From NCBI RefSeq assembly GCF_004803475.1, contig NZ_SRKY01000002.1, forward strand, positions 780,855 through 844,854: a stretch of 64,000 nucleotides of DNA, written 5' to 3'. A program made the position numbers and the translations under genes. This document shows positions 1-64,000 of this stretch, piece after piece. Origin of the DNA: Aliishimia ponticola. GTDB taxonomy: Bacteria > Pseudomonadota > Alphaproteobacteria > Rhodobacterales > Rhodobacteraceae. Position 1 is the stretch's first letter; every line of letters starts with the position of its first letter. The notes beneath the pieces were generated by a model. That model was given only the letters and a program-made list of their open reading frames with translations, was not told where the DNA came from and ran no database searches.

Positions 1-1
1 C

Positions 2-1387
2 CGGATCGGCCAGTCAAAGGACAATTACCTGCGCGAACGGCTGGCGGATCTGGACGATCTGTCCAACCGGCTGCTGCGAATCCTGACCGGGCAGGGCAAA
101 AACACCGGGGCCGAGATGCCCAGCGATCCGATCCTGATTGCGCGCAATATCGGGCCGGGCGAGTTGCTTGAATATGGCCGCGCGTTGAAGGGGATCGTGC
201 TTGAGGAAGGCTCTGTCGGGTCACATGCGGCGATCGTGGCACGGGCGCTTGCGATTCCGCTGGTGGTCAATGCGCCGCGCATAACGACAGAGGCGCTGAA
301 CGGCGATCACATCATGGTCGATGGCGATCAGGGGATCGTTCACTTGCGCCCGGACGACACGATCGTGAACGCTTTCCGCGACAAGATCGCGATGCAGGCC
401 GAAGCGCAGACGCGATACGCCTCGATCCGCGAAAGAACGGCGACGACGCGCTGTGGCAAGACGGTTGGCATGTTCATGAATGCCGGGTTGATGGCCGATC
501 TGCCGTCGCTGCAAAGCTCTGGCGCCGAGGGGGTGGGACTGTTCCGTACGGAATTGCAGTTTCTTGTGCGCAACCAGATGCCGCGCCGGTCTGAACTGGT
601 GTCGATCTATGCGCGGGTTCTGGATGCTGCGCAGGACAAGCGCGTGGTCTTCCGCACGCTTGATATCGGGTCGGACAAGGTGCTGCCTTATATGCGCCCG
701 ACGGATGAGCCGAACCCGGCGCTGGGCTGGCGCGCGATCCGCGTGGGGCTGGACAAGCCGGGCGTGCTGCGGATGCAGTTGCAGGCGCTGATCCGGGCGG
801 CCGATGGTCGTCCGCTGACGGTGATGTTCCCCTTCATCGCACAATACGAAGAATACACATCTGCCCGCGCCGAGGTCGACAAGGCGTTGGAGCGGGAACG
901 CAAACTGGGGCATCCCCTGCCAAGCAAGCTGGAAGTCGGCGCCATGCTGGAGACTCCCAGTATCGCCTTTGCCTCGCGCCGCTTCTTTGAAGAGGTCGAT
1001 TTCCTGTCCATCGGTGGCAACGATCTGAAGCAGTTTTTCTTTGCCGCCGATCGGGAGAACGAGCGCGTGCGGCGGCGTTATGATACGCTCAATGTCAGCT
1101 TTCTCAGCCTGATCGAACAGATTGTTGAGCGGTGCCGCGAAACGAACACGCCGGTCAGCTTCTGCGGCGAAGATGCGGGCCGTCCGGTGGAGGCTTTGGC
1201 CATTGCCGCGATTGGCGTACACAACCTGTCGATGCGCCCGGCCTCGATCGGGCCAGTGAAAAGCCTGCTGCTGCGGAGCGATCTGGACGCGGTGCGCAAA
1301 GTCATCACCGACGCGCGTGAGCGGGGCGACATGAGCGTGCGTCCGGCCCTGATGGAGCATCTGGCGCAGTCCGGGTCAGCGGATTGA
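2..1387 (+). CDS. ptsP: Phosphoenolpyruvate-protein phosphotransferase PtsP (EI-Ntr), C-terminal part; 5' end outside window
   Basis: The reading frame is open from base 2, so the N-terminal GAF domain and the start lie upstream. Enzyme I of the nitrogen PTS takes phosphate from PEP and passes it to NPr, a cytoplasmic regulatory relay. The phosphorylated histidine sits in GSVGSHAAIVARAL (His codon 224-226). The PEP-binding TIM-barrel half follows, with VGLFRTELQFL, RTLDIGSDKVLPYM and SIGGNDLKQFF in the family order. The C-terminal active-site Cys lies in FCGEDAGRP, where many EI proteins have CGEMAG; I believe the D form is usual in Rhodobacterales. The product ends normally, and the next gene is convergent. 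Confidence 0.93.
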   Translation, partial: RIGQSKDNYLRERLADLDDLSNRLLRILTGQGKNTGAEMPSDPILIARNIGPGELLEYGRALKGIVLEEGSVGSHAAIVARALAIPLVVNAPRITTEALNGDHIMVDGDQGIVHLRPDDTIVNAFRDKIAMQAEAQTRYASIRERTATTRCGKTVGMFMNAGLMADLPSLQSSGAEGVGLFRTELQFLVRNQMPRRSELVSIYARVLDAAQDKRVVFRTLDIGSDKVLPYMRPTDEPNPALGWRAIRVGLDKPGVLRMQLQALIRAADGRPLTVMFPFIAQYEEYTSARAEVDKALERERKLGHPLPSKLEVGAMLETPSIAFASRRFFEEVDFLSIGGNDLKQFFFAADRENERVRRRYDTLNVSFLSLIEQIVERCRETNTPVSFCGEDAGRPVEALAIAAIGVHNLSMRPASIGPVKSLLLRSDLDAVRKVITDARERGDMSVRPALMEHLAQSGSAD

Positions 1388-1618
1388 TCCGCGCGATCCG
1401 AGGGTTTCGCGGGTCAATCGAAAGTTGCAATGAAGCCGGTGACTTCTAGGGCAGCGCTGAGGCTGTGGACAAAATCCGCTTTGTGTGGCCTGCCAGGTTA
1501 TCCTCAGATTTGAGGGGAAGCGGCGCTGGCATGATTTGTCTTTTTTGCGACTTTTGCCGCAAAACTTGTCTAATAATCCGGGGTGAATTATACTTTTGTG
1601 GCATTATCGGTCATGCCG

Positions 1619-1649
1619 CCCGCCGCGCCTGTGGGTAAGTCGCGGCGGG
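1619..1649. terminator. GC-rich stem-loop between convergent genes
   Basis: CCCGCCGCG at 1619-1627 pairs perfectly with CGCGGCGGG at 1641-1649 around a 13-nt loop. It lies between the end of ptsP (+) and the end of the convergent gene at 1664 (-). No T-run follows on either strand, so it may stop or protect transcripts without being a classic intrinsic terminator. Confidence 0.45.
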
Positions 1650-1663
1650 TGCTTCGGTAAGCG

Positions 1664-2917
1664 TTATTTCTCGCAAATCTCGGACATGGCGGCGAGGAAA
1701 GCTGCGACCTCGCCAAGCGTGTTGTAATGGGCCAGCGACACGCGGGTGCAGTCCTTCAAGCCAAGCGGATCAAGGATGTTGCCGGAATAATGGTCAGCTT
1801 TGCGCAGGTGCGTGCGGATGCCCGCGTCGCGCAGTTGCGCCACCACTTCGGGGCCGGGCACATGATCCACAACGACCGAAACAAGCCCCTCGCGCGCGGC
1901 ATTCTCGGCGCCGCCCAGCACCGATACGCCCGGCATTTCGATCAGTCCCTTCTGGTTGCCCGTGCCATAAAGCATGGCTTGGGTCAGGGCATGTTCGTGG
2001 GCGTGGATCGCCTCACCCGCTGCTTCGATCCGGCGGCGGCGGTCGGTTTCTTGCGACACCTCGCCGCCCAGCCAGTCGAAGTAATCGACCACGTCGGAGA
2101 ACGTGGCGTAGCTGCCCGTATCGCGCGTGCCGAATTCCCAGCCAAGCGCCGGGCCGCCCACCAGTGAATCGTGGGGCTGTGCGCCAAAGCGGTCGGACAC
2201 CCAGGCAATGCCATAGCCGTGCCGCGAGAACACCTTGTAGGGCGAGATCACGTAACCATCGATGTCATAGCTATCGATGTCGATCCCGCCATGGCAGGCA
2301 TGTTGGATGCCATCGACGATGATCAGGCAGTCCGGCGCGACGGCGCGGATCGCGGCGGCGATACCCGCCACATCCTGCCCCATGCCGCTGACGGGGGAGG
2401 TGTGCAGGATCGTCGCAACGCGGGTCTGCGGGGTCACATGGGCGCGATAGGCGTCCGGCGTCACAAGGCCCAGTTCCGCGTCATGCGGCACTTGTATATA
2501 GGGCAGGCCCGCGCGTTCGGCCCATTTCGCACAGGCGGAGCGCGAGGCCGGGTGTTCCACGGTGGACCCAAGGACTTCGCCGCCACCCGCATTCATGATT
2601 GCCGTGCGCAGCAGCCGGAACAGCAGTTCTGTGCCACTTTCGCCCACAAAGACCTGCCCCGACGACGCGCCGAAGAAGGTCATCGTGTCTTCCTTGGACT
2701 TGGCGATGATGTCCATCAGCGCCGCCGAGGCCGGGTTGTCCCGCCCCTGATTGTCCGGGATCGCCGCGAATTTTGCGGAGGTTTCGACAACCTTGTTCAG
2801 GGTCAGCGCACCGCCCGCATTTTCAAAGAACACGCGCGGGCCGTCGAACGGGCAGCTGTCCACATGAGCGAACCGCGATCTGATAGTATCAAGCAATCCT
2901 GGAATTTCTGCCAACAC
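1664..2917 (-). CDS. Cysteine desulfurase-like protein (class V aminotransferase fold)
   Basis: This is a PLP-dependent fold-type I enzyme of the class V aminotransferase / cysteine-desulfurase-like family. Near the N terminus is FFENAGGALT, a substrate-pocket motif of the family. The PLP region has STVEHPASR, IIVDGIQHACHG and the putative Schiff-base lysine in SPYKVFSRHG. I chose the GTG start at 2917 because AAGGAG (2927-2932) lies 9 nt upstream; earlier in-frame starts have no ribosome site and add an implausible basic leader. It belongs to the SufS-like rather than the IscS-like group, and no Fe-S assembly genes are adjacent, so sulfur transfer to clusters is not implied. The substrate is unknown. 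Confidence 0.8.
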   Translation of the reverse strand: MLAEIPGLLDTIRSRFAHVDSCPFDGPRVFFENAGGALTLNKVVETSAKFAAIPDNQGRDNPASAALMDIIAKSKEDTMTFFGASSGQVFVGESGTELLFRLLRTAIMNAGGGEVLGSTVEHPASRSACAKWAERAGLPYIQVPHDAELGLVTPDAYRAHVTPQTRVATILHTSPVSGMGQDVAGIAAAIRAVAPDCLIIVDGIQHACHGGIDIDSYDIDGYVISPYKVFSRHGYGIAWVSDRFGAQPHDSLVGGPALGWEFGTRDTGSYATFSDVVDYFDWLGGEVSQETDRRRRIEAAGEAIHAHEHALTQAMLYGTGNQKGLIEMPGVSVLGGAENAAREGLVSVVVDHVPGPEVVAQLRDAGIRTHLRKADHYSGNILDPLGLKDCTRVSLAHYNTLGEVAAFLAAMSEICEK

Positions 2918-3089
2918 GAGTGTGTGCTCCTTCGCTGAGTTTTCCGCCGGAACCTGCCCGCCTTTTGTCCGGGTTACCAGAGCCGCCGTGTACCTGACGC
3001 GCAAAGCATGGTCATACTGTCTGCAAAGCGGGCAAACCGATTTTCGCCCGCCCGCAGCTTGGGGGGCTCGCCGACCACCGAAAACGGGG

Positions 3090-4703
3090 TTAGTCGCCTT
3101 TGACGTGCTCCCAGACGGCGCTCATCACGACAGAGCCTTCTCCGACCGAGGACGCCACGCGTTTGACAGAGCCCGCGCGCACGTCGCCCACTGCGAAAAT
3201 TCCGTGGCTTGAGGTTTCAAATTGCGACCGCCCGCCATTCTCCGGCCCGGTCAGCACAAATCCCCGGCTGTCCAGGGCAACGTGATCTTCAAGCCAGTTC
3301 GTATTGGGCGCGGCCCCGACCATGATGAAGGTGGCCTGGGTCTCGATTCGCCGGGTCTCCTCCGTTGCCTTGTTGTGCACGGTCAGGGCTGTCAGCCGAT
3401 CCTCCCCATGGAGTTGGCGTATCTCTGTGTTGAAATGCACGGTGATGCGCGGGTCGGCATCAAGCCGCGAGGACAGGTAGCTGGACATGGATTTCGCCAG
3501 ATCGCCTGAACGCACCAGAAGGTGCACATGCCGTGCCTTGCGGCTGAGGAACATGGCGGCCTGACCCGCAGAATTCCCGCCGCCCACGATGACGGCGTCG
3601 GTTCCACGGCAGAATCGGGCCTCCATCTCGGTCGCGGAGTAATAGATGCCCGCGCCCTCGAACCTGTCGAACTGGTCCAGCGGGAGCTTGCGATATTGCA
3701 CGCCGGTCGCGACCACGACGGCCTTGGCGCAAATCTGATTGCCGTTCGACAAGGTGGCGTGGAACACACCATCGCGCCGCGTCAGCGCCGTGACCCGCAC
3801 CGGCATTGCAAAGCGCGTGCCGAATTTCATGGCCTGCACTTCACCGCGCCAAACAAGATCACCGCCTGAAATGCCCGTGGGAAAGCCCATGTAATTTTCA
3901 ATCCGGCTGGATGTGCCGGCCTGACCCCCAATGGCGATATCCTCGACTACGACAGCCGATAGCCCCTCGGCCCCGGCATAGACGCCTGCGGCAACACCGG
4001 CAGGACCGCCGCCAACGATCAGCACGTCGATCACCTCGTCATCGGAAAGTGTCAGTTCCAGCCCCAAGGCGCGGGCCAGTTTTGCTGGGGTCGGATCCTT
4101 GACCCTCTCGCCGCCGAACCAAACGGCTGGCTCGCGGTCGGCCCCGGAGGCGGTGTCCGCCGCGTCATCGCCATCAGCATCGTTCAGGTCGATCAATTGC
4201 GCGGCGATCCGGTTGCGCGACGCGAATTGGGCAATTCTTTGAATCTCCGGGTCAATGTCGGCCCCGATCAGCTTCAGCACCGTCTGCCCATGCTCGACAT
4301 TCCCGCGGCGGCGGGCGGCGAAGACCGTCAGGATGATATCGCTCATTTCCGGAATGCGGGACATCAGTTCCGCCAGGGTGGAGCGTTCCACAACGATAAC
4401 GTCGGTCTGTGTGCAGGCCTGCAGCTGGAACATGGACACCGCGCCGGACAGCAGGCCGATCTCTCCGGTGAATTGGGTCGGGCCCATGGTGGCCGCGATC
4501 ATCCGATCCCCGGAAGACGGATAGACCACTTCGATTTCGCCAGACTCGATATAAAGAAATTCGGTCATCGGCTCGCCGGGCCGGATGACGATGTCGCCAG
4601 CGCCATAGCTGCGGGGCGTGCCCGCTTTGCGAAGTGCCGCGACATGGTCGTCATGCAGCGGGGTCCGGCCCATCTGCGCAAGATTGTCAGCGAAACTTTC
4701 CAT
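3090..4703 (-). CDS. cNMP-binding / thioredoxin-reductase-like fusion oxidoreductase
   Basis: The 537-residue protein has three parts. Residues about 20-130 form a cyclic-nucleotide-binding (CRP-type) domain. Residues about 143-215 resemble a degenerate glutaredoxin/thioredoxin fold (IDLNDAD, then EPAVWFGGERVKDPTPAKLA). Residues 226-537 are a thioredoxin-reductase-like flavoprotein with an FAD motif (VLIVGGGPAG), an NADPH motif (AVIVGGGNSAG) and a C-terminal GIFAVGDVRAGSVKR. The redox CxxC expected after GAGIYYSAT is missing; residues 354-365 read YYSATEMEARFC. It therefore probably does not reduce thioredoxin by the usual dithiol route. The fusion suggests an NAD(P)H flavoenzyme gated by a cyclic nucleotide. 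Confidence 0.82.
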   Translation of the reverse strand: MESFADNLAQMGRTPLHDDHVAALRKAGTPRSYGAGDIVIRPGEPMTEFLYIESGEIEVVYPSSGDRMIAATMGPTQFTGEIGLLSGAVSMFQLQACTQTDVIVVERSTLAELMSRIPEMSDIILTVFAARRRGNVEHGQTVLKLIGADIDPEIQRIAQFASRNRIAAQLIDLNDADGDDAADTASGADREPAVWFGGERVKDPTPAKLARALGLELTLSDDEVIDVLIVGGGPAGVAAGVYAGAEGLSAVVVEDIAIGGQAGTSSRIENYMGFPTGISGGDLVWRGEVQAMKFGTRFAMPVRVTALTRRDGVFHATLSNGNQICAKAVVVATGVQYRKLPLDQFDRFEGAGIYYSATEMEARFCRGTDAVIVGGGNSAGQAAMFLSRKARHVHLLVRSGDLAKSMSSYLSSRLDADPRITVHFNTEIRQLHGEDRLTALTVHNKATEETRRIETQATFIMVGAAPNTNWLEDHVALDSRGFVLTGPENGGRSQFETSSHGIFAVGDVRAGSVKRVASSVGEGSVVMSAVWEHVKGD

Positions 4704-4821
4704 GGCGTGTCCTTCGGCTTTGGTCCGTCAACGTCCGGTCGGTCGCGGTCTTCAACGGCTATGGCGGTCCGGCACCCATGACGCGCGGCGCATCGAAGGA
4801 CGCGCCGCGCTGCTTTGGAGG

Positions 4822-5808
4822 TTACGCCTCGACCACGACCTTGCCGATGGCGTTTCCGCTTGCCAGCCGGTCATAGGCTGCGCCGACCTCTGTGAGCGAG
4901 AAGTGTGGCGCGTCGACGACCGGTTTCAAGGCACCACTATCGGCCAGCGCCGCCAATTCGGCCAAGATCGCCCCGTGGGTTTCGCGGCCCGCGTCATGGA
5001 GCATCGGGATCAGCATGAAGACGACATGCAGCGATGCGCCCTTGAGGTGGGCCGGAGACAGGTCCAATTCCGCCAGCGCCAAGGTGGTCGCCACGTGGCC
5101 ATTCAGCGCGACGGCCTCGAAGGAGTTCGTCAGATTGGCGGCCCCGACCGTATCGAGAACTGCATCGAACCCTGCGCCGCCGGTATGTTTGGCGACATAA
5201 TCCGCGACGGTTTCGGTTTTGAAGTCAATTGGTTCCGCGCCAAGCTCGCGCACGACGGAAAGGCGCTGCTCACCCGTGTCCGTGGCGAAGACCTCGGCCC
5301 CCAGTGACCGCGCCAGCTGCACGCCGATATGGCCCACACCGCCGGAGCCGCCATGGACAAGTACCTTTTGACCTTTGCTGACACCGGCGCGTTTCAGGCC
5401 CTCATAGGCGGTGATCCCAACCAAGGGGATGGCCGCGGCTTCGCGCATCGACAGGGATGTCGGCTTTTTCGCGATCAGGCGGACATCGGCGGGCATGTAT
5501 TCGGCAAGCGCGCCCTGAAGGTCCGCAAGCCCACCGGCGCAGCCATATACCTCGTCCCCCACGGCGAAACCTGTGACGCCTTCACCGACCTCTGCGATCG
5601 TGCCCGCGAAATCCATGCCCAGAACCGCCGGAAGGCTGGGTGCAAAGCCCAGATCGGTGCCCATGTTGCGCAGCATCATGTCGATGGTATTTACGCTTGT
5701 GGCCTCGACGCGGACGATAACCTGACCGGCCTGCGCGGCAGGCTGGGGCAGGTCGATCTGTGCGAAGGGGGCGTCGGGTCCATATTCGGAAAGTGCCATG
5801 GTTTTCAT
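4822..5808 (-). CDS. Quinone oxidoreductase / zinc-independent MDR-family alcohol dehydrogenase
   Basis: This 328-aa medium-chain dehydrogenase/reductase has a GroES-like N-terminal domain and a Rossmann nucleotide-binding motif (LVHGGSGGVGHIGVQLA). The catalytic zinc Cys/His ligands of true alcohol dehydrogenases are not apparent, which points to the quinone-oxidoreductase branch that reduces quinones or enones with NADPH. The ATG at 5808 follows AAAGGAATACC. A 27-bp element about 80 bp upstream is nearly repeated in front of the crotonase gene at 5989-6834, so the two genes may be co-regulated. The physiological substrate is not evident. Confidence 0.82.
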   Translation of the reverse strand: MKTMALSEYGPDAPFAQIDLPQPAAQAGQVIVRVEATSVNTIDMMLRNMGTDLGFAPSLPAVLGMDFAGTIAEVGEGVTGFAVGDEVYGCAGGLADLQGALAEYMPADVRLIAKKPTSLSMREAAAIPLVGITAYEGLKRAGVSKGQKVLVHGGSGGVGHIGVQLARSLGAEVFATDTGEQRLSVVRELGAEPIDFKTETVADYVAKHTGGAGFDAVLDTVGAANLTNSFEAVALNGHVATTLALAELDLSPAHLKGASLHVVFMLIPMLHDAGRETHGAILAELAALADSGALKPVVDAPHFSLTEVGAAYDRLASGNAIGKVVVEA

Positions 5809-5886
5809 CTGGTATTCCTTTCGGTGCCTTGAGTTTCCGTCAATCTAACAAGATCGGGAATTTGAATAATCGGTCGATATCGGAGT

Positions 5887-5913
5887 TCAGTATTCCGATT
5901 TTCGGTGTAATCG
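5887..5913 (-). promoter_or_regulatory. Copy 1 of a shared 27-bp upstream element (candidate operator)
   Basis: This element, with a near-symmetric centre CCGATTTTCGG, lies about 80 bp upstream of the quinone oxidoreductase. It matches 22 of 27 positions at 6958-6984, upstream of the neighbouring crotonase gene. Outside the element the two regions do not obviously align, which suggests a protein-binding site. Confidence 0.5.
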
Positions 5914-5988
5914 TGTTTGCCGTGCCGCTATGCGCGACGCTGCTCCGGGGCCATGCCGTTGTTGAGGCACGGCCCCTTGGGGGGCGGA

Positions 5989-6834
5989 TCAGACGATCTC
6001 TTGAACCTGCATCACCAAGTCATTCCAGTTGCGCTGGTTTTCGATGTCATGTTCCAGCCCTTGCTCATCGGCCAGCGCGAAGCGTTTGATGGCGGGGGTT
6101 TTGCTTGTCGCCTGATACAGCCAATAGGCCTCGGCCTTCAGCGCGGCGTCGATTGGCTTGTCGATGGATTCATAGACCATCTGTTTGCAGGCATTGATCG
6201 AATCCGCGGGAAATTTGGAAATACGCTGCGCAAGCGCATCGACGTAAGGCCCGATTTCGTCCGGTTCCAGCGCCTTGTTGATCGTGCCCATCCGTTCCGC
6301 ATCATCTGCATCGTAGTCCTGCGCGCTCAGAATGATCTCCAGCGCCCGGCCCAGACCGGTCTGGCGCGCCATGCGCGACGCACCGCCGCCGCAGGGAAGA
6401 ATTCCCATCCCGACTTCCATCTGCATGAACTTGTACTTGCCGCGCGCCGCGAACCGCATGTCAAGCGCCAGCGCCAGTTCGTGACCGCCGCCGCGGGCGA
6501 AGCCTTCGAGCTTGGCGATGGTCGCCTGCGGCACTTTGCTGATGCGTTCGCAGACCGCTTGCAGATCAAGCAGCTTGGCATCATCGCGCGAGACCGCTTC
6601 GATCGACATGTCCTTGAGCAATTCGGTATCGTAGTGGCAGACCCAGATTTCCGGATGGGCCGATTGGAAGACAACGACCTTCACGCTGCGATCACGTTCA
6701 AGCCGCATCGCCAGGCTATTGAGGTCGGCGAGCATTTCCTGCCCCTGGACATTGACCGCCCCGAAATCGAATGTGACCGTTGCGATGGCGTCTTTGACGT
6801 CGACGCTGAATGTCGTGAAATTCTCGTATTTCAT
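5989..6834 (-). CDS. Enoyl-CoA hydratase/isomerase family protein (crotonase fold)
   Basis: This 281-aa crotonase family member likely hydrates a 2-enoyl-CoA. Both positions of the classical catalytic glutamates appear filled, in FMQMEVGMGIL and in GRALEIILSA. The FARGGGHELALALDMRFAA segment forms the oxyanion region. I placed the start at 6834 because GGAGAG lies just upstream; an in-frame extension to 6909 has no ribosome site and an unlikely Pro/Gln-rich leader. It is monocistronic between two genes of different function. It carries the second copy of a 27-bp element upstream, shared with the quinone oxidoreductase. Confidence 0.83.
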   Translation of the reverse strand: MKYENFTTFSVDVKDAIATVTFDFGAVNVQGQEMLADLNSLAMRLERDRSVKVVVFQSAHPEIWVCHYDTELLKDMSIEAVSRDDAKLLDLQAVCERISKVPQATIAKLEGFARGGGHELALALDMRFAARGKYKFMQMEVGMGILPCGGGASRMARQTGLGRALEIILSAQDYDADDAERMGTINKALEPDEIGPYVDALAQRISKFPADSINACKQMVYESIDKPIDAALKAEAYWLYQATSKTPAIKRFALADEQGLEHDIENQRNWNDLVMQVQEIV

Positions 6835-6957
6835 GGTTCTCTCCGTGTTGAGCCTTGGATCTGCGCCAAGGCGGTGTTGGGTGGCAGGAGGCTGTGGCAT
6901 CCCTGTCATCGGAGCGTGACTAAGTTTAGGATCGGAGAAAACTGCGAAAATTTCGCT

Positions 6958-6984
6958 TCAGAATTCGGATTTTCGGTATAATGC
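6958..6984. promoter_or_regulatory. Copy 2 of the shared 27-bp upstream element (candidate operator)
   Basis: The segment is 22/27 identical to 5887-5913 and is again about 120 bp upstream of a leftward gene (start 6834). It also lies 140 bp in front of the divergent gene starting at 7123. On the minus strand it reads with a TTATACCGAAAATCCGAAT core. Confidence 0.5.
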
Positions 6985-7122
6985 GGACTGCGGTATCCGG
7001 GGTGCATGTCCGTGGCGCGGCACTGCCAGCCTGTCGCCGGTTTTTGTGCAACGGCCCCTCGACGGCGCCCCTTTGTGCGATTTAATGACCAAGCGCGATG
7101 CCGCAATCGAAGGGATAGGCAA

Positions 7123-7821
7123 ATGGGTGAGACGCTGAAGGCGGTGGACGGCGTGGCGGACGGGCTTGCCCTTGAGGCCGACGCGTTCGGCGGGCAGGGT
7201 GCCACCGTGTGTCTTTGGTCGGCGCGGCGCCGCGCGCTTGTGTGCCCTGCGAACCTGCGGCGCAAGCCCGGTTTCGACGCGGCCCGGCAACAGGCTGCCG
7301 CGCGCGGCTGGCCCGTGTATCTGCGCCCCACCGGCGGCGGCGCGGTGCCGCAAGGGCCGGGGGTCTTGAACCTTGCCCTTGCGTTCAATGCGGGCAGAAC
7401 CTTCACGATCGAGGACGGGTATCGCCTGCTGACACAGATCATACGGGACGCGATCCCGGCAGACTGGACCACCGGCGCTACGCCCAACAGTTTTTGCGAC
7501 GGCGCCTGGAACCTTGCCTTGTCGGGGCGCAAAGTGGTCGGGACCGCGCAGCGGTTGCGCCCGATTGGGGGCGGGCGTCGCCGCGTTCTGGCCCATGCGA
7601 TGATCATGACGGATGGCGACGTTGCGACCGGCGCGGCGGCGGTTGGGGCGTTTCACCATGACCTGGGACTTGGACCGATTGAGGCCGGCGTCCACACAAC
7701 GCTGAGCGAGATGCTTCCCGCGTTGGCAGAGCAGATGTCTGGCGTGGCTGCGTCGCTTGAAGACGCCGCGCTACGTGAAATTATGCGTGCCACCGCTGAC
7801 GAAGCGAGCGCGCCAAGCTGA
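7123..7821 (+). CDS. Lipoate-protein ligase A family protein (BPL/LPL domain)
   Basis: The 232-aa protein shows the biotin/lipoyl-ligase signature RPTGGGAVPQGPGVLNLAL, with the substrate-binding Gly-rich turn, and the downstream catalytic-lysine segment LSGRKVVGTAQR. Family members transfer lipoate or octanoate to the E2 and GcvH proteins. It is shorter than E. coli LplA and lacks its C-terminal accessory domain, so it could be an octanoyl/lipoyl transferase or amidotransferase rather than an ATP-dependent ligase. I use the ATG at 7123; in-frame codons upstream give an Arg-rich, non-conserved leader. Confidence 0.75.
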   Translation: MGETLKAVDGVADGLALEADAFGGQGATVCLWSARRRALVCPANLRRKPGFDAARQQAAARGWPVYLRPTGGGAVPQGPGVLNLALAFNAGRTFTIEDGYRLLTQIIRDAIPADWTTGATPNSFCDGAWNLALSGRKVVGTAQRLRPIGGGRRRVLAHAMIMTDGDVATGAAAVGAFHHDLGLGPIEAGVHTTLSEMLPALAEQMSGVAASLEDAALREIMRATADEASAPS

Positions 7822-8053
7822 AAACCGCCGTGCAAAACGCGGATTGCGGTCATCTTGTCCGAACCGCACGGGGGGAGTAGGTGTGGGCCATGTCGACGCC
7901 GTATGCATGTCCACGCTACAGCTTCAGGGCAACAGCCTTGGGCGACCCGGACGCGGTCACGAATGATTGGCCGGGGCAAAGTCGCGGCCACTCTTGCGCC
8001 GCCGACCGCGATGATCTGAACGCCATTGCCCGCATTTCCAGAGGCACCCCTCG

Positions 8054-9373
8054 ATGCTGAACCTGCTTACTGATCGCACCTATCGGAACCTCTTTGCCGC
8101 GCAGGTCATTGCGCTGCTTGGAACCGGGCTGGCAACCGTGGCGCTTGGGCTTTTGGCCTATGATCTGGCGGGCGAGGGGGCGGCGATGGTTCTGGGAACC
8201 GTCTTTACCATCAAGATGATCGCCTATGTCGGGGTCGCGCCGATTGCTGGTGCCTTTGCGGATCGCGTGAATCGCCGTGCCTTGCTCGTCAGCCTCGATC
8301 TTGTGCGGGCCGGGGCGGCGCTGTGCCTGCCATTCGTCACGGAAGTCTGGCAGGTTTATGTGCTGATCTTTTTGCTGCAGTCGGCCTCTGCCGGATTTAC
8401 CCCGACCTTTCAGGCGACCATTCCCGATGTTCTGCCCGATGAGGCGCGCTACACCCGTGCGCTGTCGCTGTCGCGGCTGGCCTATGATCTGGAGAACATC
8501 GTCAGCCCGACCCTTGCGGCGCTGCTGCTGGCTGTGATGAGCTATAATGCCCTGTTTTTCGGAACGGTCGCAGGGTTCGCCGCGTCGGCCTTGCTGGTCT
8601 TTTCGGTAATTTTGCCAAGCCCCAAGGCAACCGAGCCGCGCGGCATCTATGATCGCACGACGCGCGGCATCCGCATCTATCTGGCCACCCCCCGGCTGCG
8701 CGGCCTCTTGGCGCTGAACCTCGCGGCGGCGGCGGCCGGTGCGATGGTGCTTGTCAATTCCGTGGTGCTGGTGCGCAGCGCGCTCGGCCTGCCTGAAAGC
8801 GCGCTGGCCTGGACGATGTTCGCGTTCGGCGCAGGATCGATGCTTGCGGCGCTTACCCTGCCGCGGCTGCTCGATCATATCGCTGACAGGCCGGTGATGC
8901 TGGCGGGCGGGGCCCTTATGGTGGCGTCGCTGTTGGGGTTTGCCGGGGTGATCCTCGCCTTGGGACTAAGTTGGCCCGTCCTGCTTGGCGCATGGGGGCT
9001 GGTCGGTTTGGGCTATGCGGCGGTTCTGACGCCTTCGGGGCGGCTTTTGCGCCGCTCCGCCCATCCGGAGGACCGCCCTGCGGTCTTTGCCGCACAATTC
9101 GCCCTGAGCCATGCGTGTTGGCTGTGTACCTATCCGTTGTCGGGGTGGCTTTTGACCCGGTTCGGCCCGGTCGTTGCGATGGTCGCGCTGGCGGCGCTGG
9201 GCGCGGCAGGGATCGCGCTTGCCCTGCGCCTGTGGCCCGCAGAGGAGGCCGAAAGCGTGCTGCATACGCATAGCAATCTGCCACTCGACCATCCGCACCT
9301 GAACGGACAGCGGCAACACTCCCACGCTCTGGTCATCGACGACCTGCATCCGAAATGGGGCTCTCAGTTTTAA
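8054..9373 (+). CDS. MFS transporter with histidine-rich C-terminal tail
   Basis: A 439-aa major facilitator with about twelve hydrophobic segments. The loop between helices 2 and 3 reads GAFADRVNRRALL, the usual MFS motif A form. It resembles DHA-type drug or unknown-solute exporters. The last 35 residues are cytoplasmic and rich in His (HTHS, DHPHLNGQ, QHSHALVIDDLH), which could bind a metal ion. AGAGG lies 9 nt before the ATG. It is monocistronic; 410 bp without a convincing gene follow. The substrate is not predictable. Confidence 0.85.
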   Translation: MLNLLTDRTYRNLFAAQVIALLGTGLATVALGLLAYDLAGEGAAMVLGTVFTIKMIAYVGVAPIAGAFADRVNRRALLVSLDLVRAGAALCLPFVTEVWQVYVLIFLLQSASAGFTPTFQATIPDVLPDEARYTRALSLSRLAYDLENIVSPTLAALLLAVMSYNALFFGTVAGFAASALLVFSVILPSPKATEPRGIYDRTTRGIRIYLATPRLRGLLALNLAAAAAGAMVLVNSVVLVRSALGLPESALAWTMFAFGAGSMLAALTLPRLLDHIADRPVMLAGGALMVASLLGFAGVILALGLSWPVLLGAWGLVGLGYAAVLTPSGRLLRRSAHPEDRPAVFAAQFALSHACWLCTYPLSGWLLTRFGPVVAMVALAALGAAGIALALRLWPAEEAESVLHTHSNLPLDHPHLNGQRQHSHALVIDDLHPKWGSQF

Positions 9374-9784
9374 GCGTCGCGGGAAATGATGCTTTGCAAG
9401 TACAACAAGGTGAAAGCCGTTTGCAGCGACATTTCCAAGAAGTGGGAAAATGTGGCGTCGCCCTCCGGCGCTGTGTGCTAGGCCGGTTTGTCAAATTAAC
9501 GATTGCCTAAAGATGCGCGCCAAAAGGGCCGGTTGCATGTCTGGCGTCAATTCCAGGCGCGAAAAGAAGCTGGGGCGCGAACTGGCCGGGGTGGGGCGTG
9601 AAGGCGACCTGCCGTACTCGTGAAACTTGGGCGCGACAGACACGGTAGGGGAATTGCAGCCGTCCCGCCGACCTGAGTTTGTCGGACGACCTTGCCGGCA
9701 GCGTCGGCGATCCGGTGTTCGACGTCGAAGGCGCAACGGGCGGCGTCACCCGCCCCGGCTGGTGGGCCAGGGCGAAGGCTGATG
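9374..9784. other. 411-bp intergenic region, no supported gene
   Basis: This region separates the MFS gene from the end of the hut operon. It holds two very short plus-strand ORFs (9386-9481, 31 codons with three Cys; 9513-9623, 36 codons). Neither has a convincing ribosome site. I see no terminator with a T-run. Confidence 0.5.
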
Positions 9785-11452
9785 TCAAAGAATACCGGGC
9801 AGGTTCAGGCCATTTTCGCGGGCGCAGTCCAATGCATCCTCGTACCCCGCATCGGCGTGGCGCATCACGCCTGTAGCCGGATCGTTCCACAGAACGCGCG
9901 CGATGCGGCGGTCGGCGTCCTCGGACCCATCACAGCAGATCACCATGCCGGAATGCTGCGAAAAGCCCATGCCGACGCCGCCTCCGTGATGCAGCGATAC
10001 CCAAGTCGCGCCCGAGGCGGTGTTCAGCAGCGCGTTGAGGAGCGGCCAGTCCGACACCGCGTCCGATCCGTCTTTCATCGCTTCGGTCTCGCGGTTGGGC
10101 GATGCGACGGAGCCGGAATCAAGGTGGTCCCGGCCAATCACGATGGGCGCGCTCAACTCGCCATTGCGTACCATTTCATTGAAGGCGAGGCCCAGCTTGT
10201 GGCGCACGCCAAGGCCGACCCAGCAAATCCGTGCGGGCAGTCCTTGGAACGAAATCCGCTCGCGCGCCATGTCCAGCCAGTTGTGCAGGTGACTGTCGTC
10301 GGACAGGATTTCCTTCACCTTGGCGTCGGTCTTGTAGATGTCCTGCGGGTCGCCCGAGAGCGCCGCCCAACGGAACGGACCGATACCACGGCAGAAGAGC
10401 GGGCGGATGTAGGCGGGCACGAAGCCGGGGAAGTCGAACGCATCCTCCAGCCCTTCTTCCAGCGCCATCTGGCGGATATTGTTGCCATAATCGACCGTAG
10501 GAATGCCAGCCGCGTGGAAATCGACCATCGCCTTGACCTGCACTTTCATGCTGGCGCGGGCGGCCTTTTCGACCTCTTTCGGCGCGCTTTCGCGTTTCTC
10601 CCGCCACTCAGCCATCGTCCAGCCCTGCGGCAGATAGCCGTTGACCGGATCATGCGCAGAGGTCTGGTCAGTCACGATATCGGGGCGCACGCCGCGCTTG
10701 ACCAGTTCGGGGAAGATGTCAGCCGCATTGCCCAGCAGGCCCACGGATTTCGCTTCGCCTGCAGCGGTCCAGCGTTCGATCATCTCAAGCGCTTGGTCCA
10801 GCGTTTCGGCTTTTTCGTCGACATATTTCGTGCGCAGACGGAAATCGATGCTGTCGGGGTTGCACTCAACCGCGAGGCAGCACGCCCCGGCCATCACTGC
10901 GGCCAAGGGCTGCGCACCGCCCATGCCGCCAAGACCGCCGGTCAGGATCCACTTGCCTTTGAGGTCGCCGCCGTAATGCTGGCGCCCCGCCTCGACAAAG
11001 GTCTCATAGGTGCCCTGCACGATGCCTTGGCTGCCGATATAGATCCACGACCCGGCAGTCATCTGGCCGTACATCGCCAGACCCTTCTTATCGAGTTCGT
11101 TGAAGTGGTCCCAGGTCGCCCAATGCGGCACAAGGTTGGAATTGGCGATCAGCACGCGCGGCGCGTCCTTGTGGGTCTGAAACACGCCCACCGGTTTGCC
11201 GGACTGGACCATCAGCGTCTGGTCGTCTTCCAGATCACGCAGCGCGGCGACAATCATGTCAAAGTCTTTCCACGTCCGCGCGGCACGGCCAATGCCGCCA
11301 TAGACCACCAGCTCATGCGGGTTTTCGGCCACATCGGGGTGCAGGTTGTTCATCAGCATCCGCAAAGGCGCTTCGGTCAGCCAGCTTTTCGCCGTCAGGT
11401 CGGTGCCGGTGGCGGGAAAGATGTCGCGGGTGTTCTTTCGCGGATCGCTCAT
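9785..11452 (-). CDS. hutU: Urocanate hydratase HutU
   Basis: This 555-aa urocanase converts urocanate to 4-imidazolone-5-propionate, step 2 of histidine breakdown, using tightly bound NAD+. The NAD motif [11 protein letters not shown] is at about 172-182, [10 protein letters not shown] at 353-362, and the catalytic Cys is residue 410 in RICWVGLG, the same number as in the Pseudomonas enzyme. Length matches the family. The ATG at 11452 overlaps the hutG stop codon by ATGA. It is the last gene of the leftward hutIHGU operon. Confidence 0.97.
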
Positions 11453-12249
11453 GTCGTGCCTTTCACTGTCGGGGCCAAAGAGGCCAGTGTTGTCAAAATG
11501 GAGGTGAGATGCGCGCGCAGGCGCTCGGCCTTGTCGTCGTCCATGCGCCACGGTGCGGCCTCTGTCTCAAGGTAGGTGCTTTGCGCCAGTTCCATCTGGA
11601 TCGCATGCAGCCCCTCGGCCGGGCGGCCGTAATGGCGCGTGGTCCAGCCGCCCTTGAAGCGGCCATTGGTCACGGATGTATAGCCATCGGCGGCGGCGCA
11701 AATCTCCTGTACGGCGGCTTCGATCGCTGGCGCGCAGGTGGTGCCCAGATTGGTGCCAATGTTGAAGTCGGGCAGGGTGCCGTCAAACAGGAACGGGATG
11801 TGCGACCGGATCGAATGGCAATCGTAAAGGATCGCGATGCCGTGCAGGTCGCGCACCCGTTCCAGCTCTGCCTGCAAAGCGGCGTGATAGGGCGCGTGGA
11901 AGGTTTCGCGCCGCGCCTCGATATCGGCCTCGCTCGGCGGAGTGGTCCAGATATCCTGCCCGTCGAAATCGGTCAGCGGCACCAGCCCGGTGGTGTTCTG
12001 GCCGGGATAAAGCGATTGGCCCGACGGATCACGATTGGCATCGATAACATAGCGGTGGAAGGTCGCGCGCACGGTCGTCGCACCGGGCAGAAGCCCCTCA
12101 TACAGCGAGTGAATGTGCCAGTCGGTATCACCAAGGCCACGGCCCCGTTCGTTCAGCTGTGCACGGATGTTATCCGGAACATGGGTGCCGGTATGCGGCA
12201 GGCCCAGCACGATGGGGCTGTTGCCCTGATGGATTTCTACCGGTGTCAT
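11449..12249 (-). CDS. hutG: N-formylglutamate deformylase HutG
   Basis: The enzyme hydrolyses N-formylglutamate to glutamate and formate, the last step of the HutF-type pathway. Metal-binding and catalytic motifs are visible: [34 protein letters not shown] and [11 protein letters not shown]. The start at 12249 overlaps the hutH stop (ATGA) and its own stop overlaps hutU the same way. An upstream in-frame extension is a shadow of hutH. The presence of hutF fits a deformylase rather than a formiminoglutamase. Confidence 0.95.
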
Positions 12250-13784
12250 GGCGCGATCTCCGGCATGTCGATGCCGGCTGCGGCAATGATGTCCCCGTTG
12301 GAGATCATCACAGCCGCGCGTTCCAGATCGGGGGCGAGATACCGGTCCTCGCCCAGCGTGGCCACATCCTGCCGCACCCGCGCGACGACAGCTTTCAATG
12401 CGTCGCTGGTCGCCAGCGGCGCTCGGAAATCGATCCCCTGCGCGGCGCAAAGCAGCTCAACTCCCAGGATGCGGTCGAGGTTGTCTATCATCGGGCCCAG
12501 CCTGCGCGCGCCATGGGCGGCCATGCTGACGTGGTCCTCTTGGTTGGCGGATGTCGGTGTGCTGTCGGTCACGCAGGGGGTGGCCAGATGCTTGTTCTCG
12601 CTCATCAGCGCGGCGGTGGTGACTTCGGCGATCATGTAACCGGAGTTCAGCCCCGGATTCGGCGTCAGGAAGGGCGGCAGGTTGAAGCTGAGCACCGGAT
12701 CGACGATCAGCGCCACTCGGCGTTGCGCAATCGCGCCGATCTCGGCAATCGCCAGCGCGATCATGTCTGCGGCAAAGCCGACCGGCTCTGCGTGGAAGTT
12801 GCCGCCAGAGACGATCACATCCGCATCGATCAGCACCAATGGGTTATCGGTGGCGGCGTTCGCCTCGATCTCCAGCGTGCGGGCGGCCATGCGCAGCACG
12901 TCCATCGCGGCACCTGTCACCTGCGGCTGGCAGCGGATGCAATAGGGGTCCTGAACGCGCGCGTCATCCACGATATGGCTGTCTCGAATCTCGGACCCGG
13001 CGAGAAGCGCGCGCATGGTCTCGCCCGCTTCGATCTGGCCGCGATGTCCGCGCAGGGTGTGGATCTCGGGTTGCAGTGGCGCGGTGGACCCCATGATGGC
13101 GTCGGTGGACAGGGCCGATGTGACCAAGGCCGAATGCGCCCCGCGCCATGCGCCGAAGAGGCCAGCGAGGGCAAACGCGGTCGAAAACTGCGTGCCATTG
13201 ATCAGGGCCAGCCCTTCCTTGGGGCCAAGCGCGACCGCTGTCAGGCCCGCCGCTTCCAGCGCTTTGCCGCCGGGCAGGACTTGGCCGTCGAACTCCGCCT
13301 CGCCATGGCCCATCATGACAGCCGCCATATGTGCCAGCGGGGCCAGATCGCCGGATGCCCCGACAGAGCCTTGCGCGGGGATGACCGGCGTCACGCCTTT
13401 GTCCAGCATTCCTTCCAGCAACTGTACGATCTCAAGCCTCACGCCGGACGCGCCGCGCCCGAGGCTGAGCAGTTTGAGCGCCATCAGAAGGCGGGCATGG
13501 CGGCGCGGGATCGCAGGGCCGACGCCGCAGCAATGCGACAGGATCAGATTGCGTTGCAGCGTCGCCGTGTCCTTGGACGCGATTTTGACGGAGGCGAGTT
13601 TGCCAAATCCGGTATTCACGCCATAGACCGCATCGGTTCCGGCAACGGCCTTGGCGATGCGCGAATGTGCAAGTTCGATTGCGGGATGGCAGGCCGGGTC
13701 AAGGCGCACCGAGGCTTCTTCCCAATAGATCGTTGCCAGATCATCCAGCGTGACGGCACCGGGGGTCAACGTCAGGGTGGTCAT
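12246..13784 (-). CDS. hutH: Histidine ammonia-lyase HutH
   Basis: This 512-aa lyase deaminates L-histidine to trans-urocanate, the committed step. The Ala143-Ser144-Gly145 triad in [11 protein letters not shown] forms the self-made MIO cofactor. The active-site Tyr lies in [10 protein letters not shown], and [13 protein letters not shown] is near the C terminus. Length is typical. The start codon overlaps the hutI stop by ATGA, so I reject the longer in-frame extension to 13988. Confidence 0.97.
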
Positions 13785-14992
13785 ACGGCACCTCCGAAGA
13801 TGCGGGTGTGAAGCGGGTTGAAACCGATGCGATAGGCAAGTTCGGCAGGGTGTTCGATGTCCCAGACCGCGAGATCGGCGCGCATCCCGGCAGCAATGGT
13901 TCCCCGATCGGTCAGGCCAAGCGCTTGGGCCGCGTTCCGGGTCACGCCGCGCAGCGCCTCTTCGGGTGTCAGACGGAACAGGGTGCATCCCATATTCAGC
14001 GTCAAAAGCAGCGAATTGAGCGGCGAGGAACCCGGATTGATATCCGTGGCCAGTGCCATCGGCACGCCATGTTTGCGCAACGCATCGATAGGCGGTGCCT
14101 GCGTTTCGCGCAGGGTATAAAACGCGCCGGGCAAAAGGACCGCAACGGTACCCGCCGCAGCCAACGCCTTGACGCCAGCCTCGTCCAGATACTCGATGTG
14201 ATCTGCAGACAGGGCACCATAGCTTGCGGCCAGTCGTGCGCCCCCAAGGTTGGAGAGTTGTTCGGCATGCAGTTTCACCGGCAGCCCCAGTTCCCTTGCC
14301 GCGTCGAACACGCGGGCGATCTGGGCGGGCTGGAATGCGATGCCTTCGCAGAACCCGTCGACCGCATCGACCAGCCCTTCGGCATGGGCGGCGCGCAGGG
14401 CGGGGATGCAGATTTCGTCGATATAGGCATCGTCGCGCCCGGCATATTCGGCCGGGGTCGCATGGGCGCCAAGAAAGGTGGTTTTCACCCGGATGGCGCG
14501 GTGCTTCCCCATGGCGCGGGCAACGCGCAACATGCGCAGCTCGGTTTCGATATCAAGGCCATAGCCTGATTTGACCTCGATGGTCGTGACCCCTTCGGCG
14601 ATCAGCGCGTCGACCCGGCGCAAGGCGTCTGCCAGCAGGTCGGCTTCGCTTGCGTCGCGCGTCGCAGAGACGGTCGAAACGATGCCGCCACCCGCGCGGG
14701 CGACGTCTTCGTAGCCCGCGCCGTTCAACCGCATCTCGAATTCCGCGGCGCGGTTGCCGCCATGGACGATATGCGTGTGGCAATCGATCAGGCCGGGGGT
14801 GACAAGCCGGCCACCCAGACTGGTGCGGTCCAAGTCGTGCAGGGGCGCGGGAAGCTCTGCGGCGGGTCCGACCCATTCGATGACACCGTCCACAACCGCG
14901 ATGGCCGCATCGGGAACCAACCCGTAGGCCGCCTGCGAGTCCTGCATCGTTGCGGCGGTCATATCCACGAATAGCGTGTTTTTCCCGGTCAT
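13781..14992 (-). CDS. hutI: Imidazolonepropionase HutI
   Basis: An amidohydrolase-superfamily enzyme that opens the imidazolone ring to give N-formimino-glutamate. The metal site [17 protein letters not shown] is near residue 80, the second His set is in KLHAEQL and SADHIEYL, and the Asp in LATDINPGS. About 403 residues, normal length. An in-frame GTG at 15019 would add nine residues; neither start has a strong ribosome site, and I prefer the ATG at 14992. It is first in the leftward operon hutI-hutH-hutG-hutU, and hutF diverges from the shared promoter region. Confidence 0.93.
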
Positions 14993-15043
14993 CTGTGTCA
15001 CCAATCGTCCGCTTTTCACTTTTCTAGTACGTATATTTGTGTT

Positions 15044-15059
15044 TTATGTCCACACATAA
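15044..15059. promoter_or_regulatory. 16-bp palindrome in the hutI-hutF divergent region (candidate operator)
   Basis: TTATGT-CCAC-ACATAA is a perfect 6-bp inverted repeat in the 83 bp between hutI (-) and hutF (+). An AT-rich GTACGTATATTTGTG tract lies next to it. The position suits a repressor or activator of both units. No HutC-type regulator gene is adjacent, so the binding protein is unknown. Confidence 0.45.
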
Positions 15060-15075
15060 TACGAAAGGGTGCCCG

Positions 15076-16434
15076 ATGATTTTTGCTGCGTATGCCAAGC
15101 TGCCCTCCGGCTGGGCGACGAATGTTCGCCTGTCGCTGGCGGATGGTCGGATCACAGCCATTGAGACGGATCAAGCGCCGCAGCCGTCCGACACACGCGT
15201 CGATACCCTGTTGCCCGCGCTTGCGAACCTGCACAGCCACAGCTTTCAGCGCGCGATGGCAGGCATGACTGAATATCGCATGGCCGGGAAGGATAGCTTC
15301 TGGACATGGCGCGATTTGATGTACCGTTTCACCGCCACACTAACACCCGAACAGATCGAAGCTATCGCCGCTTTCGTCTTTCTTGAAATGCAGGAAGCCG
15401 GTTACGCCAGCGTCGGGGAGTTTCACTACCTGCATCATCAACCCGGCGGTGCGCCCTATGACGATCTGGGTGAGCTTTCGGTGCGGATCATGGCGGCGGC
15501 GGCGCGGACGGGTATCGGGCTGACGCATTTGCCGGTGCTGTATACCTATGGCGGGGCAGGGCGGCAGCCGCTGCAAGTCGGGCAGGCTCGGTTCGGCAAT
15601 GGGGTGGACCGCTTCCTTGAACTTGTTGGGCGCGCAAAGGCTGCGGTCGCGGACCTGCCTGCGGATTGCCGGGTCGGCATCGCACCGCATTCGCTGCGGG
15701 CAACCTCGCCCGATGATTTAAGGGCCGTCCTTGCGGCGCGTGCCTCTGGCCCGGTGCATATTCACATCGCGGAACAGCCCAAAGAGGTCGCTGAGATCAC
15801 GGCGTGGCACGGCGCGCGCCCGGTGGAGTGGCTTTTGTCCAATGCGGATGTGTCGCCGGACTGGTGCCTGATCCACGCGACCCACATGACGGTACAGGAA
15901 ACCGCTGACATGGCCCGGTCCGGTGTGGTTGCAGGTTTGTGCCCGGTGACAGAAGCGAACCTTGGCGACGGTTCCTTTAATGGGCCGGACTATTTGGCGG
16001 CGGGCGGTGCCTTTGGCGTCGGATCGGATTCAAACGTGTTGATCTCGCTGACCGAAGAGTTGCGCACGCTCGAATACTCTCAGCGTCTGCGCGATATCGC
16101 GCGCAACGTCATGGTGGTCGGCGAAGGATCGGTCGGGGATACCCTCTATTCAGGCGCGGCCAAGGGCGGCGCTCTGGCGTTGGGGCGCGGCGCGGGGGAA
16201 ATCGCGGTGGGCGAGCTGGCGGACCTGATGGCGATCGACAGCAACGCGCCGTCGCTTTGCGCCCTGCGCCGGGATCAGGTTTTGGACGGGCTGGTATTCG
16301 CGGCCAAAGACGATGTCGTCACCGATGTCTGGTCCGCCGGACGCCATGCGGTTCAATCGGGAAAACACATCGAACGGGATGAAATCGTTTCGAATTATCG
16401 CATTGCAATGCGCGACTTGATCGGGTCGCTTTGA
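15076..16434 (+). CDS. hutF: Formimidoylglutamate deiminase HutF
   Basis: A 452-aa amidohydrolase that converts N-formimino-L-glutamate to N-formylglutamate plus ammonia. Metal ligands His53 and His55 are in NLHSHSFQRAMAG. Further active-site residues lie in HIHIAEQ, IHATHM and GSDSNVLIS. The ATG at 15076 has AAAGGG 7 nt upstream, while an ATG at 15046 lies within the regulatory palindrome. It is transcribed away from hutIHGU, and with those genes completes histidine to glutamate. Confidence 0.95.
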   Translation: MIFAAYAKLPSGWATNVRLSLADGRITAIETDQAPQPSDTRVDTLLPALANLHSHSFQRAMAGMTEYRMAGKDSFWTWRDLMYRFTATLTPEQIEAIAAFVFLEMQEAGYASVGEFHYLHHQPGGAPYDDLGELSVRIMAAAARTGIGLTHLPVLYTYGGAGRQPLQVGQARFGNGVDRFLELVGRAKAAVADLPADCRVGIAPHSLRATSPDDLRAVLAARASGPVHIHIAEQPKEVAEITAWHGARPVEWLLSNADVSPDWCLIHATHMTVQETADMARSGVVAGLCPVTEANLGDGSFNGPDYLAAGGAFGVGSDSNVLISLTEELRTLEYSQRLRDIARNVMVVGEGSVGDTLYSGAAKGGALALGRGAGEIAVGELADLMAIDSNAPSLCALRRDQVLDGLVFAAKDDVVTDVWSAGRHAVQSGKHIERDEIVSNYRIAMRDLIGSL

Positions 16435-16573
16435 TCCGGGCAGGTCATGCTGATGTCCAGAACCGCGTCACGGCAATTGCGCCGCCTGTTCACGCCATCA
16501 TGGTGCGCGAGAATATCTTTCGGGGCATGCTGCAATCGTTCCCGAAATCCCTGACGCCGGACGAACCCATGTG

Positions 16574-17257
16574 TCAGGGGGCTGTTTTCAGTATCTCTCG
16601 TGTCTCGTCAGAGATCGGTGCCAGAATTATCCCGGCCATTGTATCTGCAAGGTTGGATCGGGCGGAGGGTTGCCCCCAGAGGTTCTTCCACACGTCCTGG
16701 TCTTTGGCCGCCGCCTCCATGGAGGCACCTGCGGAAAGCCCGAACATGAGTGTAAGCATCATTCGCTGTCGCAAGATCTCAGGCGGCATCTCAGGTGCCA
16801 GATTTCGGATGGCAGCAAAACAGCGCCTCGTCCCCCGGTCTTGGCCTGCGGTCGCTTCAAACAACAGCTCGCGGCGGCTGATCATGACCGATGTGAAAAA
16901 CCGCAGACCATAGGTTTGTTCCTTGGGTGACAGGTCGCTGCTTTCAGGCAGAGTGGGGATCATGATCTCTGTCACATCACGGACCGAATGCGGCCCCCCC
17001 TTGGCCTCAAGAGCGTCCAGTCGTTGATTATTGCCAGCATCAAGGATTTTACCCACGTCTTGAACCAGTTCGCGGATCAGGGCGTCGCGGGAAGAAAAGT
17101 GATAGGTGATCGAACCGTTTGTCTTTTGTCCTGCCGCAAGCTGGATGTCTCGGATCGATACGTTTTCGACGCCGTTCTCAGCAAACAGCTTCAGCGCGGC
17201 CTCTTTCAAACGATTGCGTGTCCGCTCACCTTTTCTAAGATTGCCACTTTCATCCAT
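16574..17257 (-). CDS. TetR/AcrR family transcriptional regulator
   Basis: This 227-aa repressor has an N-terminal HTH (residues about 10-55, ALKLFAENG, SIRDIQLAAGQ, YHFSSRDALIREL) and a variable ligand-binding domain. It resembles the TetR protein at 48220-48858, sharing YHFxSxxALIREL and QLDALE/RLDALE-GGP segments, so the two are probably paralogs sensing related ligands. It marks the left edge of the acyl-CoA catabolic region and may control the ABM protein next to it and the ligase operon at 18059. Confidence 0.88.
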   Translation of the reverse strand: MDESGNLRKGERTRNRLKEAALKLFAENGVENVSIRDIQLAAGQKTNGSITYHFSSRDALIRELVQDVGKILDAGNNQRLDALEAKGGPHSVRDVTEIMIPTLPESSDLSPKEQTYGLRFFTSVMISRRELLFEATAGQDRGTRRCFAAIRNLAPEMPPEILRQRMMLTLMFGLSAGASMEAAAKDQDVWKNLWGQPSARSNLADTMAGIILAPISDETREILKTAP

Positions 17258-17412
17258 GTGCTTGCCTCTTGAGCGGTCTGTGCTGGTAGAAATATCAACA
17301 AAGCGCGGCCGAGAAAAAGGGTTGGCGGGCTATTTCGCGTCGAACCGGCGCGCAGCAGGGCGTTTTCGTCGCGGGAGGCGTTTCGGCTCCCCGCGTGCCT
17401 ATGCCATGAACG

Positions 17413-17727
17413 CTATGCCGGTGACAGAATGTGAATCTTGCTCCCCGCAACCATAGCTTTGGATTGCGCGCTATATTCCTTCATATGCGGCGCAACTGCA
17501 TGTGCGCCGAGCGCCTGCATGCTTTCCCACTGCTCAACGACGACAAATGTATCCGGCCCGAATTCCGTTTGCATCGGGCCTGCGTTTTCGGTGTCGATCG
17601 TGGCTTCGTAAGCGATGCAGCCCTTTTCAGTGCGTACCGTTGCGGCGTTCTTGTTGAACAGTTCCAGAAGGTTTGCGCGTTGGCCCGGCTGGGCCGTGAT
17701 CACGGCGATAACGTGGATGACGGACAT
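17413..17727 (-). CDS. Antibiotic-biosynthesis-monooxygenase (ABM) domain protein, putative quinol monooxygenase
   Basis: A 104-aa single-domain ferredoxin-like dimeric barrel. Family members include YgiN-type quinol monooxygenases and small-molecule oxygenases that use no metal. Family-type segments are visible (VIHVIAVITAQPG, GCIAYEA, FVVVEQWES, HMKEY). GGAGG lies about 11 nt before the ATG at 17727, and I reject the in-frame extension to 17853. It is transcribed toward the TetR gene and divergently from the ligase operon. The role in the pathway is unknown. Confidence 0.75.
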   Translation of the reverse strand: MSVIHVIAVITAQPGQRANLLELFNKNAATVRTEKGCIAYEATIDTENAGPMQTEFGPDTFVVVEQWESMQALGAHAVAPHMKEYSAQSKAMVAGSKIHILSPA

Positions 17728-17853
17728 GGGTGGTGTCCTCCGTTTTTGGTCAGGTTCAAGTCTCGGGGTCAAGAAAAGCTGATGCGCGGATGCGCCCTGC
17801 TGGGCGCGATTGCGTGCGGTAGGCTCCTCCATGCCTTGATGGGAGAATTGCAA

Positions 17854-17872
17854 CTTTACGAGAAAAGTAAAG
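17854..17872. promoter_or_regulatory. Inverted repeat CTTTAC-N7-GTAAAG upstream of the 18059 operon
   Basis: Six-base arms separated by seven bases lie in an AT-rich stretch of the divergent region between the ABM gene and the acyl-CoA ligase operon. A second small palindrome, AAGCATTGCTT, follows directly. The setting is appropriate for a TetR-type operator. Confidence 0.4.
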
Positions 17873-17975
17873 CATTGCTTGAAATAAAATTAAGCATCGC
17901 GTAAATATCGCGTCAGCCGGGGTGTTGTTGGAGGATTCCCTAGCCGGATAGAGTGCCTTGCCTTGGGAGGGGATT

Positions 17976-18062
17976 ATGGTTCACAGCAGCCAGCGAAATG
18001 CCGAGATGCCTGTCGAGGGCGGGGCGCTTCTTGATCCGGGCCGCGGCGCGGTGGCCTCGTGA
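17976..18062 (+). CDS. Possible 28-codon leader ORF coupled to the acyl-CoA ligase
   Basis: An ATG at 17976 is preceded by the strong ribosome site GGGAGGGG, stronger than anything in front of the ligase itself. The 28-codon frame ends with a TGA that overlaps the ligase GTG start (GTGA, 18059-18062). The encoded peptide has no recognisable domain. It could be a translational-coupling leader, or show that the ribosome-binding region belonged to an older start. I cannot show that the peptide is made. Confidence 0.4.
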   Translation: MVHSSQRNAEMPVEGGALLDPGRGAVAS

Positions 18063-19585
18063 AACACCCGTCCCACACCGCGAAAATCGCACCCGAGAGA
18101 ATTGCCTATGAAATGGCAAGCAGTGGCGAAACCCTCACGTTTGGAGAGCTTGACAGCCGCTCCAATCAGGCAGCGCACGGGTTTCGAAAGCTGGGCGTGG
18201 GGCCGGGCGAAAACATCGCGCTGCTCTTTGAAAACTGTCTGGATTTCGTGGTTCTGACCTGGGCGGCGCAGCGGTCGGGATTGTTCTACACCGCCATCAG
18301 CTGTCATCTGACCGCAGATGAGATCAGCTACATCGTCGGCGACTGCGCGGCGAAAGTTTTGGTGGTGTCCTCGACATTCTCAGAATTTTTGCCTGCGATC
18401 CAAACGGCTTGCCCGGATGTTCGGATCTTTGTCAGCGGGGGCGCTGAGGGTGCTGAACAAGATTGGAACGCTTTTGAACGGTCTATGCCCACAATTCCGG
18501 TCGCGGATGAGACAGTGGGCGCTGATCTGCTATATTCGTCCGGCACCACAGGGCGGCCAAAGGGCGTCGTGCGCGAATTCACCCGCCAGCCCATCGATAC
18601 AGTGATCCCGCCGTTAATGACGGTGCTGTGCGAAACGATGGCGAATATGGACGATCAAAGTATCTATCTGTCGCCGGCCCCGCTGTATCATGCGGCCCCG
18701 TTGCGCACATCGATGATGGCCGTCATGCTGGGCGGCAAGTCAATCATCATGGAGCAGTTTGACGCCGGTCAAATGCTGCAGCTGATCGAAAAGCACCGGG
18801 TGACGCATACCCAAGTCGTGCCCACAATGTTCGTGCGAATGCTCCGTCTGCCCCGCGCTGAACGAGAAGCCTGTGATCTTTCCTCGCTAAAGGTGATTTT
18901 CCATGCGGCGGCCCCGTGCCCGCAAGAGATCAAGAGGCAAATGCTGGATTGGGTCGGCCCGATCCTGATCGAATATTACGCGGGTTCGGAGGCCAATGGC
19001 GTTACCGTTTCAACCTCTGAGGATTGGCTGAAATACCCCGGCACTGTGGGGCGATCGCTGATCGGTGAGATTCTGGTGGTCGACAAGGACGGAAAACCGC
19101 TTCCCGTTGGAGAGATCGGCGATGTCTATTTCGACAGCGGTATCGACTTTTCCTATCGCGCCGACCCGGAGAAAACCGCCAAGGCGTATTTGCGCCCCGG
19201 CTGCTCAACGCTGGGGGATGTGGGATATGTGAACGCGGAAGGGTTCCTGTTTCTCACGGATCGGGCGTCTTACACGATCATTTCCGGCGGTGTGAATATC
19301 TACCCGCAGGAAACGGAAGATCTGCTCGCGTGCCACCCAGACGTTGCAGATGTCGCGGTGTTTGGCGTTCCCAACGAGGAAATGGGCGAAGAGGTGAAAG
19401 CCGTCGTTCAGCTTGTGGACGGAATTGACCCTGGGCCCGCAAAGGCGGAGGAATTGATGGAATTCTGCCGCGCACGTCTGTCTCGTATCAAGGCGCCGAA
19501 GAGTATCGACTTTCGTGAAGAGTTGCCGCGCACCCCAACGGGCAAACTTACCAAGCGCAAGCTCAAGGACGAATACTGGAACTGA
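18059..19585 (+). CDS. Acyl-CoA synthetase (AMP-forming, ANL superfamily)
   Basis: The 508-aa enzyme activates a carboxylic acid to its CoA thioester. Adenylation motifs are visible: the P-loop-like LLYSSGTTGRPKGV, EYYAGSEANG, LGDVGYVNAEGFLFLTDR, IISGGVNIYPQE, and the C-terminal lysine segment PTGKLTKRKLK. The N terminus (MKHPSHTAKIAPERIAYEM) fits the family start, so I use the GTG at 18059. It heads a rightward run with an ACAD (19657), a flavoprotein (20900), a crotonase (21926) and an ACAD pair. Substrate chain type cannot be read from the sequence. Confidence 0.9.
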   Translation: MKHPSHTAKIAPERIAYEMASSGETLTFGELDSRSNQAAHGFRKLGVGPGENIALLFENCLDFVVLTWAAQRSGLFYTAISCHLTADEISYIVGDCAAKVLVVSSTFSEFLPAIQTACPDVRIFVSGGAEGAEQDWNAFERSMPTIPVADETVGADLLYSSGTTGRPKGVVREFTRQPIDTVIPPLMTVLCETMANMDDQSIYLSPAPLYHAAPLRTSMMAVMLGGKSIIMEQFDAGQMLQLIEKHRVTHTQVVPTMFVRMLRLPRAEREACDLSSLKVIFHAAAPCPQEIKRQMLDWVGPILIEYYAGSEANGVTVSTSEDWLKYPGTVGRSLIGEILVVDKDGKPLPVGEIGDVYFDSGIDFSYRADPEKTAKAYLRPGCSTLGDVGYVNAEGFLFLTDRASYTIISGGVNIYPQETEDLLACHPDVADVAVFGVPNEEMGEEVKAVVQLVDGIDPGPAKAEELMEFCRARLSRIKAPKSIDFREELPRTPTGKLTKRKLKDEYWN

Positions 19586-19656
19586 GCCGCCGGTTTGGGC
19601 GGCTGACAAGCAGGCATCGACACCGATTGCCGTGATGACATGAACTGGACACCAAC

Positions 19657-20847
19657 ATGACTTTTTCCCTTGATAATAGCCGAATGTCCGAACGGGCTGT
19701 GCAAATCGCCGGCCGGGTGGAAACCTTCGTGCGTGAGCAGATCATTCCCTATGAAAAAGATGATCGCCGCAACAGCCACGGCCCGACAGAGGTGCTTGGT
19801 GATGAGATGAAGGAAGCGGCCCGAAAGGCCGGCGTGATGACGCCCCATATTCTTGAGGACGGCACGCATCTCTGTCATCTCGAAACCGCATGTGTGTTGA
19901 TACGGTCGGGTCTTTCCCCGCTTGGACCGGTCGCGTGCAATGTAGGCGCCCCTGACGAAGGCAACATGTATCTTTTGGGTCAGGTTGGCTCTCCCGAGAT
20001 GAAAGAGCGGTTTTTGACGCCGATGGTCGAGGGCAGAATGCGCTCTGCCTTTTTCATGACGGAGCCTGCGGAAGAGGGCGGCGCCGGGTCAGACCCAATG
20101 ATGATGCAGACGACCTGCAGGATGGATGGGAACCACTGGGTCATCAATGGCCGCAAGACGCTGATCACGGGGGCCGATGGTGCGGGGCTGGGTATCGTTA
20201 TGGCCAAGTCCGAAGACGGGGCCTGCATGTTTCTGGTCGATCTGCCCGATCCCGCGATCCGGATCGAAAGGGTGCTCGACACGATCGACAATTCCATGAT
20301 CGGCGGACATTCGGTCATAAACATCGACAACTTGAGGGTGCCTGCCAGCCAGATGCTGGGCGAAAGTGGCGAGGGTTTCCGCTATGCTCAGGTGCGGCTG
20401 TCACCTGCGCGTCTGACCCATTGTATGCGGTGGCTTGGCGCGGCGATCCGCGCGAACGAGATCGCGAGCGATTACGCCAACCGCCGCATGGCCTTTGGCA
20501 AGCCGTTGGTCGATCACGAAGGCGTCGGCTTCATGCTGGCCGAGAACATGATCGATCTGAAGCAAGCCGAACAGATGGTCTATTGGTGCGCGGACGTGCT
20601 GGATACCGGCGTGCTTGGCACGGTCGAAAGCTCGATGACGAAGGTGGCCGTTTCCGAAGCACTGATGCGTGTTGCCGACCGGTGCGTGCAGGTGATGGGC
20701 GGGCAAGGCGTGACGGCCGACACCATCGTCGAACAGGTTTTCCGCGAGATACGGGCGTTCAGGATCTATGACGGCCCGACCGAAGTCCACAAATGGTCGC
20801 TGGCGAAGAAGGTCAAGCGGGACTGGAAAAAGGCAAACGGCGCATGA
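19657..20847 (+). CDS. Acyl-CoA dehydrogenase, ACAD10/11-like C-terminal motif
   Basis: A 396-aa flavoprotein of the acyl-CoA dehydrogenase superfamily. The FAD/substrate segment FFMTEPAEEGGAGSDP and the C-terminal QVMGGQGVTADTIVEQVFREIRAFRI fit the family. Where MCAD has the catalytic glutamate in YEGT, this protein reads IYDGPTEVH, with Asp372. This DGPxEVH motif is also found in the ACAD at 45069-46316, and in ACAD10/ACAD11 as I recall them. It lies 71 bp after the ligase gene, in the same operon. It may act on a phosphorylated hydroxyacyl-CoA, but conventional alpha,beta-dehydrogenation cannot be excluded. Confidence 0.88.
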   Translation: MTFSLDNSRMSERAVQIAGRVETFVREQIIPYEKDDRRNSHGPTEVLGDEMKEAARKAGVMTPHILEDGTHLCHLETACVLIRSGLSPLGPVACNVGAPDEGNMYLLGQVGSPEMKERFLTPMVEGRMRSAFFMTEPAEEGGAGSDPMMMQTTCRMDGNHWVINGRKTLITGADGAGLGIVMAKSEDGACMFLVDLPDPAIRIERVLDTIDNSMIGGHSVINIDNLRVPASQMLGESGEGFRYAQVRLSPARLTHCMRWLGAAIRANEIASDYANRRMAFGKPLVDHEGVGFMLAENMIDLKQAEQMVYWCADVLDTGVLGTVESSMTKVAVSEALMRVADRCVQVMGGQGVTADTIVEQVFREIRAFRIYDGPTEVHKWSLAKKVKRDWKKANGA

Positions 20848-20899
20848 GGCATGTCTGCTTCAGCCTGAAATCACACATCACATCAGCGGAGATATTCTA

Positions 20900-21877
20900 A
20901 TGGCTCTACATACGCGGGTCACCGAAATGCTGGGGATCGACACCCCGATTGTACAGGGCGGAATGATGTGGGTCGGCACGGCCGAGATGGCATCGGCGGT
21001 CTCAAATGCCGGGGGGCTGGGCATTCTTACGGCGTTGACCCAACCGACACCTGACGCACTGGCCGCAGAGATTGCCCGCTGCAAAACCATGACGGACAAG
21101 CCGTTCGGCGTGAACCTGACCGTGCTGCCGTCTGTGAACCCGCCGCCCTATAGCGACTACCGCCGTGCGATTATCGAAAGCGGCGTCAAAATCGTAGAGA
21201 CCGCAGGCGGGCGGCCTCAAGAACATGTGGAGGACTTCAAGGCGCATGGCATTACGGTTTTGCACAAATGCACCTCGGTTCGTCATGGTGTCTCGGCAGT
21301 GAAGATGGGGGTGGATATCATCTCTATCGACGGGTTCGAATGTGCGGGCCACCCAGGTGAGGATGATGTGCCGGGTCTGGTTCTCATCCCTGCCGCTGCG
21401 GATCAAATCCAAGTACCATTGCTGGCATCCGGTGGCTTTGGCGATGGGCGTGGGCTGGCGGCCGCACTGGCCTTGGGCGCCGATGGGATCAACATGGGGA
21501 CGCGCTTTTGCGCCACGGTCGAGGCACCGATCCATGAGCGCGTGAAACAGTTTCTGGTGACGAATACCGAACGGGACACCAACCTGATTTTCCGTGGTTT
21601 CAAGAACACCGGACGTGTCGCCAAGAATTCGGTCTCTGACATGGTGGTCGAAATCGGATCGAAGCCGGGGGCGGAATTCCGCGATGTGCAACCCTATGTG
21701 TCAGGCGCCAAGGGGCATGAGGCATTGATGTCGGGTGAACTGGACAGAGGGCTGATCTGGGCGGGGCAGGTCCAAGGGCTGATCACTGACATTCCGACAT
21801 GCGAGGCACTGGTGTCGCGCATCGTGGCTGAGGCGGAAGCCATAATCTCGACCCGGCTGGCGCGATTGGTCGCGTAA
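20900..21877 (+). CDS. NAD(P)H-dependent flavin oxidoreductase / nitronate-monooxygenase family
   Basis: This 325-aa FMN-binding TIM barrel of the 2-nitropropane-dioxygenase family shows VQGGMMWVG at the N terminus, the catalytic His in GFECAGHPGE, and the phosphate-binding segments SGGFGDGRG and ADGINMGTRF. GGAG lies 8 nt before the ATG at 20900. In acyl-CoA gene clusters this fold is better known for reducing or oxidising C=C bonds of CoA intermediates (for example IpdC of steroid-ring degradation) than for oxidising nitroalkanes. The operon context supports such a role here, but IpdAB-type CoA-transferase partners are absent from the window. Confidence 0.85.
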   Translation: MALHTRVTEMLGIDTPIVQGGMMWVGTAEMASAVSNAGGLGILTALTQPTPDALAAEIARCKTMTDKPFGVNLTVLPSVNPPPYSDYRRAIIESGVKIVETAGGRPQEHVEDFKAHGITVLHKCTSVRHGVSAVKMGVDIISIDGFECAGHPGEDDVPGLVLIPAAADQIQVPLLASGGFGDGRGLAAALALGADGINMGTRFCATVEAPIHERVKQFLVTNTERDTNLIFRGFKNTGRVAKNSVSDMVVEIGSKPGAEFRDVQPYVSGAKGHEALMSGELDRGLIWAGQVQGLITDIPTCEALVSRIVAEAEAIISTRLARLVA

Positions 21878-21925
21878 CGGCCGCCGCTTGGGCCGGTCGA
21901 TTTAGGGTAAGGTGGGGGATGCGCG

Positions 21926-22684
21926 ATGGCTGATCTGGTGCTGCGTGAAGATAAAGATGGCTGGACTGTTCTGACATTGAACAGGCCCGACAAGTTGAAT
22001 TCGCTGACCGTCGCGCTGTTCAAGGAGTTGCGCCAACACATTCTTGACCTGCGGGGTGACGACGCGATCCAATGCGTTGTGCTGCGCGGGGCGGGCAAGT
22101 GTTTTTCGGCGGGCCATGACCTTGGCGATATTGCCGAAGGCGAGGACGTGCCGTCCGAAGGCTGGCATTCCGAAACCTTGCGCTTGATGGAGAAACTGCC
22201 AAAGCCGGTGGTCGCGGCGGTGCATGGGCATTGCTACACTGGCGCGCTCGAAGTTGCGCTGGCCGCTGATTTCATCATCGCGGCCGATACGGCCCGTTTC
22301 GGGGATACACACGCCAAATGGGCCTTGACCCCCGTCTGGGGGATGAGCCAGCGGCTGCCCCGGCGCGTAGGCATCGCGACAGCGAAACGGTTGATGTTCA
22401 CGGCGGACATGATCGACGCCAAAGAGGCGGTGCGGATCGGACTTGCCGAATATGCGGTTCCTGCTGACGCCTTCGAACCCGAGATCGAAGATCTGGTTGC
22501 CCGCATCATCGCGAACTCTCCATTTTCCCATGCCGCGAACAAGCAGTTGCTGGACGCGACGGATATGCGCCCGCTGGATGCCGGATTGCAGTGGGAGGTG
22601 ATGGAGACCGCAGGCATTGGACCGGATATGGCGGAACGGATTGCGGCCTTCACCAACAAACAGATGACCCGGGTTTCGAACTGA
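21926..22684 (+). CDS. Crotonase-fold protein (enoyl-CoA hydratase family) without the catalytic glutamates
   Basis: The 252-aa product has the oxyanion-hole segment FSAGHDLGD and the crotonase core GALEVALAADFIIAA. At the two positions that carry Glu in true hydratases it has DTHAKWAL and ATAKRLMFT, so simple hydration is unlikely. Isomerase, C-C hydrolase or ring-opening chemistry is known in such divergent crotonases. The start at 21926 is preceded by a GGTGGGGG ribosome site. It lies between the flavin oxidoreductase and the ACAD pair. Confidence 0.86.
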   Translation: MADLVLREDKDGWTVLTLNRPDKLNSLTVALFKELRQHILDLRGDDAIQCVVLRGAGKCFSAGHDLGDIAEGEDVPSEGWHSETLRLMEKLPKPVVAAVHGHCYTGALEVALAADFIIAADTARFGDTHAKWALTPVWGMSQRLPRRVGIATAKRLMFTADMIDAKEAVRIGLAEYAVPADAFEPEIEDLVARIIANSPFSHAANKQLLDATDMRPLDAGLQWEVMETAGIGPDMAERIAAFTNKQMTRVSN

Positions 22685-22706
22685 GTAATCGGGGGAGGAT
22701 TGCGGA

Positions 22707-23912
22707 ATGAATACCCAGATCAATGCGGATTTAGTCGCGTTCCGGGACGAGGTGGCGGCGTTTCTGGATACGGCGCCCACAGACGCGATCCGGGAAGCCG
22801 GGCGTAAAACCACGAGCGCGTTCCCGCCCTTTGAGCAAGGGGCCGCTTGGCAGGCCATTCTGAACGAAAAGGGCTGGGCCGCGCCCGATTGGCCGCAAGA
22901 ATACGGCGGTACGGGATGGTCTGCCGAACAGCGGACCATTTTTGAAGAGGAATACCGCAAGCGGGATTTGCCCCCCTTGCTGCCGAACTCACTCAAAATG
23001 GTGGGGCCGTTGCTGATCGACTTGGGCACGGAAGAGCAGAAGGCCAAATACCTGCTCCGGATCTTGTCGGGCGAGGATTACTGGACGCAAGGGTATTCCG
23101 AACCAAACTCCGGGTCCGATCTGGCATCTCTGCAATGTAGCGCGGTTGCGGATGGCGAGGATTACATCATCAACGGCAGCAAGATATGGACGACGTTCGC
23201 CCACAAATCGAACCGGATGTTCATGTTGGTCCGCACCAGCAGCGAAGGCAAAAAGCAGCAGGGCATCACGTTCCTGCTGCTGGACAGAACCGACTTTCCC
23301 GGCATGGATATTCGCCCGATCAAGGGCTTGGATGGCAATGCGGAATTTTGTGAGGTGTTTTTCGACAACGTCCGCGTGCCGCAATCCGGCCGGGTCGGGG
23401 CCGAAAACGAAGGGTGGAGCGTTGCGAAACACCTGCTGAAACATGAACGCAACGGGTCGGCCAACAGTCCTGTTCTGATGCGGTATCTGACACGGATTGT
23501 TGAAGCGGCGCGCGCGGAAACGTCACCCTTTGGTGGCACTCTGGCCGATGATCCGGTGTTTCAACGCGACTTGGGCGCGCTGCATGCGGATGTCGTGACG
23601 CTCTCTCATTTCGAGCGGCTGATCATGAGCGGACACGAGTTGGCCGCTGACCCCGCATTGCCTTCCATCGCCAAGACCATGAACTCAGAGTTGATCCAGC
23701 GCGTGTCAGTCATGATGACGCGGGTCGCGCAGCTGGAAGGTCTGTCCATGCAGCTTGATGCGCTGACCGTGGGGGCAGGGGAAGACCCGCTGGGGAGCGA
23801 ATTGGATCTGATCGCAATGCCGCTTTATCTGAACAGCCGCGCGACCACGATCTACGCAGGTACGAATGAGGTTCAACGCAACTTGATCGCACGTAGCTTG
23901 CAGGTCGCCTGA
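22707..23912 (+). CDS. Acyl-CoA dehydrogenase, likely catalytic subunit of a heteromeric ACAD
   Basis: A 401-aa ACAD with QGYSEPNSGSDLAS in the FAD region and IYAGTNEVQRNLIARSL at the C terminus. Only 12 bp separate it from a second, divergent ACAD gene at 23925. Adjacent pairs with one intact and one degenerate subunit are typical of the alpha2beta2 ACADs known from cholesterol catabolism in actinobacteria (FadE26/27, FadE28/29 type). This suggests a bulky or branched substrate. The start at 22707 is preceded by GGGGGAGG. Confidence 0.9.
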   Translation: MNTQINADLVAFRDEVAAFLDTAPTDAIREAGRKTTSAFPPFEQGAAWQAILNEKGWAAPDWPQEYGGTGWSAEQRTIFEEEYRKRDLPPLLPNSLKMVGPLLIDLGTEEQKAKYLLRILSGEDYWTQGYSEPNSGSDLASLQCSAVADGEDYIINGSKIWTTFAHKSNRMFMLVRTSSEGKKQQGITFLLLDRTDFPGMDIRPIKGLDGNAEFCEVFFDNVRVPQSGRVGAENEGWSVAKHLLKHERNGSANSPVLMRYLTRIVEAARAETSPFGGTLADDPVFQRDLGALHADVVTLSHFERLIMSGHELAADPALPSIAKTMNSELIQRVSVMMTRVAQLEGLSMQLDALTVGAGEDPLGSELDLIAMPLYLNSRATTIYAGTNEVQRNLIARSLQVA

Positions 23913-23924
23913 AAGGTCATGCAG

Positions 23925-25058
23925 ATGAATTTTTCCCAAACCGATGAACAGAAGATGTTGCAAGAGAGCGTGACGCGCCTTTTGGATCGAAGCTATGATT
24001 TCGAGGCGCGTCAAAAGCTGCTGGACTCTGGTCGCCCATGGTCGTCCGACATCTGGCAGGCGCTTGCCAAGATGGGAATCCTGGGCCTGCCCTTCGCAGA
24101 AGAACTCGGCGGGTTTGGCGGTTCGATGGCGGATATCGTCGCAGTGGCTGAACCTTTTGGGGCACATCTGCTGATAGAACCCTATGTTTCTTCGATCTTG
24201 TTGGCGGGCCAGTGTCTGGCGCTTTCTGATCATCCTTCTGCGCAGGCGCTTTTGGCCAATGTCATTGCCGGTGACCAGACGGCGGCTTTCGCTCATGAAG
24301 AGGGCAAAGGGACCGTGAACCCGGCCCTTGTTTCCCTGGCCGCATCCGAGGGTCAGAATGGCTTTACCCTCAACGGTGAAAAGCGGTTGGTTCTTGGCGG
24401 TGCCCAGGCTGATGTTCTTGTTGTGTCGGCAAGGGCGCGCGGCGGTGTCGGGGACACGGAGGGGCTGTCTGTCTTTATGGTCAATCCCAAACAAGAAGGG
24501 GTCAGCATCACGCCCTTTGTCACGATTGACGGGCGTCATGCTGCGCATATCGCCTTTAGCGAGGTTCATCTGCCCCTCGAAAGCAGACTTGTTACCGAAG
24601 CGCATGATGCCCTTGAGGAAGTGATTTCCAAAGCCATCGTGGCGCTTTGCGCCGAAGCGGTTGGCGCTATGGGCGCGCTGCTTCGACTGACAAGCGATTA
24701 TGCGTCGACCCGGAAGCAGTTCGGCGCGCCAATTGCGACGTTTCAGACGATCTCGCACCGTTTGGCAGATATGAAGATCGCCTATGTGAAGGCTCGGTCG
24801 AATCTACTGTACACAACCGCGTTGATGGATGCAGGACGCGCAAGCGCACAGGATATCTCTGTCCTGAAAGGGCAAACTGGCACGCTAGGCCGCCAAATTG
24901 GCGAGGCCGCGATTCAGACGCATGGTGGTGTCGGGATGACCGATGAGATCAGTATCGGCCACTTTCAAAAGCGCATCCTGACAATCAATGCGATGTTTGG
25001 TGACAGCGAATACCATTTCCGGTCGGTTGGCCAATCTCTCGCCGCTGCCAATGCTTGA
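23925..25058 (+). CDS. Acyl-CoA dehydrogenase-like protein, probable partner subunit
   Basis: A 377-aa ACAD-fold protein that keeps the N-terminal helices and the ETHGGVGMTDE-type helix (here QTHGGVGMTDEISIGHF). Its C terminus ends MFGDSEYHFRSVG, with no equivalent of the YEGT/AGT catalytic loop. It therefore probably contributes FAD-binding or structural elements to a heteromer with the 22707 product. I prefer the ATG at 23925, 8 nt after AAAGG, to the one at 23919. It ends the operon, and a TetR gene converges. Confidence 0.88.
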   Translation: MNFSQTDEQKMLQESVTRLLDRSYDFEARQKLLDSGRPWSSDIWQALAKMGILGLPFAEELGGFGGSMADIVAVAEPFGAHLLIEPYVSSILLAGQCLALSDHPSAQALLANVIAGDQTAAFAHEEGKGTVNPALVSLAASEGQNGFTLNGEKRLVLGGAQADVLVVSARARGGVGDTEGLSVFMVNPKQEGVSITPFVTIDGRHAAHIAFSEVHLPLESRLVTEAHDALEEVISKAIVALCAEAVGAMGALLRLTSDYASTRKQFGAPIATFQTISHRLADMKIAYVKARSNLLYTTALMDAGRASAQDISVLKGQTGTLGRQIGEAAIQTHGGVGMTDEISIGHFQKRILTINAMFGDSEYHFRSVGQSLAAANA

Positions 25059-25111
25059 CCCCGTCATGTAAGGGGCGGAGCGTTTTATCACTGCGGTCTA
25101 GGGATGCCGTG

Positions 25112-25756
25112 TCAGGTGCGTGCGGTCAGGCCGCCCAGGATGACCGCGATCATCTGTTCCGTGTAGGAACGGCGTATGTTGTCATCGATCCGATCGACCC
25201 CATGCATGTATTTCAGCACGTCTCGCGACGAAAAAATCTGATCGCATGCGCCAATGACAATGAAGTAGAAAAACTTGTAGTCGACGGGTTGGAACTCTCC
25301 TGCCGCCACGCCGTCGGAAATCATGCGCTTGTAGGCGTGGTGGATCGGTTCGATATACGACTCGATCATGGTCGATCTGACTTCTTCGGTCTCGTCACGC
25401 ATCGTCGTGGTCAACAGCCGCTGCAAATACGGATACTTGAAGTACATGTTGATCAGGCCGGAAAGGTGATACCGCATCTTGGCTGTCGGGCGCATGTCCA
25501 TCTCGACCAATGCTTCAAGTTGGGTGACCGCCTCGGCCAGATCCCGGTGGAGAAGCGCCCGCATCAAGCCACTCTTGTTGCCAAAATAGTATTTCACCAA
25601 AGCAGAATTCACACCGGCTTTGGCCGCGATATCGATGATTGGCACCGACAAGGTATCGCGTTCGCACATGAGTTCGCTTGCGGCGGTCAGCAAATCATCC
25701 CTCGTTGAGGCACGCTCTTCGACGGGGGCGGTAGCTGCGGCTGCCTTTGAATTCAT
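25112..25756 (-). CDS. TetR/AcrR family transcriptional regulator
   Basis: This 214-aa regulator has an HTH at about residues 18-65 (DLLTAASELM, IIDIAAKAGVNSALVKYYFGNKSGL) and an all-helical ligand domain. It is divergent from the ligase/kinase/ACAD operon at 26156. Between them is a near-palindromic site (25990-26005) with a related copy upstream of the thiolase operon at 36854, and a half-site just upstream of its own start codon. It is the best candidate for the local repressor of both operons. Confidence 0.88.
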   Translation of the reverse strand: MNSKAAAATAPVEERASTRDDLLTAASELMCERDTLSVPIIDIAAKAGVNSALVKYYFGNKSGLMRALLHRDLAEAVTQLEALVEMDMRPTAKMRYHLSGLINMYFKYPYLQRLLTTTMRDETEEVRSTMIESYIEPIHHAYKRMISDGVAAGEFQPVDYKFFYFIVIGACDQIFSSRDVLKYMHGVDRIDDNIRRSYTEQMIAVILGGLTART

Positions 25757-25761
25757 TGCTC

Positions 25762-25769
25762 AACTAACT
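25762..25769. promoter_or_regulatory. AACTAACT half-site next to the TetR start codon
   Basis: This octamer equals the left half of the operator candidate at 25990-26005. It lies 5 bp upstream of the TetR ATG (25756). It could be an autoregulatory half-site or chance. Confidence 0.3.
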
Positions 25770-25989
25770 CCTGTGGGTGTGGACGTCTTAAGTGTTGGCG
25801 ATCTCATTGTCACTGATTTTTCGTCCTCATGGTGTGCCAGTTCTACCGCTGGTTTTGCACTCCATCCGAGCCTGTAGTGCAGGCTGGAGTCCAAGGCCGT
25901 CGAAGCGCGATATAGGCCACCAGTATCTCGCAAAGTCTCGCGCAGTCAACAATGCGAGTTAACTGCGCAATTATTTCTTTACAGGTCTA

Positions 25990-26005
25990 AACTAACTGAT
26001 TAGTT
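25990..26005. promoter_or_regulatory. Palindromic TetR-operator candidate AACTAA-CTGA-TTAGTT
   Basis: A perfect 6-bp inverted repeat with a 4-bp spacer, in the divergent region between the TetR gene (25112) and the ligase operon (26156). A related site with 12 of 16 identical positions lies at 36694-36709. A shared operator would link the ligase/kinase operon and the second thiolase/racemase operon to one regulator. Confidence 0.55.
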
Positions 26006-26155
26006 AAATTATGGGAGTGACGTGGTTCGGGTTAGGAGGCGGCCCGCCACATCACGCTGGAAGGGCGGTTCTGCTTTGCGTCGGCGGGCGCCATGGTCTC
26101 GGGCCCGGCAGCATGTCGATCAGCGGAAGCCGCGACAGCATCAGGAGGAGGTAAA

Positions 26156-27724
26156 ATGATTGATCCAGAAGCGATGAGCACGATGAGTGCCGTATCAAGG
26201 AGCGCCGCACAGCGGGTGCCTGACAAGATATGCAACCGCTTCGAAGGGCGCGACACAACTTTTGCAGAGTTTGATCGCCACGTGGATCAGGTCGCCAGCG
26301 CCTTGGATGCAAGTTCGGCGAAAGTGGTCGCGTATCTGGGCAAGAACTGCGACCACGTGTTTGAGATTTTCGTGGGGACGACCCGATCGGGTGGGAAGTT
26401 CGCGCCTTTGAATTGGCGTCTTGCGCCAGCTGAAATCATCGAAATTCTGCGGCAATATCCGCCAGACATCTTGTTCTTTGGCCCGGAATTCACTGCTGCG
26501 GTCGGGGAGATTGCCGAGGCGCTGCCGAATATCCAGATCTTGGCAATGGAAGGCGGCGATGGCCCTTGGCCCACTTTCGAGGCCTGGCGCGATGCGCAGC
26601 CGGCTGTTCCTTTCAGTGATCGGTCATCCAGCAGCGATCCGGCTTTGGTGCTGTTCACGTCCGGGACCACGGGTGTGCCCAAGGCCGTACTGATCAGCCA
26701 CGGCAATTTGCTCCAGCCCAAATTGGATTCCTTGCCGGTAAAGCACATCTATGACCATTGGGACGACGACGACATCGGGCTTATCGCAATGCCGCTGGCC
26801 CATATCGGCGGCATAGGGTTCTGGATCATTTCTTTTGTAAATGCCTGTACCAGCGTCATTCAGCGAGAGTTTGACCCTGCTGGGGCGTTGGATGCGATCC
26901 ATAGAGAGCGGGTTTCAAAGATATTCGTCGTGCCTGCGGCCCTGCAAATCGTCATCCAGCACCCAAATGCTGCAGATGTGGATTTCTCATGCATCCAGAC
27001 GGTGATGTATGGTGCCGCGCCGATGCCCTTGCCCCTCTTGCAAGAGGCGATCGAGGTGATCGGCTGCAAGTTCGTCCAGTGTTACGGCATGACCGAAACG
27101 ACGGGCACTATCGCAATTCTGCCGCCGGAGGATCACTCGACAGAGGGATCGGCGCGGATGCGCAGCGCCGGACGCCCTGCCATGGGGTGCGAAATTGCGG
27201 TGTTCGATCCGGCTGGAAAGCCCGTCAAAACCGGGGAAATTGGCGAAGTGGCGGTCCGGGCTCCGGCGAATATGCTGGGATATTGGAAGAACCCGGAAGC
27301 GACGGCAAAAACCCTGCGTGACGATGGATGGCTGCTGTCCGGCGACGCCGGTTATCTTGATGAAGACGGGTATCTGTATATCCATGACCGCATCAAGGAC
27401 ATGATCATTTCGGGCGGTGAGAATGTCTATCCTGCAGAGGTCGAAAGCGCGCTTTACGCACATCCCGCCATTCGCGAAGCCGCCGTGATCGGCGTACCCG
27501 ACGCGAAATGGGGCGAGGCGGTGAGGGCGGTTGTCACCCTGAAGCCAGATGCGACCCTCGACGAAACAGAAGTGCTGAACTGGATGCGCGGAAAGCTTGC
27601 GGCGTTCAAATGTCCCAAAGCAATTGACGTCATCGACGTGATGCCGCGCAACGCATCTGGCAAGCTTCTGAAACGTGACCTTCGCGCGCCTCATTGGGAG
27701 GGCCGCGAGCGGCAAGTGAATTGA
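26156..27724 (+). CDS. Acyl-CoA synthetase (AMP-forming), first gene of the kinase/ACAD operon
   Basis: The 522-aa ANL-superfamily ligase shows LVLFTSGTTGVPKAVLISHGN, QCYGMTETTG, SGDAGYLDEDGYLYIHDRIKD, MIISGGENVYPAEVE and a C-terminal NASGKLLKRDL with the catalytic lysine. It makes an acyl-CoA from a free acid. AGGAGG lies 5 nt before the ATG at 26156, and I reject the in-frame extension to 26093. It is followed by an APH-fold kinase, a small DUF6285-type protein and an ACAD, in the manner of lvaE, lvaA, lvaB and lvaC of levulinate catabolism, though the gene order differs. Confidence 0.92.
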   Translation: MIDPEAMSTMSAVSRSAAQRVPDKICNRFEGRDTTFAEFDRHVDQVASALDASSAKVVAYLGKNCDHVFEIFVGTTRSGGKFAPLNWRLAPAEIIEILRQYPPDILFFGPEFTAAVGEIAEALPNIQILAMEGGDGPWPTFEAWRDAQPAVPFSDRSSSSDPALVLFTSGTTGVPKAVLISHGNLLQPKLDSLPVKHIYDHWDDDDIGLIAMPLAHIGGIGFWIISFVNACTSVIQREFDPAGALDAIHRERVSKIFVVPAALQIVIQHPNAADVDFSCIQTVMYGAAPMPLPLLQEAIEVIGCKFVQCYGMTETTGTIAILPPEDHSTEGSARMRSAGRPAMGCEIAVFDPAGKPVKTGEIGEVAVRAPANMLGYWKNPEATAKTLRDDGWLLSGDAGYLDEDGYLYIHDRIKDMIISGGENVYPAEVESALYAHPAIREAAVIGVPDAKWGEAVRAVVTLKPDATLDETEVLNWMRGKLAAFKCPKAIDVIDVMPRNASGKLLKRDLRAPHWEGRERQVN

Positions 27725-27753
27725 TCGCGGCGCAAGGCATCTCACAGCACCAG

Positions 27754-28731
27754 ATGGCCTTGGAGGAAGGATTGGCGCGGCTGTTGTCCGTCCTTGATCC
27801 TGCGGCGCGAGGCATTCAGGATTTGCGCAGGCTGTCGGGCGGTGCCAGTCAAGAGACGTGGTCTTTCCGGATTGACGGCGGGCAGGGGCAGCGCCTGATC
27901 TTGCGCCGTGCCCCCGACGCCGCGCGTTCGGGTGGCTCGGGCATCGGCATGGCAGCGGAGGCCGCAGTGATCCGGCGCGCGGTTGACGCTGGCGTGCCTG
28001 CGCCCCGCATCGTGCATGAATTGATGCCGCAAGACGGTATCGGAACCGGCTTCATCATGGCGCAGATCGAGGGGGAGGCGCTGCCAAGCCGCCTGTTGCG
28101 AGACCCCTGCTTTGCCCCGGCGCGCACCAAATTTGCCAATCAGGCAGGTAGCATTCTGGCCAAAATCCACCAGACCGACCCAGCGGGCCTGCCCATCCCA
28201 ACCCAGTCCCCTCAAGAGGTGCTTGCCGATCTTGCTGCGAGACATCGTGCTGTTGGCGACGCGCGCCCGGTCTTTTCGTTCGCCTTACGCTGGCTGGCTG
28301 AACATGCGCCGGCGCCGCGGCCCTGGACCTTGGTGCATGGAGATTTTCGTATGGGAAATCTGATGCTTGGGCCGGAAGGTCTCCGCGGTGTTCTGGATTG
28401 GGAACTGGCGCATATCGGTGATCCCGCTGCGGATATGGGATGGCTGTGTATGGAAAGCTGGCGCTTTGGAAATGACGATCCTGTTGGCGGCTTGGGGCGT
28501 CGCGAGGATTTGTTCGCTGGGTATGAAGCGGCAGGTGGCACGCCTGTCGATCCGGCGGCTGTGCGGTGGTGGGAAATCCTGTCGGCGTTGCGGTGGGGCG
28601 TCATCATCGAAGAAATGGGCGCTTGGGTGCGCCACGGGACAGACACCAGCGTGGAGCGGCATGTGATCGCCCGCCGCGCTTCGGAAACAGAGGCGATATT
28701 GCTGCTTGATCTGCTGGAAGGGGCCGCGTGA
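27754..28731 (+). CDS. APH-fold phosphotransferase, candidate hydroxyacyl-CoA kinase (LvaA/ACAD10-11 type)
   Basis: This aminoglycoside-phosphotransferase-fold kinase has GGASQETWSF in the glycine loop, the catalytic VHGDFRMGNLM and the metal-binding VLDWELAHIGDPAADMGW. No antibiotic-resistance context exists. The neighbours are an acyl-CoA ligase, a small protein and an ACAD, which matches kinases that phosphorylate the hydroxyl of 4-hydroxyacyl-CoA. The start is uncertain: TTG codons at 27694 and 27721 (the latter overlapping the ligase stop) are alternatives, and none has a clear ribosome site. The stop TGA overlaps the next ATG by one base. Confidence 0.85.
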   Translation: MALEEGLARLLSVLDPAARGIQDLRRLSGGASQETWSFRIDGGQGQRLILRRAPDAARSGGSGIGMAAEAAVIRRAVDAGVPAPRIVHELMPQDGIGTGFIMAQIEGEALPSRLLRDPCFAPARTKFANQAGSILAKIHQTDPAGLPIPTQSPQEVLADLAARHRAVGDARPVFSFALRWLAEHAPAPRPWTLVHGDFRMGNLMLGPEGLRGVLDWELAHIGDPAADMGWLCMESWRFGNDDPVGGLGRREDLFAGYEAAGGTPVDPAAVRWWEILSALRWGVIIEEMGAWVRHGTDTSVERHVIARRASETEAILLLDLLEGAA

Positions 28732-29123
28732 TGCAGGACCATCCGACACCTGATGCAATCTTGGCGGCAGTCTCTGAATGGCTGCGGGGCACCGCTGCGG
28801 CGGCGTTGCCCGCGCATGCGCGGTTCGAGGCAAAGGTCGCGGCCGGTGCGGTTGACCTCGTGCGGCGCCAGATTGCCGCGCAACCGTCCGAAGGGGATGA
28901 GATCCAGATGCTGTCGGACCTCGTGGGCGAAGCGGGGGGCGTGCAGGCGCTGACCTCACGCCTTTGTGCTCAGATCGAAAGCGGCGAAACGGATCTCTCG
29001 ACTCCGGGTCTGCCGGACCTGCTGATCACAACAACACTGGCCAAGATCGACATCGACCAACCGGAGTTTTCCGCAGCCGCGCGCCTGCGGGCATTGGCAC
29101 AGCGCAGGAAAGGGATGCCCTAG
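28731..29123 (+). CDS. DUF6285-type small protein, candidate LvaB-like partner of the kinase
   Basis: A 130-aa, mostly helical acidic protein with no known catalytic motif. I believe it belongs to DUF6285, a family found next to phosphotransferase-family kinases and acyl-CoA dehydrogenases. Its position directly after the kinase, with start and stop codons sharing a base (TGATG), implies translational coupling and suggests a subunit or chaperone of the kinase, as LvaB is for LvaA. Homology to LvaB is inferred from size and position only. Confidence 0.7.
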   Translation: MQDHPTPDAILAAVSEWLRGTAAAALPAHARFEAKVAAGAVDLVRRQIAAQPSEGDEIQMLSDLVGEAGGVQALTSRLCAQIESGETDLSTPGLPDLLITTTLAKIDIDQPEFSAAARLRALAQRRKGMP

Positions 29124-29168
29124 CAGACCATCCTCGACCGCCGCCAATCGTAACATGGGAAACGCAAA

Positions 29169-30500
29169 ATGAACTTCGATCTTCCACCTGACATTACCGA
29201 TCTGCTGACGCGCCTTGACGCCTTCATCGAAGCGGAAATCGTACCGTTGCAGGCCCAGGACGATAACGAGCGGTTTTTCGACCATCGCCGCGAATATGCG
29301 CGCACTGATTTCGAAAATGGTGGCCTGCCCCGACCCGAATGGGAGGCCCTGATGGCCGAAGCGGTTAAGCGCGCGGATAAGGCCGGGTTCTACCGGTTTT
29401 CCCTGCCTGCTGAATTCGGCGGGCAGGATGGAGGCAACCTGGCGATGGCCGTTGTGCGTGAGCATATGGCCGCCAAGGGGCTGGGGCTTTTCAATGACTT
29501 GCAGTCTGAACATTCCGTGGTTGGCAACTTCCCGGTGATCGTCATGCTGCGCGATTTCGGGACGGAGGGGCAAAAACGGAAATTCATTTCCGGCGCGCTG
29601 AATGGCGACATACGCATGGCGTTCGGCCTGACCGAGGAAGCGCATGGATCGGATGCAACGCATATGGAAACGCGCGCGGTGCGCGAGACGCGCGATGGCG
29701 TATCCGGCTGGCGCATTGACGGCGAAAAGATGTGGACGACGGGGATGCACACCGCGACCCATTGCGTGACCTTCGCGCGCACGTCGGGCGCGGATGGTGC
29801 GGCTGACGGGATCACCGCGTTTCTGGTTCCCGCCCAGACACCGGGATTGGAGATCGAAGAGTATCTTTGGACCTTCAACATGCCGACTGATCACCCCCGG
29901 ATCAGTTTCAGCAATGTCTGGGTGCCGGATGATCTGATGTTCGGGCCAGAGGGCGGCGGGTTGGCGCTGGCGCAGGCCTTTGTGCATGAAAACCGTATTC
30001 GGCAGGCCGCCAGTTCGCTGGGCGCTGCGGTATATTGCATCGAGGAATCCGTGCGGTATGCCCGTGCGCGCAAACCCTTCGGGAAAGAGCTGGCAGCCAA
30101 TCAGGCGATCCAGTTCCCCTTGGTCGAACTGGCGACGCAGGCAGAAATGCTCCGTCAGCTCATTCGCAAAACGGCATGGGAGATGGACCGCATGCCGCAT
30201 CCCGAGGTTGCCAAGAAACTCTCTGACAAGGTGAGCATGTGCAACTATCAGGCCAATCGTCTGTGCTGCGAGGCTGCAGACCGCGCGATGCAAATTCATG
30301 GCGGCATTGGATATTCCCGGCACAAACCGTTCGAACATATCTATCGCCACCATCGCCGCTACCGCATCACTGAAGGCGCGGAAGAGATTCAAATGCGCAA
30401 GGTGGGCGCATGGCTGTTCGGCTATCTTGGCCCGCGACGCGGCAACATTCCCGACCCGGCCCCGCGCAGCGTCGCCGCGCCCCTGGCGGGAGAAAGCTGA
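29169..30500 (+). CDS. Acyl-CoA dehydrogenase, third component of the kinase/ACAD module
   Basis: A 443-aa ACAD, longer than the roughly 380-400 typical. FGLTEEAHGSDATHMETRA is the FAD-side segment and MQIHGGIGYSRHKPFEHIYRHHRRYRITEGAEEIQMR the C-terminal catalytic region. The position of the catalytic acid holds Glu (TEGAEE), unlike the DGPxEVH forms at 19657 and 45069. Given the upstream kinase and DUF6285 genes, it may remove phosphate from a phosphoacyl-CoA or simply desaturate. The stop TGA overlaps the next ATG. Confidence 0.9.
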   Translation: MNFDLPPDITDLLTRLDAFIEAEIVPLQAQDDNERFFDHRREYARTDFENGGLPRPEWEALMAEAVKRADKAGFYRFSLPAEFGGQDGGNLAMAVVREHMAAKGLGLFNDLQSEHSVVGNFPVIVMLRDFGTEGQKRKFISGALNGDIRMAFGLTEEAHGSDATHMETRAVRETRDGVSGWRIDGEKMWTTGMHTATHCVTFARTSGADGAADGITAFLVPAQTPGLEIEEYLWTFNMPTDHPRISFSNVWVPDDLMFGPEGGGLALAQAFVHENRIRQAASSLGAAVYCIEESVRYARARKPFGKELAANQAIQFPLVELATQAEMLRQLIRKTAWEMDRMPHPEVAKKLSDKVSMCNYQANRLCCEAADRAMQIHGGIGYSRHKPFEHIYRHHRRYRITEGAEEIQMRKVGAWLFGYLGPRRGNIPDPAPRSVAAPLAGES

Positions 30501-31351
30501 TGGCTGTTGTGCGCACGGACGTCACCGGTGGGATCATGACGCTCACCCTCGACCGGCCCGAAAAGTTGAACGCTTTCACGATTGAGATGATGCAGGAGCT
30601 TATCGACGCCTTCGATGTCGCGGACAAGGATGACGCTGTGCGCGCCGTTGTGGTGACGGGGGCGGGCAGGGCATTTTGTGCCGGTGCGGATATTTCCGGC
30701 GGGACCAGCGGCTTTGTGGATGTGGAAAACCGCAAGCTAGGCGAGGCCACAGTGCGCGATGGCGGCGGCCTGTTGACCTTGCGCATCTTTGACAGCCTCA
30801 AACCCGTGATCGCGGCCGTCAATGGGGCTGCGGTCGGTGTCGGCGCCACCATGCAATTGCCGATGGATATGCGGCTGGCCTCCGAGGATGCCAAGTTCGG
30901 TTTCGTGTTCGGTCGCCGTGGCATTGTGCCAGAGGCCTGTTCCTCCTGGTTTCTGCCGCGCGTGGTCGGAATCTCGAAAGCGATGGAGTGGAGCGCAACG
31001 GGCCGGATCTTTGATGCCCAAGAAGCGCTTTCCGCTGGATTGGTCCGCTCGGTTCACAAGCCCGCTGATCTGTTGGGGGCCGCGCAGGAATTGGCCGAGG
31101 AGATCAGCGCCAATAGCGCGCCCGTTTCCGTCGCGCTGACGCGCCAGATGATGTGGCGGATGCTGGGGGCCGACCACCCAATGGAAGCGCACCGCGTTGA
31201 CAGTCTTGCGATCGAATTGCGTACTGCGTCGGACGATGCCGCAGAGGGCGTGCGTAGCTTCATGGAGAAACGCCCTGCGGTTTTTCCCGACAGGGTAAGC
31301 ACCGATTTGCCTGACATCTTCCCCGATTGGTCTGCGCCGAAATGGCAATGA
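30500..31351 (+). CDS. Enoyl-CoA hydratase family protein (crotonase)
   Basis: 283-aa crotonase. The oxyanion-hole segment is FCAGADISGG. The active-site region reads FGFVFGRRGIVPEACSSWFLPRVVG and then KAMEWSATG, so the second glutamate position is filled and the first is not. This pattern is common in one bacterial subfamily of uncertain substrate. The ATG shares its first base with the ACAD stop, so the pair is probably translationally coupled. Confidence 0.87.
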   Translation: MAVVRTDVTGGIMTLTLDRPEKLNAFTIEMMQELIDAFDVADKDDAVRAVVVTGAGRAFCAGADISGGTSGFVDVENRKLGEATVRDGGGLLTLRIFDSLKPVIAAVNGAAVGVGATMQLPMDMRLASEDAKFGFVFGRRGIVPEACSSWFLPRVVGISKAMEWSATGRIFDAQEALSAGLVRSVHKPADLLGAAQELAEEISANSAPVSVALTRQMMWRMLGADHPMEAHRVDSLAIELRTASDDAAEGVRSFMEKRPAVFPDRVSTDLPDIFPDWSAPKWQ

Positions 31352-31388
31352 CCCACCAGTTACCCGCGATACCAGAGGACCCCTGCCA

Positions 31389-32180
31389 ATGACCATTTCC
31401 ACCCTTGATGACCGTATAGAAGTCACCCGCGAGGGGCGTGTCAGCACGGTGCGCCTGAATGATCCCAAAACACTGAATTCCATGGATACGCAAATGGCAT
31501 TGGCACTGCGCGAAGCGCTGCGTGCCGAAGCGAAGGTATCCAATTGCATCATTCTGATGGGCGGCGAACGCGGTTTTTGCTCGGGCGCGAATTTGTCCGG
31601 TGATCTTGCCCCCGGCGACGGGGAACTGGACGCAGGACAGACACTGGAAGATGCGTTCAACCCGTTGGTTGAGACGATCAGAACCTTGCCGGTGCCGTTT
31701 ATCACGGCGGTGCGCGGCGCGGCGGCAGGGGTCGGTGCATCGCTGGCCATGGTGGGGGACATCATCATCAGCGGTCGCTCGGCCTATTTTCTTGAGGCAT
31801 TTGCGCGGATTGGGCTTGTTCCCGATGGCGGCGCGGCGTGGCTCTTGACCCGCTCGGTCGGGCGCGTGCGGGCAATGGAATTGATGATGCTCGCAGAGAA
31901 GCTGCCAGCCGAACAGGCGTTTGACTGGGGCCTGATTACCCGGCTGGTCGAGGATGACGCGGTCGAGGCGGAAGCGATGAAGATCGCGCAGAAACTGGCG
32001 GACGGACCAACCCGTGCTCTGGCACTGACGCGGCAATCTGCCTGGGCCGCGGCGGAGTCCAGTTTCACCGAGAGCCTTCAATTGGAACGAGTTTTGCAAC
32101 GAGACGCGGGCAATCACCCCGACTTTGTCGAAGGTGTCGCCGCGTTCAAGGAAAAGCGCGCTGCCCGTTTTGGCAGCTAG
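31389..32180 (+). CDS. Enoyl-CoA hydratase/isomerase, PaaG-like
   Basis: 263-aa crotonase. The active-site segment FLEAFARIGLVPDGGAAWLLTRSVG carries Asp in the PDGG motif as in the PaaG isomerase, and RAMELMMLAEKL follows. PaaG-type enzymes shift double bonds of enoyl-CoAs, which is useful when a 3-enoyl or 4-enoyl intermediate must be moved into conjugation. It follows the 30500 crotonase by 37 bp in the same operon. Confidence 0.87.
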   Translation: MTISTLDDRIEVTREGRVSTVRLNDPKTLNSMDTQMALALREALRAEAKVSNCIILMGGERGFCSGANLSGDLAPGDGELDAGQTLEDAFNPLVETIRTLPVPFITAVRGAAAGVGASLAMVGDIIISGRSAYFLEAFARIGLVPDGGAAWLLTRSVGRVRAMELMMLAEKLPAEQAFDWGLITRLVEDDAVEAEAMKIAQKLADGPTRALALTRQSAWAAAESSFTESLQLERVLQRDAGNHPDFVEGVAAFKEKRAARFGS

Positions 32181-32216
32181 GCAGGCGCGTTGCGTCGGTC
32201 GTTAAGGGAGGAAACC

Positions 32217-33377
32217 ATGTCCGAAGCTTATATCTGTTCTGCACTGCGTACACCCGGCGGGCGCCGTGGTGGCAAGGTGGCCGGGTGGCATCCGGTTGAT
32301 CTGGCTGCGCGAGTACTGGACGCGACGGTGCAAAATACCGGCGTTGATCCGGCGGCCATCGAAGATGTCATCATGGGCTGCGTTGGTCAAAGCGGTGAAC
32401 AGGGGCTGCACATTGGCCGCAATGCGGTGCTTGCCTCAAGCCTGCCCGAAAGCGTTCCTGCGGTGTCGATCGATCGGCAATGCGGGTCTTCGCAACAGGC
32501 CATTCAGTTTGCAGCGCAGGCTGTTATGTCCGGAACCCAGGACGTTGTGATCGCTGCGGGCGTCGAATCCATGTCGCGGGTTCCTATGGGAACCACCGGA
32601 GCGTTTTCGCGGAACTTTGAGCCCGGCTCCGCCAAATCGCCGGGTTTGGATGCGAAATATCCCGGCGTTGCCTTCAGCCAGTTTTCAGGCGCGGAAGCGA
32701 TTGCGCGCAAGCATGGCTTCAGCCGCGAGGACCTTGATGCCTTTGCACTGCAGAGCCATCAGCGTGCGGTCAAGGCCACTGAAGGCGGGGCATTCGATCA
32801 GGAAATCGTGCCGCTTGAGCTGGAGAGCGGCGAAGTTCACCGGGCGGATGAAGGCATCCGCTTTGACGCCTCGATGGAGGCGCTTGCCGGTGTGAAGGTG
32901 CTGAAAGAGGGCGGTGTCATCACCGCCGGGAACGCCAGCCAGATTTGCGACGGCGCGTCGGCTGTCTTGATCGCCAGTGCCGCAGCGGTCAAGGCGCACG
33001 GGTTGACCCCCCTCGCGCAGATCCGGTCGATGACCGTGACGGGCGGCGATCCCGTGGTCATGCTCGAAGAGCCGCTTTTCGCCACGGATCGGGCATTGGC
33101 CCGCGCCGGCATGACGATTGATGAAATCGACCTTTACGAGGTCAACGAGGCTTTTGCGTCGATACCGCTTGCCTGGCTCAAGCACACAGGTGCCGACCCG
33201 GACCGGTTGAACGTCAATGGTGGCGCGATTGCGTTGGGACATCCGCTGGGGGCCTCTGGCGCAAAATTGATGGCGACGTTGGTGCATGGATTGCGCGCGC
33301 GCGGCAAGCGTTACGGATTGCAGACGATGTGCGAGGGCGGTGGGTTGGCAAACGTCACCATCGTGGAGGCCCTCTGA
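32217..33377 (+). CDS. Acetyl-CoA acyltransferase (thiolase)
   Basis: A 386-aa degradative thiolase that cleaves a 3-oxoacyl-CoA with CoA. The nucleophile is Cys89 in IDRQCGSSQQA. The active-site His is in ALGHPLGASGAK and the second Cys in TMCEGGGLAN. GGGAGG lies 7 nt before the ATG at 32217. It completes a beta-oxidation set (ligase, ACAD, hydratases, thiolase) in the 26156 operon, and is followed by the TRAP transporter genes. Confidence 0.93.
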   Translation: MSEAYICSALRTPGGRRGGKVAGWHPVDLAARVLDATVQNTGVDPAAIEDVIMGCVGQSGEQGLHIGRNAVLASSLPESVPAVSIDRQCGSSQQAIQFAAQAVMSGTQDVVIAAGVESMSRVPMGTTGAFSRNFEPGSAKSPGLDAKYPGVAFSQFSGAEAIARKHGFSREDLDAFALQSHQRAVKATEGGAFDQEIVPLELESGEVHRADEGIRFDASMEALAGVKVLKEGGVITAGNASQICDGASAVLIASAAAVKAHGLTPLAQIRSMTVTGGDPVVMLEEPLFATDRALARAGMTIDEIDLYEVNEAFASIPLAWLKHTGADPDRLNVNGGAIALGHPLGASGAKLMATLVHGLRARGKRYGLQTMCEGGGLANVTIVEAL

Positions 33378-33423
33378 CAGAAATTCGGGCTGCATATTCA
33401 AAGACATGCCGCCCCCAACCATC

Positions 33424-33488
33424 GCTCTTTCGCATCTCTGAAAGAGCACAGACGATCAATGAAACAGTCGGGTGTTACCCGGCGACTG
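33424..33488 (+). promoter_or_regulatory. Two stem-loops between the thiolase and dctP
   Basis: GCTCTTTC (33424-33431) pairs with GAAAGAGC (33440-33447). A second stem is CAGTCGGGT (33465-33473) with ACCC/GACTG (33477-33488, 3-nt bulge). The second is followed by A-rich, not T-rich, DNA, so they look like mRNA processing or stability structures at the 5' side of dctP rather than terminators. Confidence 0.45.
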
Positions 33489-33514
33489 AAAAACCGAAAA
33501 ATGGGAGAAGTTAG

Positions 33515-34672
33515 ATGAAGTTTTCCAAGATGTTCAAAAGCAGCGCATCTGCGTTGGTTCTTGCCGTCGCATCGGCAGGTGCGGTGTCGACAGCGGCACA
33601 AGCGGACCAGTTGCGGTATGCGATTGGCTGGCCTCCGGGCGCGCTGCCGACCGAGGCGATCGGGGCATATGCCGGCGCAGTCGAAGAAGCATCCGGGGGT
33701 GATGTGACGGTCAAAGTGTTCCCGCTTTCGCTGCTCAACTTTCTGGAATCGACCTCGGGGGTCCGCGACGGCATCGCGGATATGACCACGGTCCTGACAC
33801 CTTACTTCCTGTCCGAGTTTCCGGCGACAAACTTCGCAACCGAACTGGCCAGCCTTAGCGAACTGGTCGAGGGGGACGCAGACCGCATGGCCTTCGCGTT
33901 TTCCGGCGCGATCATGGAGTATGTTCTGTTCAACTGCGGTGACTGCGTGAACGAATTCGCGGCGCAGAACCACGTATATACCGCCGGTGCCGGGACACCC
34001 CCCTATATGCTTCAGTGCACCAAGCCGGTCGTCACGGCGGAGGACCTGAAGGGAACGCGCATTCGCACGCCCGGCGCATTCTGGAGCCGCTGGATCGAAG
34101 CAATGGGCGCCATCCCGGTATCCATCTCGGTGAACGAGACATTCGAAGCGCTCAACCAAGGTGTCATCGACTGTTCCGCGTCCTCCGCGTCAGAGCTTAC
34201 CAACTTCAGCTTCATCGACGTTGTCACCGACATTACCACAAACCTGCCGGGGTCTTCTTTTGTGTCGGCGCTGACCAATGTGAACAAAGACACATGGCGC
34301 GGTCTTGACGATGCTGGTCGCACCGCTTTGTTGAAAGGCTCCGCCGTTGGCGCGGCTGACATGAACTACGCCTATTTCAACGAGGCGCGGGACAACATCG
34401 CCAAGGCCAAGGAAAAGGGCATCACATTCCGCGAGGCGGATGCGTCCCTGCGGGCTGAAAGCGTCGAATGGATCAACAAGGATATCGATGATCTGGTCGG
34501 GATCTATGCGGACCGCGGCGTTGCAAATGGTGAGGCGGGCGCGGCAAAGATCCGTGAACTGATGACGAAATGGGTGTCGTTGGTGAAGGACGTGCAATCC
34601 GCCGAAGAGCTGGCTGACCTCTACTGGACGGAAGTCCTCTCCAAGGTCGATGTGACGACCTACGGGCAGTAA
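33515..34672 (+). CDS. TRAP transporter substrate-binding protein DctP
   Basis: A 385-aa periplasmic binding protein with a signal peptide (MKFSKMFKSSASALVLAVAS, cleavage probably after AAQA). The DctP signature is visible in KGTRIRTPGAFW, containing the conserved arginines that hold a carboxylate, and in EALNQGVIDCSASS. It delivers an organic acid to the DctQM permease genes that follow. GGGAGAAG precedes the ATG. Stem-loops flank the gene on both sides, a common arrangement for overproducing the binding protein. Confidence 0.93.
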   Translation: MKFSKMFKSSASALVLAVASAGAVSTAAQADQLRYAIGWPPGALPTEAIGAYAGAVEEASGGDVTVKVFPLSLLNFLESTSGVRDGIADMTTVLTPYFLSEFPATNFATELASLSELVEGDADRMAFAFSGAIMEYVLFNCGDCVNEFAAQNHVYTAGAGTPPYMLQCTKPVVTAEDLKGTRIRTPGAFWSRWIEAMGAIPVSISVNETFEALNQGVIDCSASSASELTNFSFIDVVTDITTNLPGSSFVSALTNVNKDTWRGLDDAGRTALLKGSAVGAADMNYAYFNEARDNIAKAKEKGITFREADASLRAESVEWINKDIDDLVGIYADRGVANGEAGAAKIRELMTKWVSLVKDVQSAEELADLYWTEVLSKVDVTTYGQ

Positions 34673-34682
34673 GTGATCCGCT

Positions 34683-34725
34683 GCACCGGATGCGTGGCGT
34701 GCGCATCCGGTGCGGCACCGTTTTT
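34683..34725 (+). terminator. Strong stem-loop with T-run between dctP and dctQ (attenuator-like)
   Basis: GCACCGGATGCG (34683-34694) pairs perfectly with CGCATCCGGTGC (34702-34713) around a 7-nt loop. A TTTTT run at 34721-34725 is offset by 7 bp. It lies inside the TRAP operon, so partial termination or 3'-end protection of dctP mRNA is likely, giving more binding protein than permease. Confidence 0.65.
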
Positions 34726-34746
34726 CCTTGGACTCGTGAGGCTTAC

Positions 34747-35295
34747 ATGAAGTTCTTTCAACGCGTGCTTGAACCGTTGGTCTCGGGGATGGGGCTGATC
34801 GGAATTATCTGCGTAACGCTGATGATGCTGCACATCACGTTCGATGTGGTGCTACGATTTGTCTTCAATGCACCGATAAGAGGCACGATCACCATCGTGT
34901 CGCACTATTACATGGTGATACTCGGCTTCTGCTCGCTTGCGGTCGCTGAATCGCGCGATGCCCACGTGTCTGTCGAAGTGTTCACAGAGCTGATGCCCCG
35001 CAATGTGCAAAACGGACTTGCGGCAATGGCCGCGTTTCTGGCGGCGATCGTCTTCGGCTTCGTTACCGTCCGCACATGGCTCGAAGCGCTGCATAAATTC
35101 GACATCAGCGCGGCGATCCAGCAGGGGTCGCTGACCATTCCTGTATGGCCAAGCTATTTCGCCCTGCCCGTGGGGTGCGGCCTGATGGCCGTGACCGCCC
35201 TGTGGCGTGCCTGGGCGATTTCCAGGGGCGCAAAATCGACATTTGGCCCTGACTTGAACGGTGAGCTTGGCGCAGAGGAGCTTCCCAATGGATGA
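34747..35295 (+). CDS. TRAP transporter small permease DctQ
   Basis: A 182-aa membrane protein with four hydrophobic segments (around residues 13-35, 50-70, 90-110 and 130-150), the usual DctQ plan. It pairs with DctM to form the Na+-driven permease. I use the ATG at 34747; upstream in-frame codons run into the intergenic hairpin. Its last 8 bases overlap the dctM start. Confidence 0.88.
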   Translation: MKFFQRVLEPLVSGMGLIGIICVTLMMLHITFDVVLRFVFNAPIRGTITIVSHYYMVILGFCSLAVAESRDAHVSVEVFTELMPRNVQNGLAAMAAFLAAIVFGFVTVRTWLEALHKFDISAAIQQGSLTIPVWPSYFALPVGCGLMAVTALWRAWAISRGAKSTFGPDLNGELGAEELPNG

Positions 35296-36592
35296 TATCG
35301 GTATTGGCCTGAGCGGTCTGGGGCTGCTGTTCGTGCTGATCGCATTGCGGGTGCCGATCGGCGTTGCCTTGATCGGTGTCAGCTTCGGCGGGCTTTACGT
35401 TCTGCTGGGCTGGCGCGTTGCCTGGGGCGCGCTTGCGGTGATGCCATACCAATTTTCGGCGAACTGGGTGCTTAGCTCGGTGCCTATGTTCCTGCTGCTT
35501 GGGTTCATTTGCTACCATGCGGAGTTGACCCAAGGGATGTTCAGGGCCGCGAGGGTGTGGACATCGGCGCTTCCCGGCGGGCTTGCCATTGCGGCTGTCT
35601 TCGGGTCCGCGGGCTTTGCCGCTGTGTGTGGATCATCCGTGGCCTGCGCAGCGGCCATGGGGCGCATCGCCGTGCCCGAGATGATGCGCGCACGCTACAA
35701 CGCCGAACTTGCCACAGGCACCGTCGCTGTCGCGGGCACCATCGGGGCGTTGATCCCGCCCTCTATCATTCTGATCCTTTACGGTGTGATCGCGCAGGTC
35801 TCGGTGCCCCAGCTATTTCTTGGCGGGATTACGGCGGGGCTTATCTCGGCAATCGGCTATTGTCTGGTCATCCTCGTGCGGGTCAAAATCAATCCGGATT
35901 TGGCACCTGTCGGCGAAAGGGCCTCTTGGGCGGAGCGTATAACGGCCCTGAAGGACACCTGGCCGATCCTGGTGGTGATGATCGGGATTTTCGGCGGGCT
36001 CTTCTCGGGGGCCTTTACACCGACAGAAGCAGGCGCAATCGGTGCTTTCCTGTCCTGTCTGGTTGGGCTTGCGCGCAGGACGCTGACCTGGCGCCGGTTC
36101 CGGCTTGCCGTGGAAGAGACGATGATCACGACCGCCGCACTGATCGTCATTGGCGTCGGTGCAACATTGCTGACAAGGTTTTTGACCTTGTCGGGTGCCG
36201 GAGACTACTTGTCGGATTCCATAATCGGGCTGTCGGCCAACCCGGCCATGATCCTGCTTGGGATCATATTGGTCTATCTCATACTGGGGATGTTCCTTGA
36301 GCCGATTGGCGCGATGTTGCTGACGATGCCGATTGTGCTGCCGATTGTGCAGGATCTGGACTGGTCGTTGCTTTGGTTCGGGATCGTGCTGACCAAGCTG
36401 CTCGAGATCGGGATGGTGACGCCGCCAATCGGGATGAACATCTTTGTTATCAAGGGCGTCGTCGGCAGTATCGCAACGACAACGCAGATTTTCCGAGGGG
36501 TTTTATGGTTCATCTTGATGGATCTCCTAGTGCTGGCGGTTCTGGCGATCTGGCCGGAAATCACACTGTTCCTGCCTGAGATAATGAACTGA
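35288..36592 (+). CDS. TRAP transporter large permease DctM
   Basis: A 434-aa integral membrane transporter subunit with many hydrophobic helices. Family motifs include FGSAGFAAVCGSSVACAAAMG, GTIGALIPPSIILILYG, FTPTEAGAIGAF and MVTPPIGMNIFVIKG. It moves the substrate delivered by DctP using the sodium gradient. The location inside an acyl-CoA catabolic cluster suggests the substrate is the carboxylic acid fed to the ligases. The start overlaps dctQ by 8 bases. Confidence 0.94.
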   Translation: MDDIGIGLSGLGLLFVLIALRVPIGVALIGVSFGGLYVLLGWRVAWGALAVMPYQFSANWVLSSVPMFLLLGFICYHAELTQGMFRAARVWTSALPGGLAIAAVFGSAGFAAVCGSSVACAAAMGRIAVPEMMRARYNAELATGTVAVAGTIGALIPPSIILILYGVIAQVSVPQLFLGGITAGLISAIGYCLVILVRVKINPDLAPVGERASWAERITALKDTWPILVVMIGIFGGLFSGAFTPTEAGAIGAFLSCLVGLARRTLTWRRFRLAVEETMITTAALIVIGVGATLLTRFLTLSGAGDYLSDSIIGLSANPAMILLGIILVYLILGMFLEPIGAMLLTMPIVLPIVQDLDWSLLWFGIVLTKLLEIGMVTPPIGMNIFVIKGVVGSIATTTQIFRGVLWFILMDLLVLAVLAIWPEITLFLPEIMN

Positions 36593-36593
36593 C

Positions 36594-36610
36594 CGGAAAG
36601 CTGGTTTCCG
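36594..36610 (+). terminator. Small stem-loop after dctM
   Basis: CGGAAA (36594-36599) pairs with TTTCCG (36605-36610) right after the dctM stop. There is no T-run, so it is a weak terminator candidate. Confidence 0.25.
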
Positions 36611-36693
36611 AAACGCGGACCTGTCGTCTTTAAGCTTGAGAGAGGATGGAAATGAATCTTAATCGGTCAATTAATCTGCCGGCTGCTTTGGTT

Positions 36694-36709
36694 AACTACT
36701 TGACTAATT
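36694..36709. promoter_or_regulatory. Second TetR-operator candidate upstream of the thiolase operon
   Basis: AACTACTTGACTAATT matches the palindrome at 25990-26005 at 12 of 16 positions, including AACTA at the left and TT at the right edge. It lies in the 261-bp gap between dctM and the 36854 thiolase, about 145 bp before the start codon and in an AT-rich context suited to a promoter. Confidence 0.45.
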
Positions 36710-36853
36710 AATGGGTCGATGGAATATCGAACGCAGCGCGGAAGCAAAGAACGGCATCGCTGATCAAGTGCAGGTGCCACCGCGAATTGACAGGGTTTCG
36801 GCTGCATGCGCCGCCGGTGCCGGCTGGTCGGATTCTTGAGAAGGGATACCCCA

Positions 36854-38101
36854 ATGGCAGAGGCCTACATCATTGACGCTTGCCGCACTCCTCGCGGCGT
36901 TGGAAAAGTCGGCAAGGGCGCGCTTGCGCATCTGCACCCCCAGCATCTGGGGGCCACGGTGCTGGCCGCGCTGCGGGATCGCAACGATCTCAACACGGCC
37001 GATGTTGACGACATTATCTGGGGGACCAGCACCCAAAAGGACAAGCAGGGCGGTGACTTGGGCCGGATGGCAGCGCTGGACGCGGGGTATGACATCAAGG
37101 CGTCGGGTGTGACGCTTGACCGTTTCTGTGGCTCCGGGATTACCACGGTTTCCTTGGCGGCCGCTCAAATCATGTCGGGCATGGAGGATGTCGTCATCGC
37201 GGGCGGCACTGAAATGATGAGCTACACGGCGCAGATTGCTGACCCGAATAAGCCCTTCATGATGGACGCGGGGAACCTGAGCCTGCGCTCAAAGCACCCT
37301 CAGACACAGCAAGGGTGTAGTGCCGACGCCATCGCGACGATTGAAGGGATTGACCGCGCCGCCGCCGACCAGCTTGCCGTCACCAGTCAGGAGCGTGCAG
37401 CCAAAGCCATTGCCGAAGGGCGTTTCGACGGCTCAATCGTGCCTGTACATGACCCTGAAACGGGCGAGCTTGTGTTGGACAAGGAAGAATTTCCACGTCC
37501 CGGAACAACGGTCGAATCCCTTTCCACGCTCAACACCGTCTTCGACAAGTTCATGGAATTTCCGATTGACGATGAGGGCACGACCTACGGCGATATGATC
37601 TATGCGCGCTACCCTGAACTGAAGGGTAAGATGCAACACATCCACCATGCGGGCAATTCCTCGGGCGTGGTTGATGGGGCCGCGGCGATCTTGCTGGCAT
37701 CGGAAAGCTATGTCGAAAAGAATGGCATGAAGCCGCGTGCGCGCGTCGTGGCCACGGCCAATATTGGCGACGACCCGACATTGATGCTGAATGCCCCCGT
37801 CCCAGCGGCGCGCAAGGTTCTGGAGAAGGCCGGTCTGACGACCGATGACATTGATGTGTATGAAATCAATGAAGCTTTTGCCGTTGTTGCGGAAAAGTTC
37901 ATTCGGGATCTGAAACTTGACCGTTCGAAGGTGAACATCAACGGCGGCGCTATGGCGCTTGGCCACCCCATCGGCGCGACCGGCTCCATCCTGATCGGCA
38001 CCGCACTCGATGAGCTGGAACGCTCAGGCGGTCGCTATGGGCTGATCACGATGTGTGCCGCCGGTGGCATGGCCCCCGCAATCATCATCGAGCGCATCTA
38101 A
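36854..38101 (+). CDS. Acetyl-CoA C-acetyltransferase (thiolase)
   Basis: A 415-aa thiolase, the second in the region. The nucleophilic Cys92 is in LDRFCGSGITT, the His in ALGHPIGATGS, and the second Cys in TMCAAGGMAPA. I use the ATG at 36854, preceded by GAGAAGGG. It leads a new operon (thiolase, SDR, HSD10-like SDR, hydratase, ACAD, racemase, SDR, kinase) with its own regulatory gap containing an operator candidate. Confidence 0.93.
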   Translation: MAEAYIIDACRTPRGVGKVGKGALAHLHPQHLGATVLAALRDRNDLNTADVDDIIWGTSTQKDKQGGDLGRMAALDAGYDIKASGVTLDRFCGSGITTVSLAAAQIMSGMEDVVIAGGTEMMSYTAQIADPNKPFMMDAGNLSLRSKHPQTQQGCSADAIATIEGIDRAAADQLAVTSQERAAKAIAEGRFDGSIVPVHDPETGELVLDKEEFPRPGTTVESLSTLNTVFDKFMEFPIDDEGTTYGDMIYARYPELKGKMQHIHHAGNSSGVVDGAAAILLASESYVEKNGMKPRARVVATANIGDDPTLMLNAPVPAARKVLEKAGLTTDDIDVYEINEAFAVVAEKFIRDLKLDRSKVNINGGAMALGHPIGATGSILIGTALDELERSGGRYGLITMCAAGGMAPAIIIERI

Positions 38102-38178
38102 GCGCCTGCACGGGCGGGGGACCATTCCGTGCCATGCCGGACCGGTTCCCTGCAAATTTCCCGAAGAAGAGAAGCTTG

Positions 38179-38940
38179 ATGACGCACCCTTTAACAATCG
38201 ACCTAAGCGGAAAGAGAGCGCTGGTCACAGGCGCTTCCAGTGGTCTGGGTGCGCATTTCGCGTCTGTTCTTGCGGGGCAGGGCGCCGATCTGGTTCTTGC
38301 CGCGCGGCGCATCGACAAGTTGCAAGAGGTGGCGGAGCCGTTGCGCAAGATGGGGCGCGACGTCCAGGTTATGTCAATGGATGTAGGATCTGCTGACGCC
38401 GTGGAAGCTGCATTTGCAGACATGCTGCCTTGTGACATCGTTATCAACAATTCGGGCATTGGTCAGAATTCCTGGCTTGTGGATATGGAAGCAGACGAGT
38501 GGCAACAGCTGGTCGATATCAACCTGACCGGTGTCTGGCGCGTGTCGAAACAGGCGGTGGCGATGTTTCGCAAGGCAAAGACGGCTGGATCGATCATCAA
38601 CATCGCGTCGATCACCGCGTCGCGCACAGCGCTCAAGTCCGGGGCATATGCCGTGACAAAAGCCGGTGTGGTCCACATGACCAAATCCCTCGCGATAGAG
38701 GTCGCGCGTGATGGCATTCGCGTCAACGCGCTGGCGCCGGGTTATTTCCAGACAGAATTGAATGCGGAGTTTCTGACATCAGAAGCCGGGCAGCGCATGG
38801 CTGCGCGCATTCCACAGCGCAGGTTCGGCACTCTGGAAGAGTTGAACCTCCCCCTGCTGATGCTGGCGGCAGACCAAAACGCCTACATGACCGGCGCGAC
38901 CCTCACGGTCGATGGCGGCCACAGCATCAACGCCCTTTGA
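38179..38940 (+). CDS. Short-chain dehydrogenase/reductase (classical SDR)
   Basis: 253 residues with the NAD(P) motif VTGASSGLG, the NNSGIG strand, and the catalytic Ser/Tyr/Lys set in SITASRTALKSGAYAVTKAG. The C-terminal LTVDGGHSI is typical. An Arg at the end of strand 2 (AARR) suggests an NADP preference. Together with the thiolase it probably oxidises or reduces a hydroxy- or ketoacyl-CoA, a role comparable to LvaD, but the substrate is not determined by sequence. Confidence 0.88.
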   Translation: MTHPLTIDLSGKRALVTGASSGLGAHFASVLAGQGADLVLAARRIDKLQEVAEPLRKMGRDVQVMSMDVGSADAVEAAFADMLPCDIVINNSGIGQNSWLVDMEADEWQQLVDINLTGVWRVSKQAVAMFRKAKTAGSIINIASITASRTALKSGAYAVTKAGVVHMTKSLAIEVARDGIRVNALAPGYFQTELNAEFLTSEAGQRMAARIPQRRFGTLEELNLPLLMLAADQNAYMTGATLTVDGGHSINAL

Positions 38941-38961
38941 AATTAAAAACGGAGAACGTAA

Positions 38962-39741
38962 ATGAAACTAGATAGCTCAGTCTCGGCGGTCATCACTGGG
39001 GGCGCATCCGGACTTGGTCTGGCTACCGCGCGGGCGTTGGCTGCGCAGGGCGTGAAGGTCGCGTTGTTTGATCTGAACGAGGAGGCCGGAGAAGCGATTG
39101 CGGCCGAATTGGGCGGCGTGTTTTGCAAGGTGAACGTGGCGGACGAAGCCAGCGTCGATGCGGGTTTCGAAAAGGCGCGCGCGGCGAACGGTCAAGAACG
39201 CATCTTGATCAATTGCGCAGGTATCGGCAACGCGATCAAGACCGCTGGACGGGATCGGAAAACCGGCGAGATTTCACAGTTTCCCATTGCCGAATATCGC
39301 AAGATTATCGAAGTAAACCAAGTCGGTACCTTTATCTGCACCGTCAAGTCCGCAGCCGGTATGATGACCCTTGATCCCGAAGATGGCGAGCGCGGAGCCA
39401 TCATTTCCACGGCCTCCGTCGCGGCGGAAGACGGTCAGGTTGGTCAGGTCGCCTATTCCGCGTCGAAAGCTGCGGTCGTCGGTATGACGCTGCCCATCGC
39501 ACGTGATCTTTCTGCGGAGCATATTCGCGTCAATACCATTCTGCCGGGGCTCTTCGAGACACCGCTTTTGATGAGCTTGCCCGAAAATGTGCGGCAATCC
39601 TTGGGGGCAATGGTGCCCAACCCGGCACGGCTTGGACGACCCGAAGAATACGCGTCGCTGGCCATCGCGATCGTAAGCAACCCGTATCTGAATGGCGAAG
39701 ATATCCGTCTGGACGGTGCAATCCGGATGGCGCCGCGCTGA
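38962..39741 (+). CDS. 3-hydroxyacyl-CoA dehydrogenase type II-like SDR (HSD10 family)
   Basis: A 259-aa SDR with ITGGASGLG and an Asp (FDLNE) after strand 2, indicating NAD use. SVAAEDGQVGQVAYSASKAA, LPGLFETPLL and the LNGEDIRLDGAIRMAPR ending closely resemble the HSD17B10/2-methyl-3-hydroxybutyryl-CoA dehydrogenase family. That enzyme acts on 2-methyl-branched 3-hydroxyacyl-CoAs, in keeping with the racemase downstream. GGAG lies 8 nt before the ATG. Confidence 0.9.
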   Translation: MKLDSSVSAVITGGASGLGLATARALAAQGVKVALFDLNEEAGEAIAAELGGVFCKVNVADEASVDAGFEKARAANGQERILINCAGIGNAIKTAGRDRKTGEISQFPIAEYRKIIEVNQVGTFICTVKSAAGMMTLDPEDGERGAIISTASVAAEDGQVGQVAYSASKAAVVGMTLPIARDLSAEHIRVNTILPGLFETPLLMSLPENVRQSLGAMVPNPARLGRPEEYASLAIAIVSNPYLNGEDIRLDGAIRMAPR

Positions 39742-39744
39742 TAG

Positions 39745-39800
39745 GCTTTTGCCGGGCCGTGGGGGAGGCGGCTTCCCCACGGACACACTGCCGCAAAAGC
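39745..39800 (+). promoter_or_regulatory. Nested intercistronic stem-loop
   Basis: Outer arms GCTTTTGC (39745-39752) and GCAAAAGC (39793-39800) enclose an inner perfect stem CCGTGGGG (39757-39764) / CCCCACGG (39775-39782). It fills the gap between two operon genes. No T-run follows, which fits an mRNA stability or processing element. Confidence 0.45.
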
Positions 39801-39849
39801 AAACGCCTTCGCGGCAAGCCATCAGCCCCGCAAGACACAGGAGAACGAA

Positions 39850-40674
39850 ATGAGTGACGCAAAAACGACAGACACCCAAGATATCTGGAACCGTGATTTC
39901 GAATACATTTCGGTCAAGCGGGATGGGCATATTCTTGAGGTCACCATCAATCGCGCCGATCGCTACAACGCGCTTCACGGTGGGGCGCATCGTGAGCTGC
40001 ACGAGGTTTTCAACGGATATGATCAGGATCGTGACCTGTGGGTTGCGATCATAACAGGCGCCGGGGACAAAGCCTTTTGCTCGGGCAACGATTTGAAGGC
40101 GACGAGCGAAGGTCAGGATATTGAGCCAGCCAGTTCGGGTTTTGGCGGAATTACCCAGCGTTGGGGCCGCGAAAAGCCGATCATTGCCGCGGTGAACGGG
40201 GTTGCGATGGGCGGCGGATGCGAGATCGTTCTGGCATCCGATATCGCCGTGGCGGATGCGCAGGCGAAATTCGCACTCCCCGAAGTGAAGGTTGGCCTAT
40301 TTGCCGCGGCGGGCGGGGTTCAACGCCTGTCCCGCCAGATCGGGCGCAAGGCCGCGATGGAACTGATCCTGACGGGCCGGGCAATCACAGCGGAACGTGC
40401 CTGTGAGCTTGGCATCATCAACCGCGTTGCGGGCGAAGGTGAAACGGCGATGGATGTTGCCCGCGAAATCGCCAAGGAAATCACACTGGTATCGCCCACG
40501 GCGGTCAGGGCGTCAAAGCGCGTGCTCAACACCCTCGAAGAAAAGATCGAGCGTCTGCCAGAAGCGTTTGAAGGCAATATGGCCGAGTTCGACGTCGTAC
40601 TGCAGTCCAATGACGGGAAGGAAGGTGTCGCGGCATTTGTCGAGAAACGCGCCCCGAACTGGACGAACAGCTGA
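39850..40674 (+). CDS. Enoyl-CoA hydratase
   Basis: A 274-aa crotonase with both catalytic glutamates at the expected places, LPEVKVGLFAAAGGVQRL and AAMELILTGRAI, so this is the most orthodox hydratase of the 17-48 kb region. The oxyanion hole is FCSGNDLKA. A 35-residue N-terminal extension precedes the crotonase core. GGAG precedes the ATG. It probably hydrates the enoyl-CoA made by the ACAD that follows. Confidence 0.92.
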   Translation: MSDAKTTDTQDIWNRDFEYISVKRDGHILEVTINRADRYNALHGGAHRELHEVFNGYDQDRDLWVAIITGAGDKAFCSGNDLKATSEGQDIEPASSGFGGITQRWGREKPIIAAVNGVAMGGGCEIVLASDIAVADAQAKFALPEVKVGLFAAAGGVQRLSRQIGRKAAMELILTGRAITAERACELGIINRVAGEGETAMDVAREIAKEITLVSPTAVRASKRVLNTLEEKIERLPEAFEGNMAEFDVVLQSNDGKEGVAAFVEKRAPNWTNS

Positions 40675-40725
40675 CCCATTCACGCTCCTGAAGCCCGAAT
40701 CCAACATATTACCAAGGGATGTCCC

Positions 40726-41883
40726 ATGATCAAAAGACGCATTTTTGAAGAAGAGCACGAGATGTTCCGCGACAGTGTTCGCAAATGGATCGCGGCTGAA
40801 GTCGAACCCCATGCCGAAACCTGGCGTCAGAACAAACAGGTCAGCAAGGAAGCCTGGAAATCGGCGGGGGAGAACGGCTTTCTGGCGATGTTCGCCGATG
40901 AGAAATACGGCGGTATGGGCCTTGACGATTTCCGCTTTGACATGGTGCTTAACGAAGAGCTGGCCAAGGTCGAAAGCTCTTTCTTCATCACGCTGCACAA
41001 CCGCATCGTGGCCCCCTATCTTCACAAGTTCGGGACCGACGACCAGCGAGACCGGTACATGCCGGGTATCGTTTCGGGCGACACGATCCTTGCGATCGGA
41101 ATGACGGAGCCGGGATGTGGGTCTGACTTGGCTTCGATCAAAACCCGCGCTGAAAAGCAGGGGAACCATTGGGTGCTGAACGGGTCAAAAACCTACATTT
41201 CAAATGGTCAGATCGCCGGCCTGTATCTGATTGCAGCCAAGACCGACCCGGATAATCCACGCTCCATCGGCCTGTTTTGGATCGAAGAGGGCGCGGAAGG
41301 GTTCTCCAAGGGGCAAAACCTCAAGAAGATGGGGCTCCATGCGCAGGATACGTCGGAGCTGTTCTTTGATAACGTGAAGGTCCCTGCCTCGGATCTTGTT
41401 GGCGATGGAACCGATGGTTTCAAACTGATGATGACCAATTTGGCCGAAGAACGGCTTGTGGGGGCCGATGGCTATCTGGGGCGTGCCGAACGCGCGTTCG
41501 AAATCACGATGGACTTCATAAAGGAGCGCAAGGCGTTCGGGAAACCAGTCGGCACCTTCCAGAACAGCCGGTTCGCGATGGCGGATGCACGGACTAAACT
41601 GGATGTTGGCTGGGCATTTCTGGATCATTGCGCGATGGCCCATCTGGAGGGGAATTGCACCGCAGAAATGGCGGCGCAGGCCAAGTTGTTCACTTCGGAA
41701 ATCGAAGGGGAAATCATTGACTCCTGCCTGCAGCTGCATGGCGGCGCGGGGTACATGGAAGAATATGAAATCTCTCGGCTTTATGTCGATGCGCGGATCA
41801 GCCGGATCTATGCGGGAACGTCTGAGATCATGCGTGAAATCATCGGTCGCGGCCTCGGTCTGGATGATCGCACTAAAGGTTGA
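40726..41883 (+). CDS. Acyl-CoA dehydrogenase
   Basis: A 385-aa ACAD with GMTEPGCGSDLASIKT, LHGGAGYMEEYEISRLYVD and IYAGTSEIMREIIGRGL. Ala in the AGT motif is seen in long-chain and isovaleryl types that take their catalytic Glu from another helix. This is a standard beta-oxidation type, next to the hydratase and the racemase. The N-terminal RRIFEEEHEMFRDSVRKWIA is also typical. Confidence 0.93.
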   Translation: MIKRRIFEEEHEMFRDSVRKWIAAEVEPHAETWRQNKQVSKEAWKSAGENGFLAMFADEKYGGMGLDDFRFDMVLNEELAKVESSFFITLHNRIVAPYLHKFGTDDQRDRYMPGIVSGDTILAIGMTEPGCGSDLASIKTRAEKQGNHWVLNGSKTYISNGQIAGLYLIAAKTDPDNPRSIGLFWIEEGAEGFSKGQNLKKMGLHAQDTSELFFDNVKVPASDLVGDGTDGFKLMMTNLAEERLVGADGYLGRAERAFEITMDFIKERKAFGKPVGTFQNSRFAMADARTKLDVGWAFLDHCAMAHLEGNCTAEMAAQAKLFTSEIEGEIIDSCLQLHGGAGYMEEYEISRLYVDARISRIYAGTSEIMREIIGRGLGLDDRTKG

Positions 41884-41892
41884 GGGGGGAAC

Positions 41893-42981
41893 ATGTCGGG
41901 ACCATTGAAAGGTTTGGAAGTGATCGAGATGGCCGGGATCGGTCCCGGCCCTTTGGCGGGGCAGTTGCTTGCCGATCTTGGCGCAGACGTGATCGTCATT
42001 GACCGGGCCGAAGCCCCTGCCGACAAAACCGATGTAAACCGGCGCGGGAAGCGATCTGTGTGTCTGGACCTGAAGTCCGAAGAGGGGCACCGCACCGCGC
42101 AAGCGCTGATCAACCGGGCAGGCATCGTCATCGAAGGCTTTCGGCCGGGCGTGATGGAACGGCTGGGCCTTGGTCCAGATGACCTTGATGACTCGGTGAT
42201 TTTTGGCCGGATCACAGGCTGGGGGCAGGAAGGACCGTTGAGTCATTCGGCAGGGCACGACATCAACTACCTTGGCCTGACGGGCGCGTTGGCTGCCATG
42301 GGGCAGGTCGAGAACCCGCCGCCGCCGCCGCTGAACCTTATTGCCGATTATGGCGGGGGCACCATGTTCCTGTTGCTTGGAATACTGGCCGCCGTGTTCG
42401 AGAGGCAGACATCCGGAAAAGGTCAGGTGGTCGATGCGGCCATGGTGGACGGCGTCAGCGCGATGATGGGGCTTTTCCACACCTTCAAGGCACGCGGCGA
42501 GTGGAATGAAAACCGTGCGTCCAACCTGTTGGACGGGGGCGCCCCATTCTATCGGTGCTACCGGACCAAGGATGATCTTTTCATGTCCGTCGGCCCGTTG
42601 GAGCCGCAGTTCTTTGCCGTATTGCTGGAAAAAGCCGCGCTGCCCGCCGAGCATGGCAAGGACCAAAACGACCCTGCAAACTGGGCTGACCGTGCCGAAC
42701 TCTATGCGCAGGCCTTTGCGCGGCGGACACAGGCCGAGTGGTCCGAGATATTTGAAGGCACGGATGCTTGCGTGGCCCCTGTGCTCAGCATGACCGACGC
42801 GGCATCTCATCCCCATATGGCGGCGCGTAAAACACTTGTCGAGGTGGATGGCGTCTTGCAAGCGGCCCCGGCCCCACGTTTTTCGCGCAGCACATCACCG
42901 GAGATCAACACGCCGCGTGCAATAGGCGGGGATACTGCCGCGATCCGCGAGGAACTGGGCGAGCATTCGAAAGCCGTGTGA
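41893..42981 (+). CDS. Alpha-methylacyl-CoA racemase (CaiB/BaiF family)
   Basis: A 362-aa class III CoA-transferase-fold protein. The racemase signature AGHDINYLGLTG contains His122. Asp151 (LIADYGGGTM) and Glu236 (VGPLEPQFF) fall where the catalytic residues of mycobacterial alpha-methylacyl-CoA racemase (H126, D156, E241) are expected. It interconverts (R)- and (S)-2-methylacyl-CoA so that an ACAD can act. This is the strongest clue that the pathway handles a methyl-branched chain. GAGGGGGG precedes the ATG, and the gene follows the ACAD by 9 bp. Confidence 0.9.
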   Translation: MSGPLKGLEVIEMAGIGPGPLAGQLLADLGADVIVIDRAEAPADKTDVNRRGKRSVCLDLKSEEGHRTAQALINRAGIVIEGFRPGVMERLGLGPDDLDDSVIFGRITGWGQEGPLSHSAGHDINYLGLTGALAAMGQVENPPPPPLNLIADYGGGTMFLLLGILAAVFERQTSGKGQVVDAAMVDGVSAMMGLFHTFKARGEWNENRASNLLDGGAPFYRCYRTKDDLFMSVGPLEPQFFAVLLEKAALPAEHGKDQNDPANWADRAELYAQAFARRTQAEWSEIFEGTDACVAPVLSMTDAASHPHMAARKTLVEVDGVLQAAPAPRFSRSTSPEINTPRAIGGDTAAIREELGEHSKAV

Positions 42982-43020
42982 TGACCACGGCCGAAAACAC
43001 CTGCCGCAATGAGGCTGCAC

Positions 43021-43791
43021 ATGTTTGATTTGACGGGAAAAACCGCCTTGATCACTGGCGGCAATAGCGGGATCGGTCTGGGCATGGCAGAAGGTCTTGC
43101 CAGATGCGGCTGCGATATCGCGATTTGGGGCAGGAATGCTGACAAGAACGCGCAAGCGCTGGAAACGCTGTCCGCTCATGGCACAAAGGTCACCGCATAT
43201 GTCTGCGATGTGACCAATTCAGATGCTGTGAACGACGTGTTTGCCGCTACATTGAACGACCATGGGCGCGTCGATGGTTGCTTTGCCAATGCTGGATTTT
43301 CCACGCCGAGTGCTGGCTTTGATCAGTCAGTGGATGCGCATTGGCGCCAGATGATCGATATCAACCTCAACGGTGCCTATTACGTGTTTCGGGCGGCGGC
43401 AGGGCATATGCGTGAACGCGCAGAGGCGGGCGATCAGTTCGGGCGCTTGGTGGGCACCTCCAGTATCGGTGCCTTGAACGGAATGCCCCGCAATCAGCAC
43501 TATTCAGCGGCCAAGGGGGCCTTGGTTTCCATGATCCGTTCCCTGGCGGTGGAATATGCGCGCTACGGTGTGACCGCGCACAGCATCCTGCCGGGATTTG
43601 TGGAGACCCCGCTGACCGACGAAAGCTTTGCGTCAAAGGCTTTCGCGGACCGGGTGGTGCCCAGAATACCTGCAAGGCGTCTTGGGCAGGGATCGGATTT
43701 CAGCGCGATTGCGGCCTATATCATGAGCGATGCCAGCGCGTGGCATACCGGTCAGGATTTCATCATCGACGGCGGTTATATGGTGTTCTGA
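43021..43791 (+). CDS. Short-chain dehydrogenase/reductase
   Basis: A 256-aa classical SDR with LITGGNSGIGLGMAEGL, the FANAGF strand and the catalytic TSSIGALNGMPRNQHYSAAKGA, ending FIIDGGYMVF. An ATG at 43009 is an alternative; I prefer 43021, which has GAGG 8 nt upstream. It belongs to the thiolase/racemase operon. The substrate is unknown. Confidence 0.87.
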   Translation: MFDLTGKTALITGGNSGIGLGMAEGLARCGCDIAIWGRNADKNAQALETLSAHGTKVTAYVCDVTNSDAVNDVFAATLNDHGRVDGCFANAGFSTPSAGFDQSVDAHWRQMIDINLNGAYYVFRAAAGHMRERAEAGDQFGRLVGTSSIGALNGMPRNQHYSAAKGALVSMIRSLAVEYARYGVTAHSILPGFVETPLTDESFASKAFADRVVPRIPARRLGQGSDFSAIAAYIMSDASAWHTGQDFIIDGGYMVF

Positions 43792-43830
43792 AGAAGTGCC
43801 GCAGGTCTACAGATCAAGGAACGGAATTCC

Positions 43831-43950
43831 ATGTACTTCATCACTCAAATCCCCGCCGCAGTGACCATTGCGCGGATTGGCCAATTCACCAGCATCGCCC
43901 GCAGCGTAGCGTCAGAAGGTCAGGGCTTTGACCTGCGGGGGCGTGCATGA
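43831..43950 (+). CDS. Possible 39-aa small protein overlapping the kinase start
   Basis: The frame starts with MYFITQIPAAVTIARIG and ends RGRA; its TGA overlaps the next gene's ATG (ATGA, 43947-43950). The upstream AAGGAACGG is a possible ribosome site, though 12 nt away. It has no known domain. The overlap suggests translational coupling to the downstream kinase, a place where other such kinases have a small partner gene. Unproven. Confidence 0.4.
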   Translation: MYFITQIPAAVTIARIGQFTSIARSVASEGQGFDLRGRA

Positions 43951-44975
43951 ACACGGTTACGAAAGGGGCAATGGATTTCAAGCCCGAGGCCCTTGCCGAT
44001 TTCCTGGCTGGAACCTTCGGTGGCAAGGCACCGGTCACGATAGAGAGGATCGCGGGCGGGCAATCTAACCCGACCTATTTCATTACCCGCGATGACGCGC
44101 GACTGGTCTTGCGCAAGCAGCCGGGCGGGCCGATCTTGCGCGGGGCCCATGCCATCGATCGCGAGTACCGCGTGCTGGAGGCGCTGCACCCGCAAGGCGT
44201 CCCGGTGGCGCGCCCGGTTTTGTACCATGCGGATGCAAGTCTTTTGGGCACACCGTTTTACCTGATGGAACGGGTCGAGGGGCGGGTGTTCGCAGATGGT
44301 GCCTTGGCCGCAGCGGATAAACAGGAACGTCATGCGCTGTGGATGGGGCTGGCAGATGCGATGGCCGCCATGCATAACGTACGCCCCGAAGCCGTGGGGC
44401 TGGAGGATTTCGGCCGGCCGGGCAATTACTTCGCCCGGCAGATCGCGCGTTGGTCGCGCCAGTGGCAGGAAAGTCAAAGCGACCCGATCCCGGAACTGGA
44501 CGAGTTGTCGGCCTGGCTTGTCGAACACCAACCCCAGGATGATGGCCGGGTAAGTCTGGCCCATGGGGATTACCGGATGGGAAACGTCATCTTTCATCCG
44601 ACAGAACCGCGTGTCGCGGCCATTTTGGATTGGGAACTTTCGACGCTGGGGCATCCTCTCGCCGATCTTGGCTATTGCTGCATGGCTTGGCACACGGCGC
44701 CGGAGGAATACGGCGGAATCCTCGGGCTGGACCTCGCGGCAGAGAACTTGCCGACCGAAGAGGCGTTCGTGGACCGTTACATGTCAAACTGCCCGGACTT
44801 GCCGCCTTTGACTTCGTTCCACAAGGCCTTCGCGCTGTTCCGGTTCTCGGTCATCTGGGTCGGCATCGCGGATCGTGTGCGCGCGGGCAATGCGGCGGGG
44901 GCGGACGGTGCCGACGCAGGGCATCTTGCCAGATGTTTCGCCCGGCGTGGTCTGGATGTGATCAACCACGGCTGA
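43947..44975 (+). CDS. APH-fold phosphotransferase, second candidate acyl-CoA kinase
   Basis: A 342-aa kinase of the ACAD10/11-N-terminal type. It shows ERIAGGQSNPTYFI in the glycine loop, RKQPGGPILRGAHAIDREYRVL with the ATP-anchoring Lys, the catalytic LAHGDYRMGNVIF and the metal-binding AILDWELSTLGHPLADLGY. The GQSNPTY and RKxPxG segments are hallmarks of this subfamily. Its convergent neighbour is an ACAD with the ACAD10/11 motif. Together they look like a fusion enzyme split into two genes. Confidence 0.87.
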   Translation: MNTVTKGAMDFKPEALADFLAGTFGGKAPVTIERIAGGQSNPTYFITRDDARLVLRKQPGGPILRGAHAIDREYRVLEALHPQGVPVARPVLYHADASLLGTPFYLMERVEGRVFADGALAAADKQERHALWMGLADAMAAMHNVRPEAVGLEDFGRPGNYFARQIARWSRQWQESQSDPIPELDELSAWLVEHQPQDDGRVSLAHGDYRMGNVIFHPTEPRVAAILDWELSTLGHPLADLGYCCMAWHTAPEEYGGILGLDLAAENLPTEEAFVDRYMSNCPDLPPLTSFHKAFALFRFSVIWVGIADRVRAGNAAGADGADAGHLARCFARRGLDVINHG

Positions 44976-45068
44976 ACGCTGTATCACTGTCCTCGGTTCC
45001 GTCGCAAATTCCGCCCGGGCCGTCGCAGGCCGGAGCGTTCATCGCGTTTCTTACCCGGACCGAACGGA

Positions 45069-46316
45069 TTAGGTCTGCGGGATTTCATTCCAGCCAGCAC
45101 CGGGCTTTGCGTATTGCCCGATCTTGAACTTTCCAAGCTGGGATGCGTGTACCTCTTCTGGACCATCTGTCAGACGAATGTAGCGCTGGGTGGCAAGAAT
45201 ATCCGCCAAGGGCACATCATCGCTCACGCCCATGCCCCCAAAGATCTGGATCGCGCGATCCGCCACTGTTTGTGCCATTTGCGGGGCCACCACTTTGATC
45301 GCTCCGATCAAATCCCTGGCGTTCTTCGCGCCGTGACGGTCAATCGCATCGGCAGCCTTCAATGTGAGCAGGCGGGCCTGCTCGATTTCGCAATAACTCT
45401 TCGCGATCTCCATCCGAATACTGGAGCGATCCGACATCATCCGGCCAAAGGTCTTGCGCTCTGTCACGCGCTGACACATCAATTCCAGAGCAAGCTGCGC
45501 CGACCCGATAGAGCGCATGCAGTGATGAATGCGGCCCGGCCCAAGCCGACCCTGAGCGATTTCAAAGCCACGCCCTTCGCCAAGAATGATGTTCTCTTTG
45601 GGGATGCGAACATCCTTCAAATGCACTTCGCAATGCCCGCCGGGCGAATGGACGCTGCCGAATACCTTCTGGGCGCGCACCACCTCGACGCCGGGCGTGT
45701 CCCGCGGGACGATCACTGTCGATTGCTGCGTATGACGCGGGTTTTCTGGATTGGTCCGCCCCATCACCAGCAAGACTTTGCAGCGTGGGTCGTGGATGCC
45801 CGAAATCCACCACTTCTTGCCATTGATGACATATTCGTCGCCATCGCGACGAATTTCAGTGCGGACATTCGTCGCGTCAGAGCAGGCGTGATCGGGTTCG
45901 GTCATCAAATATGCTGACCGTATGTCCCCGGCCAGCAGGGGTTCGAGCCAGCCCTGTTTCTGCGCTTCGGTGCCGAATTTGGCGAAGACTTCCATATTGC
46001 CGGTGTCCGGCGCGGAGCAGTTGAAAACCTCGGAACACCATCCGGTGCGGCCCATGATCTCTGCCAAGGGTGCATATTCCAGATTGGTCAGGCCGGGGCT
46101 GTATTTGCCATATTCCTCCGGTAGGAACAGGTTCCATAGGCCAGCTGCTTTGGCTTTATCCTTGAGCGGTTCCAAGCCGGGCCAGGGCTTCCAGCGGTTG
46201 GCCGGATCGTCGTTCCATTCACGAACCTCGCGATCCACCGGAAGTATATTGGCATCGACAAAGGCTTGCAGCTTGGCGATCAGGTTTTGTGTTTTCTCGG
46301 AATATTCGAAGAACAT
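45069..46316 (-). CDS. Acyl-CoA dehydrogenase, ACAD11-like (DGPEEVH motif)
   Basis: A 415-aa ACAD of the ACAD10/11 subfamily, with FNCSAPDTGNMEVF, YLMTEPDHACSDATNV, KWWISGIHDPRCKV, and the C-terminal IFGGMGVSDDVPLADI and YIRLTDGPEEVH. Asp384 occupies the usual catalytic Glu position. In ACAD10/11 this type eliminates phosphate from 4-phosphoacyl-CoA after a kinase has acted. It is the last gene of a leftward operon with an SDR and a third APH kinase (47103-48152). Confidence 0.92.
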   Translation of the reverse strand: MFFEYSEKTQNLIAKLQAFVDANILPVDREVREWNDDPANRWKPWPGLEPLKDKAKAAGLWNLFLPEEYGKYSPGLTNLEYAPLAEIMGRTGWCSEVFNCSAPDTGNMEVFAKFGTEAQKQGWLEPLLAGDIRSAYLMTEPDHACSDATNVRTEIRRDGDEYVINGKKWWISGIHDPRCKVLLVMGRTNPENPRHTQQSTVIVPRDTPGVEVVRAQKVFGSVHSPGGHCEVHLKDVRIPKENIILGEGRGFEIAQGRLGPGRIHHCMRSIGSAQLALELMCQRVTERKTFGRMMSDRSSIRMEIAKSYCEIEQARLLTLKAADAIDRHGAKNARDLIGAIKVVAPQMAQTVADRAIQIFGGMGVSDDVPLADILATQRYIRLTDGPEEVHASQLGKFKIGQYAKPGAGWNEIPQT

Positions 46317-46354
46317 GAAAGGGGGATCCTAAACTGTATTGGCTGGCTGCGACA

Positions 46355-47089
46355 TCAAAGTGTGAGGCCGCCATCTGCGACAAGTGTGTGGCCCTGCACA
46401 TAGGATGCGAGCGGTGAAGCAAGGAACATGGCGGCGCCGGCCATCTCTTCCGGGGTGCCCATGCGGCGCACCGGGATCGCGCGCAAAGATGCCTGCGCGC
46501 GTTGCTCATTCTGCGTGGTGACGGCGGTCAGCTTCGTTGGCACCAAACCCGGCGCAAGCCCGTTCACCCGTATCCCGTCCCGCGCCCACGCCTGACCAAG
46601 CGTTTTGGTAAGGCTGATCGCGGCGGCCTTGGAGGCGGCATAGGCGGGGTTACCGATATTGGCCTGAAAGCCAGAGACTGAACTGACAATCACCAGAGAG
46701 CCGTTGGCTTCGCTGAGCATTGGCTTGAATTTGGTCGCCGTATGCATGACGGAGTTGATGTTGATATCCATCACTTCATCCCAGCCTTGCTTGGCATATT
46801 CTGCCTGCTTGTATCGGACGAAGCCCTGAGATTGGACAAGCACATCCAAGCTGTCGAAGGGCGGTTCGTAGGCGGAGAGTTCGGCGAAGTCAGCGACATT
46901 GACCCGCGCGTATTGCAGGCCCTCCAGGTCGGAGCCTTCTTCAGCCGCGTAATCGCCTGCCGTGGCGCGTGTGCCCCATACGTGCACCTCGGCCCCGCGT
47001 GCGAGGAAACCGCGGGCGATGCCATTCCCGATCCCGCTGGAGCCGCCGACAACCAGCACCCGCTTTCCCGTAAAGTCCAAATCATTCAT
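46355..47089 (-). CDS. Short-chain dehydrogenase/reductase
   Basis: A 244-aa SDR with LVVGGSSGIGNGIARGF, the catalytic SSVSGFQANIGNPAYAASKAA, and VPTKLTA near the substrate loop, ending TLVADGGLTL. The N of the usual NNAG strand is replaced by QSQG. It lies between the kinase and the ACAD of a leftward operon, where an LvaD-like keto/hydroxyacyl-CoA oxidoreductase would be expected. GGAAGC precedes the ATG. Confidence 0.87.
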   Translation of the reverse strand: MNDLDFTGKRVLVVGGSSGIGNGIARGFLARGAEVHVWGTRATAGDYAAEEGSDLEGLQYARVNVADFAELSAYEPPFDSLDVLVQSQGFVRYKQAEYAKQGWDEVMDININSVMHTATKFKPMLSEANGSLVIVSSVSGFQANIGNPAYAASKAAAISLTKTLGQAWARDGIRVNGLAPGLVPTKLTAVTTQNEQRAQASLRAIPVRRMGTPEEMAGAAMFLASPLASYVQGHTLVADGGLTL

Positions 47090-47102
47090 GGCTGCTTCCT
47101 TC

Positions 47103-48152
47103 TTAGTTCTTCGCGATCAAGCGGTGCGCGCGATCGAACAGCGAAATTGTCATCGCATGCAGGCGATCGCCGGTTTCCTTGGGGGCTTTGCCAGCACTTG
47201 CGCGGGCGTGGGTACCTTCGAGCAAGGTGCCCAATTTGAAACAGGCGAGAACACCGTACCAAGCGATCGCATCCAAGCTGCGTGTGGTGTGTTCATCATA
47301 ATGCGCGATGAGTTCATTGAGGTTTGGGAAGCCGCCCCAGGGTTCGATATCGCCCACGACAGGTGTATGATCATCCGCCCATGTGGCCATGACCCATCCA
47401 AGGTCGATCAAAGGGTCGCCAATGGTGGCCAGTTCCCAATCGACAAGCGCGGAAAGTTCGGCGCTGTCATGTGCAAACATTGTGTTTGCCAAATGACAAT
47501 CGCCATGGAGGATGCCGGGCGTGAACTCTTGAGGCAGGTTCTGTTCAAGCCAAGAGACAATCCTGTCGACATCGGGCAGTTCCTTGAAGCCCGTCCATTC
47601 GTCAAATGCAGCGTAGCCTTCCAACTGCTTCATCCACCGGCCTGATTGCCGCGCTAGAAACCCGTCGGGCTTGCCGAATTCCTTTAAACCGACCGCTTTG
47701 TAGTCAACCGCCCCCAGCGCCGCCATGCCTTCGACGTAGGAATAGCCCATGCGCGCGCGGATCGCCGGGTCGCTGGCGTGGAGCGTCGGCAAACCATTGG
47801 CAGGATTGAAGCCCTCAACCGGTGCCATCAGGTAGAAGCAGGCGCCAAGCACATCCTCATCGTCACAACTCGCGATGAATTTCGGATGCGGCACGTCGGT
47901 TGCGGTGAGCGCTTCCAAGACACGCGCCTCGCGCTTCATCGTGTCATTAGAATTTTTCCGCAGATGGAGCGGCGGTCTGCGCAAAACGAATTCTTGGCCG
48001 CCACGGTCAAATCGCAGCAGGATATTCTGCGTCCCGCCAGCAAGAAGCTGTAGGTTGCTGAGCGGTCCGCGTTCCAGTCCGACATCGTCCATCCAAGCTG
48101 TCAGGGCTTGCAGGTTGACCGGCATCGATTCTTTGCTTGGTTGGCTTGTCAT
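47103..48152 (-). CDS. APH-fold phosphotransferase, third candidate acyl-CoA kinase
   Basis: A 349-aa APH-fold kinase with LAGGTQNILLRFDRGG, LRRPPLHLRKNSNDTMKREARVLEAL, catalytic ILHGDCHLANTMF and ALVDWELATIGDPLIDLGW. The RRPP segment with the following basic stretch resembles acyl-CoA-linked kinases, not resistance enzymes. It is first in the kinase-SDR-ACAD operon. A 13-bp tandem repeat directly upstream is the likely operator. A downstream start at 48122 is possible; no ribosome site is convincing. Confidence 0.86.
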   Translation of the reverse strand: MTSQPSKESMPVNLQALTAWMDDVGLERGPLSNLQLLAGGTQNILLRFDRGGQEFVLRRPPLHLRKNSNDTMKREARVLEALTATDVPHPKFIASCDDEDVLGACFYLMAPVEGFNPANGLPTLHASDPAIRARMGYSYVEGMAALGAVDYKAVGLKEFGKPDGFLARQSGRWMKQLEGYAAFDEWTGFKELPDVDRIVSWLEQNLPQEFTPGILHGDCHLANTMFAHDSAELSALVDWELATIGDPLIDLGWVMATWADDHTPVVGDIEPWGGFPNLNELIAHYDEHTTRSLDAIAWYGVLACFKLGTLLEGTHARASAGKAPKETGDRLHAMTISLFDRAHRLIAKN

Positions 48153-48153
48153 A

Positions 48154-48179
48154 AATCATTTGTATTAATCATTTGAATT
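48154..48179. promoter_or_regulatory. Tandem 13-bp direct repeat in the divergent kinase/TetR region
   Basis: AATCATTTGTATT and AATCATTTGAATT follow each other without a gap (12/13 identical). They sit 2 bp upstream of the kinase start (48152) and 41 bp upstream of the divergent TetR start (48220). This is a plausible operator for that TetR protein controlling both directions. Confidence 0.5.
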
Positions 48180-48219
48180 ATTGCAACCCTCAATTTCTTG
48201 TGGTCTACGTGACCCTGAG

Positions 48220-48858
48220 ATGAGCAGACTGTCTTCAAAAGTGCCCAGCCCTTCGGTGGAACGGCTCAAGGCGGAGGCGCAGCGCCTCTTTGCCAATCGT
48301 GGCATCGACGGGGTTACGGTGCGCGACATCGCCAAGGCGGCCGGCCAAAAGAACCCTGCCGCAGTCGGTTATCACTTCGGCTCGAAGGAGGCGTTGATCC
48401 GCGAACTTATCGTAGATGGCGCCAAGATTATCGATGCGCGTCGAAACGAGCAGCTTGATGCTTTGGAAGAAAGCGGCGGCCCAACCAGCATTTCTCAGAT
48501 CACCGATATTCTGATCTATCCGTCCGTCAATTTGGCCGCGGAGGGCGAAACGGACACATACAACCGCTTTCTGCACATGCTTACCATGTCGCACAGGGCC
48601 CTGTTCGATGATGCGTTGGGGGGGCGCTGGAACTCCGGTTATCAGCGCTGTCTGGAGCATCTGCGCGTGCTGATGCCGTCAAAAAAACGGACTATACAAA
48701 ACCAGCGCTTTATCTTCTTGGAATCCTATCTTGGCGGGGTGCTCAGCGCGCGTGAAACGAGGCTGGATGACAAGAGCCGTGCTCATTCGACCTGGAACGA
48801 CAAATCAACCCTAGCGCATTTCGCAGACACAGTGACCTGCATGCTGGAAATGGAATGA
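48220..48858 (+). CDS. TetR/AcrR family transcriptional regulator, paralog of the 16574 gene
   Basis: A 212-aa TetR regulator with AQRLFANRGIDGVTVRDIAKAAGQ and YHFGSKEALIREL in the HTH region. It aligns well with the 16574-17257 protein over the first 90 residues, including the downstream EQLDALEESGGP segment. It is divergent from the kinase-SDR-ACAD operon and separated from it by the 13-bp tandem repeat. The two paralogs bracket the catabolic region. The ATG at 48220 is preferred to a TTG at 48181, which would lie in the operator region. Confidence 0.88.
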   Translation: MSRLSSKVPSPSVERLKAEAQRLFANRGIDGVTVRDIAKAAGQKNPAAVGYHFGSKEALIRELIVDGAKIIDARRNEQLDALEESGGPTSISQITDILIYPSVNLAAEGETDTYNRFLHMLTMSHRALFDDALGGRWNSGYQRCLEHLRVLMPSKKRTIQNQRFIFLESYLGGVLSARETRLDDKSRAHSTWNDKSTLAHFADTVTCMLEME

Positions 48859-49178
48859 CCCCATCAGCGGCCTTAACCGATCAGCGGGCGGGGTTCCTGA
48901 TTTGACGCGCTAGCGGCTGACTATGGGCCGTAAGTTGCGGGGCAATCGGCCTTGTCGCGAGACGGCGGGCCAAATCACCCGCCCGAACCAGCCAACGGCT
49001 CCGCAGAGAGATGCGTACAGTGATCCGCTGTCCCTCTTGGGACGGAGGGGCCTCCCATCAGAAGTAATAAACACCGTGCCGGAGAAGGGCTTAGATAGGA
49101 CGACAGTATCATAGGGTATGTGTCCCACTTTGCGTCACACTCGACCATTCAGCCGTCAACCCTATTTTTGGAATAAAG
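48859..49178. other. Chromosomal flank left of the integrative element, no supported gene
   Basis: About 320 bp between the TetR gene and the left attachment core. Short opposing frames exist (48923-49114 plus, 48910-49128 minus), but neither has a ribosome site or recognisable domain. Before integration this DNA would have adjoined the 3' end of tRNA-Cys. Confidence 0.5.
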
Positions 49179-49200
49179 TGGAGGCGAGTACCGGAATCGA
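49179..49200. repeat. Left attachment core: 22-bp copy of the tRNA-Cys 3' end
   Basis: The 22 bases are identical to 53993-54014, the acceptor/T-arm 3' end of tRNA-Cys including CCA. Sequence identity stops on both sides (G against T before; GGCGAT against ACCGGT after). It is the displaced tRNA 3' end, marking the left boundary of the element. Confidence 0.88.
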
Positions 49201-49245
49201 GGCGATATTTTTTTACATAATAATAACAATAATATAACTGGATCG

Positions 49246-49277
49246 TATGTTCCGTTATATGTTCTTTCGTATGTTCC
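49246..49277 (+). repeat. Left array of three TATGTTCC repeats at 12-bp spacing (putative integrase arm sites)
   Basis: TATGTTCC starts at 49246 and 49270, with TATGTTCT at 49258 between them, giving exactly 12 bp per unit. The array lies 46 bp inside the left core. The same octamer, same strand and spacing, occurs at the right end (53921, 53933). Confidence 0.65.
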
Positions 49278-49313
49278 ATGTTGGGGTGGGATTGCCCCAT
49301 TAGGTAAATGTTG

Positions 49314-49342
49314 TTGACATTCTTGAATGATTGTGTTATAAT
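49314..49342 (+). promoter_or_regulatory. Perfect consensus sigma-70-type promoter
   Basis: TTGACA at 49314-49319 and TATAAT at 49337-49342 are separated by 17 bp. Both hexamers match the housekeeping consensus fully. It faces the 83-aa gene starting at 49443, giving a leader of about 95 nt. Confidence 0.75.
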
Positions 49343-49442
49343 ATAACGATACTCGGCTTCATCTTTCTGTAGGTCAGTCAATTTCAGTCTGACTACATTC
49401 CGCATCTCGCCGAATGCGCAACTCGTATCCCAAGGAATTTTA

Positions 49443-49694
49443 ATGATCAGTTACGAACTAACCGGCTCTGACGAAGGGCCGACTGCCATCTGTCGCAGAA
49501 TGTATCTTAATGGTGCAGACCCAGACCAGTTGATTGAGTTCCGCCGTGGCGAGACTCTCTGTTTCGAAGCGAGGCCTATCAAGTTCTGGGCGGCGCAGAT
49601 CGTGAAGGAAGCGGATGAGGGTCACAGTATGCGATTTGTTAGGGTAGGTCTGCCAGAGAAGAGCCAGTCCAATCGAAGCGAGGCTGCAAGATAG
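49443..49694 (+). CDS. Hypothetical protein (83 aa) of the integrative element
   Basis: A small protein I do not recognise. It starts MISYELTGSDEGPTAICRRM and contains PDQLIEFRRGE and KFWAAQIVKEADEGH. It is mixed alpha/beta in appearance, with no signal peptide or membrane segment. AAGGA lies 7 nt before the ATG, and a perfect consensus promoter lies about 100 bp upstream, so expression is likely. Its place just inside the left end suggests a small regulatory or excision-related protein, but no HTH is visible. Function unknown. Confidence 0.6.
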   Translation: MISYELTGSDEGPTAICRRMYLNGADPDQLIEFRRGETLCFEARPIKFWAAQIVKEADEGHSMRFVRVGLPEKSQSNRSEAAR

Positions 49695-49882
49695 CCCGTG
49701 GACCGGGATATAAGCTGCGCTGAGAGCGTCTAGGGGCGCTTTCCATGGGGAGGTAGCCAAAAGCCCGCCACTGCGCGTCACGGAGCAAAATGTACCGGTG
49801 GTTATAATCCGCTAGTCTGGCTGTGCTGATGTGGGGCAGGAGGAAAGACAATCGCTCGATAGTACACCTTAAGGAGCCTCAA

Positions 49883-49975
49883 ATGACCCTGACCCTCGTT
49901 GAGGAAAGACAAGAGCTATAGGACCTTAAGTATATCTTGAAGGGCTTTCTTTCTGAGAGGAGACAAGAAAGATAA
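49883..49975 (+). pseudogene. Short ORF interrupted by an in-frame amber codon
   Basis: AAGGAG lies 6 nt before an ATG that encodes MTLTLVEERQEL and then TAG (49919-49921). In the same frame the sequence continues as a charged helix-like stretch (DLKYILKGFLSERRQER) to TAA at 49973-49975. The strong ribosome site and coherent frame suggest a small gene hit by a nonsense mutation, or a 12-codon leader peptide. Low confidence. Confidence 0.3.
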
Positions 49976-49983
49976 GACATAAG

Positions 49984-50050
49984 AGTACCTATCTCTCTTA
50001 TAAGTCTTACTTAAGAGGAGAAATAAAAACTTAAGAGAGATAGAGGTACT
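49984..50050. repeat. Long imperfect inverted repeat, 21-bp arms
   Basis: The arms 49984-50004 and 50030-50050 pair over 19 bases with two compensating 2-nt bulges; both begin AGTACCT at their outer ends. The 25-nt loop contains AGAGGAG. It may be a terminator-like or protein-binding structure of the element. Confidence 0.5.
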
Positions 50051-50054
50051 AAAT

Positions 50055-50071
50055 GTATACCTAAAGTATAC
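50055..50071. repeat. GTATAC-CTAAA-GTATAC repeat
   Basis: Two copies of the palindromic hexamer GTATAC (50055-50060 and 50066-50071) are separated by 5 bp, next to the longer inverted repeat. Possible regulator site. Confidence 0.3.
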
Positions 50072-50220
50072 TATATGCAGCATCTGATGGCTCTAAGGGG
50101 GGGGGATTATTCTGTGTGTCGCCTTACTGGCTGCCCCTAAGATATCCTTTTGTTACATATAGATATTCAATCAAACTCAATCTATGCGTTGAGGTCGTTC
50201 CCTAATTGCCGGAAAAATAT

Positions 50221-50312
50221 CTACTCGCTCAGGACACGATAGACGCTAGCGCGTCCTACACCCAGACGCTGTGCAATCTCTGTCGCCCCTAATCCCTCAG
50301 AGCCGCTACCAA
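50221..50312 (-). pseudogene. C-terminal remnant of a serine resolvase
   Basis: On the minus strand the last about 30 codons read SEGLGATEIAQRLG then VGRASVYRVLSE and a TAG stop (50221-50223). This matches the C-terminal HTH of Tn3-type resolvases and parallels the intact resolvase at 51376, which ends DIARKLNIGRASVYRLLKE. Upstream sequence shows no resolvase catalytic domain, so it is a truncated relic of a second transposon or recombinase. Confidence 0.7.
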
Positions 50313-50402
50313 AACACGCGGACCCGGTGGTTCCGGAAAAATTCACGAAGCTAACGGTCAGGCTTGGCGCAGCAGGCATCCCGCCAAGTCCGCTGACCTA
50401 CC

Positions 50403-51200
50403 TTAGCACAGACTTGGTCTTTTTCCTACGCGGATGAAGGCCGCAGGAACAAGTATCCCCCCAAGAAGAAGCTGTCCGCTTAGGGGAAGCGGAACCGGGG
50501 CGATTCTCGTAATTACGACATTCTCCAGATAGAAACGAGTGTCTGCGCCGAACCCCATTTGGATCATGTAATCACCGAATTGGGCAGACTTGGAAAAGGC
50601 CGCGTCATCACCGAAGCGAAAAACTCCAGAGCCATTGCCATCGAAATCAAGGCCGAACTCCATACCGTTATCAGCGGCATAGAAGCCTTCGTACGGATTA
50701 AACCCTTCGGACCAAGAGAAACCACTTAAGATGCCATGTTGAGAATCAGAACCTACCGCTTCGAACGGCTCTATCTGGGCATCATAACTTGAAGAACGAC
50801 CACTGTATGTTCCTTCCAGATAGTTTACTTGTATACCCCCTTCTGGCCGGCAAAAAATGCCTGAGAGGCATGTCATAATGATGCTAGGATAGACATATAC
50901 ATCCTTGCCAGACACACCCTGATAGGTACCGTACTCAACCTCAAGTTCCACACGCCCAGTCTCAAACAAACTGGAGCGCATCGGATGATATGCTCGTAGA
51001 AATGCTTCGCTGAAAGCATCGTACTCGGCATCGTCGATGCGGCCTCCGCTCTTGTAAACATCTACATAGGGCTTTCTACTCCCAATCACATCAAATGCGT
51101 AGTGGTAAATGCCATGCAGGTCGTAGTCGCGGGTTGTCGCTGCGAAACCTGAGCTAGGAAAGGCAAAGAGTGCGAGAGCTAGTAAATATTTCATTTTCAT
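50403..51200 (-). CDS. Exported protein with VPLP-type C-terminal sorting signal
   Basis: About 265 residues. An N-terminal signal peptide (MKMKYLLALALFAFPSSGFA) precedes a soluble domain rich in Tyr, Gly and Asp. The C terminus reads APVPLPLSGQLLLGGILV followed by a hydrophobic stretch and a basic end (RVGKR). This three-part tail resembles the VPLPA/PEP-CTERM signals recognised by exosortases in Gram-negative bacteria. The central domain is unknown. The start is uncertain between ATGs at 51200 and 51194. As cargo of a tRNA-integrated element this is an unusual surface or exopolymer-associated protein. Confidence 0.7.
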   Translation of the reverse strand: MKMKYLLALALFAFPSSGFAATTRDYDLHGIYHYAFDVIGSRKPYVDVYKSGGRIDDAEYDAFSEAFLRAYHPMRSSLFETGRVELEVEYGTYQGVSGKDVYVYPSIIMTCLSGIFCRPEGGIQVNYLEGTYSGRSSSYDAQIEPFEAVGSDSQHGILSGFSWSEGFNPYEGFYAADNGMEFGLDFDGNGSGVFRFGDDAAFSKSAQFGDYMIQMGFGADTRFYLENVVITRIAPVPLPLSGQLLLGGILVPAAFIRVGKRPSLC

Positions 51201-51375
51201 GTCCAATTTGGCGCTGGGGCGTAAAAGTAACTGCGGTGGCTCTGGTCATAAAGAGCTTTGCTACCGCACTCTCCAAGTATGTTAACTATTAATCAAGACA
51301 TTCTGCTTCTGACTCCTGCGTTTCTGCATCTCTCGCCCTAGGTTTCAGCAAAATGGACAGTTTGGCCGTCAGTCT

Positions 51376-51927
51376 TTATTCTTTCAACAAGCGATAGACG
51401 CTGGCCCTACCGATGTTCAGTTTTCTGGCAATGTCGATGACTGGCAACCCCTCGCTTTTCAGAGCTTTGATCTCGTCAATCTTGGCTCGGGCCGTTGGCT
51501 TGCGTCCCTTGTACTTGCCAGCAGCTTTGGCCTTGGCGATCCCTTCACGCTGACGCTCAAGCATGATTGATCTTTCAAACTCAGCCACACTGCCAAGTAT
51601 GGTAAGCATGAGTTTTCCTGTTGCTGTTCCGGTATCCACACCCATTGAGAGGATGCGCAGGGATGCCTTCTTGCTTTCTATCTGTTCCAATAGTTCCAGA
51701 AGGTGGGACACAGACCGGGCGAGACGATCCAGCTTGGTAACAATCAGGGTGTCTCCCTCTCTGATGTAATCCAGTGCTTCAATCAGTTGTTCACGTCTGG
51801 CCACATCCACTGACGATACCTGTTCAATGAAAACCTTCTCGCATCCCGCCTTATTCAACTCCTCTTGCTGCGCCTCAAGTCCTGCGGTTTGGTCCAGTGT
51901 TGATGTTCTGGCATACCCAACGAGCAT
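51376..51927 (-). CDS. Serine recombinase (resolvase/invertase family)
   Basis: A 183-aa recombinase. The catalytic Ser is in VGYARTSTLDQ near the N terminus, the arginine-containing active-site segment is LIVTKLDRLARS, and the C-terminal HTH ends DIARKLNIGRASVYRLLKE. It is a Tn3/Hin-type resolvase of normal length. GAGGGG lies about 8 nt before the ATG at 51927, so an extension to 51957 is not needed. A 32-nt imperfect palindrome lies about 75 bp upstream and could be part of its recombination site. Confidence 0.9.
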   Translation of the reverse strand: MLVGYARTSTLDQTAGLEAQQEELNKAGCEKVFIEQVSSVDVARREQLIEALDYIREGDTLIVTKLDRLARSVSHLLELLEQIESKKASLRILSMGVDTGTATGKLMLTILGSVAEFERSIMLERQREGIAKAKAAGKYKGRKPTARAKIDEIKALKSEGLPVIDIARKLNIGRASVYRLLKE

Positions 51928-52236
51928 CTCATTCCCCTCTTGTCTCATTAAGGTCAAAGATACAGTAAGGCGAGTGTCCCGAAATGTGAATCCTACTTGT
52001 GTGAGACAGTTTGACTCAGGTTGCTGAGTGTCTCGTTAGGGCTTGATCTATTGGGGTGCAGCTTATGCGGAGGCTGCTGAAAGCTAGGGGGCCTTTACAA
52101 AATCCGCTTTGCTTGACAACCGGGGCAGGGGGAGTGGGGGTGACTGCAGTTCCTTGAAAGGAGCCAAAAAATTTTCACACAGGATTGTCTATAACTCACT
52201 GGCATTCCCCGACTGAAAAGTGAAATGAGTAAGTCG
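51928..52236. other. 309-bp gap upstream of the resolvase
   Basis: No gene is supported. It contains a dyad: GAGAC (52003-52007) and GTCTC (52030-52034) enclose ACTCAG-GTTG-CTGAGT (52014-52029). With the resolvase start 75 bp away, a res-like or operator role is possible. The rest shows nothing recognisable. Confidence 0.45.
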
Positions 52237-52569
52237 CTATTCACAAGGCCCAAAAGAAAATGTGTTGTCCGCAGTGTAGGTGAGAACATCGAAAAGGGGT
52301 TGGGTCGTCTTTCGTCTGCACGTGAGTGCTCCGTCGCCGGGCCACAATCTGCAGGCATACACATTGTCTTTGTACAAAACGGCAAGCTGAAAGGTGGTGT
52401 CATTCATTGTCGCTAACACTTCGCCACCTGCCACTATCTCATCAGCTGACTCGTACTTCCAATGGTTCTCGTAAGCATTAGAATCGGTCCTTTGCTGAGT
52501 GCAACCCTCCGCAGCGGCGTTGGATGCCAGCACGGAGATTATTGGAAGGGTAATAAATGTGGTATTCAT
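52237..52569 (-). CDS. Small secreted Cys-containing hypothetical protein
   Basis: 110 residues. A signal peptide (MNTTFITLPIISVLASNAAA) is followed by EGCTQQRTDSNAYENHWKY and three more Cys, the last near the C terminus (FGPCE). The four Cys of the mature part could form two disulfides in the periplasm. It resembles no family I can name. AGCAGGT precedes the ATG at 52569. It lies 34 bp downstream of the integrase, in the same direction, so it could be co-transcribed. Confidence 0.6.
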   Translation of the reverse strand: MNTTFITLPIISVLASNAAAEGCTQQRTDSNAYENHWKYESADEIVAGGEVLATMNDTTFQLAVLYKDNVYACRLWPGDGALTCRRKTTQPLFDVLTYTADNTFSFGPCE

Positions 52570-52603
52570 ATAGACCTGCTTGTTAAATTAGTGGGTCTTA
52601 GTT

Positions 52604-53917
52604 TTATAGCCAGTGATGTTCGATTTTGTCTAACGACTCTTTCCTGACCTTCAGTGACGGGCCTGAGCCGTAGGTACCTGCAACGTCCCCAGAGCTATGC
52701 CCAGTAATAAAATCGTTGGTTTCTTTGTCAACGCCAGCTGAGCGCAGTTTGTCTTTCAGGTTGCCTCGAAAGGAGTGAGCAACCTTCTGTGGATCGTCCG
52801 TTACCTTTCGTATCACAGCCATGCAGGCCTTGGAGGCTGGACCTTGTTTCTTTCCGTCAGAATTGCGTTTGAACTGGTGGAAAATCTGGCCTGTCCCGCT
52901 GCCGGGTTTGAACTTTGTCGCCAGAACGGCAGGAACAGGGACCTTTCTGGCGGAGCCGATGTTCTTAACTCTTTTGTCCCTGTGGGTGAGGTCGAAGAAC
53001 ACAACGCCATCTTCCTCTTTGATGTCTTCCCAATCTAGTAGGGCAGCTTCGTCCAGACGCATCCCTGTTGTGCATAGGATTTCCATAAGGTCGCGGACAT
53101 GTTTCGGCATCGTTTGCTTGAATATTTCTACTAACTCTGCATCCGTAAAAGGCAAACGGTGCAAAGTTCTTGCTTTTGAACTCGTAGGTAGACTCAATCC
53201 CCGGAAAGCATTGTCCGGCAGGACACCGGAACGCACGAAGTAACTTAGTAGCCCTCTGACGTACCCAAGTTTTTTCTTGGTGGTGCTTTGGGATTTGGTC
53301 GCCGAGATATGATCAGCATACCGGTACCCATCTATGCTCTTTATTTCTTCCAACGTGCTGGCGCTTGTGAACTCAGCGAATTCATTCAGGGCCGTTTCAG
53401 CCTCTTTGGCGGTCTTGTTTAGGGCGTAGGGCTTGGTCGATAGGTACTCAGAAATCGCCGCAGAAATAGTATGGTCAGACGTTGCGGGAATTATATCTTC
53501 TTCTAATGTTTCCAAAATAGAGAGCGCTTCGAGAGCTGCGTCGCGCTCTTCAATCGCAGTAAAATAATCCTCTTCCAAGCCGGTCGTTGGTAGCTTCTCC
53601 TTGGATAGGTCTTCCACGACTTCAGAGAGGCTTCCAGAAGCAGCAAGCTCATCTACGTCCTCTGGGGTAAGGGAGGTGGCTAGAGTATCTTTCAGCGTCC
53701 CCAGCGGGTCAGGCCGGTGTTTGTCCAGCCAGTCATACATCCTCATGGTTAAGGCTCCACGCTTACTTTCAGCTACGCCCTTGTCGCTGGTGCCAGTCGA
53801 CAATCGATACTGGTTCCTGCCGGTCGCCTCACGTAAGTCCGCTGGCACGGTCATGTTCGCGTAGTACTTGCCCTTTGATTTCATGAAGACGAGTTTGACG
53901 GGTGGGTAGTCGGCCAT
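52604..53917 (-). CDS. Tyrosine-type site-specific integrase
   Basis: A 437-aa phage-type recombinase. The N-terminal YYANMTVPADLREATG resembles the DUF6538-type arm-binding region, and a SAM-like core-binding domain spans about 150-230. Catalytic residues are in order: Arg287 (TGMRLDEA), a Lys in the RKVPVP beta-hairpin region, His381-x-x-Arg384 (HSFR), His407 (GHSSGD) and Tyr416 (GTYG). I use the ATG at 53917; a TTG at 53932 lies within the repeat array. The gene abuts the tRNA-Cys attachment site, and its 5' end overlaps the putative arm sites, suggesting self-regulation. Confidence 0.93.
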   Translation of the reverse strand: MADYPPVKLVFMKSKGKYYANMTVPADLREATGRNQYRLSTGTSDKGVAESKRGALTMRMYDWLDKHRPDPLGTLKDTLATSLTPEDVDELAASGSLSEVVEDLSKEKLPTTGLEEDYFTAIEERDAALEALSILETLEEDIIPATSDHTISAAISEYLSTKPYALNKTAKEAETALNEFAEFTSASTLEEIKSIDGYRYADHISATKSQSTTKKKLGYVRGLLSYFVRSGVLPDNAFRGLSLPTSSKARTLHRLPFTDAELVEIFKQTMPKHVRDLMEILCTTGMRLDEAALLDWEDIKEEDGVVFFDLTHRDKRVKNIGSARKVPVPAVLATKFKPGSGTGQIFHQFKRNSDGKKQGPASKACMAVIRKVTDDPQKVAHSFRGNLKDKLRSAGVDKETNDFITGHSSGDVAGTYGSGPSLKVRKESLDKIEHHWL

Positions 53918-53920
53918 CTG

Positions 53921-53952
53921 TATGTTCCGCAATATGTTCCATAGTATGCCTC
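53921..53952 (+). repeat. Right array of TATGTTCC repeats at 12-bp spacing (putative integrase arm sites)
   Basis: TATGTTCC at 53921-53928 and 53933-53940, then TATGCCTC at 53945, again 12 bp apart. The array is between the integrase start and the right core. It matches the left array in motif, spacing and orientation. Confidence 0.65.
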
Positions 53953-53992
53953 AAGAGGCTAACATACTGGGAAAAAATTGGAATGGTGGCTT

Positions 53993-54014
53993 TGGAGGCG
54001 AGTACCGGAATCGA
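53993..54014. repeat. Right attachment core within tRNA-Cys
   Basis: Identical to 49179-49200 over 22 bp; covers the CCA end, acceptor 3' strand and T-arm 3' half of tRNA-Cys. Confidence 0.88.
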
Positions 54015-54066
54015 ACCGGTGTACACGGATTTGCAATCCGCTGCGTCACCACTCCGCCAACTCGCC
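53993..54066 (-). tRNA. tRNA-Cys (GCA)
   Basis: On the minus strand the sequence folds as a complete cloverleaf: acceptor GGCGAGT pairs with ACTCGCC, the D-arm has GCGGAGTGGTGACGCAGC, the anticodon loop TTGCAAA carries anticodon GCA, the T-arm is CCGGTTCGATTCCGG, then discriminator T and encoded CCA. The terminal 22 bases are the integration core shared with 49179-49200. The gene remains intact because the element restores its 3' end. Confidence 0.96.
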
Positions 54067-54221
54067 TCGAGAGGTGCGAGGCAGGCAATAGCTGAACATG
54101 CGGGGGGCTGCAAGAGGCAGCAGTGTCACGGTTTGTTATGCATTGAACGCGTATCATTGCCCAATCGGGTCAGATGTGCCAAATCTGACTTTAAGGAATA
54201 CGAACGAGAGAGCTTCGACCG

Positions 54222-54875
54222 ATGTCCGATTTCGCAGCGCGCAGGACCATGATGGTAGACACGCAGGTTCGTCCCTCGGACGTGACCAAATTTCCGATCA
54301 TCGACGCCATGTTGCATGTCGCACGCGAGGAGTTCGTACCGGCGGGCCAGCGCGAGGCGGCTTATGTCGGAGAGAACCTCGATCTGGGTGCGGGCCGTGT
54401 CATGCTTGAGCCGCGTACATTGGCCAAGATGCTCGATGCGCTCGATATTGCGCCGACTGAACTGGTGCTCGATGTCGGGGCCGGGCAGGGGTACTCTTCG
54501 GCGGTGATCGCGCGGTTGGCAGAGGCAGTTGTCGCGCTGGAGGAAGATGAAGGCCTGGCGCGCGAGGCGCAGGATGCGCTGTCATCGCAACATGCGGATA
54601 ACGTGATCGTCGAGGTTGGCGCGCTGGTGGATGGCGCGCCGGATCACGCACCGTTTGACGTGATCTTGTTTCAGGGCGCGGTCGAAACCGTGCCGCAGAC
54701 GCTGACCGATCAGCTTCGTGACAATGGACGTATCGCCGCGATTTTCGCGCAAGGCGCGCTGGGCGAGGTGCGTATCGGATATAAAAGTGACGGCGTCGTA
54801 TCGTGGCGCCGCGCCTTTCATGCAGGTGCCCCGGTTCTGCCGGGGTTTGAAAAACAAGATGTCTTCGCTCTTTGA
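54222..54875 (+). CDS. Protein-L-isoaspartate O-methyltransferase family protein
   Basis: A 217-aa class I methyltransferase. The SAM-binding motif is LVLDVGAGQGYSSAVIARL, followed by an acidic end of strand 2 (VALEEDEG). The N terminus (MMVDTQVRPSDV) and REEFVPAGQREAAYVGENLDLG match the PCMT family, which repairs isoaspartyl residues in damaged proteins. The rhodobacterial form is more divergent at its C terminus than E. coli Pcm. The gene precedes tolC by 35 bp in the same direction. Confidence 0.85.
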   Translation: MSDFAARRTMMVDTQVRPSDVTKFPIIDAMLHVAREEFVPAGQREAAYVGENLDLGAGRVMLEPRTLAKMLDALDIAPTELVLDVGAGQGYSSAVIARLAEAVVALEEDEGLAREAQDALSSQHADNVIVEVGALVDGAPDHAPFDVILFQGAVETVPQTLTDQLRDNGRIAAIFAQGALGEVRIGYKSDGVVSWRRAFHAGAPVLPGFEKQDVFAL

Positions 54876-54910
54876 AAGCGGGGCACAGGCAGTGAAGCAG
54901 GAGTAGACAG

Positions 54911-56326
54911 ATGCTGAAACAGGGCCTTCGGGTGACCCGCGCGCTTGTCGTCATGGTTGGAACCGCAACGGCACCGTTCGCCGCCGGGGCGGAAACGCTG
55001 CGCGACGCATTGGTCGGATCGTATTATCATTCAGGTCTGCTCGACCAGAACCGGGCGGTTCTCAGGGCGGCGGACGAAGATGTGGCACAGGCGGTTGCCG
55101 CGTTGCGGCCGATCCTCAACTGGTCTGCCGAACTCAGCCGGTCATTCGGTGATACAAGAAGCAGCAGCACGGGCTTTTTGCGGATCGGCATCAATACGAC
55201 TGCGCTGGAACTGGGTTTGAGCGCGCAACTCCTGCTTTGGGACAACGCGCAGACCAAGCTGGGCATTGAAGCGGTCAAGGAAGTGGTTCTGGCGACACGT
55301 CAGCAGCTTATCGCAGTTGAGCAGCAAGTGTTCCTGCGTGCGGTGTCCGCCTATTTCAACGTGCGCCGCGCGGCAGAGAACGTCACCCTGCGCCGCAACA
55401 ACTTGCGCGTTCTGACCGAACAGCTTCGCGCTGCGGAAGACCGGTTCGAGGTCGGTGAAGTGACGCGTACCGACGTGGCGCAAGCGCAGGCAAGTCTGGC
55501 CGCCGCCCGCAGTGGGCTGGCATCGGCGATGGGCGATCTGGTGCAGGCGCAAGAGGAATATGCCAATGTCGTAGGCCGCAAGCCCGGACAACTGGCCGCG
55601 CCGGGCCGTCTGCCGCGTCTGGAAACGCAAATTCCGCGCGCCAAGGAAATCGCGGTGCGCAATCACCCAAGTCTCAAGCAGGTGCAACATCAGGTCGCTG
55701 CCGCCGACATCCGGGTCGAGGCAGCAAAGCGGTCGGCGTCCCCCACTGTCAATGCGGTCGGGACCATAGGCCTGTCCGACAACCTGAACAATCGCGGGCG
55801 GACCAACAGTTATAGCTTCGGGATCGAAGCCTCCGGGCCGATCTATCAGGGCGGGGCGCTGGCCTCGGTCACGCGTCAGGCGATTGCCAACCGGGATGCC
55901 CAGCGTGGCCTGCTGCACACAACGCGCCACGATATCCGTCAGGATGTGGGCAATGCCTATGCCAGCTTGCAAGCGGCCACGGCGCAGCTTCAATCGACCG
56001 AAGAACAGATTCGCGCCGCGCGCGTGGCGTTCCGGGGTGTCCGTGAAGAGGCGACATTGGGTGCGCGCACTACGCTGGACGTGCTGAACGCAGAGCAGGA
56101 CTTGCTGGACGCGCAGGCGGCCCGCATTTCTGCCGAGGCGGACCGGTACATCGCGGCCTATTCGGTGCTGTCCGCCATGGGGCAATTGACCGTGACAGGG
56201 CTGGGCCTTGGCATTCAGCAATACGATCCCAGTTCCTACTACGATCTGGTCAAAACGGCCCCGGTTGCAAGCTCCGCTCAGGGCAAGAAACTGGACCGTG
56301 TGCTGAAGTCTCTGCAAAAAGACTGA
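54911..56326 (+). CDS. tolC: TolC family outer membrane efflux / type I secretion protein
   Basis: A 471-aa outer membrane channel. The signal peptide (MLKQGLRVTRALVVMVGTAT) probably ends after AAGA. Two repeats of long coiled-coil helices are visible, with VGEVTRTDVAQAQASLAAARSGL in the first and VREEATLGARTTLDVLNAEQDLLDAQ in the second, the tandem signature of OEP proteins. It forms a trimer linking an inner-membrane exporter to the outside. GGAG lies 8 nt before the ATG. No cognate exporter is adjacent. Confidence 0.94.
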   Translation: MLKQGLRVTRALVVMVGTATAPFAAGAETLRDALVGSYYHSGLLDQNRAVLRAADEDVAQAVAALRPILNWSAELSRSFGDTRSSSTGFLRIGINTTALELGLSAQLLLWDNAQTKLGIEAVKEVVLATRQQLIAVEQQVFLRAVSAYFNVRRAAENVTLRRNNLRVLTEQLRAAEDRFEVGEVTRTDVAQAQASLAAARSGLASAMGDLVQAQEEYANVVGRKPGQLAAPGRLPRLETQIPRAKEIAVRNHPSLKQVQHQVAAADIRVEAAKRSASPTVNAVGTIGLSDNLNNRGRTNSYSFGIEASGPIYQGGALASVTRQAIANRDAQRGLLHTTRHDIRQDVGNAYASLQAATAQLQSTEEQIRAARVAFRGVREEATLGARTTLDVLNAEQDLLDAQAARISAEADRYIAAYSVLSAMGQLTVTGLGLGIQQYDPSSYYDLVKTAPVASSAQGKKLDRVLKSLQKD

Positions 56327-56404
56327 CAATTCTTCCTATCTGTTGTGCGACTCTATGCGCGCGGCTATGCTTCGGAAGAGGTGTGAGTAGCTCGAAAAGA
56401 AAAA

Positions 56405-57469
56405 ATGTCTGAACCTGTATCCAACGCTGACGTGGAAGACGTGCTGGCGTCGATCCGCCGACTTGTATCCGAAGATAAACGCCCGTTGCGGCCTGCGGCA
56501 AAGGCGGCCGTCGATGATGCGCGCGCGTTTGTTGCGGATGCGGCGCGGGATAATGAGCGGCTGGTCCTGACGCCATCCTTGCGGGTGGCCGACGCGCCGG
56601 AGCCGGGGACAGAAGACGTTACAGGCGCACCCGACAAGATCGACACGGCGGATGCAGATGCCTCCGCAGAGGTGGCAGATCAGCCGCTGGTTCTGCGGGA
56701 CGCGGTTATGCCAGACACGGTTGACGGCGTTGAGAATGCCGAAGTGGTGGGTGAAGAGGCGACCGAAACGGTATCCGATAGCCAGGTTGATGGGGAAACC
56801 CTTGCCGAGGCCGCGCCCGAAGAGTTCGGCTTCGACGAAGATCCGTTCGATTTCAGCCCCGTGGATGCGGCCCCCGATGAGGTGGCCAGCGATGCGACCG
56901 AAGAGGCTGGTTATCTGGACGCTGCGGAGGGGGAGGTCGAAGAGGCCCCATTCATGGAAGCGGAAGAAGTCAGCTTCACCGATGATCACAGCGCGGACGT
57001 AACCGATCTGGATCAGGAGGCTGCCGATCCGGAGGATCAGGGCGACGCCCCCGCAGCCGAGAATGACGAGAAGGTGACGTCTTTCCGCGTGGCTGGCAGC
57101 CTTGGCGCCAAGATTGCTGCGCTGGAATCCATGGTCGGCCGCCGCGGCGACGCGTGGGAGCCGGACGGCAGCGAAGACGACGATGGGTATTCCGGCGGCG
57201 ACCCGATGGAAATGACGTGGCGCGAGACGGATGACGTTGATGGCGCGGAACCGGATGCGGCCCCGCAGGCGGATATGCCGATGCCGGTGAACGAGGCGTC
57301 GCTGGTACCTGACGAGGACTTGCTTGACGAGGAAGCGCTGCGCGACATGGTGGCAGAGATCGTCCGGCAAGAACTTCAGGGCGCTTTGGGCGAAAGAATT
57401 ACGCGCAATGTGCGCAAATTGGTCCGCCGGGAAATCCACCGGGCGCTGGCAACCCGCGAATTGGACTGA
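56405..57469 (+). CDS. Acidic hypothetical protein with PopZ-like architecture
   Basis: 354 residues. A short N-terminal helix (ADVEDVLASIRRLVSED) is followed by about 230 residues rich in Asp, Glu, Ala and Pro, probably disordered. The C-terminal helical part (ALRDMVAEIVRQELQG and ERITRNVRKLVRREIHRAL) is basic at its end. PopZ, the polar scaffold of Caulobacter, has the same plan: an N-terminal EDxLASIRRI helix, an acidic linker and a C-terminal oligomerising helix. The likeness is in layout and short motifs only, so function is inferred. No strong ribosome site is visible before the ATG. Confidence 0.7.
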   Translation: MSEPVSNADVEDVLASIRRLVSEDKRPLRPAAKAAVDDARAFVADAARDNERLVLTPSLRVADAPEPGTEDVTGAPDKIDTADADASAEVADQPLVLRDAVMPDTVDGVENAEVVGEEATETVSDSQVDGETLAEAAPEEFGFDEDPFDFSPVDAAPDEVASDATEEAGYLDAAEGEVEEAPFMEAEEVSFTDDHSADVTDLDQEAADPEDQGDAPAAENDEKVTSFRVAGSLGAKIAALESMVGRRGDAWEPDGSEDDDGYSGGDPMEMTWRETDDVDGAEPDAAPQADMPMPVNEASLVPDEDLLDEEALRDMVAEIVRQELQGALGERITRNVRKLVRREIHRALATRELD

Positions 57470-57526
57470 TCACCTCACGGAAATCGATCCGGCTGGGGCG
57501 CAATCCCGGCGCAGAGCAAAAGAAAA

Positions 57527-57558
57527 GGGACCGCGGTTTCAAACCACGGTCCCTTTTT
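57527..57558. terminator. Bidirectional intrinsic terminator
   Basis: GGGACCGCGGTT (57527-57538) pairs with AACCACGGTCCC (57542-57553; one mismatch) around a 3-nt loop, with TTTTT at 57554-57558 and AAAA at 57523-57526 on the other side. It serves both the gene ending at 57469 and the convergent gene ending at 57577. Confidence 0.88.
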
Positions 57559-57576
57559 CGTACCGGACGATGTTCG

Positions 57577-57909
57577 TCAGGCGGCGCGGGCTTCCTCTTC
57601 GGCAGCCAGAGCAGCGTTGCGACGCTCGCTTTCCTCACGGGACAGCGCAACAGAGGTGCGGACACCTTTGCCAACGAATTCCATCAGCCCTTCGACGACG
57701 CGCTCATTCGGATCGATGCCGGCACAGCTCAAAACTTCGCGGCCATCGCGCGAACGCGCCCAGCGTGCGATTTGCTCGGGGCCATTGCCGTACTTCTTGT
57801 CATCCGCAATTGCGTCGTCCAGTGCAGCCAACACAACGGCTGCGAACAGTTTGCGGGCACGGTTACCTTGCTCGTTGTTGAAGGCCGTGCCGTCGACGAA
57901 ATCTTTCAT
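57577..57909 (-). CDS. Conserved Rhodobacterales hypothetical protein (DUF6280-like)
   Basis: A 110-aa, mainly helical soluble protein starting MKDFVDGTAFNNEQGNRARK, with LDDAIADDKKYGNGPEQIARWARSRDGREVL and a charged C-terminal helix (REESERRNAALAAEEEARAA). I believe it corresponds to DUF6280, conserved in Rhodobacterales; its function is unknown. It is monocistronic, closed by the shared terminator, and divergent from efp with a 215-bp gap. Confidence 0.75.
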   Translation of the reverse strand: MKDFVDGTAFNNEQGNRARKLFAAVVLAALDDAIADDKKYGNGPEQIARWARSRDGREVLSCAGIDPNERVVEGLMEFVGKGVRTSVALSREESERRNAALAAEEEARAA

Positions 57910-58124
57910 CGCGATTCCCTAATTGTTATTGCTCTTGGATTCTGGCGTGGCGTCCCTTATGGCGTATCAGTTGCGATTCGGATACTCCGAAAATGCATAT
58001 CACCCTTGCAATTTATGCATAACTCGTCTCAAACGCACACGACCAGCGCGGCTTGCGCCACGCTCCAGCGCTATATATAGGGGCGAACATATTTTCATCA
58101 ACCTCTCGCCATGGTGTCGTCCAA

Positions 58125-58688
58125 ATGCCAAAAATCAACGGTAACGAAATCCGCCCCGGTAATGTTCTGGAACATGACGGCCACCTGTGGGCCGCTGTGA
58201 AGGTCGATCACGTGAAGCCCGGCAAGGGCGGGGCGTTCGCGCAGGTCGAAATGCGTAATCTGCGCAACGGGTCAAAGTTGAACGAACGTTTCCGCAGTGC
58301 GGACAAGGTGGAACGTGTCCGACTTGAGCAGAAAGATCAGCAATTTCTGTATGAAACCGACGGTATGCTAGTGTTCATGGACTCCGAGACATATGAGCAG
58401 ATCGAACTGCCTGCGGACCTTTTGGGCGATCGTCGCCCGTTCCTGCAGGATGGCATGACCATCGTCGTGGAATTCTACGAAGACGAAGCGCTGAACGCGA
58501 CGGTGCCGCAAAAGGTGACCTGCAAGATCGTCGAGACAGAGCCAGTGGTCAAAGGCCAGACGGCGGCGAATTCCTTCAAGCCCGCGATCCTCGACAACGG
58601 CGTCAAGGTGATGGTGCCGCCCTTCGTCGGGCCGGATGAGGACATCATCGTCAACACCGAAACCATGGAATATGCCGAACGCGCCTGA
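58125..58688 (+). CDS. efp: Translation elongation factor P
   Basis: A 187-aa, three-domain OB-fold protein that relieves ribosome stalling at polyproline. The tip residue Lys34 lies in VKPGKGGAF, the site modified with beta-lysine in species that carry EpmA/EpmB; those genes are not in the window. The family C-terminal signature [22 protein letters not shown] is present. I use the ATG at 58125, since upstream in-frame codons are not conserved. Confidence 0.97.
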
Positions 58689-58697
58689 CCCGGCGCC

Positions 58698-59435
58698 TTA
58701 GCCCGGATAGCTGACCTTGGCGTTGCCGCAGGTCATGTCCGGGCCCGATCGGTCAAACCGCAAATAGGCCAGTGCCTTGCCGCCGGAGCGTGTCAAAAGC
58801 GTTCCGGCGGTTTTTCCATCCGGGGTGGTGATGTCATCACCGATCTGCGCATCGCCTTCGATGTCGACCACCGCCAGCCCTTTGCGCAGCTCTGTCTTGT
58901 GCTTCATCCGGGCGGTCACTTCCTGCCCGACATAGCAGCCCTTGCGGAAATCGACGCCATGCAGCGCTTCGAAATTTGTCTCAAGGATAAAGCTGTCCGG
59001 TGTCAGTTCGATCCCCGATTGCGGGACAAGATGCGCGACACGAAGCGCTTCCCAATCCACGGTATCGTCCTGTTGCGGCGTGTCGCGCCACGCGCGCCAT
59101 CCAAGCGCCTCATGACGCGGATCGGCCCAGCCATCGGCCGGGACCGGTCCCAACCCGCGATGCAGGTGGCCATCCGCATCAGCGATGCTCACATCCGCGC
59201 GCAGCTTGTACATGGTCAGCCGCTGCTTAACCGCGGCGGCAAGGGCGTCGTCCACATCGATCAGAATATCGCCGCGATCGGCAATCAGGAAGAAATCCGC
59301 GATATACTTGCCCTGCGGCGTCAGCAGCGCGGCATAGATCGGACCATCGGCCAGTTTGCGCACGTCATTGGTGACGAGCCCTTGCAGAAAATCATGAGTG
59401 TCAGCGCCACTCAGGCGCAGCAGACGGCGCGGCAT
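58698..59435 (-). CDS. ygfZ: Folate-binding protein YgfZ
   Basis: A 245-aa GcvT-like protein. The conserved Cys motif KGCYVGQEVTARMKHKTELRKGL is near residue 180, and the N-terminal LSGADTHDFLQGLVTNDV matches the family. YgfZ uses tetrahydrofolate to help make or repair certain Fe-S proteins, such as the tRNA methylthiolase MiaB. It converges with efp and is divergent from the glycosyltransferase gene at 59504. Confidence 0.92.
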   Translation of the reverse strand: MPRRLLRLSGADTHDFLQGLVTNDVRKLADGPIYAALLTPQGKYIADFFLIADRGDILIDVDDALAAAVKQRLTMYKLRADVSIADADGHLHRGLGPVPADGWADPRHEALGWRAWRDTPQQDDTVDWEALRVAHLVPQSGIELTPDSFILETNFEALHGVDFRKGCYVGQEVTARMKHKTELRKGLAVVDIEGDAQIGDDITTPDGKTAGTLLTRSGGKALAYLRFDRSGPDMTCGNAKVSYPG

Positions 59436-59503
59436 GGATTGCTCCCGGTTGCGGTTTTCGCCAGATATAGGCGCGTCCCCGGTGTGAAGAAAGTCCCAGT
59501 CAG

Positions 59504-60172
59504 ATGCCAGCCCCTATCTCCGTCGTGATCCCGACTCTCAATGCTGCGGGCAGCTTGCCCGGTTGTGCGGACGCGCTGATGGAGGGTGTGCGCGAAGGGT
59601 TGATCCGCGAATTGATCGTGACGGATGGCGGCTCTCGGGACGCGACGCAGGATATAGCCGACGAGATCGGCGCAAACTGGATAAGCGGGCCGCCCTCGCG
59701 CGGGGGCCAGCTTGCGCGGGGCTGTGCTGCGGCGCGCTCCGATTGGTTGTTGGTGGTTCATGCCGATACCCAGCTTATGCCGGGCTGGACGGGAAAAGCC
59801 GTGGCGCATCTGAAGACGGGCAAGGCCGGGTGGGGGCAGTTGCGCTTCGATCAGGGCGGCGCCTGGGTCGCGGGCTGGGCCAATCTGCGCAGCCAGGTTT
59901 TCGGGCTGCCCTATGGCGATCAGGCGCTGTTGTTGCCGCGCCGCCTTTATCAGTCAGTCGGGGGATATGCCGATCAGCCGCTGATGGAGGATGTGGCCCT
60001 TGCGCGGGCCTTACGCGGTCAGTTGCGCCCCGCAGGGTTCACCGCTGTGACCAGCGCAGCCAAGTATCGCAAGCAGGGCTGGCTGCGCCGTGGGGCGCGC
60101 AACCTTTGGTGCCTTGCGGGCTATTTCGCCGGAATTTCGCCCGAACGGCTCGCCGCGATCTACCGTCGCTGA
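59504..60172 (+). CDS. Glycosyltransferase family 2 protein (TIGR04283-like)
   Basis: A 222-aa GT-A-fold transferase. SVVIPTLNAAGSL is the nucleotide-sugar-binding start, VTDGGSRDATQ follows, and the metal-binding DxD-like VVHADTQL is in place; GDQALLLPRRLYQSVGGY and PLMEDVALARAL match the rSAM/selenodomain-associated TIGR04283 group. Some relatives act in arsenosugar synthesis, but no partner genes are here. It is probably cytoplasmic. The sugar acceptor is unknown. Confidence 0.85.
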   Translation: MPAPISVVIPTLNAAGSLPGCADALMEGVREGLIRELIVTDGGSRDATQDIADEIGANWISGPPSRGGQLARGCAAARSDWLLVVHADTQLMPGWTGKAVAHLKTGKAGWGQLRFDQGGAWVAGWANLRSQVFGLPYGDQALLLPRRLYQSVGGYADQPLMEDVALARALRGQLRPAGFTAVTSAAKYRKQGWLRRGARNLWCLAGYFAGISPERLAAIYRR

Positions 60173-60185
60173 ACGCCGGCGCGAC

Positions 60186-62057
60186 TTACCGCCAGAAGGT
60201 CAGCCAGCGCAGGATGCCGGGGCGGAAGGTCGTGCGCTGCGGGTCTTCCGGGTCTGTGGTGTCGAGCCGGGCATCGACAACGGTTTTGCCGTCCTTGAAC
60301 TGCAACCGGTAGAGATCCGCGTAAAGCCCGCCCCGCGCCAAAAGCTCGTCATGGGTGCCCTCATCAACCGCTTGGCCGCGATCCATCACCACGATCTTGT
60401 CCGCCTCGCGGATCGTCGACAGGCGGTGGGCGATGACCAGCGTTGTTCGCCCTTGCGAGAGTTGTTCCAGCGCTTGCTGCACCACTTTTTCCGATTGCGC
60501 ATCAAGGGCAGAGGTTGCCTCGTCCAGCAGCAGGACCGGCGTGTCACGCAGCAAGGCACGCGCGATGACAACGCGCTGGCGCTGCCCGCCCGACAGGGCA
60601 GAGCCGCGCGGGCCCACTTGCGTATCCAGCCCGTCTGGCAGCTTCGAGATAAAGTCCGACACATGGGCCGCGTTCAGCACCTCTTGCAGGCGCGCGTCGT
60701 TCACGTCTTCGCGGCCCAGCAGGATGTTTTCGCGGATCGTATCGTCGAACAGCAGCGCCTCTTGCGTCACGACAGAGCACATGCTGCGCAGATCGTTCAA
60801 CGCCATTTCGTTCACGGCCGGGCCGCCCAGACGCACTTTGCCTTCCTGCGGGTCCACAAGGCGGGTGAGCAGGTTGAACACGGTCGACTTGCCGGCACCG
60901 GACGCGCCGACAAGCGCCGTCGTCTTGCCAGCCGCCGCGGTAAAGCTGAGCTTGTTCAAAACCGTCGTGTCGCCATAGCTGAGCGTGACATCCTCCAGCA
61001 CGATCTCCGGTGTGCCAGTGGCGGCCGGAACCGGGTGCGCTGGCGATGTCAGGCGGATCGGCGTTTCCATCAGCTCTTTCAGGCGTTCAATCGCGGCCGC
61101 CGCGACCTGCCAGAGCCCAGCGACCTGACCCAGCTTGCGCATCGGATCAAAGGCCAGCCCGATGGCGGTGAAGAATGTCATGAACTGGCCCACGGTTTTC
61201 TCGCCCGAGATGATCTCGGACCCGCCGTAAAGCAGCACGCCCAGAAACCCGATCCCGGCCATGATGTCGATCATGCCGGGGATCACCGCCGACCCGAAGG
61301 CCGCCCGCACCTGCGAGTCGACAAAGCGCCCCGACAGGTCGCGGAATTTGCGGGACTGGTAATCTTCCAGCGCGTTGAGCTTTACCGCCACGATGCCGTG
61401 GAACACCTCGTCCAGCCGCGTCGCAAGAGAGGCACCAAGATCGCGGGCATCGCGGGCCTGTGTGCGCACGAAGCGCTGCACCAGCGCGGCGGGAAGTACC
61501 AGAATCGGAATGCCCACGCAGGCCAGCAGCGCCCAGATCGGGTCGACCGACAGGGCCACGCCGAACAGCACCAAAAGAGAGATGAAGTCGCGCCCGGCCC
61601 CGGTCAGAAGCGCTTTCCAGACCTGCCCGATGGCGGTCACATCCGTTTGCACGCGCTGAATCAGGTGCCCCGGCGGGTGGGCCTGATGGAAGGCACCGTC
61701 CTGCTGCATCATGTGGTCGAGCAGGTCGATCCGCAGATCGGCGGCTGATTTTTGTGCAATCCGCGTCAGCACGACCCGCTGCACCACGCCAGACACGGCA
61801 CGCAGGGCGAAAATCCCCATGATTGCCAGCCCGACCCACCAAAGCGCGTCAGTCTCACCTTTGGTGAACACCAGATCGAACATGGGCTGCATGATGTAGC
61901 TAAGCGCGCCCAGCATGGAGCCTTCGAGGGTCATGAAGAACAAGGCCACCAGCAAAAGCCCGATGTGGCGGCGCAGGTAACCGCGCCACAGCCACGCAAG
62001 CAGCACGGCGGAGTTTGCGTTCGGGGCAGGGGCCGTATCGGCGCTGGTCTGGGTCAT
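60186..62057 (-). CDS. ABC transporter, fused permease/ATPase (MsbA-like exporter)
   Basis: A 623-aa half-transporter. Six transmembrane helices (residues about 20-320) are followed by the nucleotide-binding domain with Walker A GASGAGKST, signature LSGGQRQRV, Walker B VLLLDEATSALD and H-loop IAHRLST. The layout is that of MsbA/lipid A flippases and multidrug exporters, so it works as a homodimer. The N-terminal extension before 62057 is not needed: the ATG at 62057 gives MTQTSADTAPAPN and a normal start. It faces the glycosyltransferase gene. Confidence 0.93.
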   Translation of the reverse strand: MTQTSADTAPAPNANSAVLLAWLWRGYLRRHIGLLLVALFFMTLEGSMLGALSYIMQPMFDLVFTKGETDALWWVGLAIMGIFALRAVSGVVQRVVLTRIAQKSAADLRIDLLDHMMQQDGAFHQAHPPGHLIQRVQTDVTAIGQVWKALLTGAGRDFISLLVLFGVALSVDPIWALLACVGIPILVLPAALVQRFVRTQARDARDLGASLATRLDEVFHGIVAVKLNALEDYQSRKFRDLSGRFVDSQVRAAFGSAVIPGMIDIMAGIGFLGVLLYGGSEIISGEKTVGQFMTFFTAIGLAFDPMRKLGQVAGLWQVAAAAIERLKELMETPIRLTSPAHPVPAATGTPEIVLEDVTLSYGDTTVLNKLSFTAAAGKTTALVGASGAGKSTVFNLLTRLVDPQEGKVRLGGPAVNEMALNDLRSMCSVVTQEALLFDDTIRENILLGREDVNDARLQEVLNAAHVSDFISKLPDGLDTQVGPRGSALSGGQRQRVVIARALLRDTPVLLLDEATSALDAQSEKVVQQALEQLSQGRTTLVIAHRLSTIREADKIVVMDRGQAVDEGTHDELLARGGLYADLYRLQFKDGKTVVDARLDTTDPEDPQRTTFRPGILRWLTFWR

Positions 62058-62175
62058 GGTCCGCCATCCGTGGTCACGTATTTGCGGGTTATCGGGTTGG
62101 GGACGGGGTCGCAAGGCGTTGACCTCGCCGAAGGGGGGCGTAGGTTGCGCTCAAATCGATCAAAGGAGGCCGCTT

Positions 62176-63360
62176 ATGCCCGGTCGCGACTATCTTGCCA
62201 TTCCCGGTCCGTCAGTGATGCCCGACGCGGTTCTGTCCGCGATGCATCGCGCTGCCCCGAATATCTACGAAGGGGCTTTGGTGGATATGGCGGCGACGCT
62301 GGGGCCGGATCTGCGCCGCGTGGCGCGCACGCAGGGGCATGTGGCAATGTATATCGGCAATGGCCACGCCGCGTGGGAGGCCGCGCTGTCCAATGTGGTC
62401 GCGTCCGGCGATACCGTTCTGGTGCCCGCGACGGGGCGGTTCGGTCACGGCTGGGCCGATACGGCGCAGGGGCTTGGTGTGCAGACCGAGATTCTGGATT
62501 TCGGCAAGAAAGACCCGTTCGATCTGGCCCGCGTCGAAGAGGCTTTGGCCGCTGACACGGCGCACCGGATCAAGGCGGTTCTGGCGGTGCATGTGGATAC
62601 GTCCACCTCGGTCCGCAACGATATTGCGGGGCTTCGCGCCGCTCTGGACCGCACCGGTCACCCAGCTTTGCTGATGGCCGATTGTATCGCATCGCTTGGC
62701 TGCGATGTGTTCGAGATGGACGCCTGGGGCGTCGATGTGATGGTCACAGGCTCGCAAAAGGGGCTGATGGTGCCGCCGGGCATGTGTTTCGTGTTCTTCA
62801 ATGACAAGGCGGCCTCGGTTCGGGCCGGGATGGCGCAGGTCAGCCGCTATTGGGACTGGACGCCGCGCGCCAATCCCGAGCAGTTCTTCCAATATTGGAA
62901 CGGCACCGCGCCGACGCAGCATCTGTATGGGTTGCGCGCCGCTCTCGACATGCTGATGGCTGAGGGGATGGAGGCCGTCTGGAAACGGCACGACACCCTG
63001 GCCCGCGCGATCTGGGCGGCGTGTGACGTCTGGGCTGAGGGCGGCGCCTTGTCCCTTAACGTCGCGGACCCGGACAATCGCAGCCGGGCGGTGACCTCGC
63101 TGCGGCTGGATCAGGGGCGTGCCACGGCGCTGCGGCGCTGGACGGAAGGCCAGATTTCGCTGACCCTGGGGATTGGTCTGGGGATGGCGGAACCGGGCGA
63201 TCCCAAGCGCGACGATTTCTTCCGGCTGGGGCATATGGGCCATTTGAACGGCAACATGGTGATGGGCATGTTGGGCGGGATCGAGGCCGGTCTGCGATCG
63301 CTGGATGTGCCGATTGGCGACAACGCGCTGGGCGCAGCGGCGCAGGTCATCGCCGGGTAG
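62176..63360 (+). CDS. Pyridoxal-phosphate aminotransferase, alanine/serine-glyoxylate type (class V)
   Basis: A 394-aa class V aminotransferase. IPGPSVMPDAVLSAM near the N terminus is the glycine-rich family start. PLP is held by Lys195 in MVTGSQKGLMVPPG, with VHVDTSTSVRNDI nearby. It probably transfers the amino group from serine or alanine to glyoxylate, which is common in methylotrophic or photorespiratory-like carbon flux. AAAGGAGG precedes the ATG at 62176. The neighbours do not give the substrate. Confidence 0.9.
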   Translation: MPGRDYLAIPGPSVMPDAVLSAMHRAAPNIYEGALVDMAATLGPDLRRVARTQGHVAMYIGNGHAAWEAALSNVVASGDTVLVPATGRFGHGWADTAQGLGVQTEILDFGKKDPFDLARVEEALAADTAHRIKAVLAVHVDTSTSVRNDIAGLRAALDRTGHPALLMADCIASLGCDVFEMDAWGVDVMVTGSQKGLMVPPGMCFVFFNDKAASVRAGMAQVSRYWDWTPRANPEQFFQYWNGTAPTQHLYGLRAALDMLMAEGMEAVWKRHDTLARAIWAACDVWAEGGALSLNVADPDNRSRAVTSLRLDQGRATALRRWTEGQISLTLGIGLGMAEPGDPKRDDFFRLGHMGHLNGNMVMGMLGGIEAGLRSLDVPIGDNALGAAAQVIAG

Positions 63361-63369
63361 GCCGCGTCG

Positions 63370-63597
63370 CTAGCTGCGAACCTTGGCCCGTGGGGCGCTG
63401 CGATCAATCCGCGCGCGCGCCACGGCCCGTTCATGCACGCGCGACATCACATGATTGATGCCCGCCGCGACAAGGCCAGCGATAACCAGCCCCCAGACGG
63501 CCCAAATGGCGATAAGAATCCAGGTCAAGTTCACGGCGAACAGAACCAGACAGGCGTTTTTGTAATCCGGAGCGGATTGCGTGATCGGGTCGCGCAT
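63370..63597 (-). CDS. Small membrane protein, hypothetical
   Basis: 75 residues. A hydrophilic N terminus (MRDPITQSAPDYKNA) is followed by a long hydrophobic span (CLVLFAVNLTWILIAIWAVW and onward, residues about 16-45), then an amphipathic Arg-rich tail. One long or two short membrane helices are possible. It looks conserved in Rhodobacterales, but its function is unknown. It lies 63 bp downstream of the aminotransferase gene at 63660 in the same direction. Confidence 0.6.
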   Translation of the reverse strand: MRDPITQSAPDYKNACLVLFAVNLTWILIAIWAVWGLVIAGLVAAGINHVMSRVHERAVARARIDRSAPRAKVRS

Positions 63598-63659
63598 CAG
63601 ATCGAACCTTCGCTTGTTCCAACCATATTTTAGGCTGGAAAAGCTGAAAGTCAGGTAAA

Positions 63660-64000
63660 TTAAAGCTGATTACGGCTGTCTTGCAGGGCGCTGGGCAGAA
63701 ATTCGGCGAGGGTGTTCAGATCCTTGGCAGTCCCGCAACTGACACGGATGCACCGGTTTTGCGGCGAGGCGAAGGGCATACGCACGAAAATACCGCGTTG
63801 GACCAGCCCATCGAGAACCGATTTGGCGAAAGCGCCGTCATGGCCGCAGTCAATCGCGACGAAATTGGCGGCAGAGGAAAGCGGGCTAAGCCCTGCTGCT
63901 GTGGCGATGCGGGCGATCTCGCCGCGCGCCTCGGTGATCCGGGTCTGGACCTGCGCCAGCCAGTCCTGATCGCCAAGCGCCGCCAAAGCACCGGCCTGCG
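63660..64000 (-). CDS. Histidinol-phosphate aminotransferase-like enzyme, C-terminal part (truncated by the window)
   Basis: The frame is open to the right edge of the window. It shows the C-terminal domain of a class I/II PLP aminotransferase: VQTRITEARGEIARIA, SAANFVAIDCG, LVQRGIFVRMPF and CIRVSCGTAKDLNTLAEFLP. The NFVAI and RVSCG/RVTIG type segments are characteristic of HisC-like enzymes, which make histidinol phosphate or other aromatic amino acids. PLP-binding residues lie outside the window, so substrate cannot be decided. Confidence 0.8.
   Translation of the reverse strand, partial: QAGALAALGDQDWLAQVQTRITEARGEIARIATAAGLSPLSSAANFVAIDCGHDGAFAKSVLDGLVQRGIFVRMPFASPQNRCIRVSCGTAKDLNTLAEFLPSALQDSRNQL

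Follow-up and report, generated by a model that had tools for sequence, protein, structure and literature searches.

Matching arrays of short direct repeats at both ends of a tRNA-Cys island as probable arm-type sites of its DUF6538 integrase

Introduction

Short direct repeats lie just inside both ends of a segment within the 64,000-nucleotide stretch of Aliishimia ponticola DNA analysed here (the window), and the question raised by this locus is which protein, if any, the repeats serve. An earlier note, made from the letters alone, had read them as arm-type binding sites of a tyrosine integrase, with the right array placed where the integrase could control its own gene. Here, the locus is compared with related islands, and the other proteins that might use the repeats are weighed against the integrase.

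Results

The core is TGGAGGCGAGTACCGGAATCGA, a perfect 22-bp direct repeat identical to the 3' end of tRNA-Cys, and the relative G002 has the empty site: there, the homologue of window 48957-49178 runs straight into tRNA-Cys, and the alignment with the joined window flanks is uninterrupted, with 79% identity over 298 bp. The empty site thus fixes the ends of the island as follows:

49179..53992: integrated island of 4,814 bp, the stretch between the two core copies
49179..49200 (+): left core copy, 22-bp repeat, displaced tRNA-Cys 3' end
53993..54014 (+): right core copy, 22-bp repeat, 3' end of the working tRNA-Cys
53993..54066 (-): tRNA-Cys (gca), the target gene

A direct repeat of a tRNA 3' end, an adjacent integrase gene and an empty site in a relative mark the locus as a tRNA-integrated genomic island. 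Short matches to the left of 49179 were suggestive of the scar of an older element, but this was rejected because G002 carries the same flank next to its empty tRNA-Cys, so that the flank is ancestral. Fragments of tRNA-Cys near the tRNA in several other relatives suggest that the site is a hotspot.

The rest of the island is described here for orientation. A 12/12 promoter match (TTGACA-17-TATAAT, TG preceding the -10) at 49314-49342 (+) starts 36 bp inside the left array, reads into the island and points to an 83-aa ORF at 49443, which has a related ORF in island G596. A small serine recombinase/resolvase, member of a broad family, is encoded at 51376-51930 (-). The remains of a second resolvase C-terminus lie at 50221-50379 (-) and match the last part of the intact protein with 61% identity across 26 residues. 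The protein encoded at 50403-51203 (-) has a signal-like start and found no match in Pfam or NCBIfam; we take its C-terminal VPLPLSGQLLLGG stretch to resemble VPLPA-CTERM sorting signals. The island also has small ORFs of unknown function, and no excisionase gene was recognised in it.

The arrays that the earlier note had described inside both ends are real, and consist of six units:

49246..49253 (+): left arm unit 1, TATGTTCC
49258..49265 (+): left arm unit 2, TATGTTCT, one mismatch
49270..49277 (+): left arm unit 3, TATGTTCC
53921..53928 (+): right arm unit nearest int, TATGTTCC
53933..53940 (+): right arm unit 2, TATGTTCC
53945..53952 (+): right arm unit 3, degenerate, TATGCCTC, 5/8 letters

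All six share the plus strand and a 12-bp pitch, as claimed, and the gaps to the core (45 bp on the left; 40 bp on the right, degenerate unit included) fall within the 40-46 bp given before. The degenerate third right unit is credible because the relatives also have a degenerate third unit, which keeps TATG. Short sites recur to either side of the core, within the element, and attB lacks them, which is the layout of arm-type sites; the arrays belong to the incoming element rather than to attB because G002 joins the flanks directly. A single unit is not rare, as TATGTTCC with at most one mismatch has 32 matches in the window against 26 expected. The spaced pair TATGTTCYN4TATGTTCY occurs at three places in the 4.08-Mb genome, all of them in the island arrays, and its reversed control gave no match in the same genome. 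The pair was found in 6 of 395 genomes of the bacterial family, against one match for the reversed control, and in four of the six (those of the window, G141, G240 and G089) it adjoins an integrase of this kind or an integrase fragment; the matches in G261 and G176 have no such integrase alongside.

The integrase gene int reads away from tRNA-Cys, and its product is organised as follows:

52604..53917 (-): tyrosine integrase (Int), 437 aa, DUF6538 + Phage_integrase
53714..53917 (-): N-terminal DUF6538 domain, proposed arm-binding domain

Pfam places DUF6538 at residues 13-68 and Phage_integrase at residues 265-416, and the RLDEAA, HSFRG, TGH and final Y motifs are conserved in the alignment. 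Int therefore has an N-terminal domain ahead of the core-binding and catalytic domains, as heterobivalent integrases do. The start codon is likely the ATG at 53917 rather than the upstream TTG at 53932, because the relatives begin with the same M-x-x-Y-P region; with this start, the right array, which begins 3 bp upstream of the ATG, would lie in the int leader, outside the coding sequence. No sigma-70 promoter was found upstream of int, and the leader RNA fold is unremarkable (z -1.5). A perfect 12-bp palindrome, GCCTCAAGAGGC, at 53948-53959 in the leader overlaps the degenerate right unit; it was not seen in the relatives inspected.

The DUF6538 domain was modelled with a pLDDT of 90.5 in the order strand-strand-helix-strand-helix (strands 7-12, 17-23 and 36-40; helices 26-32 and 46-67), while the full-length model was poor (pLDDT 55). 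The modelled domain is in keeping with the three strands and a helix reported for arm-binding domains (PMC8138268). The fold matched 3rmp, a P4-like integrase on attP DNA, with a weak Z of 4.0 that many unrelated chains reach alike, and AP2 6sy0 with a low Z of 4.8, again among unrelated chains; a Foldseek search with the N-domain model gave no significant match.

The relatives were then considered as a set of 20 DUF6538 tyrosine integrases, the window's included, of which those compared directly are 32-59% identical to the window Int. Units at a pitch of about 12 bp lie just upstream of the int start codon in those examined, and in a period scan of the upstream DNA 14 of the 20 exceeded z 2.5 at period 12 and none did so at 11 or 13. 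The check that the earlier note had proposed, a search for the arrays in close relatives, thus found them at the same place and pitch in about 20 related elements. The word itself varies: TATGTTCC is shared by G141a, G240 and G089; TATACTCC or ATACCCTCC is used by Yoonia, G596 and G141b; and there are CATCCTCC in G329, TAGTGTCC in G608 (four units), TACAGTCC in G595, TAATGTCC in G498, TAGTTCCC in G438 and TAATGTCA in G406 and G493. Searches of phages, plasmids and viral contigs found no close integrase save L207, an N-terminal fragment accompanied by a TAACCTCC array of its own, and matches to the bare pattern in viral sequences may be due to chance.

More distant integrases hinted at the same pitch for all DUF6538 proteins, but this rule was rejected on a sample of 30 integrases picked by domain score, where 5/30 had period 12 and 6/30 had period 13. 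The 12-bp pitch is therefore, as judged from these sequences, a feature of this integrase subfamily and not of DUF6538 generally. As a separate observation, Arm-DNA-bind_3 (PF13356) integrases of the same bacterial family (L258-L287) show a 10-bp pitch upstream of int in 9 of 30. In genome G329 a related integrase (L048 17414-18727, minus strand) is broken by one in-frame stop after residue 90 and both arm arrays are kept, and in genome G141 an int 5'-end remnant with a TATGTTCC array (L041 3228-3340) lies directly outside the left core of another island, so that islands appear to be stacked at tRNA-Ser there.

Both ends could be delimited, by finding the left core copy, in 11 islands including the window's (for Yoonia, G193 and G075 the locus DNA examined showed no such copy), and in these 11 the same word lies inside the left core copy as upstream of int. 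Compared on the same strand, the right array matched the left arm of its own island with a mean score of 17.4, against 4.4 for the left arms of other islands, and on the opposite strand the scores were 1.7 and 2.7, respectively. The own left arm ranked first for 8 of the 11 right arrays and second for two, with G341 weak at rank 5. None of 100,000 permutations gave an own-end match as good, a result that overstates independence because the 11 islands are kin to each other. One word is therefore used in both arms and is specific to the element's own integrase, as would be expected of arm-type sites.

These results also bear on the possibility that the repeats are a product of chance or of simple repetition, or that the right array is merely the conserved ribosome-binding site of int. 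When complemented, the unit is indeed purine-rich (GGAAC, GGAGG), and several relatives have it 2-4 bp from their start codon; in the window GGAACATA, the complement of the 53921..53928 unit, may double as the ribosome-binding site 3 bp from the int ATG. However, such a site accounts neither for units 2 and 3 nor for any part of the left array, and chance is largely refuted by the uniqueness of the spaced pair in the genome and by the matching ends. We regard this explanation as very improbable.

The arrays are also in register with the core. In most islands 48-50 bp separate the first left unit from the end of the 19-bp core, and in the others 71-72 or 96 bp; the right units likewise fall on 12-bp steps from the core. 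The concentration of phase relative to the core was R 0.87 on the left and 0.78 on the right, compared with R 0.49 relative to the start codon; the register p-values of 4e-5 and 3.6e-4 exaggerate the significance, the islands being related. A protein complex anchored to the core would require such a register, which a regulatory site confined to the leader would not.

Which protein reads the arrays can then be judged from the gene content. Int belongs to the only gene family present in all 11 islands. The small serine recombinase at 51376-51930 comes near to this, with a member in 10 of the 11, and a pairing of tyrosine integrase and serine recombinase may therefore be typical of these islands. 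As the binder of the arrays, it is scarcely credible: G438 is without the gene yet keeps both arrays, the directly detected copies are only about 27-50% identical, and the arrays are in register with the core of a tyrosine integrase. A directionality factor (excisionase) or a repressor encoded by the element deserves more attention, since excisionases can bind direct repeats close to an att core, the position of the right array in the int leader would suit a repressor, and the island has small ORFs of unknown function. Against this, Int alone among the gene families spans all 11 islands, even if divergent small proteins may have escaped detection; the arrays at both ends share one word; and the motif follows the integrase tree. 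In the tree of catalytic domains the target switches between tRNA-Cys and tRNA-Ser, and the word follows the integrase. We therefore consider an excisionase or repressor unlikely. The arm-type reading of the earlier note is supported by relatives that share place and pitch and by a word that agrees between the ends, and comparison of these sequences makes it very probable that the DUF6538 tyrosine integrase of the island uses the arrays as its P and P' arm-type sites. The word differs from island to island yet agrees at both ends of each, so that site and enzyme seem to change together.

The N-terminal domain offers a candidate for what changes. All four TATGTTCC integrases, the window's included, have Asn at residue 21, which lies in strand 2 with near-invariant neighbours; integrases with other words have a different residue there. 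Asn21, in the middle of the strand, thus goes with TATGTTCC, and bulky residues go with ATACTCC or ATCCTCC. In the N-domain tree the window Int is not nearest to the other TATGTTCC integrases, and we hypothesise that residue 21 is a specificity residue on the strength of only about two independent lineages.

Discussion

Taken with the position of the sites, these findings suggest how the element may work. In the excised circle, the tRNA-Cys core would be flanked by two three-unit arrays in the same direction. We infer that Int protomers would use their N-terminal DUF6538 domains to hold units one 12-bp step apart, with the catalytic domains acting at the core while the N-domains sit on the arms, and that a DNA bend would join arms and core in an intasome for integration and excision. 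In the integrated state, Int on the integrase-proximal array in the int leader would lower its own expression; as the right array occupies the leader, binding of Int there should limit int expression. Feedback control of int by Int, which the earlier note had expected, is plausible by position and by precedent. We also propose, tentatively and with more doubt than confidence, that the arm word may shift with very few N-domain residues while the 12-bp core register stays fixed, in which case DUF6538 could be a re-programmable arm-binding domain with switchable specificity, target tRNA and cargo varying independently.

Of 120 sampled genomes of the bacterial family, at least 70 carry DUF6538, and a likely job for this domain of unknown function is one outcome of this work. 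The arrays also add sites that ordinary annotation overlooks, the roughly twenty naturally occurring pairings of arm word and integrase domain form a data set for how arm-site specificity evolves, and the layout outlines a minimal attP for the use of such integrases as tools.

Arm-type sites have been predicted in Cluster K mycobacteriophages (CrimD, Anaya and Pixie) and in L5 and Giles; Pixie, which uses a tRNA-Lys site, has a pair on the left and three on the right in direct orientation, and in Cluster K phages changes of site accompany changes at Int N-terminal residues 17 and 19 (PMC3203893). As in those phages, the present repeats form small arrays on either side of the attP core, and specificity is deduced from paired changes of sites and N-terminal residues (PMC3203893). 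Unlike them, the islands described here show no phage kin, have a 12-bp pitch and offer many more site variants, whereas the mycobacteriophages infect Actinobacteria and K1 sites are 11-bp. For the feedback, the closest parallel is IntS of the KplE1 prophage, whose promoter region overlaps its own arm-type sites and whose negative autoregulation was demonstrated by experiment; autoregulation has been predicted for most tRNA-linked integrases (PMC2951348). Our integrase is likewise tRNA-linked, as in the IntS/attL case, with the array in the leader and regulation suggested by this position. Tyrosine recombinases with arm-binding domains include those of Tn916, BPP-1, SXT and other subgroups (PMC8138268), and like these typical integrases of mobile elements, Int has a strand-rich N-terminal domain before the core-binding and catalytic domains. 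DUF6538 is not named in the passages of that source consulted, nor did a literature search find it named in any paper. The arrays and Int would be a further case of the known arm-site type, with an unusually clear series of matched site changes.
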